In this document: positions 1-42,918 of the stretch, piece by piece | Position numbering within the stretch: the first letter of the stretch is position 1 | How the letters are laid out: the number at the start of each line of letters is the position of its first letter | Source: Catenulispora sp. | GTDB lineage: Bacteria; Actinomycetota; Actinomycetes; Streptomycetales; Catenulisporaceae | Reading direction: 5' to 3' | NCBI GenBank assembly: GCA_013361685.1 | Contig: JABFXP010000101.1 | Span: forward strand, 1 to 42,918 | DNA length: 42,918 nucleotides | The notes under the pieces: model-generated | The model's database searches: none | What the model was told of the DNA's origin: nothing | Seen by the model: the letters and a program-made list of their open reading frames with translations, nothing else | Translations under genes and position numbers: made by a program

Positions 1-671
1 AAGGCGGAGCACGGCTCGAACCCCACAGCGGCGCGTGGAACGGGCAGAACGTCGGCTACATGGTCAACGTCGGCGACGGCGTCACGTATTCGAACCTGGG
101 TGTCTCCGACAGGCTGGACATCGGCTTCGCCGCAGCGGCCTCCGGCACGTTCAGCCTCTACGTCAACGGAGTCAAGAGCCAGAGCGTCGCCTTCACCGCA
201 ACCGGCGACTGGGGAACCTTCACGGAAAAGACAGTCACCGTGAACATCCCGGCCGGAGCCACCGTGACCCTGCAGCACGACGCTGGAGATGTGCCCATCA
301 ACGTGGACTACATCCAAGAGCCGCAACAGGCTGAATACGGCACCCTCCTCGGTGGTGCGAAGGGTGAAATCCGGAGTGGCGCCACCGACGGGATCAACGT
401 CGGATACCTGGCGAACGTCGGCGACGGCGTGACCTTCAACGGCCTTCACGCCTCGAACAAGCTGGCTATCGGCTACGCCGCAGCGGCCTCCGGCTCGCTG
501 AGTCTCTACGTCAACGGAGTCAAGAGCCAGAGCGTCGCCTTCACCGCAACCGGCGACTGGGGAACCTTCACGGAAAAGACGGTCAGCGTCAACATCCCGG
601 AAGGGTCCACCGTGACCCTGCAGCACGACTCCGGCGACACCGCTGTCAACGTGGACTTCGTCGACCAATAG
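1..671 (+). CDS. Carbohydrate-binding module (CBM6/35-like) protein, C-terminal part
   Basis: The reading frame is open from the window edge, so only the C-terminal ~222 residues are visible. They form two tandem beta-rich modules of about 116 residues, each with NVGDGV, LYVNGVKSQSV, TGDWGTFTEKTV and VTLQHD segments, and each ending in a VNVD(F/Y) strand. This pattern resembles the CBM6/CBM35 beta-sandwich found at the C-terminus of secreted actinobacterial glycoside hydrolases. The two modules share a perfect 77-bp DNA repeat (156-232 and 504-580). The catalytic part would lie upstream of the window. A substrate-binding role is inferred from fold resemblance; the ligand cannot be told. It converges on the sugar ABC transporter genes. 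Confidence 0.7.
   Translation, partial: GGARLEPHSGAWNGQNVGYMVNVGDGVTYSNLGVSDRLDIGFAAAASGTFSLYVNGVKSQSVAFTATGDWGTFTEKTVTVNIPAGATVTLQHDAGDVPINVDYIQEPQQAEYGTLLGGAKGEIRSGATDGINVGYLANVGDGVTFNGLHASNKLAIGYAAAASGSLSLYVNGVKSQSVAFTATGDWGTFTEKTVSVNIPEGSTVTLQHDSGDTAVNVDFVDQ
156..580 (+). repeat. 77-bp perfect direct repeat inside the tandem CBM modules
   Basis: Bases 156-232 and 504-580 are identical over 77 bp, with a 348-bp period (116 codons). The surrounding module sequence has diverged at many positions. This suggests recent domain duplication or gene conversion limited to the central strands. Confidence 0.9.
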
Positions 672-769
672 CGCCGCCGACAACACAACTGTCACGCAAA
701 AGAGGCGCTCCACCCAAGGTCCGGTTCCCCGCCCACCCACACATCGGGTCGGAGCGCCGCGAAAGAAGG

Positions 770-810
770 CATCGTGCGGCCCGCAACCCCTCTTTGCGGA
801 CCGCACGATG
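770..810. terminator. Bidirectional terminator between convergent genes
   Basis: A two-part hairpin with a 10-bp outer stem (CATCGTGCGG at 770-779 with CCGCACGATG at 801-810) and a 6-bp inner stem (CCGCAA at 781-786 with TTGCGG at 794-799), separated by one C/A mismatch and closed by a 7-nt loop. There is no U-tract, which is common in actinobacteria. It sits between the CBM gene and the convergent permease, so it could stop transcription from both sides. Confidence 0.75.
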
Positions 811-835
811 GATTGCGGGGCGCCGGCGTCCCACC

Positions 836-1966
836 TCAGCCGGTTGCCATGCCCGCGGCCTGAGGCTGCGGATCCGACGGACCGCGCCTGGCGGTCGACC
901 GCCGCCGCAGCCACCGCGCCAAGCCGTCGGCGGACGCGGCGAGGAAGATGAACGCTCCGGTGACGATCTGCTGGTCGTAGTCCTGCAGACCGAGCAGGCT
1001 CATGCCGTTGGACAGGAATCCGAGGAAGAGCACGCCGATCCCGGTGCGCAGCAGGCTTCCCCGGCCACCGGCCAGACTGGTACCGCCCAGGACGACGGCA
1101 CCGACGACGTTGAGCAGCAGCGGGCTGCCCATGCTGGCGCTCGCGCCGGCCAGGCCGGAGGTCAGGACGACGCCGGCGATCGCCGAGAACAGTCCTGCGA
1201 CGGCGTAGACGCTCAGGGTGGTGCGCGCGACTCTGATACCGCTGATCCGCGCGACCTCCACGTTCGCGCCGACATGCAGCACGCGGCGGCCCCACTTGGT
1301 ACGGGTCAGCGCGACCTGGGCCAGGACATAGAGCACCACGGCCAGCCACACGGAGTCCGGAACTCCCCCGGGCCCGTCGATGCTGAACTGGATGAAGCCG
1401 GTGGGCACCGGTCCGATCGTCTTGCCGTGGACGAGCAACGTGGTACACCCGCTGACGACATAAAGACCGGCAAGTGTCACGGCAAAGGGCACGACCTTCA
1501 GCTTCGCCACCGTCGCGCCGACCAGCGCTCCGATCGCCGCGCCCGCGAACAGCCCGCCGGCGATACCCAGCGCCAAGCTCCCGGTGGTACTCATCACCCA
1601 CGCCGAGGCGACGCCGCTGGCTCCGATGACGCTGCCGACCGACAAGTCGATGCCCCCGGTCAAGATCACGAAGGTGGCACCGATCGCAGCGATCGCGACC
1701 ACCGCCGACTGGCTGAACACGTTGATGATGTTGGATTTCGCCAGAAGGCCGTCGGTCAGGAAGCTGAGCACCACGATCAGCAGGATCAGTGCCGGCAGCA
1801 TCGCCAGGTCCGCGAGCCATCCCGGGCGTCGGGAAGGGGCACGAAGCCAGCTCGCCGGCCGGCCACGCCTGGCGGGCGTCGCGCGGACGACGTCCGCCGG
1901 CGCCTTGGAGGATGCAGTGGAGGACCCGCGAGCCGGGCCCTCCACACGCGCACGGTCAGGAGCCAC
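836..1966 (-). CDS. Sugar ABC transporter permease, RbsC-type (second permease)
   Basis: A 376-residue inner-membrane permease of the ribose/xylose/galactose (BPD_transp_2) family. After a ~45-residue Arg/Pro-rich cytoplasmic N-terminus come hydrophobic segments from about residue 50 and the family signature GGIDLSVGSVIGASG, followed by the VVLGGTSLAGGRGS loop. The GTG start at 1966 overlaps the end of the binding-protein gene by 11 nt; a GTG seven codons later is an alternative. It is the last gene of the leftward importer operon and the second permease in it, so the transporter may use a heterodimeric membrane channel. Substrate unknown. Confidence 0.88.
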   Translation of the reverse strand: MAPDRARVEGPARGSSTASSKAPADVVRATPARRGRPASWLRAPSRRPGWLADLAMLPALILLIVVLSFLTDGLLAKSNIINVFSQSAVVAIAAIGATFVILTGGIDLSVGSVIGASGVASAWVMSTTGSLALGIAGGLFAGAAIGALVGATVAKLKVVPFAVTLAGLYVVSGCTTLLVHGKTIGPVPTGFIQFSIDGPGGVPDSVWLAVVLYVLAQVALTRTKWGRRVLHVGANVEVARISGIRVARTTLSVYAVAGLFSAIAGVVLTSGLAGASASMGSPLLLNVVGAVVLGGTSLAGGRGSLLRTGIGVLFLGFLSNGMSLLGLQDYDQQIVTGAFIFLAASADGLARWLRRRSTARRGPSDPQPQAAGMATG

Positions 1967-2990
1967 AGCCCCACACCTGCGAGCTGGTCGTGGCGAAGTT
2001 CGCCTGGTTGAGGGTGAGGCCCTTGGCCTGGACGGTCTGCGGATCCACCTTGCCGCCTCCGGTGGCCGTGGTGACCGCCGCGATGGCCTGCTTGCCGAAG
2101 TCGGCGACCGGCGTGGCGATGTCGGCGTCGAGTGTCTTGGCCTTCATGGCTTTGCAGCCGTTCGGGTCACCGTCGATCGTCACCATGAACACGTGCTTGG
2201 CGTCGCCGATCGGTGCCAGCCGGTTGGCCGCGGTGAGCGCCGACTGCACGGACGGCAGCAGGAAGTCCGACGGACTGTAGATCGCGTTGATGCCGGGGTC
2301 CTTCTGCAGCGCGTTCGACGTTCCGTCCAGTGCCTGGTCGGGCTTCCAGTCGGTGGGGACCTGGGAGACGATCGTGACGTTCGGGTTGCCGACGAGCGCG
2401 GCGTTGAAGCCGTCGCGGCGGCCGATCGCGTTCTGGTCGGTCAAGCCGCCCACCAGCTCCAGCACCTTCAGCGGCGTGGTCTTGGCCGCGTTGATGAACT
2501 CGGCTGCGACCGCGGCGCCGTCGGCCTTCGGGTCGCCGGTGATCTGGAAGCTGACGGACTGCTGGTCGGCGACCGCCCGGTCGATGGTCAAAAACGGCAC
2601 GTCGTGTGCCTTGGCCAGGCTGATCGAGGACGAGATCTGCTGCCCGTCCTGGGCGATCGCGATCACCGCGTCGACCTTCTTGGCCTGGATCAGGTCCTGG
2701 ATCTGCGAGGCCTGCTTCTGCGGATCCTGGTCGGCGACGTCGAACACGACCGTGTAGCCGGCCGCGTCGGCGGCGCTCTGGATCGCGTTCTTCTCGGCGG
2801 ATCGGATCGAGTTGAGCAGGTCGAAGCTCACGCCGATCGTGAGCTTCTTGCCGTGGGCCGCGGCCGACCCCCCGGAGGCGGCGGACGACCCGGGGGACGT
2901 GCTCGAGCTCTTGGTCGAGCTGCAGCCCGCGAGGACCAGCGATGCAGCGACGACCGCGACGGCGTAGCGCGAGATTCCGACAGATTTCAC
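1956..2990 (-). CDS. Sugar ABC transporter substrate-binding lipoprotein, RbsB-like
   Basis: A 344-residue periplasmic-binding-protein family 4 (RbsB-like) lipoprotein. The GTG at 2990 follows a clear GAGGGGAG ribosome-binding site and gives a signal peptide ending in the lipobox LAGC, then a Ser/Thr/Gly linker and the mature domain starting at KLTIGVSFD. Ribose-binding hallmarks include DQDPQKQASQIQDLI, VDAVIAIAQDG, the hinge segment VPFLTIDRAV, and GRRDGFNAAL. The same frame stays open upstream, but that part is the shadow of the neighbouring permease and lacks a signal peptide. It would capture the sugar outside the membrane for the two permeases and the ATPase. Confidence 0.9.
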   Translation of the reverse strand: MKSVGISRYAVAVVAASLVLAGCSSTKSSSTSPGSSAASGGSAAAHGKKLTIGVSFDLLNSIRSAEKNAIQSAADAAGYTVVFDVADQDPQKQASQIQDLIQAKKVDAVIAIAQDGQQISSSISLAKAHDVPFLTIDRAVADQQSVSFQITGDPKADGAAVAAEFINAAKTTPLKVLELVGGLTDQNAIGRRDGFNAALVGNPNVTIVSQVPTDWKPDQALDGTSNALQKDPGINAIYSPSDFLLPSVQSALTAANRLAPIGDAKHVFMVTIDGDPNGCKAMKAKTLDADIATPVADFGKQAIAAVTTATGGGKVDPQTVQAKGLTLNQANFATTSSQVWGCGS

Positions 2991-3019
2991 GGTAACTCCC
3001 CTCACTTCGTTATTCTTGA

Positions 3020-4054
3020 TCACGCTGAACCCGCGGTGTCGGCGCGACCGGCGTTCGCCGGCCGTCGACGGCTGGTCAGCCCGACTGTGCGAGCGAGAAC
3101 CCGCCACCGGGCACCGGCGGCGAGGACCGCGACGAGCAGGACGCCGCCGCGGACGATGTCGAAGACGTAGGGCGAGGACCCGGAGAAGACCAGGCCGGTC
3201 TGTACGGTGGTGAGGACCAGGGCGCCCAGGACCGTGCCGCCGATGCTGCCGCGCCCGCCGAACAGGCTGGTCCCGCCCAGGACCACCGCCGTGATGACGG
3301 TCAGTTCGAAGCCCTGCCCGATGGAGGGCTGCACGGCACCGAGCCGGGCGGTCTGCGTCAGTGAGGCCACCGCCGCCAGCACTCCCGCCAGCGCATAGGC
3401 CCCGATGAGAACGGTGCGCACCGGGAGCCCGGCGTCCACGGCGGCGCCGTGGTTGGACCCGACGGCCTGCACGTATCGGCCGAACCTGGTGCGGCTGAAC
3501 ACCAGTCCCCCGCACAGCGCGGTGACCGCGGCGAGCAGGATCGGGGTGGGCACGCCGAGCAGGGATCCGGTCCCGATACCGCGCAGCCCCTCCGGGAGGC
3601 TGATGTCCTGCTGACCGGTGATGTGGCCGCCGGCTCCGCGGAACGCCTGCATCGTGGCCAGCGTGACGATGAGCGCCGGGACCCCGGTCATGGCGACGGC
3701 GAGGCCGTTGACCAGGCCCATCAGCAGGCCGGTCGCGCCGATGGCGAGGAAGACGCCGATGGCCGGCTGGTCGATCAGGGCACTGCTGGACTCCACCGCG
3801 GCGGCCAGGAACAGCATCGAGCCGACCGACAGATCGATCCCGGAGGTCATGATCACGTAGGTCATGCCCACCGCCGCGATGGTCAACGGACTGGCCTGGA
3901 CGGCGATGTTGCGCAGGTTCGCCACCGTGGCGAAGCCGTCATACCAGGCGGCCAGGATGACGAGCAGTGTGACCAGCACCGGCAGCAGCGGCTGCCGCCG
4001 CAGCACCGAGCGGGTCCAGATGCCGACCGAACCCGCAGAAGGCAGCGAGGTCAT
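3020..4054 (-). CDS. Sugar ABC transporter permease, RbsC-type (first permease)
   Basis: A 344-residue polytopic membrane protein of the RbsC/XylH family. It shows SGIDLSVGSMLFLAAAV near residue 70, the conserved NGLAVAMTGVPALIVTLATM region, an EAA-like segment SRTRFGRYVQAVGSN, and VVLGGTSLFGGRGSIGGT. Its ATG overlaps the stop of the ATPase gene by 4 nt (ATGA), and the binding-protein gene follows after 29 bp. It is homologous to the permease at 836-1966, with the order ATPase-permease-binding protein-permease. It forms the translocation pore; the sugar is not evident from sequence. Confidence 0.9.
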   Translation of the reverse strand: MTSLPSAGSVGIWTRSVLRRQPLLPVLVTLLVILAAWYDGFATVANLRNIAVQASPLTIAAVGMTYVIMTSGIDLSVGSMLFLAAAVESSSALIDQPAIGVFLAIGATGLLMGLVNGLAVAMTGVPALIVTLATMQAFRGAGGHITGQQDISLPEGLRGIGTGSLLGVPTPILLAAVTALCGGLVFSRTRFGRYVQAVGSNHGAAVDAGLPVRTVLIGAYALAGVLAAVASLTQTARLGAVQPSIGQGFELTVITAVVLGGTSLFGGRGSIGGTVLGALVLTTVQTGLVFSGSSPYVFDIVRGGVLLVAVLAAGARWRVLARTVGLTSRRRPANAGRADTAGSA

Positions 4055-5556
4055 CGCGCACCTCCGGTGGCGAGCCGGATCACGGACTCCTGCGTGGCCT
4101 GCGACCGGTCGAGGACGCCGGCCAGGTGGCCGTTGTGCATGACGCCGACGCGGTGGCTCAATCCGAGCACCTCTTCCATCTCCGAACTGATGAGCAGCAC
4201 CGACGAGCCGGCCCGCGCCAGGTCAACGAGCAGCCGGTGGATTTCGGCCTTCGCACCGACGTCGATGCCGCGAGTCGGCTCGTCCAGAATGATCAATCGG
4301 GGCTCCCGGGCAAGCCATTTGCCGATGACGACTTTCTGCTGGTTGCCGCCGCTGAGCGACCCGCCCTGCGCCCCCAGGCCGCCACGAGCCACCAGGTGCA
4401 CCTTCTGCCCGAGCCGAGTGGTCAGGCCGCGTTCGGCGCCGCCGTCGAGCCACCCGAGCCACCCGGCACGGCCCACCGAGTCCAGGTCGACCATCGACAG
4501 GCTCTCGGCGATGGGCCGCTCCAGGAACAGCCCCTCGCCACGGCGGTCCTCGGTGATGAAGGCCATCCCCGCGGCGATGGACGCGCCCACGTTGCCCCGG
4601 CGCAGCTGCCGGCCGGCCATCTCGACCGTCCCGATCTTGCCGGCCAATCCGAAGACCGCCCGGGCGACCTCGGTCCGTCCCGAACCCATCAGCCCCGCCA
4701 GGCCGAAGATCTCGCCGGCGGCGATGTCGAACGAGACGTCGCTGATGCGGCCACCGTCGCCCAGCTTGCGCACCGACAGCATGATCGTGGACTGCGGCTT
4801 CGGGAGCGGGGGGTGCCCCTGAGCGAGTTCCCGGCCGACCATGAGCGACTCCAAGGTCCCCCGGTCGAGCTGCCGAGTCGGCTGGTCGGCGACGACCCGG
4901 CCGTCACGCATCACCACGACCCGCTGACTGAGTCGGAAGATCTCCTCCATGTAGTGCGAGATGTACAGGATCGCGACACCTTCGCCGCGCAGCTGTTCGA
5001 CGATCCGCATCACCAGCTCGCGCTCCGCCAGGTTCAGCGACGCGGTCGGCTCGTCGAACACGATGGCTCGCGGCTCGGCGGCCAGAGCCTTGGCGATCTC
5101 GACAAGCTGTCGTTGCCCGGCGGACAAGTCACGCACCAAAGCTTCGGGGCCGAAGCCCGCACCGACCCGCTTCAGGATCGGGGCCGCGGCGCGCCGCAAC
5201 CGGCGCGGCCGGACGATCACGCCGGGCTCGCCGCTCAGGTGGCCGAGCAGCACGTTCTCAGCGACCGTCAGATCCGGGAACAGGCTGGTCTCCTGGTGGA
5301 CGGTCGCGACGCCCGAGTGCTTGGTCCCCGCCACCCCCTCCGCGGCGAGGGCGACACCGAACCTGACCCCGCCGGAGTCCGGGCGGATCAGCCCGCCGAC
5401 GATGTTCTTGATCGTGGACTTGCCGGCCCCGTTCTCGCCGGCCAAGGCGACGACCTCGCCGGCGGAGACGGTGAAGGAGACGCCGTCGACCGCGACGATG
5501 CCGCCGAACGCCTTGGAAACGCCTTCGACCGCGATCGCCGACACCGGGCTCAGCAC
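4051..5556 (-). CDS. Sugar ABC transporter ATP-binding protein, RbsA/MglA-type
   Basis: A 501-residue protein with two fused ATPase domains, as in RbsA/XylG/MglA. Domain 1 (about 1-240) has Walker A GENGAGKST, signature LSAGQRQ and Walker B IVFDEPTASL. Domain 2 (about 255-501) has a degenerate P-loop (GLMGSGRTE), signature LSGGNQQ and Walker B LIILDEPTRGIDVGAK. This asymmetry is normal for the family. The GTG at 5556 is the chosen start; it overlaps a 12-codon minicistron with a better ribosome-binding site. It energises the importer and is the first gene of the leftward operon, facing the catabolic operon across a 327-bp shared promoter region. Confidence 0.92.
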   Translation of the reverse strand: MLSPVSAIAVEGVSKAFGGIVAVDGVSFTVSAGEVVALAGENGAGKSTIKNIVGGLIRPDSGGVRFGVALAAEGVAGTKHSGVATVHQETSLFPDLTVAENVLLGHLSGEPGVIVRPRRLRRAAAPILKRVGAGFGPEALVRDLSAGQRQLVEIAKALAAEPRAIVFDEPTASLNLAERELVMRIVEQLRGEGVAILYISHYMEEIFRLSQRVVVMRDGRVVADQPTRQLDRGTLESLMVGRELAQGHPPLPKPQSTIMLSVRKLGDGGRISDVSFDIAAGEIFGLAGLMGSGRTEVARAVFGLAGKIGTVEMAGRQLRRGNVGASIAAGMAFITEDRRGEGLFLERPIAESLSMVDLDSVGRAGWLGWLDGGAERGLTTRLGQKVHLVARGGLGAQGGSLSGGNQQKVVIGKWLAREPRLIILDEPTRGIDVGAKAEIHRLLVDLARAGSSVLLISSEMEEVLGLSHRVGVMHNGHLAGVLDRSQATQESVIRLATGGAR

Positions 5557-5588
5557 TGTCGGCTCGCCACTGGACGGTGTTCGGACAT
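5550..5588 (-). CDS. Possible 12-aa leader minicistron (MSEHRPVASRQC) before the ATPase gene
   Basis: An ATG at 5588, preceded by GGGAGGCGTG, opens a 12-codon frame. Its TGA (5552-5550) overlaps the GTG start of the ATPase gene (5556) by 7 nt in another frame. The ATPase GTG has no good ribosome-binding site of its own, so ribosomes finishing the minicistron could reinitiate there. Coupling is inferred from geometry only. The alternative is that this is just upstream sequence, or that a frameshift would join it to the ATPase. Confidence 0.35.
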   Translation of the reverse strand: MSEHRPVASRQC

Positions 5589-5655
5589 CACGCCTCCCAA
5601 AAAAGTTCCCGTTTACATACGGTCAGCCTCGCCAAGCCGTCTATCGGCGATAAAG

Positions 5656-5698
5656 GCATTCGATGGTTTTGATGAATGCATCGTCTTGCTGGGATGCA
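5656..5698. promoter_or_regulatory. Divergent regulatory region with two overlapping dyads
   Basis: The 327-bp gap between the importer operon and the catabolic operon must hold both promoters. It contains GCATTC-N12-GAATGC (5656-5661 and 5674-5679) and an overlapping TGCATC-N10-GATGCA (5677-5682 and 5693-5698). The second is a perfect 6-bp-arm interrupted dyad whose ATC/GAT half-sites are like LysR-type operators. The LysR gene at the end of the rightward operon is the obvious candidate to bind here. The rest of the gap shows no gene. Confidence 0.45.
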
Positions 5699-5883
5699 CC
5701 AGACGTTACGCTGAGGAACCGAACGCGTGAAGCGCGTGTTTCAGCAGGTCGCAATCCGGAATCCGAATCGCTGCCTCGGAGCGCGGCGCGAGCGGCCCGG
5801 CCAGCACCTATCCGCGATACGGATGGCGCCGTTCTGTTACTCGCGCTTCGCGTCGTCGCAGGTATCGACCTAGGGTCGGCGGT

Positions 5884-6006
5884 ATGACAATCCCGCTTCA
5901 GGTCTCTGAAACCGGACTCCGCAGAATTCAGGACGACCGCTTCGGCATGCTCGCACTCCGGGGGCGCGACGGCCTCATCACCACGATCCGCATGGAGCTT
6001 TCATGA
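5884..6006 (+). CDS. Small 40-aa ORF coupled to the dehydratase gene
   Basis: ATG at 5884 opens 40 codons, ending QDDRFGMLALRGRDGLITTIRMELS in two lines of ordinary residues (MTIPLQVSETGLRRIQDDR, then FGMLALRGRDGLITTIRMEL). Its TGA overlaps the next ATG as ATGA. The same 4-nt junction joins every gene downstream through to the LysR gene, which supports this ORF being translated. I do not recognise a family. It has no signal peptide or membrane segment. It might be a small partner protein, a leader that sets translation of the operon, or the C-terminal relic of a lost enzyme: the frame is open back to 5731 but has no ATG there. Confidence 0.45.
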   Translation: MTIPLQVSETGLRRIQDDRFGMLALRGRDGLITTIRMELS

Positions 6007-7535
6007 CGGGAACGCAAGGCGCCGGCGGCGTCGTGCTGCTGGTGCCCAGGGTGGGGCTGGACGACGTCGGGCTCGTCCAGGTCGATGTCAGCGCCGGGAC
6101 GCCGGTCCACACGCCGGACGGACCGGTCTCGGCCTCGGCCGACATTCCCGCCGGCCACAAAGTCGCAGTACGTGCCATCGCGGCCGGTGCGCCGGTGCGC
6201 AAGTATGGCGAAGTGATCGGCATCGCGCGGGAGGACATCCCGCCCGGCGCGCACGTGCACACCCACAACCTCGGCATGGGTCCATACAGCATGGGCGAGG
6301 AATCCTCGCCCGGCACCGCGGTACCCTGGCAGCCCCCGGCCGAACCGACGCGCGACCATTTCCTCGGCTACCGCCGGTCCGGCGGCCTGGCGGCGACTCG
6401 CAACTACATCGCGGTGTTGCCGACAGTGAACTGCTCGGCGACGGTGGCCCGGATGATCGCCCAGACCGCGAACGCCCGCTACGCCGGAGTGCCGGACTTC
6501 GACGGTGTCATCGCACTGACGCACGATCTGGGCTGCGGCATGGCCGAGGGCACGGCGGGCGATGACATCCTGCGCCGCACGCTGCGCGGCTACGCGGAGC
6601 ACGTGAACATCGCCAGAGTGCTGACAGTGAGCCTGGGCTGTGAGATCAACCAGCCGGAGAACGTCTTCGGAGCCGAGGTGATGACCGAGACCCTCGGCAT
6701 CCAGGACCTCGGAGGTACCGTCGCGACGGTCAACGCCGGGCTGGAGCGGATCGACAAGCTGGTCGCCGAGGTCAGCGGCCTTGCGCGGGAGCCGATCCCG
6801 TTGTCGGAGCTGACACTGGGCTTGCAGTGCGGAGGCAGCGACGCATACTCCGGGCTGACCGCGAATCCGACCCTGGGCGTGGCTGCGGACCTGCTGGTCG
6901 CCGCGGGCGGCCGGGTCGTCCTGGGCGAAACGCCGGAGATCTACGGCGCCGAGCACCAGCTGCGCCGCAGAGCCGCCACCCCGGAGGTCTGCCAACGGAT
7001 CGACGAGCTCATCGACTGGTGGCATGACTACACCGCGCGCAACGGCGCGGAGCTGGACAACAACCCGTCCAAGGGCAATCGGGCCGGCGGCATCACCACC
7101 ATCTGGGAGAAATCGTTGGGGGCGGTCCTCAAAGGCGGCACCAGTCCGCTCAACGCCGTCGTCGCCTACGCCGAAGCGGTCACCGCGCCAGGGCTGACCT
7201 TCATGGACACCCCCGGCTACGATCCGGTCTCGGCGACCGGGATGGTCGCCGGCGGGGCGAACCTGCTGGCGTTCACGACTGGTCGGGGTTCGGTGTTCGG
7301 CTCGCGGCCCACACCCTGCCTGAAGATCAGCACGACGACCCGGCTCTACGATCACATGCACGGTGACATGGACTTCGACGCCGGACCGGCGATGGCCCGC
7401 GAAGATCAGCTCCGTTACGGCGTCGCACTGTTCGAAACGCTGGTGGACATGGCGTCCGGGGCTCCGAGCAAGTCCGAGGCGCTCGGGTTCGGCAACGAGG
7501 AGATCGTGCCGTGGCGGATGGGAGCAGTCGTATGA
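6003..7535 (+). CDS. UxaA-family sugar-acid dehydratase (altronate/galactarate dehydratase-like)
   Basis: A 510-residue member of the UxaA/GarD family, which removes water from sugar acids to give 2-keto-3-deoxy acids in an iron-dependent reaction. The N-terminal part (about 15-95) is SAF-like (HKVAVRAIAAGAPVRKYGEVIG, ending HVHTHNL). The catalytic part has NYIAVLPTVNCSATVA, LTHDLGCGMA, LTLGLQCGGSDAYSG, LGETPEIYGAE and PSKGNRAGGITTIWEKSLG, all family hallmarks. The exact acid (altronate, galactarate or a pentonate/deoxy-hexonate) cannot be read from sequence. It follows the 40-aa ORF and precedes the lactonase, each with ATGA overlap. In the proposed route it makes the 2-keto-3-deoxy-aldonate. 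Confidence 0.88.
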   Translation: MTGTQGAGGVVLLVPRVGLDDVGLVQVDVSAGTPVHTPDGPVSASADIPAGHKVAVRAIAAGAPVRKYGEVIGIAREDIPPGAHVHTHNLGMGPYSMGEESSPGTAVPWQPPAEPTRDHFLGYRRSGGLAATRNYIAVLPTVNCSATVARMIAQTANARYAGVPDFDGVIALTHDLGCGMAEGTAGDDILRRTLRGYAEHVNIARVLTVSLGCEINQPENVFGAEVMTETLGIQDLGGTVATVNAGLERIDKLVAEVSGLAREPIPLSELTLGLQCGGSDAYSGLTANPTLGVAADLLVAAGGRVVLGETPEIYGAEHQLRRRAATPEVCQRIDELIDWWHDYTARNGAELDNNPSKGNRAGGITTIWEKSLGAVLKGGTSPLNAVVAYAEAVTAPGLTFMDTPGYDPVSATGMVAGGANLLAFTTGRGSVFGSRPTPCLKISTTTRLYDHMHGDMDFDAGPAMAREDQLRYGVALFETLVDMASGAPSKSEALGFGNEEIVPWRMGAVV

Positions 7536-8482
7536 GCGACGGTATCGGCTTCACTGTGAACGACAGCCAATCACCTGTGTTCTGGGACGGCCGGGCCATC
7601 CTCGGCGAGGGTCCGCTGTGGGACGGGCGGACAGAGACGCTGTACTGGGTGGACATCGCTGCCGGGCTCATCTACGCCCAAGGCCACAACCCTCGGCAAC
7701 ACGCTCGGATCGACGTCGGCGCCCAAGTGGGCGCGCTCGGGCTCACCGAGGATCCGAACGTGCTGATAGCCGCCCTGCGCACCGGCTGGCATCTCCTCGA
7801 CATGACCAGCCGTGGCCTGACCTTCCTGGCCGACCCCGAGGCCGACCGGCCGTCGTGTCGTTTCAACGACGGCTCGGTCGACCCGGCCGGCCGGTTCTGG
7901 ACCGGGTCGCTGGAGGACGGCGAGACCCGGCCGGTGGGCCGCCTCTATCGCATCGACGACACCGGCTCCTGGACCATCGCCGATGAGGGCTTCTACTGCT
8001 CGAACGGAATCGACTGGTCGCCGGACGGCCGGTGGATGTACTTCGTGGACTCCCGCGACGACCTGATCTACCGGTACGAGTTCGACAGCTACTCCGGGAC
8101 CGTCCGCGACCGCCAGGTGTTCGCGAACACCTCCGAGCTGGCCGGTATCCCGGACGGACTCCGGGTCGACTCGGCCGGTGACGTCTGGTGCGCCTTCTGG
8201 GACGGAGCCCAGGTCGTCCGTTTCACCCCGGACGGCGAGGTCGCCCAGCAGATACCGGTGCCGGTGCTGCGTCCGACCAGCGTCGCCTTCGGCGGGCCGG
8301 ACCTGCGCACCATGTTCATCACCTCGGCGTCGATCGAGTTGACCGAGGACCAGGTGCGGCAGTGGCCGCTGTCCGGCGCCGTGCTGTGTCTGGAAGTCGA
8401 AACGCCGGGCCTGCCCTCGAACCACTTCCACACCCTCCGCACACCTCGCAGACCCCACTGTTCAGAAGAGGTCACCCCATGA
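7532..8482 (+). CDS. SMP-30/gluconolactonase-family sugar lactonase
   Basis: A 316-residue six-bladed beta-propeller lactonase of the SMP-30/regucalcin family, which opens aldonolactones to aldonates using a divalent metal. Typical ligand-region motifs are visible: LGEGPLWD (metal Glu) near residue 27, RFNDGSVDPAGRFWTG, CSNGIDWSPDG, and IPDGLRVDSAGDVWCAFWDG (metal Asp). The ATG at 7532 was chosen because it overlaps the dehydratase stop as ATGA; a start 21 nt upstream would lie inside that gene without coupling. It likely hydrolyses the lactone produced by one of the SDR enzymes encoded next to it. Confidence 0.88.
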   Translation: MSDGIGFTVNDSQSPVFWDGRAILGEGPLWDGRTETLYWVDIAAGLIYAQGHNPRQHARIDVGAQVGALGLTEDPNVLIAALRTGWHLLDMTSRGLTFLADPEADRPSCRFNDGSVDPAGRFWTGSLEDGETRPVGRLYRIDDTGSWTIADEGFYCSNGIDWSPDGRWMYFVDSRDDLIYRYEFDSYSGTVRDRQVFANTSELAGIPDGLRVDSAGDVWCAFWDGAQVVRFTPDGEVAQQIPVPVLRPTSVAFGGPDLRTMFITSASIELTEDQVRQWPLSGAVLCLEVETPGLPSNHFHTLRTPRRPHCSEEVTP

Positions 8483-9246
8483 GATTCAACGGCAAAGTCG
8501 CCGTGGTCACCGGAGCCGACTCCGGTATCGGACGGGCGACGGCCGAGCGGCTGTTGCAAGAGGGCGCGAAGGTCGTCGCAGTCGATGTGAAGAACACCCG
8601 GCGGTGGCCTTACGAGCTCAGCGCCGGAGAGCGCGTGGAATGCATCGACATGGACGTCGCCGACCCGGACGCGGGGCGGCAGCTGGAGGAGTACCTGAGC
8701 TACCAGTTCGGCCGCGTCGACATCCTCGCCAACGTGGCCGGGATCCTGCACATCAGGCCGTTTCTGGAAGTCACCCGGGCGGACTGGGACCGCGTCATCG
8801 CGGTGAACCTGACCGGCGTGTTCTTCCTGAGCCAGGCCGTGGCCCGGATCATGGTCGCGAACGAGACCCCGGGGCGCATCGTCAACGTCTCGTCGGTCCA
8901 CGCCGTGGTCTCCGAACCGAACGCGGCACCCTATACCGCGACCAAGGGTGGGCTCGAAGCGATGACCCGCACGATGGCGTCGGAGCTCGCACCACACGGG
9001 ATCACCGTGAACTGCGTCCGGCCGGGCGCCACGAAGACCAAGATGAGCGAACCTCTTTACACCGCGCAGATCGTGCGGTCGCTGATGGAGAAGATCCCGT
9101 TGGGAAAGATCGCACCGCCCGAGTGGGTGGCCTCGGCCATCTGCTACCTCGCCTCCGACGAAGCCTGCTACACCACCGGCGCCTGCCTGGACGTGGACGG
9201 CGGCTACGCGATGGACGGCTCGCTGCCCGGGCGGGCGTACGCATGA
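8479..9246 (+). CDS. SDR-family NAD(P)-dependent oxidoreductase (candidate sugar dehydrogenase)
   Basis: A 255-residue classical short-chain dehydrogenase. The cofactor motif TGADSGIG lies near residue 11, NVAG near residue 85, and the catalytic Ser...Tyr-x-x-x-Lys is in SSVHAVVSEPNAAPYTATKGG. The C-terminus has PGATKTKM and the usual VDGGYAMDG end. Aspartate in VVAVDVKN, at the end of beta-2, suggests NAD+ preference. It starts and ends with ATGA overlaps. By position and family it may oxidise the free sugar to its lactone, feeding the SMP-30 lactonase; this assignment, and which of the two SDRs does it, is inferred. Confidence 0.88.
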   Translation: MRFNGKVAVVTGADSGIGRATAERLLQEGAKVVAVDVKNTRRWPYELSAGERVECIDMDVADPDAGRQLEEYLSYQFGRVDILANVAGILHIRPFLEVTRADWDRVIAVNLTGVFFLSQAVARIMVANETPGRIVNVSSVHAVVSEPNAAPYTATKGGLEAMTRTMASELAPHGITVNCVRPGATKTKMSEPLYTAQIVRSLMEKIPLGKIAPPEWVASAICYLASDEACYTTGACLDVDGGYAMDGSLPGRAYA

Positions 9247-10007
9247 GCACCGGCACATGCGCGGTCGCCGCCGTGACCGGCGCCGCCTCCGGCATCGGCC
9301 GGGCGACCGCCGTGCGCCTGGCCCACGACGGATTCGAGGTCGCCATGCTCGATATCGACGACGCCGGGCTGGCCGGGACCCGCGACCTGATCGAGGCCGG
9401 CGGCGGGAAGGCGCACGCCTTCTCAGTCGACCTTTGCGACCCGCTGGCCGTGGGGGCGGTGGCCCGGGAGATCGCCGTCACCGTCGGGGCCCCCGAGGTG
9501 CTGGTGAACGTCGCCGGCATCGGACTGCTCGCGAACGTGCTGGAGACCAGCGACGAGGACTGGGAGCGCGTCTTGGCGGTGAACCTCACCGGACCGTTCC
9601 TGACCACCCGCGCCACCTTGCCGCTGATGCTGGACCGCGGCCACGGGGTGATCATCAACATCGCCTCGGTCGGCGGCCAGGTCGGCCTGGCCGGCCGCGC
9701 CGCGTACTGCGCGTCCAAGGCCGGGCTGGTCGGTCTCACCAAGGCCGTGGCCGTCGATCACGCGGCCGAAGGCATCCGCTGCGTGGCGATCTGCCCGGGG
9801 ACCGTGGGGACCGAGTGGATCGGGAAGATCCTGGCGAACGCCCCGGATCCGGAGACTGCTCGTGCGGCGATGGCCGCCAGGCAGCTCGACGGCCGCATGG
9901 GCACCCCTGAGGAAGTCGCGGCCATGGTGGCGTTCGTCGCCGGTGCCGACGGCCGGTTCGTCAACGGCGCGGCCCTCGTCATCGACGGCGGGCTGACCGC
10001 GGCATGA
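9243..10007 (+). CDS. SDR-family oxidoreductase (candidate 2-keto-3-deoxy-aldonate 4-dehydrogenase)
   Basis: A 254-residue classical SDR with TGAASGIGRAT (cofactor), DIDD after beta-2 (NAD+ preference), NVAGIG, and the catalytic stretch ASVGGQVGLAGRAAYCASKAG. It carries CPGTVGTEW, a segment like the CPGTV motif of DHRS6-type and 2-keto-3-deoxy-L-fuconate dehydrogenases. Those enzymes oxidise C4 of the 2-keto-3-deoxy acid to a 2,4-diketo acid. The placement after a UxaA dehydratase fits that step, but the substrate is inferred. The start at 9243 is set by the ATGA overlap; a longer upstream frame is only a shadow of the previous gene. Confidence 0.85.
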   Translation: MSTGTCAVAAVTGAASGIGRATAVRLAHDGFEVAMLDIDDAGLAGTRDLIEAGGGKAHAFSVDLCDPLAVGAVAREIAVTVGAPEVLVNVAGIGLLANVLETSDEDWERVLAVNLTGPFLTTRATLPLMLDRGHGVIINIASVGGQVGLAGRAAYCASKAGLVGLTKAVAVDHAAEGIRCVAICPGTVGTEWIGKILANAPDPETARAAMAARQLDGRMGTPEEVAAMVAFVAGADGRFVNGAALVIDGGLTAA

Positions 10008-11401
10008 GCACACTGGCCACGGATGCCGCGCCCTCTCTGGGCGCCGACCTGGGTCGGATCGTCGGAGCGCCGAACGTGGAAACCCGGCCCGCGGCGCTTG
10101 TGCCGTACCGCACCGACGCAACGTTCGGGTTCTCCGGCATTCCCTGGGCCGTCGTCCGGCCGGGCGACACCGAAGAGGTGTCCCGGGTACTGCGATTCGC
10201 CAACGACCGCGGCATCCCGGTGGTGCCACGGGGCGCCGGCACCAGCCTGGCCGCGGGTGCCGTACCCACCCATGGCGGGATCGTGCTCGCGCTGACACGC
10301 ATGAACCGCATCGCATCCATCAACCCCATCGACCTGACGGCCGTCGTGCAACCGGGCGTCACCACCCAGGACCTGGCACGCGCCGTCGCCGAGCACCGGC
10401 TGTACTACCCGCCGGACCCCGGAAGCCAACGGGTGTCGACACTCGGCGGCAATGTCGCCACCAACGCCGGGGGGCTGCACGGGCTGAAGTACGGCAACAC
10501 CGCGGGGTACGTCCTCGGGGTCGAGGCCGTCCTGGCCGACGGGCAGGTGATCCGCGCCGGCGGGCAGCTACTGAAGGACGTGGCCGGTTTCGACCTGGTG
10601 CGGCTGCTCACCGGATCGGAGGGGGCGTTGGCGGTGCTGACCGAGCTGACGCTCGCGCTCCGGCCGGCACCGGCCACGCGTACGACCGGACTGGCGTACT
10701 TCGCCGACCTGAAGGCTGCCAGCAATGCGGTGCGCGGTGTGGTCGCGGCGGGGATCCTGCCCGCTACCTTGGAGTTCCTCGACGCCAAGTGCATCCGCGC
10801 GGTGGAGGACTACGCGCAGCTCGGCCTGGATACCGATGCCGGGGCGATGCTGCTGTTCGGTGACGACGGCAGCGCAGCGGAGGTAGAGCGCACAGTGGCG
10901 GAGATTGCCGACCTCATGCGCGAGTTCGGCGCCACTTCGGCGCAGGTAGCCACGGCGGCGGCGGAATCGGAGGCGCTGCTGTCGGCCCGCCGGTGCGCGC
11001 TTCCGGCGCTGTCGCGGCTCGGCGGCGCGACCATGCTGGAGGATGTCGGCGTTCCGCGGTCGCTGCTGCCGGAGCTGGTCCGTCGGATCGACGAAATCGC
11101 CGACGAGAGCGGGGCGACCGTCGCCACGTTCGGGCATGCCGGGGACGGCAACGCCCACCCGGTCGGTTGCTTCGACCCCGGCGACCATGAGCAGCGCTCA
11201 CGGGTCGCGGCCGCGTTCGACGACATCTTCGCCGCTGCCGTCGAGCTGGGCGGCACCATCACCGGTGAGCACGGTGTGGGCGCCGCGAAGCTGCCGTATC
11301 TGGAAGCGCAGCTCGGGTCGGCGCAGATGGCCCTGCTGGCCCGGATCAAGCAGGCCTTCGACCCTGTGGGGATCCTAAACCCCGGGAAGCTGGGATCATG
11401 A
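10004..11401 (+). CDS. glcD: FAD-linked 2-hydroxyacid oxidase, GlcD-like
   Basis: A 465-residue flavoprotein of the GlcD/D-lactate dehydrogenase (VAO) family. The FAD-binding PP-loop is VPRGAGTSLAAGAVP (about 66-80), followed by VQPGVTTQDLARAV and STLGGNVATNAGG. The C-terminal FAD-oxidase domain ends with ATFGHAGDGNAHP, TITGEHGVGAAKLPYL and FDPVGILNPGK. GlcD oxidises glycolate or D-lactate to the 2-keto acid. It overlaps the GlcF-like gene by ATGA. No GlcE (the second FAD-type subunit) is present. The product of the proposed pathway, glycolate from pentoses or lactate from 6-deoxysugars, would be the natural substrate. The symbol reflects family, not proven substrate. Confidence 0.88.
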   Translation: MSTLATDAAPSLGADLGRIVGAPNVETRPAALVPYRTDATFGFSGIPWAVVRPGDTEEVSRVLRFANDRGIPVVPRGAGTSLAAGAVPTHGGIVLALTRMNRIASINPIDLTAVVQPGVTTQDLARAVAEHRLYYPPDPGSQRVSTLGGNVATNAGGLHGLKYGNTAGYVLGVEAVLADGQVIRAGGQLLKDVAGFDLVRLLTGSEGALAVLTELTLALRPAPATRTTGLAYFADLKAASNAVRGVVAAGILPATLEFLDAKCIRAVEDYAQLGLDTDAGAMLLFGDDGSAAEVERTVAEIADLMREFGATSAQVATAAAESEALLSARRCALPALSRLGGATMLEDVGVPRSLLPELVRRIDEIADESGATVATFGHAGDGNAHPVGCFDPGDHEQRSRVAAAFDDIFAAAVELGGTITGEHGVGAAKLPYLEAQLGSAQMALLARIKQAFDPVGILNPGKLGS

Positions 11402-12495
11402 GTGCTGGCGACATCTTCGACGCCGAGGAGCTGGGTACCTGCATCTCGTGTGGTTTCTGCCTGCCTTCGTGTCCCACCTACAAGCTGACCGGTGACGAGG
11501 CGTCCTCACCACGAGGTCGCATAGCGCTGATGCGCGCCATCGATCACGGTGAGGTCGATGTCTTCGACGTCGCCGCTCGTGAGCAAGGCTCCTTCTGCCT
11601 GGGCTGCCGCGCCTGCGAACCCGTCTGCCCGGCCGGTGTGCCGTATGGCAACCTGATCGAGGACCTGCGGAACGCGCAGTGGAAGGGGCGCCGTCGACCG
11701 CTGCGGATCCGGCCGCTGCTGAGCTTCGCCGACCGCGGCCGGCTGATCCGCCTCGCGGGACGGCTGCGGCGCCACGCCAGGTTCTCTCCGCCGAGCGCCT
11801 CTCCAGCTACCGCGCCGGAAGGCAGCGACGAGATTCTCATGCTCGGGTGCTTCGAGCGATCGCTGTTCCCCGCGGTGAGCCGGGCCGCGGCGGCGACCCT
11901 CCCCGGCATCGAGGTCCCGCAGGATCAGGGCTGTTGTGGAGCACTGCACGCACACAACGGCGACGTCGAGCGCGGCGAGGAACTGGCCAGGCGGCTGGCC
12001 GACCGGCCGGGACGGATCGTGTCCACCGCCGGCGGCTGCGCCGCGCACATCGCGGCGGTCGCCGGACGCGATCGGGTCGTGGATTACTCCGAAGCATTGC
12101 TCGACCGCGGCTCGCTGCCCGGTCCGATCCTCATCGACGGCCGCCCGGCCCGCATCGGTCTGCAGGATTCCTGCCACCTGCGCAACGGGATGGGCGTCAG
12201 CGCGGAACCCCGAAAGGTCATCAGCGCGCTCGGTGCCTATGTCGAGGTCCCGGGTGCGGGCGACTGCTGCGGTGCCGCCGGTACCTATGCCCTCCTGCGC
12301 CGGAAAGACAGCCGCCGGGTGGTGGCGCCGAAGATAGCCGCGCTTGCCGTACTCGATCTAGACTTCCTCGTCGTGGTCAACCCTGGATGCCAGCGTCAGA
12401 TGATCGGCGTACTGCGCCGTGCCCGCCTCCGTGCGCGCGTCGTACACCTGGCCGAACTCGTCGCGCTGGCCGCCGCCGAGGCGGAGGCGCCATGA
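11398..12495 (+). CDS. glcF: Iron-sulfur (CCG-domain) subunit of 2-hydroxyacid oxidase, GlcF-like
   Basis: A 365-residue electron-transfer subunit. Two ferredoxin-type 4Fe-4S motifs lie at the N-terminus (CISCGFCLPSCP near residue 14 and CLGCRACEPVCP near residue 66). Two CCG domains follow: QGCCGALHAHNGD near residue 178, and the pair DSCHLRNGMG and GDCCGAAGTY near residues 258-302. This is the GlcF layout, passing electrons from the GlcD flavin to the respiratory chain at the membrane. It is ATGA-coupled on both sides, to glcD and to the lysR gene. The length is somewhat short of the usual ~400 residues, with a compact linker. Confidence 0.88.
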   Translation: MSAGDIFDAEELGTCISCGFCLPSCPTYKLTGDEASSPRGRIALMRAIDHGEVDVFDVAAREQGSFCLGCRACEPVCPAGVPYGNLIEDLRNAQWKGRRRPLRIRPLLSFADRGRLIRLAGRLRRHARFSPPSASPATAPEGSDEILMLGCFERSLFPAVSRAAAATLPGIEVPQDQGCCGALHAHNGDVERGEELARRLADRPGRIVSTAGGCAAHIAAVAGRDRVVDYSEALLDRGSLPGPILIDGRPARIGLQDSCHLRNGMGVSAEPRKVISALGAYVEVPGAGDCCGAAGTYALLRRKDSRRVVAPKIAALAVLDLDFLVVVNPGCQRQMIGVLRRARLRARVVHLAELVALAAAEAEAP

Positions 12496-13532
12496 GCACG
12501 CCGACCGGTCCGGATGTCCCGGCCGACGACGGCCCGGCTGCGGACCTCGACAAACATGTCGACCCCCTCGACCTGACACCGCGCGATCCCCGTGATGCGA
12601 TGTCGCTCCAGACCGCCTGGCTGCGCAGCTTCCTCGCGGTCGCCGACAGCGGCGGCTTCGGAGCCGCGACGTTGGCGTTGCACCTGTCGCAGTCGCGGGT
12701 CAGCGCACACATCGCGGCGTTGGAGCACACCCTCGGGGTCACCCTGTTCGACCGCAAGGCCCGGCCCATCTGCACCACCGAGGCCGGCGAGCTGTTCCGC
12801 GGGCACGCCATGACCGCGCTGCTGGAGTTGCAGCGCGGCGTCGAGGCGGCCCGCAGCACCCTGGACAACCTGGTCGCGCACGTAGCGATCGGCAGCTACC
12901 CGAGCGTCAGCTCCACCTATCTCCCCGCGATCCTGCGTGAGCTGAAGTCGAAACACCCCGACGTGACCGTCGAACTGTTCGAGGGCACCGCGGCGACCCT
13001 GGAGGAGATGGTCACCAAGGGCACCGTCGACTTGGCATTCCGGCCGCTGCTGCCGAAGATGCGCGAGGCGACGCTGTGCCACCGCCCGATCTGGCGCGAG
13101 GACATCGTCGCGGTGATGCGCGAGGATGATCCCCTGGCGAAACTATCGTCGGTGAGCATCGAGAACATCCTGGAGCGCCCGCTGATCGGCAACCCCTCCG
13201 GCACCGAGGAGGACGGCGGCGGGTTCGACGTGCGCAACACCCTCGGCGAAGCCGCCGGACGCGCCGACATCGCCTACCTGACTGACCAGCCCGCTACCCT
13301 CGTCGCCCTGGTCCGCGCGGCGTTCGGCATCGGCGTCATCAACCGGCTCGCCCTGCAGACCACCAGCACCGAGGGCCTGACGATGCGCACCATCGACTCC
13401 ACCACCGCACACCGCGACGTCGCACTGTTCTGGACCCGGCGGCGCGCCAAGAGCGCCGTGGTCAAGGCGTTCCTGGACGCTCAGGCATCAGCCCAGCTAC
13501 CGCCCGGCGTGCAGGCGTTCAAGACGGCATGA
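12492..13532 (+). CDS. LysR-family transcriptional regulator
   Basis: A 346-residue LysR-type regulator. The winged helix-turn-helix (about 40-98) has LRSFLAVADSGGFGAATLALHLSQSRVSAHIAALE in sense order and TLGVTLFDRK after it; the rest is the LysR substrate-binding fold (VAIGSYPSVSSTYLPAIL, GTVDLAFRPLL). The ATG at 12492 forms an ATGA overlap with glcF, giving an acidic 36-residue extension before the usual LysR start; an ATG at 12600 (MSLQTAW) would give the standard length. It is unusual for a LysR gene to be the last gene of the operon it probably controls. Likely target: the dyads at 5656-5698. The inducer is probably a pathway intermediate. Confidence 0.85.
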   Translation: MSTPTGPDVPADDGPAADLDKHVDPLDLTPRDPRDAMSLQTAWLRSFLAVADSGGFGAATLALHLSQSRVSAHIAALEHTLGVTLFDRKARPICTTEAGELFRGHAMTALLELQRGVEAARSTLDNLVAHVAIGSYPSVSSTYLPAILRELKSKHPDVTVELFEGTAATLEEMVTKGTVDLAFRPLLPKMREATLCHRPIWREDIVAVMREDDPLAKLSSVSIENILERPLIGNPSGTEEDGGGFDVRNTLGEAAGRADIAYLTDQPATLVALVRAAFGIGVINRLALQTTSTEGLTMRTIDSTTAHRDVALFWTRRRAKSAVVKAFLDAQASAQLPPGVQAFKTA

Positions 13533-13583
13533 CCGCTATCCGATTTCCGGATCAGTCGGTCCCGCTGGGAGCCGTTCTGGAGA

Positions 13584-13612
13584 GGCCGGCTCGGACTCCC
13601 GCCGAGCCGGCC
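13584..13612 (+). terminator. Terminator of the catabolic operon
   Basis: Perfect 11-bp stem GGCCGGCTCGG (13584-13594) with CCGAGCCGGCC (13602-13612) and a 7-nt loop, 51 bp after the lysR stop. It has no U-run but is very stable, as usual for high-GC terminators. Confidence 0.8.
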
Positions 13613-13683
13613 GACGCGGCCGTCCCCGTTCCCTTCGTCGCCACGGGCGGCGTCGACGCCTGACGTACGCCGTTGACCAGTCG

Positions 13684-13884
13684 TTATGCGACGTCGCGCT
13701 GGACCGAGGTCTGGAGAGCCGCCGCCGTGGCGAAGGCGAACGCATAGACGGCCAGGACCACGCCTCCACCCCAGCGGGGCAGCAAGTCCGGCACGATCTT
13801 CGTCGCGGAGCCGCCCAGAGCGCTGCCGGCGTTGAACGGCAGCCACCGCCCCAGACTCCCCACCAGCTGCCCGATGATCCCGCC
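13684..13884 (-). pseudogene. C-terminal remnant of an ABC-2 type permease
   Basis: About 66 codons on the minus strand read IIGQLVGSLGRWLPFNAG, SALGGSATKIVPDLLP, then a hydrophobic helix WGGGVVLAVYAFAFATAAAL and stop at 13684. This resembles the last extracellular loop (…WLPFNAG…) and final helix of daunorubicin-type ABC-2 permeases. The rest of the gene is missing, being replaced at about 13884 by a fragment of another gene on the opposite strand. Family by resemblance only. Confidence 0.5.
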
Positions 13885-13979
13885 TGATCACCGCCGACGA
13901 CGACCTCCCCGGGGTCCGCATCCTGATCCTGACCACGTTCGAGATCGACGAGTACGGTTTCAATCCGGTAGGCGGATAG
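13884..13979 (+). pseudogene. Fragment of a NarL/LuxR-type response regulator receiver domain
   Basis: Thirty-one codons read LITADDDLPGVRILILTT then FEIDEYGFNPVGG and a stop. In NarL-type regulators the equivalent segment is …PGVRVLVLTTFDLDEYVFEALRAG…, the beta-4/alpha-4 part with the switch Thr. Both ends of the gene are missing. It directly abuts the ABC-2 remnant on the other strand, marking a recombination join. In actinobacteria NarL two-component genes often sit beside ABC-2 exporters, so the two fragments may come from one lost cluster. Confidence 0.55.
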
Positions 13980-14068
13980 GCGCGGAGCACCAGAAATCTG
14001 CGCGCCCGCGCGCGAGGCCGACCGAGGCGGCGGCGGTGCCTCGCCGGGATTGCTGCCTGCTGCGATCG

Positions 14069-14353
14069 TTACGTCGCCGCGTCCGGGGCCGGATGGGCAG
14101 CGCACCTGTGCCTTCTGAGTCGGTGACGCATTTCGACGTCGATGTCGCCGAGTGCGGCGCGGATCTCGGGGAGGTTGTTGTCGGGGTCGGCGGTCAGCAA
14201 CAGCACATCGAAAGTCTGGTTCACGGCGGCCAGGCGTTCGGGCACGCCCGGCGGCAGCACGCCCCAGTCGGCGAGCGTGCCGTTGACGTCCAACAGGAGG
14301 TATTCCAGGTGGCGGGCCATCTGTCCCGGGACGTGCAGCGTGAGCCCCGTCAT
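14069..14353 (-). pseudogene. Truncated HAD-family (soluble P-type ATPase-like) phosphatase
   Basis: The 94-codon frame begins MTGLTLHVPGQMARHLEYL and continues LLLDVNGTLADWGVLPPGV, with the HAD nucleophile motif DVNGT, then FDVLLLTADPDNN. This is the N-terminal half of the ~150-residue soluble P-type-ATPase-like HAD proteins. After LGDIDVEMRHRL the sequence loses similarity, so the Lys and the GNGxND metal motifs are absent. It is probably inactive. It is ATGA-coupled to the ORF at 14350-14550. What remains may still be translated, but catalytic function is unlikely. Confidence 0.5.
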
Positions 14354-14550
14354 CGGGTCCGCCCGGCACGGTCGGCGGCGGTCTTGGTGCCCACGAGGAG
14401 GATCAGCGAGATCGCGGCCAGTTCAGCGGTGACGCGAAAGGCGAGGACGGCGCCGAGGGAGAGGCTGAACAATGCGCCGATCACGCGGCTACGAGCCTTC
14501 AGATAAACAACCCGCGGATGAAAAGCCCACGGCCTTCGGGTCGCAATCAT
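14350..14550 (-). CDS. Small hypothetical membrane ORF (66 aa), possibly a remnant
   Basis: The frame holds one long hydrophobic stretch, roughly residues 23-53 (VIGALFSLSLGAVLAFRV and ELAAISLILLVGT), and a basic C-terminus. It ends with an ATGA overlap onto the HAD fragment. Its start lies directly beside the tandem repeat at 14551-14570. I recognise no family. It may be the tail of a larger membrane protein cut by the mobile element, or a genuine small protein. Confidence 0.3.
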   Translation of the reverse strand: MIATRRPWAFHPRVVYLKARSRVIGALFSLSLGAVLAFRVTAELAAISLILLVGTKTAADRAGRTR

Positions 14551-14570
14551 CCTGGACCACCCTGGACCAC
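14551..14570 (-). repeat. Left arm-type repeat pair of the integration site
   Basis: CCTGGACCAC occurs twice in tandem, i.e. two copies of GTGGTCCAGG on the minus strand. The same sequence occurs as pairs, in the opposite orientation, at 14765-14784 and 14895-14913, on the other side of the tRNA-derived core. This is the layout of tyrosine-integrase arm-binding sites. Confidence 0.65.
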
Positions 14571-14629
14571 TCCCCCGCTACCAAATGCGTCAGCGCCACA
14601 GCGCCCACCAGCGGACTTCGCGCGATCCT

Positions 14630-14673
14630 CTCTTAATCCGCGGGTTCGGGGTTCAAGTCCCTGACGGCGCACC
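14630..14673 (+). other. Attachment-site core: 3' part of a tRNA-Lys(CUU) gene
   Basis: From the anticodon loop onward the sequence matches actinobacterial tRNA-Lys(CUU): anticodon loop CTCTTAA at 14630-14636, then the variable region, the T-arm GGGTTCAAGTCCC and the acceptor strand ending GGCGCAC. The 5' half of the tRNA is absent; what lies upstream cannot pair with the acceptor or anticodon strands. A tRNA 3' end next to a tyrosine integrase is the usual attachment site of integrative elements. The T-loop reads TTCAAGT instead of the common TTCGAGT, still a normal variant. Confidence 0.8.
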
Positions 14674-14676
14674 CGT

Positions 14677-14721
14677 AGCGAAAGCCCTGGCAGGGTATCT
14701 GACCAGGGCTTTCGCTTTTTT
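14677..14721 (+). terminator. Strong intrinsic terminator following the tRNA-Lys fragment
   Basis: Perfect 14-bp stem AGCGAAAGCCCTGG (14677-14690) with CCAGGGCTTTCGCT (14703-14716), 12-nt loop, then a run of T (14717-14721). It lies 4 bp after the tRNA fragment and is oriented to terminate the tRNA transcript. Confidence 0.92.
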
Positions 14722-14764
14722 GATCTTGCTATGGTCTAGACAATCTGACGGGCCGTTGATCTTT

Positions 14765-14784
14765 TGGTCCAGGCGTGGTCCAGG
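14765..14784 (+). repeat. Right arm-type repeat pair 1 of the integration site
   Basis: TGGTCCAGG occurs at 14765-14773 and again at 14776-14784 (11-nt period). It is an inverted copy of the pair at 14551-14570. It lies between the attachment core and the integrase gene. Confidence 0.65.
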
Positions 14785-14894
14785 GAGCGTTCCGACTGCG
14801 TTCCAGAACTCGATATCCGAGCCCTGACCTCCGCGCAGGCTCCAGTGGATTTTCGGTCCGCAGGATCGGGGCCATCCGGGCTCTGTGAGTTCGA

Positions 14895-14913
14895 TGGTCC
14901 AGGGGTGGTCCAG
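14895..14913 (+). repeat. Right arm-type repeat pair 2 of the integration site
   Basis: TGGTCCAGG at 14895-14903 and TGGTCCAG at 14906-14913, again with an 11-nt period. It is the same orientation as the pair at 14765 and 130 bp beyond it, towards the integrase stop codon at 15024. The remaining sequence of 14722-15023 has no gene. Confidence 0.62.
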
Positions 14914-15023
14914 ACTCCGGCCGGGTGTATCGCGCCTGACCTGCAGGAAGTCTCCGGGCGCCCAACCGGTCGGCCAGGCCACAAAAGGTCCGCTGCTGTA
15001 GCCGATGCGACCTCCGTTGACGT

Positions 15024-16658
15024 TCAACCCGTCGCGGCGAGCGGCTTCGCGGTCCGTCTGCCCCGCACTGCTGGTGCAGCTATCGGGCGGCGGGCGCCGT
15101 TGATCGCGGCGGCGATGGCCGCGGCTGCGGCGTGTTTCAGCTCGTCGTAGACCGAGGTGTAGATGTCCCGGGTGATGGCCGTGCCCGAGTGCCCGAGCAT
15201 GTCCGAGACGACCTTCAGATCCACCCCGGCGGCCAGCGCCAGCGACGCGGCACCGTGTCTCAAGTCGTGCAGCCGGATCGGGGGGAGCCCGGCCTCGCGG
15301 GCCAGCTGCTTGAACTGGGCGGTGACCCGGGCCGGGTGCAACCCCGCACCGACATCGGTCGTGAACACCAGCCCCGATTCGACCCACGCCGACGCGGCCC
15401 GCTCCCTTGCTTCCTGCTGCCACTCCCGCTGGGCTTGCAGCGCCTCGACGACCTGATCGGCCAGGCCCACGTCGCGTTCGCTGGCATCGGACTTCAGGTC
15501 GGTTTCCAGCACCTCCCAGCCGTTCTGCACCCGCTGCTTGGCCGGGGAGATCATTCGGGCATTGAGGTCCACATCGATCCACCGCAGCCCGCAGGCCTCC
15601 CCCCGGCGCAGCCCGGTACACGCGACCAGCAGATACAGCGCGTACCACTCATGACGCTGTGCCCGGTCCAGGAACGCCCGGGTCTGCTCGGCCGTCCACA
15701 CCATCACCGGCGACGGCTTGTTCCCTGTCGCCTGCCAGTACGCCACCCGCTCAGCCGTCCACACCAATGCCTTCGGCGACCGGCCCGAGCCGATCTCCGC
15801 CAGCGCCGCCACGTTCACCGTCACCAGCTGCTGGGCGCAGGCCGCCGACAGGGCCGAGCGCAGCGCAGACCGCAGCCGGAACCGGGTGGCCGCATGACAC
15901 GGCGGCCGGAACACCGGCAACGAAGCCAGCCGGTCCTTCGCCTTCCGCCACGCCACACGATCCCCACGCGCCCACGCAGCCTTCCGGGCCGCGTCCGCCT
16001 CCCGACGCGCCATGTTGTTCGCCTCCGCCGCCGCAGCCTCCCCGGCGATCGCGTCGAACATCGCCGTCACATGCGCCACCCGCAACCGGTCCAGAGGGAC
16101 CTGGCCCAGATGCGGGATCAGATAGGTCCGCACCTGCGAGGCATACATCCGCCGTGTGGACACGCTCAAGGCGGTCTTGCCGGCCAGCCACTGGGTCAGC
16201 CACTGCCCCACCGTCAGATGCTCAGTCACCGGCGCACCGGTCAGCACCGCCCGGCGCATCGCCTCGAACTCCGGCAGCCCCAGACCCGCCTTGTGATCGG
16301 CCCGGATCCGGGCGGCTATCTGCACCCTGAGCCCGGCCACCGCCTTCGGATCGTCACCGACCTCATCGGCGATCCCCAACAGCCGCCGCACCGCAGCAAG
16401 CTGGTCCTCAGCCTCCGCACGGGTGGCCAGACTCCCGAAAGACACCACCACCCGGCTGCCGGCGGCATCGGCGTGGTCGTACTGGAAATACCAGGTGCCA
16501 TGTCGCGGATTCCACCCGAAACCACGACGCAGCCTTGGGCACTTCACACCCAGACGCCGCACCACCGGCTTCCCGTCAGCGCCCGTCATCGGCAGACCAG
16601 TCGGCCCCAGCACCGGCTCCCGGCAACCACACTTCTTGAACACCGAACCCGCACTCAC
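15024..16658 (-). CDS. int: Tyrosine site-specific integrase of an integrative element
   Basis: A 544-residue tyrosine recombinase. An N-terminal Cys-containing AP2/SAM-like arm-binding region (KKCGCREPVLGP, WYFQYDHADAAG) and core-binding SAM-like domain (HLTVGQWLTQWLAGK) precede the catalytic domain at about 330-515. Catalytic residues are visible: Arg in TGLRRGEACGLRW, His-x-x-Arg in LHDLRHGAA, then LGHS and the nucleophile Tyr in ITRDIYTSV. The GTG start at 16658 overlaps the excisionase-like gene stop as GTGA. It is long for the family because of a ~60-residue Ala/Arg-rich insertion (residues ~205-265) between the domains. It likely acts on the tRNA-Lys core at 14630-14673. Confidence 0.92.
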   Translation of the reverse strand: MSAGSVFKKCGCREPVLGPTGLPMTGADGKPVVRRLGVKCPRLRRGFGWNPRHGTWYFQYDHADAAGSRVVVSFGSLATRAEAEDQLAAVRRLLGIADEVGDDPKAVAGLRVQIAARIRADHKAGLGLPEFEAMRRAVLTGAPVTEHLTVGQWLTQWLAGKTALSVSTRRMYASQVRTYLIPHLGQVPLDRLRVAHVTAMFDAIAGEAAAAEANNMARREADAARKAAWARGDRVAWRKAKDRLASLPVFRPPCHAATRFRLRSALRSALSAACAQQLVTVNVAALAEIGSGRSPKALVWTAERVAYWQATGNKPSPVMVWTAEQTRAFLDRAQRHEWYALYLLVACTGLRRGEACGLRWIDVDLNARMISPAKQRVQNGWEVLETDLKSDASERDVGLADQVVEALQAQREWQQEARERAASAWVESGLVFTTDVGAGLHPARVTAQFKQLAREAGLPPIRLHDLRHGAASLALAAGVDLKVVSDMLGHSGTAITRDIYTSVYDELKHAAAAAIAAAINGARRPIAAPAVRGRRTAKPLAATG

Positions 16659-17038
16659 GCTCGATCACCCCTGCTCCTGCGCGAGCCGGCACCGCCGCCT
16701 CGCCGGCGCGCGATCACCACGTGATGATCCGCTCTCCACCTGTGGTCTCCCCCGGGCCAGCCGTCTACAGCCGGCGCAGACTGCGCGGGAAGTCCCAACA
16801 CCGCCAGCAGATCGGCCGTCGGCACCTTCCACTGACACCCCACCCGCAGCACCCGACACGGAAACTCCCCCGCCGCAGCCAGCCGATACGCCACCGTCCG
16901 CCCGATCCCCAACAGGCGCCCCGCCGACGGCACATCCAACACCGCAGGCAGTCCACCGGCCTCCGGCAACGCGGGGCTCCCAAGCGCCAGCGCGGACCGT
17001 CGCGCCTCCGCCGAATCCGTCCTCACCATCGCGATCAC
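16655..17038 (-). CDS. xis: Excisionase-like helix-turn-helix protein
   Basis: A 127-residue basic protein with a MerR/Xis-type winged helix in the middle: DVPSAGRLLGIGRTVAYRLA then GEFPCRVLRVGCQWKVPTADL, i.e. the pattern 'helix, GIGR-x-x-AY-x-LA, G-x-FP, W-x-VP' seen in excisionases of actinobacterial integrative elements. It directly precedes and overlaps int (GTGA), the usual xis-int order. It would bend DNA at the attachment site to favour excision. The C-terminal third is Arg/Gly-rich and unremarkable. The start codon is uncertain; MVRTD three codons in is an alternative. Confidence 0.78.
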   Translation of the reverse strand: MIAMVRTDSAEARRSALALGSPALPEAGGLPAVLDVPSAGRLLGIGRTVAYRLAAAGEFPCRVLRVGCQWKVPTADLLAVLGLPAQSAPAVDGWPGGDHRWRADHHVVIARRRGGGAGSRRSRGDRA

Positions 17039-17601
17039 CCACTCTCCACCCCCCAGGTTGGTCCCGCGCCCGAAGACCCAGCTGAGCCGTGCGAAGAATC
17101 AGTCCCGGAACTGCCGAAACTCTGTTCAAGAGTTGACTTGTTACTGCCTCGCCGACTTCCCGGTCAAGTCTTCGAAAGCCACACCCTTAGTCACCTGCAA
17201 CGCTACGACCAGCGGAATTTCTGGGGCGATGCAAATCAGTGTCGACTCCCCGGCATCAGCGAACACCCAATCGATGTCGCCGTCGGCACGTAGGCTCGGT
17301 GCGACAAGACCGGTTCCTCTCGGAGCTGAGTCGATGTTGCAGGCCGGACGAGGGGAGACAGCGTGACCGACGTGGTAGAGCCCGTGACCTACCAGTGTCC
17401 CTTCCGAGTGAAGGTCGCCGAGTTCGGAGTAGGGCTGCCAGCGGAGCGACCTTGCTCGGGGACACATTGCCAACGGCCAGGTCGACAGCGGCCGAGCCTG
17501 TCGAGCAGGGGGCTGTAGAACCCAAGGGCCGGTCCTGGGCGGTAGGCAGGGGCCGAATCGGCGGGTGGTAGTCAGACGCTGACGCCTTATCGGCATGTTG
17601 T
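17039..17601. other. Non-coding stretch with lower GC; one possible gene remnant
   Basis: About 560 bp between the element genes and the Hyc-like operon. GC falls clearly around 17100-17300. On the minus strand, 17141-17305 reads as plausible protein (GDIDWVFADAGESTLICIA, then PEIPLVVALQVTKG and a stop at 17141) but has no start codon or ribosome-binding site; it may be the tail of a lost gene. Nothing else is recognisable. The element's replication or transfer genes are not here. Confidence 0.3.
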
Positions 17602-17619
17602 GTTGAAGAAGTCTTCAAC
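17602..17619. promoter_or_regulatory. Palindromic operator before the first ArsR operon
   Basis: GTTGAAGA-AG-TCTTCAAC is a perfect 8-bp-arm palindrome (17602-17609 with 17612-17619), 71 bp before the small helical protein gene. TTGAA/TTCAA half-sites of this kind are bound by ArsR/SmtB repressors. A similar dyad precedes the second ArsR operon (25842-25867). Confidence 0.6.
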
Positions 17620-17689
17620 GAGGGACATGATGGAGGGCGCTCCGCCGGGTACGGCGGTCCTCGGCGTGGACGTCTGGAGGGAAGTGGTC

Positions 17690-17881
17690 GTGCAGCAGCT
17701 CGCGGCTACCGTCTCGGATACGGTCCGGCAGGCTCGGCGGTCTCTTGATGCCGCGCGTCTGGCTGGTGACGCCGCGCAGGTCGAGCTGCACCTGGCCCGC
17801 CTGACGTATCTGGCTGAACTGGCGTCCGAATACGGGATCAAGGTGTCCTGCCTAAGCTCTCGTGCCGCGATGGCGAGGTGA
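17690..17881 (+). CDS. Small helical protein coupled to ArsR (63 aa), paralogue 1
   Basis: GTG at 17690 follows GGAGGGA (17676-17682) at 7 nt, and the frame reads QQLAATVSDTVRQARRSL then DAARLAGDAAQVELHLARL, a predicted amphipathic helical hairpin with no Cys or signal. The reading frame extends upstream to 17600, but that would run through the operator palindrome, so the shorter form is preferred. Its TGA overlaps the ArsR GTG (GTGA). A similar small protein occupies the same place before the second ArsR gene (26001-26225), with the matching pattern of Ala/Leu heptads and ending (E-S/Y-G-x-K/E-V). No known family; probably a partner or modulator of the regulator. Confidence 0.55.
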   Translation: MQQLAATVSDTVRQARRSLDAARLAGDAAQVELHLARLTYLAELASEYGIKVSCLSSRAAMAR

Positions 17882-18228
17882 AATCGACGGTGGCGCAGGT
17901 TCCGCTGTATCAGGCCAAGGCGGAGTTCTTCCGGATGCTCGCGCATCCGGTGCGCATCCGAGTGCTGGAATTGCTGTGCGAGGGCCCCAAGCCGGTGCGC
18001 GACTTGCTGGCCGAGATCGAGATCGAGGCGTCGAGTCTGTCGCAGCAGTTGGGCGTGCTGCGCCGCTACGGGATCGTGACGGCGATCCGGGAGGGCTCGA
18101 CGGTGGTGTACGAGCTGGCCGGCCCGGACGTGTCGGAGCTGATGCGGGCCGCCCGCCGGATCCTCACCGAGCTCCTGGTCGGGCAGCGGGAGCTGCTGGC
18201 CGAGTTGCAGGCCGCCGATTCCTCTTAA
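17878..18228 (+). CDS. ArsR-family regulator, Rv0081-like, paralogue 1
   Basis: A 116-residue winged-helix repressor. It reads VPLYQAKAEFFRMLAHPVR then VRDLLAEIEIEASSLSQQLG and VLRRYGIVTAIREGSTVVYEL. This closely follows M. tuberculosis Rv0081 (PLYKLKAEFFKTLAHPARIRILELL…SSNLSQQLGVLRRAG as I recall it), a hypoxia-linked regulator also encoded just before a Hyc-like gene cluster. No Cys-x-Cys metal-binding motif is seen (a single Cys lies in LLCEGP), so the signal is unlikely to be sensed through a classical metal site. It is GTGA-coupled to the small helical gene and is 78 bp before the NuoB-like gene. Probably autoregulates through the palindrome at 17602-17619. Confidence 0.88.
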   Translation: MKSTVAQVPLYQAKAEFFRMLAHPVRIRVLELLCEGPKPVRDLLAEIEIEASSLSQQLGVLRRYGIVTAIREGSTVVYELAGPDVSELMRAARRILTELLVGQRELLAELQAADSS

Positions 18229-18305
18229 GGAACGGCGGCTTTTCTGATTTCGCCGCACGGCCTTCGCGCGCCGTGGGGCATGTCAATCCCCTGGTGAGGA
18301 TGGCG

Positions 18306-18785
18306 ATGAGAGGTCTGCTGAGAAAGATCCGTGCGCTGGGCCGGGTGGCCGAGCCCGCGCCGGCGCGCTCGGCCGGGCTGCCGCCGCAGCGGGCGCTGGC
18401 CGGGTCGGTGCAGGTGCGGTGTGTGGACGCGGGTTCGTGCAACGGCTGTGAGATCGAGATCGGTCAAGCGTTCGGGCCGGTGTATGACGCCGACCGGTAC
18501 GGGGTGCGGCTGGTGGCCTCGCCCCGGCATGCGGACGTGCTGGCGGTGACCGGCCCGGTGACGCGGAACATGGCGGTGGCGCTGAAGCGCACGTTCGCCG
18601 CGACGCCGGAGCCGCGGCTGGTGGTGGCGGTTGGGGACTGCGCGATCGGCTGCGGGGAGTTCGCCGGCGGTTACGGCGTGGTCGGCGGCGTGGATGAGGT
18701 GGTGCCGGTGGATCTGCGGGTTCCGGGATGCCCCCCGGAGCCGGAGGCGATCGTGGCGGCGTTGCGGCAGGTGACCGGGCGGTGA
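18306..18785 (+). CDS. NuoB/HyfI-like 4Fe-4S subunit of a membrane oxidoreductase
   Basis: A 159-residue subunit homologous to NuoB and HyfI/HycG. Cluster ligands are retained: SCNGCEIE near residue 42, VAVGDCAIGCGEF near residue 110, and VPGCPPEPEAI near residue 140. These hold the terminal iron-sulfur cluster in complex I-like enzymes. ATG at 18306 follows GGTGAGG at 6 nt; in-frame starts at 18294 and 18300 are alternatives. GTGA overlap leads into the antiporter-like subunit. First structural gene in the same position as M. tuberculosis Rv0082. Confidence 0.87.
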   Translation: MRGLLRKIRALGRVAEPAPARSAGLPPQRALAGSVQVRCVDAGSCNGCEIEIGQAFGPVYDADRYGVRLVASPRHADVLAVTGPVTRNMAVALKRTFAATPEPRLVVAVGDCAIGCGEFAGGYGVVGGVDEVVPVDLRVPGCPPEPEAIVAALRQVTGR

Positions 18786-20797
18786 ACTTGATCGGTGCCG
18801 GGCTGGCCTGTTCGGTCGGGCTCACCGGGGCGGCTTCGGCGGCCGGTCTTGCTCTGCCCCGCAGGTCCCGGGCGACGGGCGTTGGCGTGTTGACGGCTGC
18901 GCTGGGGGCGGCCGGGGTCGTTGTCGGAGTCGCGGCACTGTCCGGGCGGACGTTCAGTGCGTGTCTGCCGGACGTGCTGCCGCTGGCCGGGGTGTACCTG
19001 GGGGTCGATGCGCTGTCGGGATTGTTCATCACGGTCGCCGGGGCGGTGGTCCTGGCGGTCGCGGTGTACGGCATCGGCTACCACGGGCACGGCCATGACC
19101 CGGGCCGGGCAGCCTCCGCGCTGTTTCCGCTGTTCGCCTTGGCCATGCTGCTGGTGCCGGCGGCGGCGAGCGTGTCGACGTTCCTGGTGTGCTGGGAGCT
19201 GATGGCGGTCACGTCGCTGCTGCTGGTGCTGACCGAGCACCGTCGGCGCGAGCAGGTCCGCGAGGCCGGGCTGTGGTACGCGGTCATGACCCAGCTCGGG
19301 TTCGTCCTGATCCTTTTCGCCCTGGTGTGGCTGGCCGCCGCCGCGCACGGCGAGACCTTCGCGGCGATCCGTGCCGCCGCCGGCCACTTGTCGCCGGCGG
19401 TTCGCGGGACGGTGTTCGTGCTGGCCCTGGTCGGCTTCGGCTCGAAAGCGGGCATCGTGCCTTTGCACGCCTGGCTGCCGCGGGCCCATCCGGAGGCGCC
19501 GAGCCCGGTCTCGGCGCTGATGAGCGCGGTGATGGTGAACCTCGGCGTTTACGGTCTCATCCGGGTCGGGATGGGGCTGCTCGGTGGCGGTCCGCGCTGG
19601 TGGTGGCTGCTGGCGATGGCCGCCGGCGCCGTCTCCGCGGTCTACGGGATCTTGCAGGCTTCGGTGACGTCGGATCTGAAGCGTCTGCTGGCGTATTCGA
19701 CCACGGAGAACATGGGGCTGATCGTGCTCGGCGTCGGCGCGGCGGGCCTGTTCGGTTCGGCCGGGAAGCCGCAGCTTGCTGGGATCGCCTTGGCCGCGGC
19801 GCTGCTGCATGTGGTGACGCACAGCGCGTTCAAGGCCCTGCTGTTCGCCGGCGCCGGCTCGGTGCTGCGGGCCACCGGGACCCGGGATCTGGATGCGCTG
19901 GGCGGTCTTCGGCAGGCGATGCCGGTGACCACGGCGGCATTCGCGGTGGGCGCGCTGGGCGCGGCGGCGCTGCCGGGTGGGGCCGGGTTCGTCTCCGAGT
20001 GGCTGCTGTTGCAGTCGCTGATCCACGGGCTGGCGGTGCCGGGGATAGTGGTGTCGGTGGTGCTGCCGATCGCGGTGGCGGCGGTGGCGTTGTCGGCGGG
20101 GCTGGCGGTGGCGACCTTCGTGAAAGCCTTGGGCACCGGGTTCCTGGCCCGGCCGCGCAGCGACGGCGCAGCGCGGGCGGCGGAGTCGCCGGCCACGATG
20201 CTCGCCGCGATGCTGATGCTGGCCGGGGCCGCGACCGTGCTCGCTGTCGCTCCCGGTTTGGCGGGTTCGTGGCTGGCCCGAGCGGTCGCCGGCGTGACGC
20301 CGGTCGGTCCGGCGGTCGCCGATGCGGTGCGGACGAAGCTGACGGTACTCGGGTCCACGATGTCGCCACTGGTCGTGGTCGCGGGGACGGTCGGAGTGAC
20401 GGTGGTGCTGGCCGGGCTGCTGCGCCTGGTCGTCGGGGTGCGGCGGCGGGCCGTGCCGTTGTGGGATTGCGGTGCCGGTCCGCCGAGTGCGCGGATGCAG
20501 TACACGGCGACGTCGTTCGCCGAGCCGTTGCAGCGGGTCTTCGACGACGTGCTCGCCCCGGAGTCGGATGTCGACGTGACCCCGGTGGTGGAGTCGGCGT
20601 ATCTGGTGGAGCGGGTGTCCTATCACCGGGTTGTCCCGGATCGGATCGAGCACCGGCTGTACGCGCCGGTGCTGATCGCGGTGCGCTGGTGCGGGGAGCG
20701 GGCGCGGGCGCTGGCCAACGGCTCCGTGCACCGCTACCTCGGGTACGCCTTCTCCAGTCTGGTGATTCTGCTGGTGGCGCTGGCGGCGGTGAAATGA
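18782..20797 (+). CDS. hycC: Antiporter-like membrane subunit, HyfB/HycC-type
   Basis: A 671-residue polytopic protein of the Mrp-antiporter/NuoL-HyfB family with ~14-16 membrane helices. Proton-channel residues are kept: Glu in CWELMAVTSLLLV, Lys in GFGSKAGIVPLHAWLP, and the loop HPEAPSPVSALMSAVMVN, plus SDLKRLLAYSTTENMG. The GTG start at 18782 overlaps the NuoB-like stop; a longer frame upstream is a shadow. It probably moves protons or sodium ions linked to electron transfer in the complex. Counterpart of Rv0083 in gene order. Confidence 0.88.
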   Translation: MNLIGAGLACSVGLTGAASAAGLALPRRSRATGVGVLTAALGAAGVVVGVAALSGRTFSACLPDVLPLAGVYLGVDALSGLFITVAGAVVLAVAVYGIGYHGHGHDPGRAASALFPLFALAMLLVPAAASVSTFLVCWELMAVTSLLLVLTEHRRREQVREAGLWYAVMTQLGFVLILFALVWLAAAAHGETFAAIRAAAGHLSPAVRGTVFVLALVGFGSKAGIVPLHAWLPRAHPEAPSPVSALMSAVMVNLGVYGLIRVGMGLLGGGPRWWWLLAMAAGAVSAVYGILQASVTSDLKRLLAYSTTENMGLIVLGVGAAGLFGSAGKPQLAGIALAAALLHVVTHSAFKALLFAGAGSVLRATGTRDLDALGGLRQAMPVTTAAFAVGALGAAALPGGAGFVSEWLLLQSLIHGLAVPGIVVSVVLPIAVAAVALSAGLAVATFVKALGTGFLARPRSDGAARAAESPATMLAAMLMLAGAATVLAVAPGLAGSWLARAVAGVTPVGPAVADAVRTKLTVLGSTMSPLVVVAGTVGVTVVLAGLLRLVVGVRRRAVPLWDCGAGPPSARMQYTATSFAEPLQRVFDDVLAPESDVDVTPVVESAYLVERVSYHRVVPDRIEHRLYAPVLIAVRWCGERARALANGSVHRYLGYAFSSLVILLVALAAVK

Positions 20798-21771
20798 GCG
20801 GCACGATGGTGACGGGTACAACGACGACCGGGGCCGGGATCGCGGTCTCGGTGCTCCAGGTCGCGCTGACGGTGGTCGGTGCGCCGCTGCTGGTCGGGAT
20901 GATGCGGCAGGTGCGGGCCCGGATGGAGGGCCGGGCGGGGGCCGGGGTCGGGCAGCCGTGGCGGGATCTGCGCAAGCTGATGCGCAAGAAGCCTCTTGAC
21001 CCGCACGGCACCGGCCCGGTGTTCCGGACCGCGCCGCTGATCCAGGTTGCCACCACGCTGATGGTCGCCGCCGCGATCCCGTTCGTGTCGGTGGACACCG
21101 GCGTCGGCGAGGCCGCGGATCTGATCGCCGTGGTGGCGCTGCTGACCTTGGGGACGGCGGCGTTGGCGCTGGCCGGGCTGGATACCGGTACGGCGTTCGG
21201 CGGGATGGGTGCGAGCCGGGAGATGACGATCACCGCGCTGGCCGAGCCGACGGTGCTGATGGCCGCGTTCGCGCTGTCCACGCGGGTCGGCTCGACGAAC
21301 CTGCCGGCGATTGTGGACGCCGGGTTGAAGGACGCCGGCCGGGTCGTCTCGCCGGTCAGCGTGCTGGCGGCGTTCGCGCTGGCGGCGGTGGTGCTGGCCG
21401 AGGCCGGGCGGCTGCCGGTGGACAACCCGTCCACGCACCTGGAGCTGACCATGGTGCATGAGGCGATGGTGTTGGAGTATTCCGGGCCTGATCTGGCGCT
21501 GGTCGAGCTGGCGGCGGCGATGCGGCTGTCGGTGCTGCTGGGGCTGTGGTCGGCGCTGTTCCTGCCCTGGGGCACCGCCACGTCCACTGGTGTTCTCGCC
21601 GTTCTCGGCGCGACCGCGCTGTTCGTGGTGAAGGTCGGCGTGCTCGGCGCGGTGCTGGCGGCCGGCGAGGTGTTCATGGCCAAGCTGCGGCTGTTCCGGG
21701 TCCCGGAGCTGCTGGCCGGGTCGTTCCTGCTGGCCGTGCTCGCGGTCGCGGCGTCGTTCTTCCTGGAGTGA
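20794..21771 (+). CDS. hycD: NuoH/HyfC/HycD-like membrane subunit
   Basis: A 325-residue membrane protein of the complex I subunit 1 family. Key features are GQPWRDLRKLMRKKPLDPHG on the cytoplasmic side after the first helix, GTAFGGMGASREMTITALAEP, AEAGRLPVDNPSTHLELTM and VLEYSGPDLALVELAAAMR, all family signatures including conserved Glu/Asp residues at the quinone-side cavity. ATG at 20794 overlaps the preceding stop (ATGA). It forms the membrane anchor for the hydrophilic arm. Counterpart of Rv0084 (hycD). Confidence 0.9.
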   Translation: MSGTMVTGTTTTGAGIAVSVLQVALTVVGAPLLVGMMRQVRARMEGRAGAGVGQPWRDLRKLMRKKPLDPHGTGPVFRTAPLIQVATTLMVAAAIPFVSVDTGVGEAADLIAVVALLTLGTAALALAGLDTGTAFGGMGASREMTITALAEPTVLMAAFALSTRVGSTNLPAIVDAGLKDAGRVVSPVSVLAAFALAAVVLAEAGRLPVDNPSTHLELTMVHEAMVLEYSGPDLALVELAAAMRLSVLLGLWSALFLPWGTATSTGVLAVLGATALFVVKVGVLGAVLAAGEVFMAKLRLFRVPELLAGSFLLAVLAVAASFFLE

Positions 21772-21790
21772 GTCGAAGGCGGGTGAGGCT

Positions 21791-22450
21791 GTGAGCGGTG
21801 CGGCGAGTGTGCAGGTCCTGGATTTCGCCTGCGGGGTGTTCCTGCTGGCCGGGGTCGGGGCGCTGTGGCGCCGGGCGCTGTCGGCGGTGATCGGGCTGCT
21901 GGCGGTGCAGGGCGCGGCCCTGGCGGTGGTCGCCGCGGCGCTGGGCGCCGACGAGCATCATCCCGAGTTGTACGCGGTCGCCGCCGGGGTGGGCGTGCTG
22001 CGGGCCGGGGTGCTCCCCGGCCTGGCCCGGCGGGCCCTGGCCGCCTCCGGGGAGGATCGGGAGAGCGAGCCGCTGGTCAACGTCGCCTCGTCGCTGCTGG
22101 TCGCCGCCGCGCTGGTGCTGCTGGCCTACGCGGTGGCCCAGCCGCTGGCCCGGCTGGAGGGCTCTCAAGGCTCCCGTGCGCTGCCGGTCGGTCTGGCCTC
22201 GGTGCTGATCGGTCTGTTCATGCTGGTGGCCCGCCGCAAGGCCCTGTCCCAGGTGGCCGGGTTCCTGCTGCTGGACAACGGGATCACCGCGGTGGCGTTC
22301 CTGGCCGCGGCCGGGGTGCCGCTGCTGGTGGAGATCGGCGTGTCCTTCGACCTGCTGCTGGTGGTGCTCGTGCTGCGGGTGCTGACGGTGCGGATGCAAT
22401 CGGCGTTCGGCACCACCGACCTGGACGATCTGCGGGAGCTGCACGACTGA
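21791..22450 (+). CDS. hycP: HyfE/HycP-like membrane subunit
   Basis: A 219-residue membrane protein of the hydrogenase-4 component E type: six to seven hydrophobic segments, with LLLDNGITAVAFLAAA and the C-terminal signature LVVLVLRVLTVRMQSAFG then TTDLDDLRELHD typical of HyfE. The GTG at 21791 follows GGGTGAGG; this is the only non-overlapping junction (19 bp) within the structural genes. It corresponds to Rv0085 (hycP) in M. tuberculosis. HyfE aligns with the NuoK-like part of complex I and likely takes part in ion movement. Confidence 0.86.
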   Translation: MSGAASVQVLDFACGVFLLAGVGALWRRALSAVIGLLAVQGAALAVVAAALGADEHHPELYAVAAGVGVLRAGVLPGLARRALAASGEDRESEPLVNVASSLLVAAALVLLAYAVAQPLARLEGSQGSRALPVGLASVLIGLFMLVARRKALSQVAGFLLLDNGITAVAFLAAAGVPLLVEIGVSFDLLLVVLVLRVLTVRMQSAFGTTDLDDLRELHD

Positions 22451-23937
22451 TGAATACCCTGCTCCTGCTGGCCCCGATCGTCGTGCCGGCCGCCGCGAGC
22501 GGCGCGTACCTGGTCCTGGGCTGGCGCCGGTCCACGGCGCATCTGGGCACCGCCTCGGCCGCGCTGATCTTCGTCGTCGGCGTCATGCTTGCGGTGCGCA
22601 CTGTCCGCGACGGTGGTTTCGACGCCCTGTCCGGCTGGCTGTCCGGTGACCCGCTGGCCGGGTTCCTGCTGATGGTCATCGGCGCGGTCGCGGTCGTCGC
22701 CTGTGCCGCCAGCCGCGGCTACCTGGCCGGCGAACGCGCCGACGGCCACGGCGACGGGCCTGGCGAGCGCCGGTACGCCGTGTTGGTGCAGGCGTTCCTG
22801 GCGGCGATGGCGTGCGCGGTGGTGGCCGGGAATCTCGGCCTGATCTGGGTCGCGATCGAGGCCACGACGACGGTGACCGCGTTCCTGGTCGGGCACAAGC
22901 GCTCCCGCGCGGCGGTGGAGGCGGCGTGGAAGTACGTGGTGATCTGCTCGGTCGGCATCGCTCTGGCGCTGCTGGGCATCGTCATCCTGTACGCCGCGGC
23001 CCGGCACGCCGGGCTGTCGGAGGCCTCGGCGCTGGACTTCGACGCCCTGGCCGGCCACGCCCGCCGGCTGGACCCGGCGGCGACCCGGATGGCGATCGCG
23101 CTGATCGTCCTGGGCTTCGGGGCCAAGGCCGGGCTGGCGCCGCTGCACTCCTGGCTGCCCGACGCTCACAGCCAGGCCCCCGCGCCGGTCAGTGCCTTGA
23201 TGTCCGGGGTGCTGCTGTCGGTGTCGTTCTCGGTGATCCTGCGTACCAAGCAGGTCGCCGACGCGGCCCTGGGGGCCGGGTTCGTGCGGGCCCTGCTGCT
23301 GATCGCCGCCCTGGCCACGCTTACCGTGGCGGCGCTGCTGCTGATCGGGCAGCGCGACTTCAAACGCATGCTGGCCTACTCCTCCATGGAGCACATGGGA
23401 CTGATGGCCCTGGGCGCCGCGGCCGGGACCCCGCTGGCGCTGTCGGCGGTGCTGCTGCACATCGCCGGGCACGGCCTGGGCAAGGCGGTCGCGTTCTGCT
23501 CATCGGGGCAGATCCTGCACGCCGAGCACACCAGCCGGATCGAGGACGTGACGGGCCTGGCGGCGCGGGCCCCGGTTCTGGCCGGGACGTTCGGGGCGGC
23601 GGTGCTGGTACTGCTCGGGTTCCCGCCGTTCTCGCTGTTCGCCTCCGAGGTGGGTATCGCCCGCGCCGGGTTCGCCGCCGGCCTGGGCTGGCCGACCGCC
23701 GCCGCGTTCGCGCTGATGCTGGTGGCGTTCGCCGCGATCGGCGCGCACACGCTGCGGATGCTCGCCGGCCCCGACCCCCTGCACGGCAGCGCGCCCGGGA
23801 GCGGCGCGGCGCTGCGCGCTCAGGCTCCGCTGATCAGCGCTCTGCTGGTGGTGGCGGTCATCGGTGTCGCGGCCTGGCCGCTGGCTCACCTGCTGTCCGC
23901 CGCCGCCCCGGTCTCGATCCCCTGGAGCACCCGATGA
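22450..23937 (+). CDS. hycQ: Antiporter-like membrane subunit, HyfF/HycQ-type
   Basis: A 495-residue polytopic NuoN/NuoM-like subunit. Ion-channel residues are retained: Glu in GLIWVAIEATTTVTAFLV, Lys in GFGAKAGLAPLHSWLPD, and DAHSQAPAPVSALMSGV. RDFKRMLAYSSMEHMGLMAL is the usual broken-helix region. Start ATG at 22450 shares one base with the HycP stop (TGATG). With HycC it gives the complex two antiporter-like subunits, as in hydrogenase-4, so ion pumping is plausible. Counterpart of Rv0086 (hycQ). Confidence 0.88.
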   Translation: MNTLLLLAPIVVPAAASGAYLVLGWRRSTAHLGTASAALIFVVGVMLAVRTVRDGGFDALSGWLSGDPLAGFLLMVIGAVAVVACAASRGYLAGERADGHGDGPGERRYAVLVQAFLAAMACAVVAGNLGLIWVAIEATTTVTAFLVGHKRSRAAVEAAWKYVVICSVGIALALLGIVILYAAARHAGLSEASALDFDALAGHARRLDPAATRMAIALIVLGFGAKAGLAPLHSWLPDAHSQAPAPVSALMSGVLLSVSFSVILRTKQVADAALGAGFVRALLLIAALATLTVAALLLIGQRDFKRMLAYSSMEHMGLMALGAAAGTPLALSAVLLHIAGHGLGKAVAFCSSGQILHAEHTSRIEDVTGLAARAPVLAGTFGAAVLVLLGFPPFSLFASEVGIARAGFAAGLGWPTAAAFALMLVAFAAIGAHTLRMLAGPDPLHGSAPGSGAALRAQAPLISALLVVAVIGVAAWPLAHLLSAAAPVSIPWSTR

Positions 23938-25439
23938 GGATCATCGACGTCGGACCCGGCGACCTGGCGGCCACCGCCATCGGGCTACTGGACGCCGATC
24001 ACCGCCTGGCCCTGGTCGCGGCGCACCACGACCGGCCGCAGACGGCCGGCCGGGACGCGATGCGCGTGGTCTACCTGTTCCTAGGCCCGGGTGACTCACG
24101 CATCGAGCTGCGCCTGCGGCTGGACGGGCACCGCCCGCAGGTGCCGAGCCTGGCCGGGCTGTCGTTCCCGGCCGGGCGGTTCGAGCGCGAGATGCACGAC
24201 CTGTTCGGGATCCGCAGCCTCGGGCACCCGATGCCGCGCCGCCTGGTCCGGCACTACGGCTGGCCCACAGGCTGGCACCCGATGCGCCACGACGCCGGGC
24301 CCGCCCCGGAGTTCGGCGAAACGCTCGGGCTGTATCCGTTCCTGGAGGTGCAAGGGCCCGGCGTCTATGAGATCCCGGTCGGGCCGGTGCACGCCGGACT
24401 CATCGAACCCGGACACTTCCGGTTCTCGGTGGTCGGGGAGACCATCCTGAAGCTGAAGGCCCGCCTGTGGTTCGTCCACAAAGGCATCGAGAAACTCTTC
24501 GAAGGCAACCGGCCCGCGGACAAGCTCACCTTGGCGGAGAAGATCAGCGGTGATACCGCAGTCGGGCACGGCCTGGCCTTTGCCCGCGCCGTCGAGGACG
24601 CCTTGGGCATAAAGGTGCCCGCCGAGGCGCACACGATGCGCGCGATCCTGCTGGAGTTGGAGCGGCTCTACAACCACATCGGCGACATCGGGGCGCTGTG
24701 CAACGACGTCGGCCACGGCATCCTGCACCAGCACGCCGGCCGCGTGCGCGAACAGCTGCTGCGGATCAACGGCGAGGTCACCGGGCACCGGCTGCTGCGC
24801 GGCGGCATCGTCATCGGCGGCGCCCAGGTGATCTCGCTGCCGGATCCGGACCGGCTGTCCGCCCTGGCCGCCGACGTCGCCGAAACCGTCGACCTCGCCC
24901 TCGGACACACGGTGGTGCGCGACCGGTTCACCGGCACCGCCGTGCTCACCCTTGAACAGGCCCGAGACCTCGGGACGCTCGGCTACGTCGCCCGCGCATC
25001 GGGCCTGGATGTCGATGCCCGCCGCGACCATCCCGGCAGTGACCCGACCTCGGCGCCCCCGCTCGTGTTGCGCGAGGGCGGTGACGTCCTGGCACGCTTC
25101 GCTGTCCGGGCCGGGGAGTACCAGCAGTCCACCGAGCACATCAACACCCTCACCGCGCGGCTGCACGGTCCAGGGCGGCACGTCGCTGCCGAGCGCGGCG
25201 ACCCGGGAACCGGCCGCAGCGGGGTCCGGACCGGGGTCGGGATCGCCGAAGGGTGGCGCGGCACGATCGTGCACCGCGTCGAACTCACGCCGGACGGATC
25301 GCTGAGCCGGGTCAAGGTCGTCGACCCGTCGTTCTTCAACTGGCCGGCGCTGCCGGTGGCGCTGCGCGGGGCGATCGTGCCGGACTTCCCCCTGGTCAAC
25401 AAGAGCTTCAACCAGTCCTACGCCGGCAACGACCTGTGA
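23934..25439 (+). CDS. hycE: HyfG/HycE-like fused large subunit lacking NiFe ligands
   Basis: A 501-residue fusion of a NuoC-like domain (about 1-140; FERE-x-HDLFGI…HP pattern) and a NuoD/hydrogenase large-subunit-like domain (about 165-501; GPVHAGLIEPGHFRF, KLTLAEKISGDTAVGHG, LELERLYNHIGDIG). True NiFe large subunits have two CxxC motifs. Here the first is replaced by KISGDTAVGHG and the last by VDPSFFNWPALP; the only Cys is in GALCNDVG. The protein therefore cannot bind a NiFe centre in the known way. This matches the energy-converting hydrogenase-related (Ehr) group. Electron donor and acceptor are unknown. Counterpart of Rv0087. Confidence 0.88.
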   Translation: MRIIDVGPGDLAATAIGLLDADHRLALVAAHHDRPQTAGRDAMRVVYLFLGPGDSRIELRLRLDGHRPQVPSLAGLSFPAGRFEREMHDLFGIRSLGHPMPRRLVRHYGWPTGWHPMRHDAGPAPEFGETLGLYPFLEVQGPGVYEIPVGPVHAGLIEPGHFRFSVVGETILKLKARLWFVHKGIEKLFEGNRPADKLTLAEKISGDTAVGHGLAFARAVEDALGIKVPAEAHTMRAILLELERLYNHIGDIGALCNDVGHGILHQHAGRVREQLLRINGEVTGHRLLRGGIVIGGAQVISLPDPDRLSALAADVAETVDLALGHTVVRDRFTGTAVLTLEQARDLGTLGYVARASGLDVDARRDHPGSDPTSAPPLVLREGGDVLARFAVRAGEYQQSTEHINTLTARLHGPGRHVAAERGDPGTGRSGVRTGVGIAEGWRGTIVHRVELTPDGSLSRVKVVDPSFFNWPALPVALRGAIVPDFPLVNKSFNQSYAGNDL

Positions 25440-25445
25440 GAGGTG

Positions 25446-25814
25446 TCAGCCGAGGTCAGGCTTTGCGGACCACGCTGGACTTGAGTGCATCGCGCCCAAG
25501 CCGTCGATCTTGCAGTCGATGTCGTGGCCGTCCACACCGGCCACCAGGCGGATGTTGCGCACCTTCGTCCCCGCCTTGATCCCGGTGGGATGGCCCTTGA
25601 CCTTGAGCGCCTTGACCACCGTCACGTCGTCGCCGTCGGCCAGGACGTTGCCGACCGAGTCCCGGATCGCCCCGTCGGAAGCCGTGTCGGCCGTGTTCTC
25701 CGCGGAACCCGTCGCGGCCCACTCGTGGCCGCACTCGGGGCAGACCAGCAGGGCACCCATCTCGTAGGTGTAGGCGGATGAGCATTCGGGGCATGGTGGC
25801 AGGGTCTCGTTCAC
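25446..25814 (-). CDS. PhnA/YjdM-like zinc-ribbon protein with an altered C-terminus
   Basis: A 122-codon frame starting GTG 25814. It has an N-terminal zinc ribbon (CPECSSAYTYE…LLVCPECGHEW, residues 8-31) and the PhnA C-terminal barrel (DSVGNVLADGDDVTVVKALKVKG, TKVRNIRLV, DIDCKIDGLGAM). Family members end …GAMKLKSEFVKKA. Here the frame ends GAMHSSPAWSAKPDLG, but the +1 alternative frame at the same place reads LKSSVVRKA and a stop at 25456. Thus one base seems to be missing near 25486. It is convergent with hycE (6-bp gap). Function of the family is unclear; the phosphonate link is historical. Confidence 0.82.
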   Translation of the reverse strand: MNETLPPCPECSSAYTYEMGALLVCPECGHEWAATGSAENTADTASDGAIRDSVGNVLADGDDVTVVKALKVKGHPTGIKAGTKVRNIRLVAGVDGHDIDCKIDGLGAMHSSPAWSAKPDLG

Positions 25815-25841
25815 CTGCGTGATCCTACCTTGGACCACATG

Positions 25842-25867
25842 GCGAATTGATGATTCCTTCAATTCGC
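25842..25867. promoter_or_regulatory. Palindromic operator between phnA-like gene and the second ArsR operon
   Basis: GCGAATTGA (25842-25850) and TCAATTCGC (25859-25867) form a perfect 9-bp-arm dyad with an 8-nt spacer. It resembles ArsR/SmtB sites and parallels the palindrome before the first ArsR operon. It lies 27 bp upstream of the phnA-like start and ~135 bp before the small helical gene, so one regulator might control both directions. Confidence 0.6.
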
Positions 25868-26000
25868 GCGATGATGGTCGGCGCAGACACCGGGTTCGCC
25901 TCCCGACGGCTAGCGATTGAGGGTGCCTGGTACCGGTGCCATGCGGCCGGCCACGCCTGTCGGGGGTGTGGCCGGCGCCCCTGGATGAGTGGAAGTACGC

Positions 26001-26225
26001 GTGAAGGACAGTGAGGACGACGTGAACGTGGCGCAGACCGACGAGTTCGCCGAGGCGCTGCTCGCGCGGGTTGCCGACGCCCGGCTGCGGCTGGCCGAGG
26101 CCGCCGCCACCGCCGACTCCCACGCGGTGGCCGAGGCCTTGGACGAGCTGGAGGACGCCCTGGGCCTGGCCCGGGAGTCCGGTGTCGAGGTACCGCCGAT
26201 CCAGCGCGACGGGACGGAGCAGTGA
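26001..26225 (+). CDS. Small helical protein coupled to ArsR (74 aa), paralogue 2
   Basis: An acidic, Ala/Leu-rich helical protein: DEFAEALLARVADARLRLAE then AAATADSHAVAEALDELEDA and LGLARESGVEV. The same heptad-like layout and end occur in the small gene before the first ArsR gene, so the two are probably paralogues. Its TGA overlaps the ArsR GTG (GTGA). The start is uncertain: GTG 25989, 26001 (after GGAAG) and 26022 (after GAGGAC) are all possible. No Cys, signal or membrane segment. Function unknown; the conserved coupling suggests it works with the regulator. Confidence 0.6.
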   Translation: MKDSEDDVNVAQTDEFAEALLARVADARLRLAEAAATADSHAVAEALDELEDALGLARESGVEVPPIQRDGTEQ

Positions 26226-26581
26226 GAAGCGTGACGGTTCCGCTGTACCAGGCCAAGGCCGAGTTCTTCCGGATGCTCGGACACCCGGTCCGGATCCGGG
26301 TGCTGGAGCTGTTGCAGGACGGGCCGATGCCGGTGCGCGACCTGCTCGCGGCGATCGAGGTCGAGCGCTCCAGCCTGTCGCAGCAGCTGGCTGTGTTGCG
26401 CCGATCCGGCATCGTCACCGCGGTCCGGGAGAGCGACACCGTCGTGTACTCCCTGGCCGGGCCGGACGTCGCCGAGCTGATGCGGGCCGCCCGCCGGATC
26501 CTCACCGAGCTGATCACCGGCCAGCAGGACCTGCTGGCCGAGCTGCGGGAAGCCGATGCGATAGCCGGAACCTCCGCGTGA
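26222..26581 (+). CDS. ArsR-family regulator, Rv0081-like, paralogue 2
   Basis: A 119-residue ArsR-type repressor about three-quarters identical by eye to the one at 17878-18228: both share VPLYQAKAEFFRML, HPVRIRVLELL, PVRDLLA, SSLSQQL, VLRRSGIVTAVRE and AELMRAARRILTELITGQQ. It has no Cys at all, so it cannot use a Cys-based metal site. It is GTGA-coupled both to the small helical gene upstream and to the SulP gene downstream. The recognition helix region (VERSSLSQQLAVLRRSG) differs little from paralogue 1, so the two could cross-bind each other's palindromes. Confidence 0.88.
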   Translation: MRSVTVPLYQAKAEFFRMLGHPVRIRVLELLQDGPMPVRDLLAAIEVERSSLSQQLAVLRRSGIVTAVRESDTVVYSLAGPDVAELMRAARRILTELITGQQDLLAELREADAIAGTSA

Positions 26582-28293
26582 GCACCGCGCTGATCGCCGG
26601 CCGGGTGAAGGACGTCCTGCCGAACGCCGCCACGCTGGGCACGATGCGCCGCTCGCCGCGCCGCGATCTGATCTCCGGGCTCACGGTGGCTGTCGTCGCG
26701 CTGCCGCTGGCGCTCGGGTTCGGCATCACCTCCGGTGCCGGAGCCCAGGCCGGACTGGTCACCGCCGTGGTCGCAGGCGCCCTGGCCGCGGTGTTCGGCG
26801 GCTCCAACCTCCAGGTCACCGGACCCACCGGGGCGATGACCGTGGTGCTGGTCCCGATCGTCCACAGCTACGGCATCGACGGCGTGATGACCGTCGGCCT
26901 GATGGCCGGGATCATCCTCGTGCTGCTGGCCCTGCTGCGCGCCGGCCGGGCCATGTCCTACGTCCCGGTGCCGGTCGTCGAGGGATTCACCCTCGGCATC
27001 GCCGGCGTCATCGGCCTTCAGCAGATCCCCGGCGCCCTCGGGGTGAAGACCCCGTCCGGCGACAACCCGGCCGTCGTCGCCGCCAAAGCCGTCGGCGATT
27101 TCGCCGCACACCCGCACGTCACGCCGATCGCCATCGCGATCGGCGTCGCCGCCGTGATGCTCCTGGGCGCCAGGCTGCGCCCCACCGTGCCGTTCTCGCT
27201 GCTGGCCGTGGTCGCCGCGACCGCGGCGGTGTGGGGTCTGGGTCTGTCGGCGGCGAGCATCGGACACCTGCCTTCGGGCTTGGCGGCTCCGTCGACGTCG
27301 TTCTTCCAAGCCTCGCACCTCGCTTCCCTGCTGCCCTCAGCGCTGGCGGTCGCGGCGCTGGCCGCGCTGGAGTCGCTGATGTCCGCTTCGGCGGCCGACG
27401 CGATGAGCGTGTCCGAGCGGCACGACTCCAACCGGGAGCTGTTCGGCCAGGGCCTGGCCAACATCGCTGCCCCGCTGTTCGGCGGCGTCGCCGCGACCGG
27501 CGCGATCGCCCGCACCGCCGTCAACGTCCGCACCGGCGCCGCGTCCCGGCTGGCCTCGCTCGTCCACGCCGCAGTCCTGGCGGTCATCGTGTTCGCCGCC
27601 GCGCCGTTGGTCGCCCACATCCCGCGTGCCGCCCTGGCCGGGGTGCTGATCGCCACCGCGGTGCGAATGGTCGAGGTCGGCTCCATCAAGGCCCTGGCCA
27701 GGGCCAGCCGCGGCGAGACCGCCATACTCGTCCTGACCGCGACCGTCACACTGGCCTCGACCCTGGTCAACGCCGTAGTCGTCGGCATGGTCGTGGCCGC
27801 CGCCATCGCCGTCACCAAGGTGTCGAAGGCGGCGCGGCTGGAGCAGGTGCCGCTGCACGCCGACCTGCCCCCGGCCGACCACCACGCCGAAGAGCAGGCC
27901 CTGCTCGGCGAGCACATCATCGCCTACCGCATCGACGGACCCCTGCTGTTCGCCGCCGCCCACCGGTTCCTGCTGGAGCTGACCGAAACCGCCGACGTGA
28001 AGGTGGTGATCCTGCGGATGTCGCGGATCAGCGTCATCGACTCCTCCGGCGCCGGGGTGCTGGCCGACGCTATCGACAAGCTGACCCGGCGCGGCGTGCT
28101 GGTCCTGGTCTCCGGCGTCCGCCCGGAGCACAGGCGGCCACTGGACGCGCTCGGGACACTCGACAGGCTGTGCGAGGCCGGGCACGTGTTCACCACCACC
28201 CCCGAGGCCATCGCGTTCGCGCACGCACACCTGTCCGGGACCGGGATCATTCCGGCCCCGCGCACAGGCGAGACGACCGGGGCGCGTGGGTGA
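26578..28293 (+). CDS. SulP-family anion transporter with STAS domain
   Basis: A 571-residue SLC26/SulP transporter. The membrane part (about 25-425) begins RRDLISGLTVAVVALPLALG and contains GGSNLQVTGPTGAMTVVLVP, the family signature, and SLMSASAADAMSVSERHDSN. A cytoplasmic STAS domain (about 445-555) has VVILRMSRISVIDSSGAGVL. Family substrates are sulfate, bicarbonate or dicarboxylates; sequence does not decide. No fused carbonic anhydrase is present. It is in the ArsR paralogue 2 operon (GTGA overlap), next to the Hyc-like complex, so control by the same signal is likely. Bicarbonate uptake alongside an ion-pumping complex is one possible link, as inference only. Confidence 0.88.
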   Translation: MSTALIAGRVKDVLPNAATLGTMRRSPRRDLISGLTVAVVALPLALGFGITSGAGAQAGLVTAVVAGALAAVFGGSNLQVTGPTGAMTVVLVPIVHSYGIDGVMTVGLMAGIILVLLALLRAGRAMSYVPVPVVEGFTLGIAGVIGLQQIPGALGVKTPSGDNPAVVAAKAVGDFAAHPHVTPIAIAIGVAAVMLLGARLRPTVPFSLLAVVAATAAVWGLGLSAASIGHLPSGLAAPSTSFFQASHLASLLPSALAVAALAALESLMSASAADAMSVSERHDSNRELFGQGLANIAAPLFGGVAATGAIARTAVNVRTGAASRLASLVHAAVLAVIVFAAAPLVAHIPRAALAGVLIATAVRMVEVGSIKALARASRGETAILVLTATVTLASTLVNAVVVGMVVAAAIAVTKVSKAARLEQVPLHADLPPADHHAEEQALLGEHIIAYRIDGPLLFAAAHRFLLELTETADVKVVILRMSRISVIDSSGAGVLADAIDKLTRRGVLVLVSGVRPEHRRPLDALGTLDRLCEAGHVFTTTPEAIAFAHAHLSGTGIIPAPRTGETTGARG

Positions 28294-28721
28294 TGACCGA
28301 AGACTTCGCGCAGATCCATCTTGCGCCGCTGCTCCGCGTCGAAGCGATGTACCTGCTCGGCGACACCGGCGTCGGCTTCGTGATCTGCGCGAAGGAGGGG
28401 ATGACGACCCGCCGCCCCGGCATCCACGCGGTCGAGCGCGGCGCGGTCGTCATCCTCGCCCTCATGACCGCCGAACTGGAGAAGCAGCTGGACGACGAGC
28501 TGCCGGTCACTTATCTCGTCGAGGCGGTCGATGAGGCCACCGGTGCCGGCTGGTCCGTCTCGGTTACCGGCCCTGTCGAGATCGTCGTCGATCCCGTGCT
28601 GCGCGCTCACTACCGGCGGACCCTGCCCGGGTTCGAGTCCGACCGAGGCGTCCGGGTCCTGCGGCTGATACCGCGGCTCGTCGACGGCCACCGCTTCCAC
28701 CGCATCTCCGCTGCCCTGTGA
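28293..28721 (+). CDS. Pyridoxamine 5'-phosphate oxidase-like flavin-binding protein
   Basis: A 142-residue PPOX-like split-barrel protein: LLRVEAMYLLGDTGVGFVIC at the N-terminus, ELPVTYLVEAVDEATGAGWS and VSVTGPVEIVVDPVLRAHY in the middle, ending LIPRLVDGHRFHRIS. The 'GWSV-x-VTG' strand is typical of actinobacterial PPOX-like proteins, which bind FMN or F420. ATG 28293 shares a base with the SulP stop (TGATG). In M. tuberculosis, Rv0080, adjacent to Rv0081, is also PPOX-like, so the association with this regulator type recurs. The substrate is unknown. Confidence 0.72.
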   Translation: MTEDFAQIHLAPLLRVEAMYLLGDTGVGFVICAKEGMTTRRPGIHAVERGAVVILALMTAELEKQLDDELPVTYLVEAVDEATGAGWSVSVTGPVEIVVDPVLRAHYRRTLPGFESDRGVRVLRLIPRLVDGHRFHRISAAL

Positions 28722-28746
28722 CACCCGACCCCGCGAGGAGGACCCG

Positions 28747-28914
28747 ATGGGACGAGGCCGAGCCAAAGCCAAACAGACGAAGATCGCCCGCGAGCTGAAG
28801 TACACCGACACCGGAACCGACCTGGCCCGCCTACAGGCCGAACTGAAAGCCGTGCAGACCCCCGAACAGCCCGGAACAGCGCAGGACACCGACGACATCG
28901 ACGGCTCCGCCTGA
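28747..28914 (+). CDS. DUF3073 small conserved actinobacterial protein
   Basis: A 55-residue protein starting MGRGRAKAKQTKIARELKY then TDTGTDLARLQAEL, matching the highly conserved N-terminus of DUF3073 proteins (MGRGRAKAKQTKVARELKY). The C-terminal part is acidic and probably disordered. A GAGGAGG ribosome-binding site lies just before the ATG. Function unknown; the family is nearly restricted to Actinomycetota, which supports the taxonomic call. Confidence 0.9.
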   Translation: MGRGRAKAKQTKIARELKYTDTGTDLARLQAELKAVQTPEQPGTAQDTDDIDGSA

Positions 28915-28953
28915 AACACCCGCCCGACCCCTCGACGAAGGAACCCCGCCGCC

Positions 28954-29391
28954 TTGTCACTGCAATGGCACTACCAATCCCGCCCCGACGTCGGCATCCT
29001 GGCCTTGGCCGGGAAACTCGGGGTCAAGGACGCGCCCATCCTGCACGGCGCGATCGGCTGGACCCTGTACCACGGAACCGGCCCGCTGATCCTCGACCTG
29101 AGCGCCCTGACGGCATGGACCAGCCTCGGCCAGGCCGCGGTCATCGAATCCGCGCTACGCCTGGCCAAGGCCCAGCGCCGACTGGAGATCGCCGCCCTTC
29201 CCACCGGGTACCCGGACCTCGTCACCGACACCGAACATGCCGCCATCCCCGTCCACACCGACGTCCTCAGCGCCCTGACCGCCAACCACGCGACGATCGA
29301 ACCCGCCGGAGAGCTCCGGGAATGGCGCAGCGCCGGCTGGCCCGACTCCGACCCGCGCACCCGACAGCCAGGCTCGGCAAGACGGCCGTGA
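28954..29391 (+). CDS. STAS-domain (anti-sigma factor antagonist-like) protein
   Basis: A 145-residue protein with a STAS-like fold: VGILALAGKLGVKDAPIL (beta strand and helix), TGPLILDLSALTAWTSLGQA, where the 'LDLS-x-L' strand precedes the phosphorylation-site region of SpoIIAA proteins (S in TSLGQA aligns with DSSG), and ESALRLAKAQRRLEIAAL. The C-terminal 30 residues are Pro/Arg-rich. The start is a TTG at 28954 with a weak GAAGGAA site upstream; the true start is uncertain. It may tune a stress sigma factor. It is in the SulP operon, close to DUF3073. Confidence 0.65.
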   Translation: MSLQWHYQSRPDVGILALAGKLGVKDAPILHGAIGWTLYHGTGPLILDLSALTAWTSLGQAAVIESALRLAKAQRRLEIAALPTGYPDLVTDTEHAAIPVHTDVLSALTANHATIEPAGELREWRSAGWPDSDPRTRQPGSARRP

Positions 29392-29456
29392 TGCACAAGC
29401 CGCTCACCATCGCAGAAGCCCAGCCCGCGCCCACCTACCCCAGAACGGACACCACC

Positions 29457-29654
29457 ATGGCAGTCACCCGTAGCGAGATCGCCGACACCATCGCCGACAC
29501 GTCCCTCCCAGCCGACCGCTCCGACCTGCTCGCCGCCGCAACCACCGCCGGCGCACGACCCGAAGTGATCACCCTGTTGGAGACCCTGCCCGCCCGGACC
29601 TTCGGAACCCTGCGCGACCTGTGGCCCTACCTCCGCCACGTCCCCATCGACTGA
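29457..29654 (+). CDS. DUF2795-family protein
   Basis: A 65-residue protein: MAVTRSEIADTIADTSLPAD then RSDLLAAATTAGARPEVITL and LPARTFGTLRDLWPYL. It fits DUF2795, where a first helix is followed by 'FP/ADR-x-x-LL-x-A-x-x-x-x-A' and 'LP-x-R-x-F-x-x-x-x-D/E'. ATG 29457 fits the family length; ATG 29391 would overlap the STAS stop (TGATG) and add 22 residues, mostly Pro/Thr. Function unknown. Last gene of the operon that starts at 26001. Confidence 0.65.
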   Translation: MAVTRSEIADTIADTSLPADRSDLLAAATTAGARPEVITLLETLPARTFGTLRDLWPYLRHVPID

Positions 29655-29739
29655 CAGCGATACCGCCGAAACGCGGCTGTGTGCCTGGTCCCGGTCCCGC
29701 GCCGGCGCTCCTCGCGCCGGGATCCGCCAGACTCCTGCG

Positions 29740-29811
29740 GTGACTGCCTTGGATCAAGCCGCCCGCACAGACCTGCTGCGCCGGGGATTCGCCCTGGAAC
29801 ACGCGACGTTG
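29740..29811 (+). pseudogene. N-terminal remnant of a cation-diffusion transporter
   Basis: GTG 29740 begins TALDQAARTDLLRRGFALE HATL. Actinobacterial cation transporters of the CDF type commonly begin with …R-x-x-LLRRAFRLE-x-x-T-x-x-W before the first membrane helix. After HATL the expected hydrophobic helix is missing and the frame runs into unrelated sequence. About 24 codons remain, so this is a tentative call from a short stretch. Confidence 0.4.
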
Positions 29812-30540
29812 ATCTCAGCTCACGTCGAGCATGGTCAAGAAGGCCTGACGCAGGACGGCACCCCACGCCCGACTGCGTCGAAAGCCGCCATCGGGCAGCC
29901 GATGCACCCCAGTGCCCAGCTGGCTAACCGCAGCTCTCGGGTGCGAGCAAGTGGAGCCATTGCCGATCGTCGCCCCTTGTGCGGGTGGTCGCAGCACGGA
30001 TCAGTCTGACGCTGGCCAGTATCGCGAGCGGGACGGCGAAGGGCGACCAGCGGAGCCAGAGCGCGATGTGTCCCCGCTCCGCGGCGTAAGCGAGCTTTCG
30101 CAGCGGCCACTGCTTGTTCGACCGGTCGATCTCGACCGTAATCAACGGGCCGGTTCGTCCTGGTCGACGCCGGGGGGGGTGGGGGCCTCGATCCGGCTCT
30201 GCCAACCTTGCTCAGAGCCACCTCGACCGTTGCCGACGATTGTGGTCCGCCGACGTGGCAGGCTGAAGTTGAACAGGTTGAGCCTCGACTGTTCGGAATG
30301 TCTTGCCAGCCGCAGGTCGCGGCACTGTGCACTGGCAAGGTCCAAGCGGAAAGGACAACGGCCCACACGCCGCGGCCAAGGCGTACAAGATGGTCGCGCC
30401 CAAGAACTGGGCGGTGCAGCTCAGCAACACCGCTTTGAAAGCCTTGCCTCGGCCCCGCCCGCGGCTCGCGCTGGTACGTGAGCTGAACGGTAAGAAGGGC
30501 GAAATCCTCGCGCCGTTGATGGCGGTGGTCGTGGCACGCC
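29812..30540. other. Gene-poor stretch, probably decayed DNA
   Basis: About 730 bp with no gene I can support. GC is lower and less regular than in the neighbours, with weak third-position bias in every frame. On the minus strand 29924-30150 reads like protein (VEIDRSNKQWPLRKLAYAAE then GHIALWLRWSPFAVPLAILA), including one hydrophobic segment, but has no good start and no family I know. On the plus strand 30345-30530 reads NGPHAAAKAYKMVAPKNWAV and may be another remnant. There is also a G-run at 30174-30180. Confidence 0.4.
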
Positions 30541-30663
30541 GGGGTCGAACTGCTCGGAGTCCAGGCGGATCACGGACGTGACGCCGTACCAGTTGTCCTC
30601 GACCCACTCGTCCCGACCGCCGATTACCGCACCTATGGGTCGCAGGGCAATCCGTTCGGACAT
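30541..30663 (-). pseudogene. N-terminal remnant of a TrmO/TsaA-like methyltransferase
   Basis: From ATG 30663 the frame reads MSERIALRPIGAVIGGRDE then WVEDNWYGVTSVIRLDSEQF. TrmO-family (tRNA N6-threonylcarbamoyladenosine methyltransferase) and related short proteins begin with …LRPIG-x-V-x-x-x-R-x-E-x-x-DD-W-x-x-V-x-x-x-I-x-LD. After DP at about residue 41 similarity stops and the frame runs on 40 residues as low-complexity. Probably a truncated gene. Confidence 0.5.
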
Positions 30664-30701
30664 CAATCCCCCATCCTGAAGCTACTCGAACGCATGCTTG
30701 A

Positions 30702-32138
30702 TCAGTGGCCGAATACCGGGGCCGCGGAAGGGTCGGGCCGTCCGGCCGGCAGAAGCCGCAGCGACAGCACGGCGGCGGTCAAGGCGAGGACGTAGGCAAC
30801 GGTGAACGCGGTGCGCAGGCCATGCACGCTGCCGGCGGCCAGGCTGGAGACCGCCAGCGCGGAGGCCAGCGCGACTCCGAGCGCCGCGCCGAGTTCGTGG
30901 CCGGTGTTGACGATCCCGGACACCAGGCCGGCTTCGCGGTGGTCCACCTGGTGCATGGCGGAGATGGAGGCGCTGACGAAGACCGCGCCTGCGCCCATGG
31001 CCAGCAGGACGAATCCGGGGACGACGTCGGTGAACAGGTGCGCGTCGCGTGGGATGCGCGCCATCAGCGCCGCACCGATGCCGGCCAGGGTGAACCCGGT
31101 TGCGGCGACCCGGCGGAAGCCGAGGTGTCCGATGGCGTGCGCGGCCAGATGGGCGCCGGCGACGGTGGCGACGGTCACCGGCAGGAACGCCAGTCCCGTG
31201 CGTAGGGCGGAATACCCCAGCAGCCGCTGCAGGTCCAGGGAGATCAGGAAGAAACCCGTCAGCAACAGAGTGGACCCGCCCAGCATCGCCGTCACGCCGT
31301 CGGCGATCTGGCGTCGGGCCAACAGCGACAGCCGAACCAGGGGCACCTCTGCGGCATGTTCGACGACGACGAACACCACGGCGGCCGCAGCGGCCGCGCA
31401 GAGCGGAACCAGAGCGCTGATGCTGCCCCAGCCGGTGTGCCCGGCTTGGATGAGCCCGTAGATTCCCAGCGCCGCCGTGGCCGTCACCGTGACGGCGCCG
31501 CGCAGGTCCAGACCGCGAAGCCCGTCTCCGGGGGTGGACGGCACCACGGTGGGAACCAGCGCGAAGACTGCCGCGCCGATCGGGACGTTGATGTAGAACA
31601 CCCAGGCCCAGCCGGGGCCGGCGGTCAGTGCGCCGCCGAGCAGGACGCCCAGTGCCGCCCCGGACCCGCCGATCGCGCCCCAGACGCCGAGTGCTCTATT
31701 GCGCTCGGAGCCGTGGAACGTCGTGGTGATGATGGACATCGCCGCCGGGGACAGCAGCGCTGCCCCCACGCCTTGCGCGGCGCGGGCCGTGATCAGCATG
31801 CCGCCGCTGGTCGCCAGGCCCGAGGCGAGCGACGCGGCGGTGAAGATTCCGAGGCCGAGCAGGAACGTGCGGCGGCGGCCCAGGCCGTCGGCCAGGCGTC
31901 CACCGAGCAGCAGCAGTCCGCCGAAGCACAGCGAGTAGGCCGCGACGACCCAGGTCAGCGAGGTGTCGCCGAGGGACAGGTCGCGGGCGATCGAGGGCAG
32001 CGCGACGTTCACCACGGTGATGTCGATGATCAGCATGAACTGGGCCAGGCACAGCAGCCCGAGGGCCCGCCAGCGTCCAGGATCAAGGATCTCGGCTGTC
32101 GGCGTGTGGGCGGGGTGGGCGATCGGTGGGTGGTTCAC
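30702..32138 (-). CDS. MFS drug exporter, EmrB/QacA (DHA2) type
   Basis: A 478-residue, 14-helix major facilitator exporter. It has LCLAQFMLIIDITVVNVALP (motif D1), WVVAAYSLCFGGLLLLGGRL ADGLGRRR (motif A) and the antiporter motif C ALGVWGAIGGSGAALGVLLG GAL. The GTG at 32138 has GAGGTG before it. It follows the MMPL gene by 64 bp on the same strand, so both may be transcribed from the TetR-controlled promoter. Likely expels toxic compounds across the inner membrane by proton exchange; substrate unknown. Confidence 0.9.
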   Translation of the reverse strand: MNHPPIAHPAHTPTAEILDPGRWRALGLLCLAQFMLIIDITVVNVALPSIARDLSLGDTSLTWVVAAYSLCFGGLLLLGGRLADGLGRRRTFLLGLGIFTAASLASGLATSGGMLITARAAQGVGAALLSPAAMSIITTTFHGSERNRALGVWGAIGGSGAALGVLLGGALTAGPGWAWVFYINVPIGAAVFALVPTVVPSTPGDGLRGLDLRGAVTVTATAALGIYGLIQAGHTGWGSISALVPLCAAAAAAVVFVVVEHAAEVPLVRLSLLARRQIADGVTAMLGGSTLLLTGFFLISLDLQRLLGYSALRTGLAFLPVTVATVAGAHLAAHAIGHLGFRRVAATGFTLAGIGAALMARIPRDAHLFTDVVPGFVLLAMGAGAVFVSASISAMHQVDHREAGLVSGIVNTGHELGAALGVALASALAVSSLAAGSVHGLRTAFTVAYVLALTAAVLSLRLLPAGRPDPSAAPVFGH

Positions 32139-32202
32139 GGCGCACCTCTCAAGGTCGAGCGTTGCTGTTCGGATTGGCAGGGAAAGGAGAGCGCTTGGCT
32201 GA

Positions 32203-34389
32203 TCATTCGGCGGTCCGGGACAGCGCCGGGTGGTCGAGGCGGGGTGAGGCGTCGGCGGGTTCGTGGATGCCGTAGCGGCGGTAGATCCCGGCCAGGCGTG
32301 GCGGCGCCCACCAGTTGCGCCGGCCCAGCAGCCGCATGGTGGCCGGGACCAGCAGGGCCCGGACCAAGGTGGCGTCGATGAGGATCGCGGTGATCATGCC
32401 GAGGCCGATGAACTTGGCGAAGACGATCTGTCCGGAGGCGAAGCCGGCCATCACGACGATCAACAGCAGCGCCGCAGTCGTGATGATCCGCCCGGTGCGC
32501 TGCAGGCCGACGGCGACCGCCGCGGTGTTGTCACCCGTGGCGTCGTAGGCCTCGCGGACCCGGGACAGCAGGAACACCTCGTAGTCGGTGGCCAGGCCGA
32601 ACAACACGGCGAGGATGAACACCGGCAGGTTGGGCTCGATGTCCCCAGTCGGGGTGAACCCGAGCAGGCCGGCCAGGTGGCCGCCGGCGAAGATCCAGGA
32701 GACGACGCCGAACGACGCGGCTAGGGAGACCAGGTTCATCGCGATCGCCTTGAGCGGCAGCACCACGGACCCGAAAGCGAGGAACAACAGCACCAGCGTG
32801 ACCGCGGCCATGATCGCGGCCATCCACGGCAGCCGCGCGCCCAGACTTTGCAACTGGTCCACGTCGGCGGCCGACCGGCCGCCGACCAGCACCCGGACGC
32901 CGGAAGGCTCGGGCAGCGCGCGGATCGCCCGCACGGCCTGGTAGGCCTGCGCCCCGGCCCGCGGACCGCTGTAGTCGACGGTGATCAGGGTCGCGGTGCC
33001 ACGGGCGGCGGCCGTCTGCGCGCCGGTGACCCCTGACAGGGCTTTGATGCGCCCGGTGACGTCGACGACGCGGTCGGGCGAGGCGCCGTCGATGAGGACC
33101 TGGATCGGGGCGGCCTGTCCTGTCGGGAAATGGGTGGCGATCTGCTCGCTGACTAGCCGCGGCTGCGAGCCGGCGGGGAGGATCCGCTCGTCGGCCCCGG
33201 CGAAGCGTGCGCCGGTGAGGGGCGCCGCGAGCACGGCCAGCGATGCGAGAACCGCCAGGGTGTAGAGCACGGGGCGGCGCATCACACTGTGTGCGAGGCG
33301 TGCCCAGCCTCCGGCGTCACCGGTTGCCGCTGCTGCGGTGTGTCGGCGGGGCCACGGGAGCCGGGGGCGCGGGACGGGCCAGGCGTTGATGCGCGGTCCC
33401 AGGACGGCCAGCATCGCGGGCAGCACGGTCAGCGCGCCGAGCATGGCGATCAGGACGGCGGCGGTGCCGCCCAGGCCCATGGACCGCAGGAAACCCTGTG
33501 GAAAGATCAGCAGGCTGGACAGGGCCAGGGCGACGGTCAGTCCGGACACCAGCACGGTGCGCCCGGCGGTCGCCATGGTCACCGAGATCGCCTGCGGGGT
33601 GTCGCGGCCGGCGGCCAGTTCCTCGCGGAACCGGTTGACGATGAACAGCGCGTAGTCGATGGCCATGCCCAGCCCGAGGACGGTGATGCTGTTGACCGCG
33701 AAGGTGGACAGGTCGGTGACCGTGGCGATGCCCCGGGCCGCAGTCAGCGCACCCAGCACGGCCAGCGCGCCGATCAGCAGCGGCATGCCGGCAGCGACCA
33801 CGCCGCCGAAGACGACGACGAGCAGGACCAGCACGACGGGCATGGCGATCATCTCGCCGGAGCTGACGTCGTTCTTGGTGAGGTCGTCGACGCCTGTCTC
33901 GAACGCGACGACGCCGCCGACGCTGGTGGCGACCCCGGGCGCGTCCAGCGCCGGGCGCAGCGTCTGGTAGGCGCGGCGCTTGCCGTCGTCATCGGCGGCC
34001 CGCAGCCGGATCGCGGCATACGTTGCGTGCCGGTCGGTGGAAACCAGCGCCGGATTGCCGGTGTCCGCGTAGGTCAGGACGCTGTCGACCTCCGGGCGCT
34101 GCCGCAGCGCGGCGAGCGTCGAGGCGACCGGTCCGGCGAAGGCCGGGTCGTCGATGGTGGCGGTGCCGGCCGAGTACAGGACCACGATGTCAGGGGTCTG
34201 GTTGCCCAGCTCGGCCGCAATCGCCGATGCCGCCCTCGCCGATTCGCTGCCCGGGTCGTCGAACCCACCGCTCTTCAGCACGCCGAACACCCCGGTGCCC
34301 CACAGCACGCCGGCCGCGACCACCACCAGCGCGGCGGCCAGGACGAAATGCCGGAACCTGACCACGATCGTGCCCCACCTGATGAACAT
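32203..34389 (-). CDS. MMPL-family RND transporter
   Basis: A 728-residue MMPL/RND-type membrane protein with two repeats, each one helix, a large extracytoplasmic loop and five helices. Typical segments are VLGLGMAIDYALFIVNRFRE, the proton-relay GLGMAIDYALF/Y motif in repeat 1 (about 235-250), and FGLATDYEVFLLSRVRE in repeat 2 (about 590-605). Repeat 1 contains a loop with QTPDIVVLYSAG. MMPL proteins export lipids or antibiotics. It is divergent from the tetR gene, and its start codon is 21 bp from the double palindrome at 34410-34446, so repression by that TetR protein is very likely. Confidence 0.92.
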   Translation of the reverse strand: MFIRWGTIVVRFRHFVLAAALVVVAAGVLWGTGVFGVLKSGGFDDPGSESARAASAIAAELGNQTPDIVVLYSAGTATIDDPAFAGPVASTLAALRQRPEVDSVLTYADTGNPALVSTDRHATYAAIRLRAADDDGKRRAYQTLRPALDAPGVATSVGGVVAFETGVDDLTKNDVSSGEMIAMPVVLVLLVVVFGGVVAAGMPLLIGALAVLGALTAARGIATVTDLSTFAVNSITVLGLGMAIDYALFIVNRFREELAAGRDTPQAISVTMATAGRTVLVSGLTVALALSSLLIFPQGFLRSMGLGGTAAVLIAMLGALTVLPAMLAVLGPRINAWPVPRPRLPWPRRHTAAAATGDAGGWARLAHSVMRRPVLYTLAVLASLAVLAAPLTGARFAGADERILPAGSQPRLVSEQIATHFPTGQAAPIQVLIDGASPDRVVDVTGRIKALSGVTGAQTAAARGTATLITVDYSGPRAGAQAYQAVRAIRALPEPSGVRVLVGGRSAADVDQLQSLGARLPWMAAIMAAVTLVLLFLAFGSVVLPLKAIAMNLVSLAASFGVVSWIFAGGHLAGLLGFTPTGDIEPNLPVFILAVLFGLATDYEVFLLSRVREAYDATGDNTAAVAVGLQRTGRIITTAALLLIVVMAGFASGQIVFAKFIGLGMITAILIDATLVRALLVPATMRLLGRRNWWAPPRLAGIYRRYGIHEPADASPRLDHPALSRTAE

Positions 34390-34409
34390 CGCCGCCTCCG
34401 CAGGCTAGA

Positions 34410-34446
34410 ATGAGCATGTGCTCATAGAGTATGAGCACATGCTCAT
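34410..34446. promoter_or_regulatory. Doubled palindromic TetR operator
   Basis: Two 16-bp palindromes lie 5 bp apart: ATGAGCATGTGCTCAT (34410-34425) and ATGAGCACATGCTCAT (34431-34446). Each has 7-bp arms (ATGAGCA/TGCTCAT), and they are exact reverse complements of each other, so the whole 37-bp site is also symmetrical. It sits between the MMPL gene and tetR, where a TetR repressor would control both directions. Center spacing is 21 bp, two helical turns, so two dimers could bind the same face. Confidence 0.9.
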
Positions 34447-34502
34447 ACCTGCAAGGGCGACGCCGTGATCCCCCGATCCGGCCGGCGAGATCGGAGAGAA
34501 CG

Positions 34503-35120
34503 ATGTCCCCCCGAGGCGTGGCGACCCCCAACGTCCGCGAGCAGCTGTTCGCCGCCGCCGAACGCGTCCTGGCCAGGGAGGGGCCGGCCGGACTGACCAA
34601 CCGGGCCGTCACCGCCGAGGCCGGTTTCGCCACGGGCCTGCTCTACAAGCACTTCGCCGACATCGACACCTTCATCGCCGAACTGGTCCTCGACCGGATG
34701 CGCCAGAGCGCACAGACCGCCGCCGCCTTGACCGACCGAGTCGGCCAGGGCACCGTCGCCGCCAATCTCACCGACGCGGTGACGAGTCTGCTCGGGCCGC
34801 AGGGCCCTGCCATGACCGCCGCCGCGATGAGCCGGCCCGGGATCTCCGGGCAGGTCCGCGCCGCGATGGAACAAGGCGCGCCGAGCTTCGGCGCGATCGA
34901 GGCGTCCATCACCGGCTATCTCGACCAGGAGAAGGATCTCGGCCGGATCGGGGCGGACACCGACACCGAAACCCTGGCGCTGGCGATCGTCGGGACCCTC
35001 CACCACCTGCTGATGACCGGCTGGGCCGGCACACCCGACCCCGCCGCCAGGGTCCGACGACTCATCGCCGTCCTCGACGCCGGCATGGCACCCGGCGGCG
35101 GACTCTCATCAGGTTCCTGA
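34503..35120 (+). CDS. TetR-family transcriptional repressor
   Basis: A 205-residue regulator. The helix-turn-helix (about 10-55) reads VREQLFAAAERVLAREGPAG then LTNRAVTAEAGFATGLLYKH FADIDTFIAELV. ATG 34503 follows GGAGAGA at 5 nt; an upstream in-frame start at 34431 would run through the operator and is unlikely. The C-terminal ligand-binding domain is all-helical and matches the TetR_C pattern of …IVGTLHHLLMTGW. It probably represses the MMPL and MFS genes and itself by binding the double palindrome at 34410-34446, and releases when a compound exported by the pumps binds. Confidence 0.92.
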   Translation: MSPRGVATPNVREQLFAAAERVLAREGPAGLTNRAVTAEAGFATGLLYKHFADIDTFIAELVLDRMRQSAQTAAALTDRVGQGTVAANLTDAVTSLLGPQGPAMTAAAMSRPGISGQVRAAMEQGAPSFGAIEASITGYLDQEKDLGRIGADTDTETLALAIVGTLHHLLMTGWAGTPDPAARVRRLIAVLDAGMAPGGGLSSGS

Positions 35121-35277
35121 GTATCCGTTCTCATTTTCTGCGTGCCCGCCCTGGGGCGACCCGGACGAGACGCGGCCCCTGCCCGCGGGCCTCACCCGCG
35201 ACGCGACGCACGGCCGACGCTGGACACGGTTCCGTTGAGTCGGGAGCGGCGTTCTCGGGGCGGAATCACGTGGAGAT

Positions 35278-36522
35278 CTACGCCTGAGATCCGCGAGCCG
35301 CCCGGCCGCCTCGCTGGAGGAAGTCGCGTTCAGCGTCGGTCGGCGCCATCTCGGCCGCCCGATGGTAGGCATCTGCGGCCTCGCCGTCGCGGCCCACCCG
35401 GCGCAGCAAATCGGCGCGTGTGGCGTGGAACCGGTGGTAGTTGTCCAGGTCGAGTTCCTCCACCAAGGCCAGGGCGGCGGCGGGTCCGTACACCTCGCCG
35501 ACGGCGATGGCGCGGTTGAGGGCCACGACTGGTGTCGGTGCGATGGCGAGCAGCTGGTCGTACAGGGTGAGGATCTGTGGCCACTCGGTCTGTCCGGCGG
35601 TCGGGGCGTCGGCGTGCACGGCGTTGACAGCCGCCTGCAGCTGATACGGGCCGGGTTGGTTGCGGCTGATGCAGCTGCGGACGATTCCCTGGCCTTCGGC
35701 GATCAGGGCTCGATCCCATCGGGTGCGGTCCTGGTCGGCAAGGAGTACCAGGGTGCCGTCCTGCCGCGTCCGGGAAGCGCGTCGGGATTCGGTCAACAGC
35801 AGCAGCGCGAGCAGGCCGGCCACCTCGGGCTCGTCGGGCATGAGGGTGGCCAGTATCCGGGCAAGCCGGATCGCCTCAGGGCACAGTCCGGGTTCGGCCG
35901 GCCCGTCCAGACCGGCGGTGTAGACGAGGTAGACGACCGTCAGCACCGGGCGTAGGCGGTCGGGCAGCTCGTGATCGGCCGGCACGCGATAGGGGATCCG
36001 CGCAGCCTTGATCTTCCGCTTGGCCCGTACGAGGCGTACCGCCATCGTCTGCTCGGCCACCAGGAACGACCTTGCAACGTCCCTGGTGGACAGCCCGCCG
36101 AGCAGCCGCAGCGTGAGCGCCACCTGAGCCTCGGTGGACAGCGCCGGGTGGCAGCAGGTGAAGATGAGCCGCAGCCGGTCATCCTCCACGGTGTCCGTCT
36201 CCTCAGCCCCACCAGGATCGTGCTCGTCGGATGAGAGCACCGCTGCCTCCCTGAGCAGTTCCCGTCCTCGCGACTCTCGGCGCAGGCGGTCGATGGCGCG
36301 GTTGCGGGCGGTGGTCGTGAGCCAGCCGCCCGGGTTGGGTGGCAGGCCGTCGCCCGGCCATTTGGCAAGGGCGACGGCGAACGCCTCCTGTACTGCGTCC
36401 TCGGCGATGTCGATGTCGCCGAACAGACGGATCAGGGCGGCCACACACCGGCCGGACTCCTCGCGGAAGATCCGGCCGACCTCGGCCTGGTCGGGCCCGA
36501 GTGCGGCGCCGAGTTCATCCAC
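35278..36522 (-). CDS. ECF42-type sigma factor with C-terminal TPR-like extension
   Basis: A 414-residue extracytoplasmic-function sigma factor, twice the usual ECF length. Sigma2 (about 15-80) reads IFREESGRCVAALIRLFGDI then DIAEDAVQEAFAVALAKWPG; sigma4 (about 120-180) has CCHPALSTEAQVALTLRLLG and LSTRDVARSFLVAEQTMAVR. The C-terminal ~220 residues contain helical TPR-like repeats ending ADAYHRAAEMAPTDAERDFL, which in the ECF42 group are needed for activity. There is no anti-sigma gene; instead the DGPF-protein gene lies 3 bp upstream, as is typical of ECF42. The GTG at 36522 is the likely start. Confidence 0.9.
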   Translation of the reverse strand: MDELGAALGPDQAEVGRIFREESGRCVAALIRLFGDIDIAEDAVQEAFAVALAKWPGDGLPPNPGGWLTTTARNRAIDRLRRESRGRELLREAAVLSSDEHDPGGAEETDTVEDDRLRLIFTCCHPALSTEAQVALTLRLLGGLSTRDVARSFLVAEQTMAVRLVRAKRKIKAARIPYRVPADHELPDRLRPVLTVVYLVYTAGLDGPAEPGLCPEAIRLARILATLMPDEPEVAGLLALLLLTESRRASRTRQDGTLVLLADQDRTRWDRALIAEGQGIVRSCISRNQPGPYQLQAAVNAVHADAPTAGQTEWPQILTLYDQLLAIAPTPVVALNRAIAVGEVYGPAAALALVEELDLDNYHRFHATRADLLRRVGRDGEAADAYHRAAEMAPTDAERDFLQRGGRAARGSQA

Positions 36523-36525
36523 GCG

Positions 36526-36888
36526 TCAGGCTCCGGGCTCGTCCCAGAACGGCCGGACTTCGATCGGCTGACCGATGAGGTCGGTGACCCTCGACGCCCA
36601 GCCCAGCGCGGCGTCCAGGTCCTCGGCCTGGATGATGTAGAAGCCGCCGAGGTGCTCCCTGGATTCGGCGAACGGGCCGTCGGTGGTCAGCACCTGGCCG
36701 GCGGACATGCGTACGACGGTGGCGGTGGCCGGTTCGGTCAGGCGGCCACCGAAGACCCAGACCCCGGCGGACTTCATCTCCTCCTGGAAGGCCATGACCT
36801 GCTTGAAGGACTGCTGCATCTCCTCGTCGGTCATTGGCTCGCGGACCTCGCCGTCAACGCTGTGGACCGACAACAGGTACTTCGCCAT
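36526..36888 (-). CDS. YCII/DGPF-domain protein, ECF42 partner
   Basis: A 120-residue YCII-related ferredoxin-like protein with the name-giving signature LTTDGPFAESREHLGGFYII near residue 68, plus MAKYLLSVHSVDGEVREPMT at the start and VRPFWDE near the end. It has a strong AGGAGG ribosome-binding site just before ATG 36888 and precedes the ECF42 sigma gene by 3 bp. DGPF proteins are the usual genetic partners, and often targets, of ECF42 sigma factors. Its chemistry is not known. Confidence 0.92.
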   Translation of the reverse strand: MAKYLLSVHSVDGEVREPMTDEEMQQSFKQVMAFQEEMKSAGVWVFGGRLTEPATATVVRMSAGQVLTTDGPFAESREHLGGFYIIQAEDLDAALGWASRVTDLIGQPIEVRPFWDEPGA

Positions 36889-37015
36889 GGTGGACCTCCT
36901 CGCGCTGAGCGGGCTCTTCCCGCCTCTCATCCCTGCTACGAACGGGCCCTGCCCAGATTGACACCCCGCCGGGAAAAGCGCTCGCGGTGAACTGGCGGGT
37001 TTCACCAGCGCACGA

Positions 37016-37039
37016 TACTCTCATTATAGAAGTACTCTC
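37016..37039. promoter_or_regulatory. Possible HxlR-type operator
   Basis: TACTCTC occurs at 37016-37022 and 37033-37039. The first TACT and the AGTA at 37031-37034 form an 11-nt-spaced dyad, similar in kind to TACT…AGTA sites used by HxlR/YodB regulators. It is 24 bp before the NTF2-like gene start. A weak call. Confidence 0.3.
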
Positions 37040-37062
37040 CCGTCAAGAAAGGAGTCATCGCC

Positions 37063-37425
37063 ATGGATGCCACCGAGCTCTTCCGCACCTACCTCGACCG
37101 CTTCACCTCCGGCGACACCGCCGGAGCCGCCGAGCTGCTCACCGACGACTTCCGATTCCACGGGCCGATCCTCCAGTCCGAGGGCAAGGCCGCCTTCCTG
37201 GCCGGCTCGGCGCAGCTGGGCCCGATCATGCGCGGCTTCCAGATCCACCGGCAGTGGCAGGACGGCAACGAGGTCTGCTCCTTCTACGATTTCAAAATCA
37301 AGACGCCGGTCGGGACCGGGTCGATCCCGATGGCCGAGTGGAACACCGTCCGCGACGGCCAGCTCGCCTCGGGCCGCCTCGTCTTCGACACCGCGGCCAT
37401 GGCCGCACTGATGCCGACCGCCTAG
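37063..37425 (+). CDS. NTF2/SnoaL-like protein
   Basis: A 120-residue cone-fold protein: MDATELFRTYLDRFTSGDTA then GAAELLTDDFRFHGPILQSEG, which is the usual SnoaL/NTF2 start, ending RLVFDTAAMAALMPTA. A good AAAGGAG site precedes ATG 37063. Family members are small enzymes or ligand-binding proteins; none of the clear catalytic His/Asp sets is recognisable. It is followed by the HxlR gene after 14 bp and is probably co-regulated with it. Confidence 0.78.
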   Translation: MDATELFRTYLDRFTSGDTAGAAELLTDDFRFHGPILQSEGKAAFLAGSAQLGPIMRGFQIHRQWQDGNEVCSFYDFKIKTPVGTGSIPMAEWNTVRDGQLASGRLVFDTAAMAALMPTA

Positions 37426-37439
37426 ACAAGGACACCGCG

Positions 37440-38135
37440 ATGCCAAGCAGGCCCTGGACTGGGTACGGGCGGTTCTGTCCGCTGGCCCGCGGGCTGGACG
37501 TGATCGGCGAGCGCTGGACGCTGGTGATCGTCCAGGAGCTGCTGAAACAGCCCTACCGCTACGGCGCGCTGCTGGACCGGCTGCCCGGGATCAGCACCAG
37601 CGTCCTGTCCGACCGGCTGCGCCGCCTGGAGCGAGCCGGGGTAGTGGCCCGGGAGCTTGGCGCCGTCGGTGCCGGCGTGATGTACACGCTCACCGCGCGC
37701 GGCCGGGAACTGGAGGAGGCCCTCGGCGCCCTGCGCCGATGGGGCGTGGGATTCCTCGCCGACCCCACAGCCGACGGCTCGGACCGCCAGGACTTCGACG
37801 TCACCTACGTCCAGGGCATCGAGGCGGTGACTGACGGCCAGTTCCAGCTCGTGGTCGACGACCGGCCCGCGACCCTGTACTTCACCGAGGGACGGCTGCG
37901 CCAGGAACCCGGAGCCGCACCCGGGGCGGAACTGATCGTGCGGACCGACTCGGCATTCCTGGACCGCTGGGCCGCGGGACACTCCGGCTGGGACGAGGGC
38001 CGCGCCACCGGCGAAGTGAGCGTCGAAGGCCCTGCTGCGGCGTGGCCACGCTGGCTGGCCGCCACCGGCTACCTCCTGCGAGTCGAACCGGGCACTGACG
38101 ACGGCCTCGTGATGGAAGAAGGCAGACATGACTGA
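37440..38135 (+). CDS. HxlR-family regulator with C-terminal SCP2-like domain
   Basis: A 231-residue regulator. The N-terminal HxlR winged helix (about 5-105) reads GYGRFCPLARGLDVIGERWT then LVIVQELLKQPYRYGALLDR LPGISTSVLSDRLRRLE, including the family Cys (C13) that senses reactive species in some members. The C-terminal half has QFQLVVDDRPATLYFTEG and AELIVRTDSAFLDRWAAG, typical of SCP2-like sterol-binding-type domains. This two-domain layout is common in actinobacteria. It overlaps the YjbR-like gene by 8 nt. Confidence 0.88.
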   Translation: MPSRPWTGYGRFCPLARGLDVIGERWTLVIVQELLKQPYRYGALLDRLPGISTSVLSDRLRRLERAGVVARELGAVGAGVMYTLTARGRELEEALGALRRWGVGFLADPTADGSDRQDFDVTYVQGIEAVTDGQFQLVVDDRPATLYFTEGRLRQEPGAAPGAELIVRTDSAFLDRWAAGHSGWDEGRATGEVSVEGPAAAWPRWLAATGYLLRVEPGTDDGLVMEEGRHD

Positions 38136-38451
38136 GCAGCCCACCGACTTCTTCCGGGCGACCAGCGCCGTCGCGCTCGCCCACGCCGACGTGACGACCG
38201 GCACGATGATGGGCTTCCCCTGCCTACGGCGTGCAGGCGCGTTCTTCGCCTCCTGCGACCATCGTTCCGGCGACCTCATCGTCAAGCTTCCCCGAAACCG
38301 CGTCGAGCAGCTCATCACCGCCGGCGTGGGCCGGCCCTTCGCCCCCGCCGGCAGGACCTTCCGCGAATGGGTCCTGATCGACGACCGCGACAAGACCCAC
38401 TGGACCGAGCTGATCGACGAGGCCCGTGCCTTCGCCGGCGGGAAGCACTGA
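38128..38451 (+). CDS. YjbR/TfoX-like small protein
   Basis: A 107-residue alpha/beta protein: VTTGTMMGFPCLRRAGAFFA then SGDLIVKLPRNRVEQLITAG, FREWVLIDDRDKTHWTELID. The 'MMGFPCLR…FFA' start with 'KL-x-x-x-RV' resembles the TfoX N-terminal/YjbR fold. ATG at 38128 overlaps the HxlR stop by 8 nt, so translation is coupled. Often found beside HxlR or SRPBCC genes; function unknown. Confidence 0.72.
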   Translation: MTEQPTDFFRATSAVALAHADVTTGTMMGFPCLRRAGAFFASCDHRSGDLIVKLPRNRVEQLITAGVGRPFAPAGRTFREWVLIDDRDKTHWTELIDEARAFAGGKH

Positions 38452-38488
38452 GCGCGCCACGGTCTGCCGGGCGCCGGCGGCGGAACGT

Positions 38489-38929
38489 CTATCGGCTCTC
38501 GAGCAGGGTTTTCAGCCGCGCCAGGTCTTTCCGATTGGCCCGGCGCATCGCCGTCGCCATGAACGGCGCGGTGATCTTCGAGAAGCCTGCGGGGTCGCCG
38601 TGGTTGCGCAGCGTCATCCGAGTCAGTCCCGCCCCTTCCGGTTGCCAGGTGTACGTGGTCTGCATCGGGAACGGTCCCTGCGCGGTCCGCATGACGAGCC
38701 GTCTGCCCGGTTCGAGCTCGACGATCTCGTACGTGTAGGCCAGGCGGCGCCCCAGAAAGTGCGCCACGAACGCCAGCTGGGAACCGACGGCGAGCGGCGG
38801 CGGCGTCTGCCACTGGACCGACCGGATGTTGACGTACCACTGCGGCGCGTTGGAAGGGTCGGCCGCGTACTCCGCGACGTCCTCGATCGGCCGGTCGATC
38901 ACAATCTCCGTGTGGACGTCGACCGCCAT
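38489..38929 (-). CDS. SRPBCC-family protein (polyketide cyclase/dehydrase-like)
   Basis: A 146-residue START/SRPBCC-fold protein: [20 protein letters not shown] then [40 protein letters not shown], and [20 protein letters not shown]. This is the classic helix-grip layout with a hydrophobic cavity. The ATG shares a base with the stop of the AHSA1-like gene upstream (TGATG). A ligand or membrane target is not evident. Confidence 0.88.
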
Positions 38930-39378
38930 CAGGCCCTCATCTCCTCGTGCCAGGTGTCGGGACCCGGGTCTCCGCCGCCAGCGAGGGTCGCCAGCCGGGG
39001 CACATAGCGCGTCCAGCCCAGGTCGTGCTGGCCAAGCGCGTCCTCGGGCAGTCCGGTGTGGACGAGCCGCAGCCGGGTGCCTCCGTCTTCGGGCGTGAGC
39101 GTGATAGTGACGACGCTGCTGCCGGGCGGCACGCCATAGTCGGCCTCCCAACCGAAGGTGTAGGAGACCTGCTTGGGCGGGTCCACCACCAGGTACTCGC
39201 CGACCACGGTCGCCTCGTCGTTGACGACGCACCGGTACGCCCCGCCGGGCCGGGGGTCGGCCTTCACCTCGCGGCCCATCCACCGCTCGTGCTTCGCCGG
39301 GTCGACGAGGTAGCCGAAGACAACCTCCGGCGCGGCGGCGATGTGGATGTCGTGCTCGACCCGGTCGTCGATGATCAT
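38929..39378 (-). CDS. SRPBCC/AHSA1-like protein
   Basis: A 149-residue AHSA1-type protein: [20 protein letters not shown] then [26 protein letters not shown], and [27 protein letters not shown]. The order ArsR-AHSA1 is common in bacteria, where the regulator controls the SRPBCC gene. Here the ATG overlaps the stop of the ArsR fragment (ATGA), but that regulator has lost its N-terminus. It is followed by a second SRPBCC gene in the same operon. Confidence 0.9.
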
Positions 39379-39590
39379 GTCTGCTCCTGTCTCTCGTGCT
39401 CCGCGCCCTCGATCTCGGCTTTGAGCCGGGCCAGCCCGCCGGCCCAGAACCCGTCGATGAACTCTCGCACGCCGACCAGCCCCTCCGGGCGGGCCCGGTA
39501 AAGGCGCCTGGTGCCGTCCCTGCGTTCGGTGACCAGGCGGGCCTCCTTGAGCACGGTCAGATGCTGGGAGATGGCCGGACGGGTCACCAT
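39375..39590 (-). pseudogene. Truncated ArsR-family regulator (C-terminal part only)
   Basis: From about 39590 the minus strand reads [20 protein letters not shown], i.e. the recognition helix and wing of an ArsR regulator, then [20 protein letters not shown] and [12 protein letters not shown]. The normal N-terminus (…ALADPTRR-x-IL-x-L…) is absent: the frame upstream is antisense to a DUF2218 gene. The regulator therefore lacks its first three helices and is very likely inactive. It still overlaps the AHSA1 gene start (ATGA). Confidence 0.8.
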
Positions 39591-39843
39591 CGAATGGTCC
39601 AACACCGACGGGGTCATCGAGTTCGGCCCGGGACGCTGCACGCTCCACGCCACCGCCGACACGCTGACGCTGTCCGTCGAGGCCGACGACCCGCAGCAGA
39701 TGCGGCGCGTCCAGGACGGGATCACGCGGAGGCTGGAACGCATCGGCCGCCGCGACCAGCTGACCGTTGTCTGGAGCCCGGCCCCGCCGGAGACCGAGGT
39801 CGCGTCATCGGCCCGACGAAGGCCGGGCCGGGGCGATGCTTGA
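39583..39843 (+). pseudogene. Truncated DUF2218 gene (C-terminal part only)
   Basis: From 39583 the plus strand reads VTIEWSNTDGVIEFGPGRCT then LHATADTLTLSVEADDPQQM RRVQDGITRRLERIG and DQLTVVW. This is the C-terminal two-thirds of DUF2218 proteins (…GTIDFG-x-G-x-C…HLERFGRRE-x-LTVTW). The N-terminal third is missing: the frame upstream is antisense to the ArsR remnant. A frame starting at 39511 exists but its first 24 residues are a shadow. Confidence 0.78.
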
Positions 39844-39914
39844 CGCCCTGTATCAAGCCCCGCGCAGCGGTGAGCAGTTGGCTCGCGTGCTGTCCGGTGG
39901 ATCGAGCGGGGACG

Positions 39915-40595
39915 TTATCCCGCCGTGGTGTGGTGGAGTTCGGTCGGCGCCGGGGCCGTATCGGCGGATTCGGCAGAGGTCAGCAGCGGTCGCAGCGGTG
40001 TGCGCTCGGCCCATCTGAGCAGCCCGGTCAGCGGGTTGCGGACCACCGGCCAGCCCAGCAGCATCAGCGTGCTGCTGATGAACGCGGCGGCAATGACGTC
40101 GTGCGGGTAGTGCTGGCCGAGGTAGACCCGGGAGAAGCCCTCCAGCGCCGCCAGGACAATCGCGATCGCTCCAAGCCGCCGGTTGATCAGGAACACGCCG
40201 AGCGCCAGCGCGGTGGCGATCGTGGTGTGGTTGGACGGGAAGGAGTAGTCGGTCAGACCCGGGCACGGCTGGACGGTGACGACGTGGGCGAGGGCGTCGC
40301 AGGGCCGCGTCTCGGTGAAGACCTGCTTCAGGCCCAGGTTGGCGGCGACCGCGACGACGGTTCCGACCCCGGTCCACACCACGGCGGTCATCGCCGTGCG
40401 GTCCCCGGCGCGGCGGGCGGGCCACCACGCCAGGGCGGCCAACACGGCCAGGGCCGCGACGCCGGCGGTGGTGTAGGCGGACATGAACGGCTGGAGCCAG
40501 TGCGTGCGCTGGGCGAAGTCGGTGACGTCCCGGTACCAGCCGTCGTCGATCCCGGTGCCAAAGCCGGAGGCGGCCGGGGCCGCTGCGGGCGTCAT
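39915..40595 (-). CDS. PAP2-family membrane phosphatase
   Basis: A 226-residue integral membrane phosphatase with the three PAP2 motifs: KQVFTETRP (C1), YSFPSNHTT (C2, catalytic His) and SRVYLGQHYPHDV (C3, nucleophile His). Five to six membrane helices surround them. It likely removes phosphate from a lipid such as undecaprenyl pyrophosphate or phosphatidate outside the membrane. ATG 40595 overlaps the 27-aa ORF stop as ATGA. Two tandem TCTAC…GTAGA dyads lie ~100 bp upstream. Confidence 0.92.
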   Translation of the reverse strand: MTPAAAPAASGFGTGIDDGWYRDVTDFAQRTHWLQPFMSAYTTAGVAALAVLAALAWWPARRAGDRTAMTAVVWTGVGTVVAVAANLGLKQVFTETRPCDALAHVVTVQPCPGLTDYSFPSNHTTIATALALGVFLINRRLGAIAIVLAALEGFSRVYLGQHYPHDVIAAAFISSTLMLLGWPVVRNPLTGLLRWAERTPLRPLLTSAESADTAPAPTELHHTTAG

Positions 40596-40675
40596 GAGGT
40601 CGCGCCGGCCTGCCCGGCCGCAGTCCCGGTCGGAACTGCCTCATCCTCGCCTGCCGCGTTCTGCTTGGTGATCAC
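40592..40675 (-). CDS. 27-aa ORF coupled to the PAP2 gene
   Basis: GTG 40675, with GGGAG about 8 nt before it, opens MITKQNAAGEDEAVPTGTAA then GQAGATS, ending in TGA that overlaps the PAP2 ATG (ATGA). The composition is Ala/Gly/Thr-rich, with no membrane segment. It may be a leader that couples translation of PAP2. I recognise no family. Confidence 0.4.
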   Translation of the reverse strand: MITKQNAAGEDEAVPTGTAAGQAGATS

Positions 40676-40695
40676 CGCGAGCGCTCCCAATCTCT

Positions 40696-40730
40696 TCTAC
40701 AAGCCAGTAGAATTTCTACGGGAGTGTAGA
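40696..40730. promoter_or_regulatory. Two tandem TCTAC-N6-GTAGA dyads
   Basis: TCTAC-AAGCCA-GTAGA (40696-40711) and TCTAC-GGGAGT-GTAGA (40715-40730) are separated by 3 bp. The arms are identical while the spacers differ, which indicates selection on the arms. This is upstream of the 27-aa ORF/PAP2 unit on the minus strand. CTAC…GTAG dyads are like BlaI/CopY-family operators (an M56 BlaR1-like gene lies at the window end). The regulator is not identified. Confidence 0.6.
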
Positions 40731-40815
40731 CGAAAGGTGAAGTCTCGGTGAACCCTCTGGGAATCCGGAACGCTGCTCGCCATCGGCAAACCGGGGGGCT
40801 GCTCCGCCTTGTCAG

Positions 40816-42018
40816 TCAGGCTCGGGATGTCAGCTTCCTCCGACGGGCAGCCTGCACGACGATGACCAGCGGTCCGGCGGCGATCAGGGCGGCCAGGGCT
40901 GCGTATCCGTAGGTCAGTGTGGCGGCGGTGGCGACCGCGCCGACCAGCAGCGGGCCTCCGGCGTCGCCCAGTTCGCGGCCGAGTTCGGCCGAGCCCATGG
41001 TCTGGCCCAGCCGCTCGGCCGGGGTGGCCGCGGCCAGGGCGGCGAAGCCGAGCGGGGTGATCACCCCGGTTCCGGCTCCGATCAACGCGGCGGCGAGCAG
41101 GACTCCGGCGGCTGTCGGCAGCATCGCGGCGGCCAGCCCGGCGGCGGTGAGTGCGAGACCGGCCGTCAGGCCCATACGAGTGCTGAGACGTTGCGCGTCC
41201 AGGGCTCGGCCTGCCCTGGGCTGCACGAGTGCCGCGCATAGCGCCAGTACGGAGACCGCGGCTCCGGTGGCCACCGTGTCCAGCCCGGCTGCGGTTCCGG
41301 AGACCGGCAGGAACCCGACGCCGACCGACAGCGCGGCGGTGGCGGCGGCAAGTGCGCCGGTGGGGCCGAGGAACGCCGGATCGGCCAGCCGCCGCGCCAG
41401 GTCCACCACGGTCTGCCGCTGCTTGGGCAGCGGCGCGACATGCGGCACGGCGACCGCGACCCAGGCGGCGACTGCCACGCCGAGCACGGCCAGCACCGCG
41501 AACAGCAGCCGCAGACCGCCAGCCCAGACCAGCAGACCACCGAGCAAGGGTCCTGCGGTGTAGCCGATCGACTTGTAGAAGCCGTAGCTTCCGAACGCAC
41601 GTCCGTGCTTCGCGGCCGAGTTGAGCCTGGCCACCAGGGAGGACGCGGCCGGGGAGAACGCGGAGGCGGCGGCCCCCTGGGCCAGGCGGGCGGCCCACAG
41701 CCAGCCGGGGCTGTCGAGGAGCACGTAGGACCCGGAGGCGAGAGCGAAGGCGATCAGGCCGCCGAGCATCATCTTGCGGGCGCCGACCTTGTCGGCCAGG
41801 GTGCCGAAGACCGGCTTGAGGAGCACCTCGGCCCCGTCGTACAGGGCCAGCAGCCCGCCCAGGACCAGCAGCGACCGGACCCCGCCCGCGCCGACGTGGC
41901 CGAGGTTGGCCGCGATGCCGTGCGCACCGAACGCGGTGGTGAACCCGGCCGCGTACAGCGGCCACATCGCCCGCTTCGGCGCGGCGGCCTGCTCGGCCTG
42001 CTCGACATGCCCGGTCAT
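40816..42018 (-). CDS. MFS transporter coupled to ChrB
   Basis: A 400-residue, 12-helix major facilitator protein. Motif A appears as PVFGTLADKVGARKMMLGGL, and the sixth-helix region as SYGFYKSIGYTAGPLLGGLL. ATG 42018 shares a base with the chrB stop (TGATG); an ATG three bases earlier is equally possible, but too close to AGGAGG. Similar MFS proteins are often found next to ChrB-like genes and are annotated as chromate or drug exporters. There is no ChrA (CHR) transporter here. Substrate not determined. Confidence 0.85.
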   Translation of the reverse strand: MTGHVEQAEQAAAPKRAMWPLYAAGFTTAFGAHGIAANLGHVGAGGVRSLLVLGGLLALYDGAEVLLKPVFGTLADKVGARKMMLGGLIAFALASGSYVLLDSPGWLWAARLAQGAAASAFSPAASSLVARLNSAAKHGRAFGSYGFYKSIGYTAGPLLGGLLVWAGGLRLLFAVLAVLGVAVAAWVAVAVPHVAPLPKQRQTVVDLARRLADPAFLGPTGALAAATAALSVGVGFLPVSGTAAGLDTVATGAAVSVLALCAALVQPRAGRALDAQRLSTRMGLTAGLALTAAGLAAAMLPTAAGVLLAAALIGAGTGVITPLGFAALAAATPAERLGQTMGSAELGRELGDAGGPLLVGAVATAATLTYGYAALAALIAAGPLVIVVQAARRRKLTSRA

Positions 42019-42581
42019 CATGCCTCCTTGCCGTGGACGGCCTCGAAGACGCGCTCGGCGAAGTCCTCGCAGACCTGCGCGCAGTGCTTCAGCCGCTCCC
42101 CGGCCGTCGGGGCCTCGGGAGCGCCGAAGACGTCGCGGGCGGTCAGGTCGCGGTGCCAGCGCCGCAGCCGCTCCAGGCTCTGTTCCTCTTCCTCCAGCTC
42201 GGCCAGGGTGAACTTGCTCTTGGCGATCTCTTTGGCGATCTCGGCCTCGAACTTGCCGCAGTCGGCCAGGAACTCGGCCCACTCCTCACTGCGCGCGGCG
42301 GTGAACATCGCCTCGAAGCGTGCCGCGTCGGCCTCGCTGCGTCCGGCGGCGTCCAAGGCCACGGCCTGACCGTCGGCGCGGTCGGTCAGCTCCAGTGCGC
42401 GGCTTACGCCTTCGGCGAACATCGGCACATCCGGCACGGCCCACACGCCCTGGCCCAGCGACAGCGCGCCGACCCGGCTCAGCTCCCGCCAAACCGCGAC
42501 CCGGTGTTTCGACGGCTGCGCGGGCAGCTTGATCACGAGGATGAGCCAGCGGGCGGCCGACGCCGGAGCATTATTTGTCAC
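42018..42581 (-). CDS. chrB: ChrB N-terminal-domain protein
   Basis: A 187-residue protein beginning RWLILVIKLPAQPSKHRVAV then WRELSRVGALSLGQGVWAVP, the ChrB N-terminal signature, ending with coiled helices FEAEIAKEIAKSKFTLAELE. Full-length ChrB has a second catalytic-like domain of ~150 residues, which is missing, as in many actinobacterial single-domain versions. ChrB proteins sense chromate and regulate chromate-resistance genes; here the partner is an MFS exporter. Start GTG 42581. Dyad at 42592-42605 may be its own operator. Confidence 0.82.
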   Translation of the reverse strand: MTNNAPASAARWLILVIKLPAQPSKHRVAVWRELSRVGALSLGQGVWAVPDVPMFAEGVSRALELTDRADGQAVALDAAGRSEADAARFEAMFTAARSEEWAEFLADCGKFEAEIAKEIAKSKFTLAELEEEEQSLERLRRWHRDLTARDVFGAPEAPTAGERLKHCAQVCEDFAERVFEAVHGKEA

Positions 42582-42591
42582 ATCGATGAAT

Positions 42592-42605
42592 GTAACACGC
42601 GTTAC
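42592..42605. promoter_or_regulatory. Dyad upstream of chrB
   Basis: GTAAC-ACGC-GTTAC (42592-42605), 11 bp before the chrB start, with further half-matches GATGA (42585-42589) and TCATC (42606-42610) outside it. A repressor such as ChrB or a TetR-type protein could bind there. Evidence is the symmetry alone. Confidence 0.4.
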
Positions 42606-42728
42606 TCATCAGGTTGTAGCGAAAGATTCACCCACACATCCTGACGGCCTCGGGACCGCGTAGCGGAGTCCCGTGTCCGGATGTTCGCCGACGGTCTTCG
42701 CACCGGCGGGTCGGTCGGCTGCGGCGGC

Positions 42729-42918
42729 TCACTGCCGGTGATGAATGGTGCTGGCCGCTTCCAGCAGGTTGTGCAGGTCGCGGGCGGCCTCGATCGCGCA
42801 CAGCCCGGCCAGCCCGGCCACCGCGCAGGTCGCGGCGATCAGCAGCAGCCGCCGTGCCGGGGGCGGGGCCAGCAGCGCCGCGACCCGACGGGGCACCGGG
42901 CCCGCGCCGGCCATCGCC
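42729..42918 (-). CDS. C-terminal end of an M56 (BlaR1-like) metallopeptidase
   Basis: The minus-strand frame is open at the window edge and ends at 42729. It reads PRRVAALLAPPPARRLLLIA then TCAVAGLAGLCAIEAARDLH NLLEAASTIHHRQ. Actinobacterial M56 peptidases typically end with 'RV-x-ALL-x-PP', a last membrane helix and 'A-x-EAA-x-D-x-x-x-LFE', which fits. The zinc motif HExxH would lie outside the window. Such proteins usually pair with a BlaI repressor. Region 42606-42728 shows nothing but a weak hairpin (42651-42673). Confidence 0.6.
   Translation of the reverse strand, partial: AMAGAGPVPRRVAALLAPPPARRLLLIAATCAVAGLAGLCAIEAARDLHNLLEAASTIHHRQ

Follow-up and report, generated by a model that had tools for sequence, protein, structure and literature searches.

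What drives a hydrogenase-4-like membrane complex whose large subunit has lost its nickel ligands? The question is raised by a locus of the soil bacterium Catenulispora sp., which we analysed within a window of 42,918 nt (contig JABFXP010000101.1, forward strand). Pfam and NCBIfam searches of the window identified a complete six-gene Ehr complex, ehrS-A-B-C-D-L, preceded by an ArsR gene (Table 1). The original prediction had listed ArsR, NuoB-, HyfB-, HycD-, HycP-, HycQ- and HycE-like genes in this order; the seven open genes are indeed so arranged and occupy 17878-25439, while the start it gave, 17690, was set too early, as the ArsR gene begins at 17878. The NCBIfam scores of EhrA (hydrogenase 4 subunit B, 563.7 bits; cut-off 667) and EhrD (hydrogenase 4 subunit F, 342.5 bits) fell below the cut-offs. 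Among solved structures, the closest chains were 6cfw_J and then 7z0s_G for EhrS, 7z0s_C for EhrA and 7z0s_D for EhrB (7.5e-38). Because the six subunits match Pfam, NCBIfam or PDB entries (NCBIfam only for EhrC, which had no Pfam match), the locus very probably encodes an Ehr complex with an ion-translocating role.

Table 1 Features of the Ehr locus and its surroundings in the window
Feature	Position	Strand	Evidence
Palindrome GTTGAAGA-AG-TCTTCAAC ahead of the operon, putative ArsR operator	17602..17619		operator role proposed
Small ORF, 84 aa, overlaps ArsR1 start	17627..17881	+	40% identical stretch in G001 and L137; no Pfam match above cut-off
ArsR1, ArsR-family regulator (Rv0081 position)	17878..18228	+	Pfam HTH_5 8.3e-10; NCBIfam ArsR/SmtB metalloregulator subfamily above cut-off
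EhrS, NuoB/HycG-like, ligands C47 C50 C114 C144	18300..18785	+	Pfam Oxidored_q6 4.6e-29
EhrA, HyfB/HycC-like antiporter subunit	18782..20797	+	Pfam Proton_antipo_M 1.2e-51
EhrB, HycD/HyfC/NuoH-like	20794..21771	+	Pfam NADHdh 3.7e-38
EhrC, HyfE-like membrane subunit (HycP)	21791..22450	+	NCBIfam hydrogenase 4 membrane subunit 1e-23, below cut-off
EhrD, HyfF-like antiporter subunit (HycQ)	22450..23937	+	Pfam Proton_antipo_M 1.4e-50
EhrL, NuoCD/HycE-like large subunit, converted NiFe pocket	23934..25439	+	profile match and alignment to E. coli HycE
PhnA/YjdM-like zinc-ribbon gene between both modules, start uncertain	25446..25823	-	Pfam YjdM 1.9e-23
ArsR2, paralogue of ArsR1, 81% identical	26222..26581	+	sequence comparison
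SulP-family anion transporter with STAS domain	26578..28293	+	Pfam Sulfate_transp 1.4e-70, STAS 4.1e-17
Pyridox_ox_2 (PNPOx-like) protein, SulP module	28290..28721	+	Pfam PF12900 7.3e-7, barely above cut-off
STAS-like protein, SulP module	28954..29391	+	Pfam STAS_2 8.2e-4, below cut-off

For Ehr complexes (ehrABCDLS), the literature cites Coppi 2005 and Marreiros 2013. We found no difference between such complexes and the window, which shares their six subunits and the absence of NiFe motifs: ehrABCDLS occur together, and the group 4-homologous large subunit lacks RxCGxC and DPCxxC. The proposal that this was an undescribed energy-conserving system had to be given up, since the kind is already in print as Ehr (PMC4378227, PMC6349859, PMC10284858, PMC6688271, PMC6728331). 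The consulted excerpts of the first four papers assign this energy-converting-hydrogenase-related complex no reaction; PMC10284858 describes it in comammox Nitrospira, and PMC6728331 (2019) names the M. tuberculosis Rv0081-Rv0087 hyc genes an EHR complex, with its function given as undetermined. The anticipated identity of gene order with Rv0081-Rv0087 agrees with the gene table excerpted from PMC6901956 and with mycobacterial loci L070, L071, L073 and L075, M. tuberculosis itself lying outside our 80 named loci. The ArsR regulator is also common to both, and the window has an additional downstream ArsR2-SulP-PNPOx-STAS module. The locus is a further member of the known Ehr kind; the new part is the loss of EhrS ligands in its relatives, described below.

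Other relatives share parts of this architecture. The window encodes homologues of HycC, HycD, HycE and HycG and HyfE- and HyfF-like subunits, but unlike E. coli FHL-1/hydrogenase-4, to which HycB, HycF, HyfA, HyfH and HyfD belong, it lacks the CxxC pairs and the operon lacks counterparts of these five. Mbx/Mbs of Pyrococcus (6u8y), a group-4 relative which we take to function without a NiFe site, also contains antiporter subunits, and its L chain matched less well than FHL HycE (128.9 versus 351 bits). Subunit families are shared with complex I (NuoB, NuoCD, NuoH, NuoL/M/N), but the operon has neither an NADH module nor NuoI, and Pfam revealed no NuoE, F, G or I among its genes. The Mrp antiporter is an antiporter set without NuoB/NuoCD, in contrast to this operon, which includes EhrS and EhrL.

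We aligned EhrL with E. coli FHL HycE (7z0s_E; profile E-value 7.7e-104, 351 bits). The four Ni-ligating cysteines of a group 4 [NiFe] hydrogenase correspond to S205, T208, S495 and G498, so that all four ligand positions are changed, in agreement with the claim that the complex cannot be a NiFe hydrogenase. As foreseen, EhrL has a single cysteine, C256, and no CxxC. Of the two stretches proposed to replace the CxxC motifs, KISGDTAVGHG does occupy the former RxCGxCxxxH (C to S205, C to T208). VDPSFFNW lies elsewhere and was rejected as the second motif: its counterparts are ATYANW in HycE (7z0s_E) and the RDPSF stretch in the organism's own NuoD. DPCYSC aligns with NQSYAG, which places S495 and G498 in the C-terminal SFNQSYAGND. 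The resulting pocket comprises S205 G206 D207 T208 ... N493 S495 Y496 G498 N499 D500.

In a large-subunit tree of 109 rows (22 of 131 omitted as identical to the window, incomplete or redundant), each row carries either four Ni cysteines or none. The 85 Ehr rows, among which nine phyla are named, form a single group (SH-aLRT 95) adjoining Cys-bearing sisters; this group includes Nitrospira rows, in a tree that contains no author-labelled Ehr sequence. D207, D258, W441, D464, S495 and G498 are conserved in 85/85 Ehr rows, N493 in 84/85 and S205 in 81/85 (A in four); these counts omit incomplete rows (L110, L088, L029) and other Cys-less sister types (L032-L036, L050, L051) and take the Cys-bearing L122 and L133 as sisters. 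These eight residues discriminate Ehr from the Cys-bearing sisters and Hyc-type hydrogenases, and the corrected pocket map should help annotation to separate Ehr from genuine hydrogenases. Elsewhere in the genome we found HypD (C910) and another NiFe large subunit (C830), which the maturation genes may serve.

Carriers of Ehr include soil actinobacteria, nitrifiers, methanotrophs and mycobacteria, and all six genes are present in 57 of the 80 named loci, many of the others being interrupted by contig ends. Ehr is absent from 34 of 41 related genomes and is therefore dispensable; some Streptomyces-group genomes hold Ehr remnants. Such remnants, together with the lost NiFe ligands, are what a decayed hydrogenase without function might leave. 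By sequence comparison, the Ehr genes are evidently under purifying selection, with dN/dS of 0.10-0.18 against a same-genus copy (G001) and 0.16-0.33 against a second copy in the same genome (contig C400). With dN/dS far below 1, a pocket fixed over the nine named phyla and that second copy, decay is very unlikely, and we rejected it. The least credible reading is the formate hydrogenlyase of the M. tuberculosis annotation: among solved structures, EhrL, EhrA and EhrB come closest to E. coli FHL subunits, but the Ni site is missing and an operon-level search found neither the formate dehydrogenase nor the ferredoxin subunits of that enzyme.

The membrane arm appears well preserved. Consistent with the prediction that the antiporter Glu/Lys residues are kept, EhrA has E140/K223/K301/K352/E407 and EhrD has E138/K227/K306/K346/E401. 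Loss of charged residues in orthologues, which had been named as evidence against the prediction, was looked for, and the complete five-residue set proved to be retained in 69/73 EhrA and 66/79 EhrD rows; EhrB E152, E204, D211, E218, E224 and E229 are retained in 69/70 rows, the remaining row having an unknown residue (matches below 60% of the query, L122 and L133 were excluded). The expectation that ion movement is intact is borne out at the level of these residues. Ehr probably assembles in the membrane and pumps ions. According to our model, its four hydrogenase-4-type membrane proteins (EhrA, B, C and D) would provide two antiporter-like proton/cation paths and an acidic EhrB channel, with EhrL and EhrS at the cytoplasmic end. 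The former NiFe pocket would have become a conserved carboxylate/hydroxyl pocket with no Cys-held Ni and no H2 production, and turnover or binding there would drive, or be driven by, ions moving through EhrB, EhrA and EhrD.

The nature of that turnover is the central question. One reading, with about an even chance of being correct, is a redox-driven pump in which EhrS receives electrons from a docking soluble donor (ferredoxin, F420H2- or flavin-linked) and its single [4Fe-4S] cluster hands them to a non-proton acceptor in the converted pocket, possibly menaquinone or another small molecule, while ions are pumped. Mbh, Mbx and complex I, homologous by our computation, set the functional precedent of redox-driven ion pumping. 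In agreement with both this reading and the original prediction, EhrS of the window retains all four iron-sulfur ligands (C47, C50, C114 and C144), as do 101 of 126 rows (one CC-shifted row included; L195, equal to the window, left out). An FDH-Ehr complex has also been proposed for other phyla, in the portion of PMC6349859 consulted. Against a redox-driven pump, the operon genes (ORF list and Pfam) include no ferredoxin, HycF, NuoI or other electron-input subunit. Families recurring beside at least five loci, each labelled from one member, are ArsR, SulP, histidine kinases, ABC, short-chain dehydrogenases, CBS proteins and a methyltransferase, with no obvious recurrent redox partner. In the alignment, the positions of Nqo4 His38 and Tyr87, presumably the quinone ligands of complex I, are I157 and G206 in EhrL; a complex-I-like quinone site is therefore unsupported and was rejected.

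The remaining 25 of the 126 EhrS rows have altered [4Fe-4S] ligands. In some members of two Ehr lineages, Microbacteriaceae and a Patescibacteria/f29 group, three of the four are gone. Microbacteriaceae (f10, probably of this family from its near-identity with named Cryobacterium rows, some of which may duplicate other genomes in the set) show CCCS or CCCN in some rows and A/G-C-A-S in others, and 12 of their 15 rows have lost a single ligand; in Patescibacteria and one family of the window's phylum the ligands are replaced mostly by Asp. Some records coincide in sequence (L088 and L211, probably one record; L159 and L219; L160 and L222). L169, L170, L172, L163 and L164 represent sister families, counted within the 25 but outside the clean cases; total cofactor loss in L169 and L170 was dropped, as these and L172 have, by eye, a ferredoxin-like N-terminal stretch. 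A scan beside ligand-less Ehr loci gave 20 CxxCxxC stretches, five of which were read out; by eye, they seem to lie out of frame or antisense. Ligand-less lineages nonetheless retain their ion-path residues and, as a check of eight rows showed, 13-15 of the 15 residues of the pocket; three Microbacteriaceae pairs gave dN/dS values of 0.02-0.19. The claim that electron transfer looks intact accordingly holds for the EhrS ligands of this window only. The ligand loss is new here; the consulted excerpts of the Ehr papers cited mention none, although it may already be published.

Since these relatives lose EhrS ligands while keeping the pocket, the ion paths and a low dN/dS, Ehr may work without redox chemistry. 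On this view the pocket would bind or convert a ligand outside redox chemistry, for which an anion brought in by SulP is one candidate, and any cluster in EhrS would have a structural or sensing part. We hold this redox-free translocation to be a serious but somewhat doubtful reading, and the same tentativeness applies to viewing Ehr as a redox-free branch of the complex I/hydrogenase superfamily in which the last [4Fe-4S] cluster is dispensable. SulP and ArsR also adjoin an Ehr locus with A/G-C-A-S-type EhrS (L213), which speaks for the redox-free reading, but the link of SulP with Ehr in relatives is one of position, and most loci have no SulP alongside. Redox-free translocation also has to be squared with the ligands kept in most rows and with the single losses in Microbacteriaceae, where Ser or Asn perhaps substitutes; function may have changed in the ligand-losing lineages, and the absence of a nearby ferredoxin was judged by eye from the CxxCxxC scan. 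A driving reaction of another kind, neither cluster-dependent redox nor redox-free, is improbable. Natural Ehr complexes without cluster ligands nevertheless move the question from what is reduced to whether there is any redox at all; if redox-free translocation is true, a complex-I-like machine lacking a redox centre would mean that chemistry of another kind can operate the ion-pumping arm.

The surroundings bear on regulation. The palindrome GTTGAAGA-AG-TCTTCAAC has no other match in the window at up to 3 mismatches (0.01 expected) and was not found before ArsR2; by eye, a similar sequence precedes the second Ehr copy, that of contig C400. OsdR-type sites gave 37 weak matches in the window versus 52.9 expected by chance, and no tRNA lies near the integrase within it. 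The SulP protein scored below both NCBIfam cut-offs (DauA 321.5 bits, BicA 243.4 bits). The Pyridox_ox_2 gene follows SulP in L110, L137, L152, L155 and L157, and a STAS-like gene holds the equivalent position in L110, L137, L150-L152, L154, L155 and L157. The ArsR-SulP module and Ehr-type ArsR persist in 5/5 Ehr-less Streptomyces-group genomes examined. Given the M. tuberculosis regulator, Ehr may be used at low oxygen or in dormancy, a role also suggested by DevR-type neighbours at two Streptomyces-group Ehr loci.

The gene order put forward in the original prediction (ArsR, NuoB-like, HyfB, HycD, HycP, HycQ, HycE) is present as seven open genes, ArsR1 followed by ehrS-A-B-C-D-L, with EhrC (HycP) HyfE-like and EhrD (HycQ) HyfF-like. 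The accompanying idea of an undescribed energy-conserving system is not supported: Ehr, the energy-converting-hydrogenase-related complex, is already in print, and the window locus is one more member of this known kind. The names ehrABCDLS are in use (PMC6688271), Sulfobacillus has six syntenic nuoH/nuoL/HyfE/HyfB-type genes that lack NiFe motifs and are likened to Ehr (PMC4378227), and comammox Nitrospira has an Ehr without CxxC motifs (PMC10284858), function being given as unknown in the latter two. Pfam recognized ArsR, Oxidored_q6, Proton_antipo_M, NADHdh and Proton_antipo_M in the operon proteins, with EhrL matching Complex1_30kDa, Complex1_49kDa and part of NiFeSe_Hases, and the HyfE-like EhrC remaining without a match. 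The nearest NCBIfam families of the HyfB-, HyfE- and HyfF-like proteins are hydrogenase 4 subunits, every score falling below the curated cut-off. The closest solved chains of EhrL, EhrA and EhrB belong to E. coli formate hydrogenlyase (7z0s_E, 7z0s_C and 7z0s_D), that of EhrS is 6cfw_J followed by 7z0s_G, and that of EhrD is 6u8y_H. Neither a ferredoxin-type subunit nor a formate dehydrogenase gene was found within the operon. A small ORF overlaps the ArsR1 start, with a similar stretch before ArsR1 in the related genome G001 (locus L137); a phage-type integrase lies just upstream of the locus, and the window contains no tRNA.

Coordinates of Ehr loci, remnants and neighbouring features
Feature	Sequence	Positions	Strand
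Phage-type integrase	window	15024-16658	-
Small ORF	window	17627-17881	
ArsR, NuoB-, HyfB-, HycD-, HyfE-, HyfF-, HycE-like genes	window	17878-25439	+
ArsR2-SulP-PNPOx-STAS module, after PhnA/YjdM, downstream of Ehr	window	26222-29391	
Second Ehr copy, part	G000:C400	24852-26057	
Second Ehr copy, part	G000:C590	47-259	
EhrL of Candidatus Mycobacterium methanotrophicum, match split into several pieces at 3' end	L056	10001-12077	
EhrS fragment beside ArsR1	L154	2907-3156	
EhrS fragment beside ArsR1	L151	10368-10564	

A scan of named genomes yielded at least 580 confirmed relatives, of which the best 80 were analyzed. Represented among these 80 are Mycobacterium, Streptomyces, Nonomuraea, Cryobacterium, Acidimicrobiaceae, Acidobacteriota, Rokubacteria, Nitrospira, Methylobacter, Verrucomicrobiota and Patescibacteria; 57 have the complete six-gene set. 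Among the 59 of them in which EhrS, EhrA and EhrL were all seen, EhrS stands first in 39 and last in 20, EhrS-first loci occurring in Actinomycetota, Rokubacteria, Patescibacteria and an unplaced bin. Ehr is carried by 7/41 genomes comprising the window's own and 40 relatives. The window's genome has two copies, the second diverged, split over two contigs and followed, like the window's, by ArsR and SulP; it also encodes HypD and another NiFe large subunit.

Profile alignment of EhrL with 7z0s_E paired the RISGDTAVGH stretch with RVCGICGFAH and SFNQSYAGND with SLDPCYSCTD, and the Ni-ligand positions are therefore S205, T208, S495 and G498. VDPSFFNW, originally taken for the former second CxxC, aligned instead with ATYANW of 7z0s_E and the RDPSF stretch of NuoD and thus never was that site; the single Cys claimed for the protein is indeed the only one (C256). 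Eight positions set 85 Ehr rows apart from seven Cys-bearing sisters and six Hyc-type rows: D207, D258, W441, D464, S495 and G498 are present in all 85, N493 in 84, and position 205 is S in 81 and A in 4. The aligned residues indicate that the pocket is fixed, not decayed. dN/dS for the six ehr genes was 0.10-0.18 against G001 and 0.16-0.33 against the second copy in the window's genome. In a tree of 109 large subunits the 85 Ehr rows form one group (SH-aLRT 95), whose neighbours include seven rows with all four Cys; the joint placing of the two Cys-bearing sister sets is unsure, because long branches meet between them (a program warning). Sister large subunits at L122, L133, L039-L042 and L049 combine an Ehr-like backbone and four retained Cys with ELCYxC replacing DPCxxC, and are possibly unusual NiFe hydrogenases.

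As predicted, the antiporter Glu/Lys residues are kept, with EhrA E140, K223, K301, K352 and E407 conserved in 69/73 rows and EhrD E138, K227, K306, K346 and E401 in 66/79 (another five have R at K306); six acidic residues of EhrB are conserved in 69/70. The NuoB-like Fe-S ligands are likewise present in the window EhrS (C47, C50, C114 and C144). The sequence data support Ehr being an ion-translocating complex with a cytoplasmic pocket that has given up hydrogen chemistry. In the window, electrons could still reach the converted pocket through the single EhrS cluster, a reading we regard as evenly balanced.

A redox-free mechanism is a serious rival, if a somewhat less than even one, because relatives drop cluster ligands yet retain the pocket and ion paths. 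The [4Fe-4S] ligands are changed in 25/126 EhrS rows (L097, reading PNCC, was scored intact and is extra to these), and the EhrS tree, with few columns and many unresolved forks, requires at least four changes. Two clean cases lie within Ehr: Patescibacteria together with f29, an unnamed family of the window's phylum, and Microbacteriaceae. Five of the 25 changed rows were left out of these cases because they belong to sister families, three of them (L169, L170 and L172) with a ferredoxin-like N-terminal stretch on EhrS; all four ligands are gone in L169 and L170.

In the first case, the ligand positions read T/D-C-D-D in Patescibacteria (L107, L119), in an unplaced bin (L123) and in 6/6 close EhrS proteins (75-100% identity to the query) from the 19 f29 genomes searched. 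Sister-type EhrS-like rows of f29 read CCCN, CCCN and CCCC; its NuoB-type rows, so labelled by us from a tandem-Cys motif, retain the cysteines in 10/11 (the eleventh is truncated), which argues against general ligand loss or assembly error. In Microbacteriaceae, where 12/398 genomes matched at 1e-30, the ligands are changed in 11 and all four are present in L212; 12 EhrS rows are CCCS or CCCN and three, representing two distinct sequences, A/G-C-A-S. dN/dS in three Microbacteriaceae pairs was 0.02-0.19. Since a cluster may tolerate a single Ser or Asn among its ligands, the weight rests on losses of three of the four. Nine ligand-changed loci (L085, L086, L088, L092, L107, L119, L123, L159 and L160) retain the ion-path residues of EhrA and EhrB, apart from one unknown residue in L119, and those of EhrD, except for E401 to K in L119 and L123. 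Among eight EhrL rows checked from these lineages, seven keep 15/15 window pocket residues and L092 13/15. A CxxCxxC scan near 15 Ehr loci returned 20 stretches, none judged by eye to be a ferredoxin. Three of four EhrS ligands are replaced within Ehr operons at L107, L119, L123 and L219-L224 (mostly by Asp) and at L088, L210 and L211 (by Ala/Gly/Ser). EhrL of L213 has T at position 205.

SulP at least 65% identical to the window's lies within ~12 kb of 5/8 Ehr copies in the 41 genomes (window, C590, G001, G003 and G020), G003 being identical to the window and hence not independent; G011, G015 and G033 gave no SulP match at 1e-40 anywhere in the genome. Among the best 80 of at least 580 named loci, many with short flanks, SulP adjoins Ehr in 7 and was not seen in 73; identity is 62-67% in L110 and L114 and 24-36% in L115, L117, L118, L125 and L129. 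SulP also adjoins Ehr in L213. This gene position hints that the pocket ligand may be an anion, for instance bicarbonate or some dicarboxylate. By NCBIfam, the window SulP is nearest DauA, then BicA, below the cut-off for each. The ArsR2-SulP-PNPOx-STAS module, noted in the window, L158, L137, L155 and L213, is linked to Ehr; it also occurs in five related genomes that lack Ehr but keep the Ehr-type ArsR1, PNPOx and STAS not being seen in all.

Nine related genomes have SulP (at least 65%) without Ehr. In 5/5 inspected, an ArsR1 of the Ehr type (82-95% identity to the G020 protein) lies near SulP, and in two of them EhrS fragments lie beside it, so Ehr has probably been lost from these five with its regulator left behind. 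L151 also encodes a response regulator of LuxR type together with a CBS protein. CBS proteins occur in DevR/OsdR dormancy regulons. L154 has a nitroreductase and a PNPOx protein, both of them kinds found in those regulons (PMC5069765); the M. tuberculosis regulator Rv0081 is linked to hypoxia (PMC6901956). Four of the 80 named loci (L058, L059, L066 and L091; best 80 of at least 580) have a GTP-type PEP carboxykinase in the vicinity of Ehr. Upstream of ArsR1 in L138, L140 and L141 stands the palindrome ACTTGCTAA-NN-TTAGCAAGT, in variant form in L141, possibly an ArsR operator of another type.
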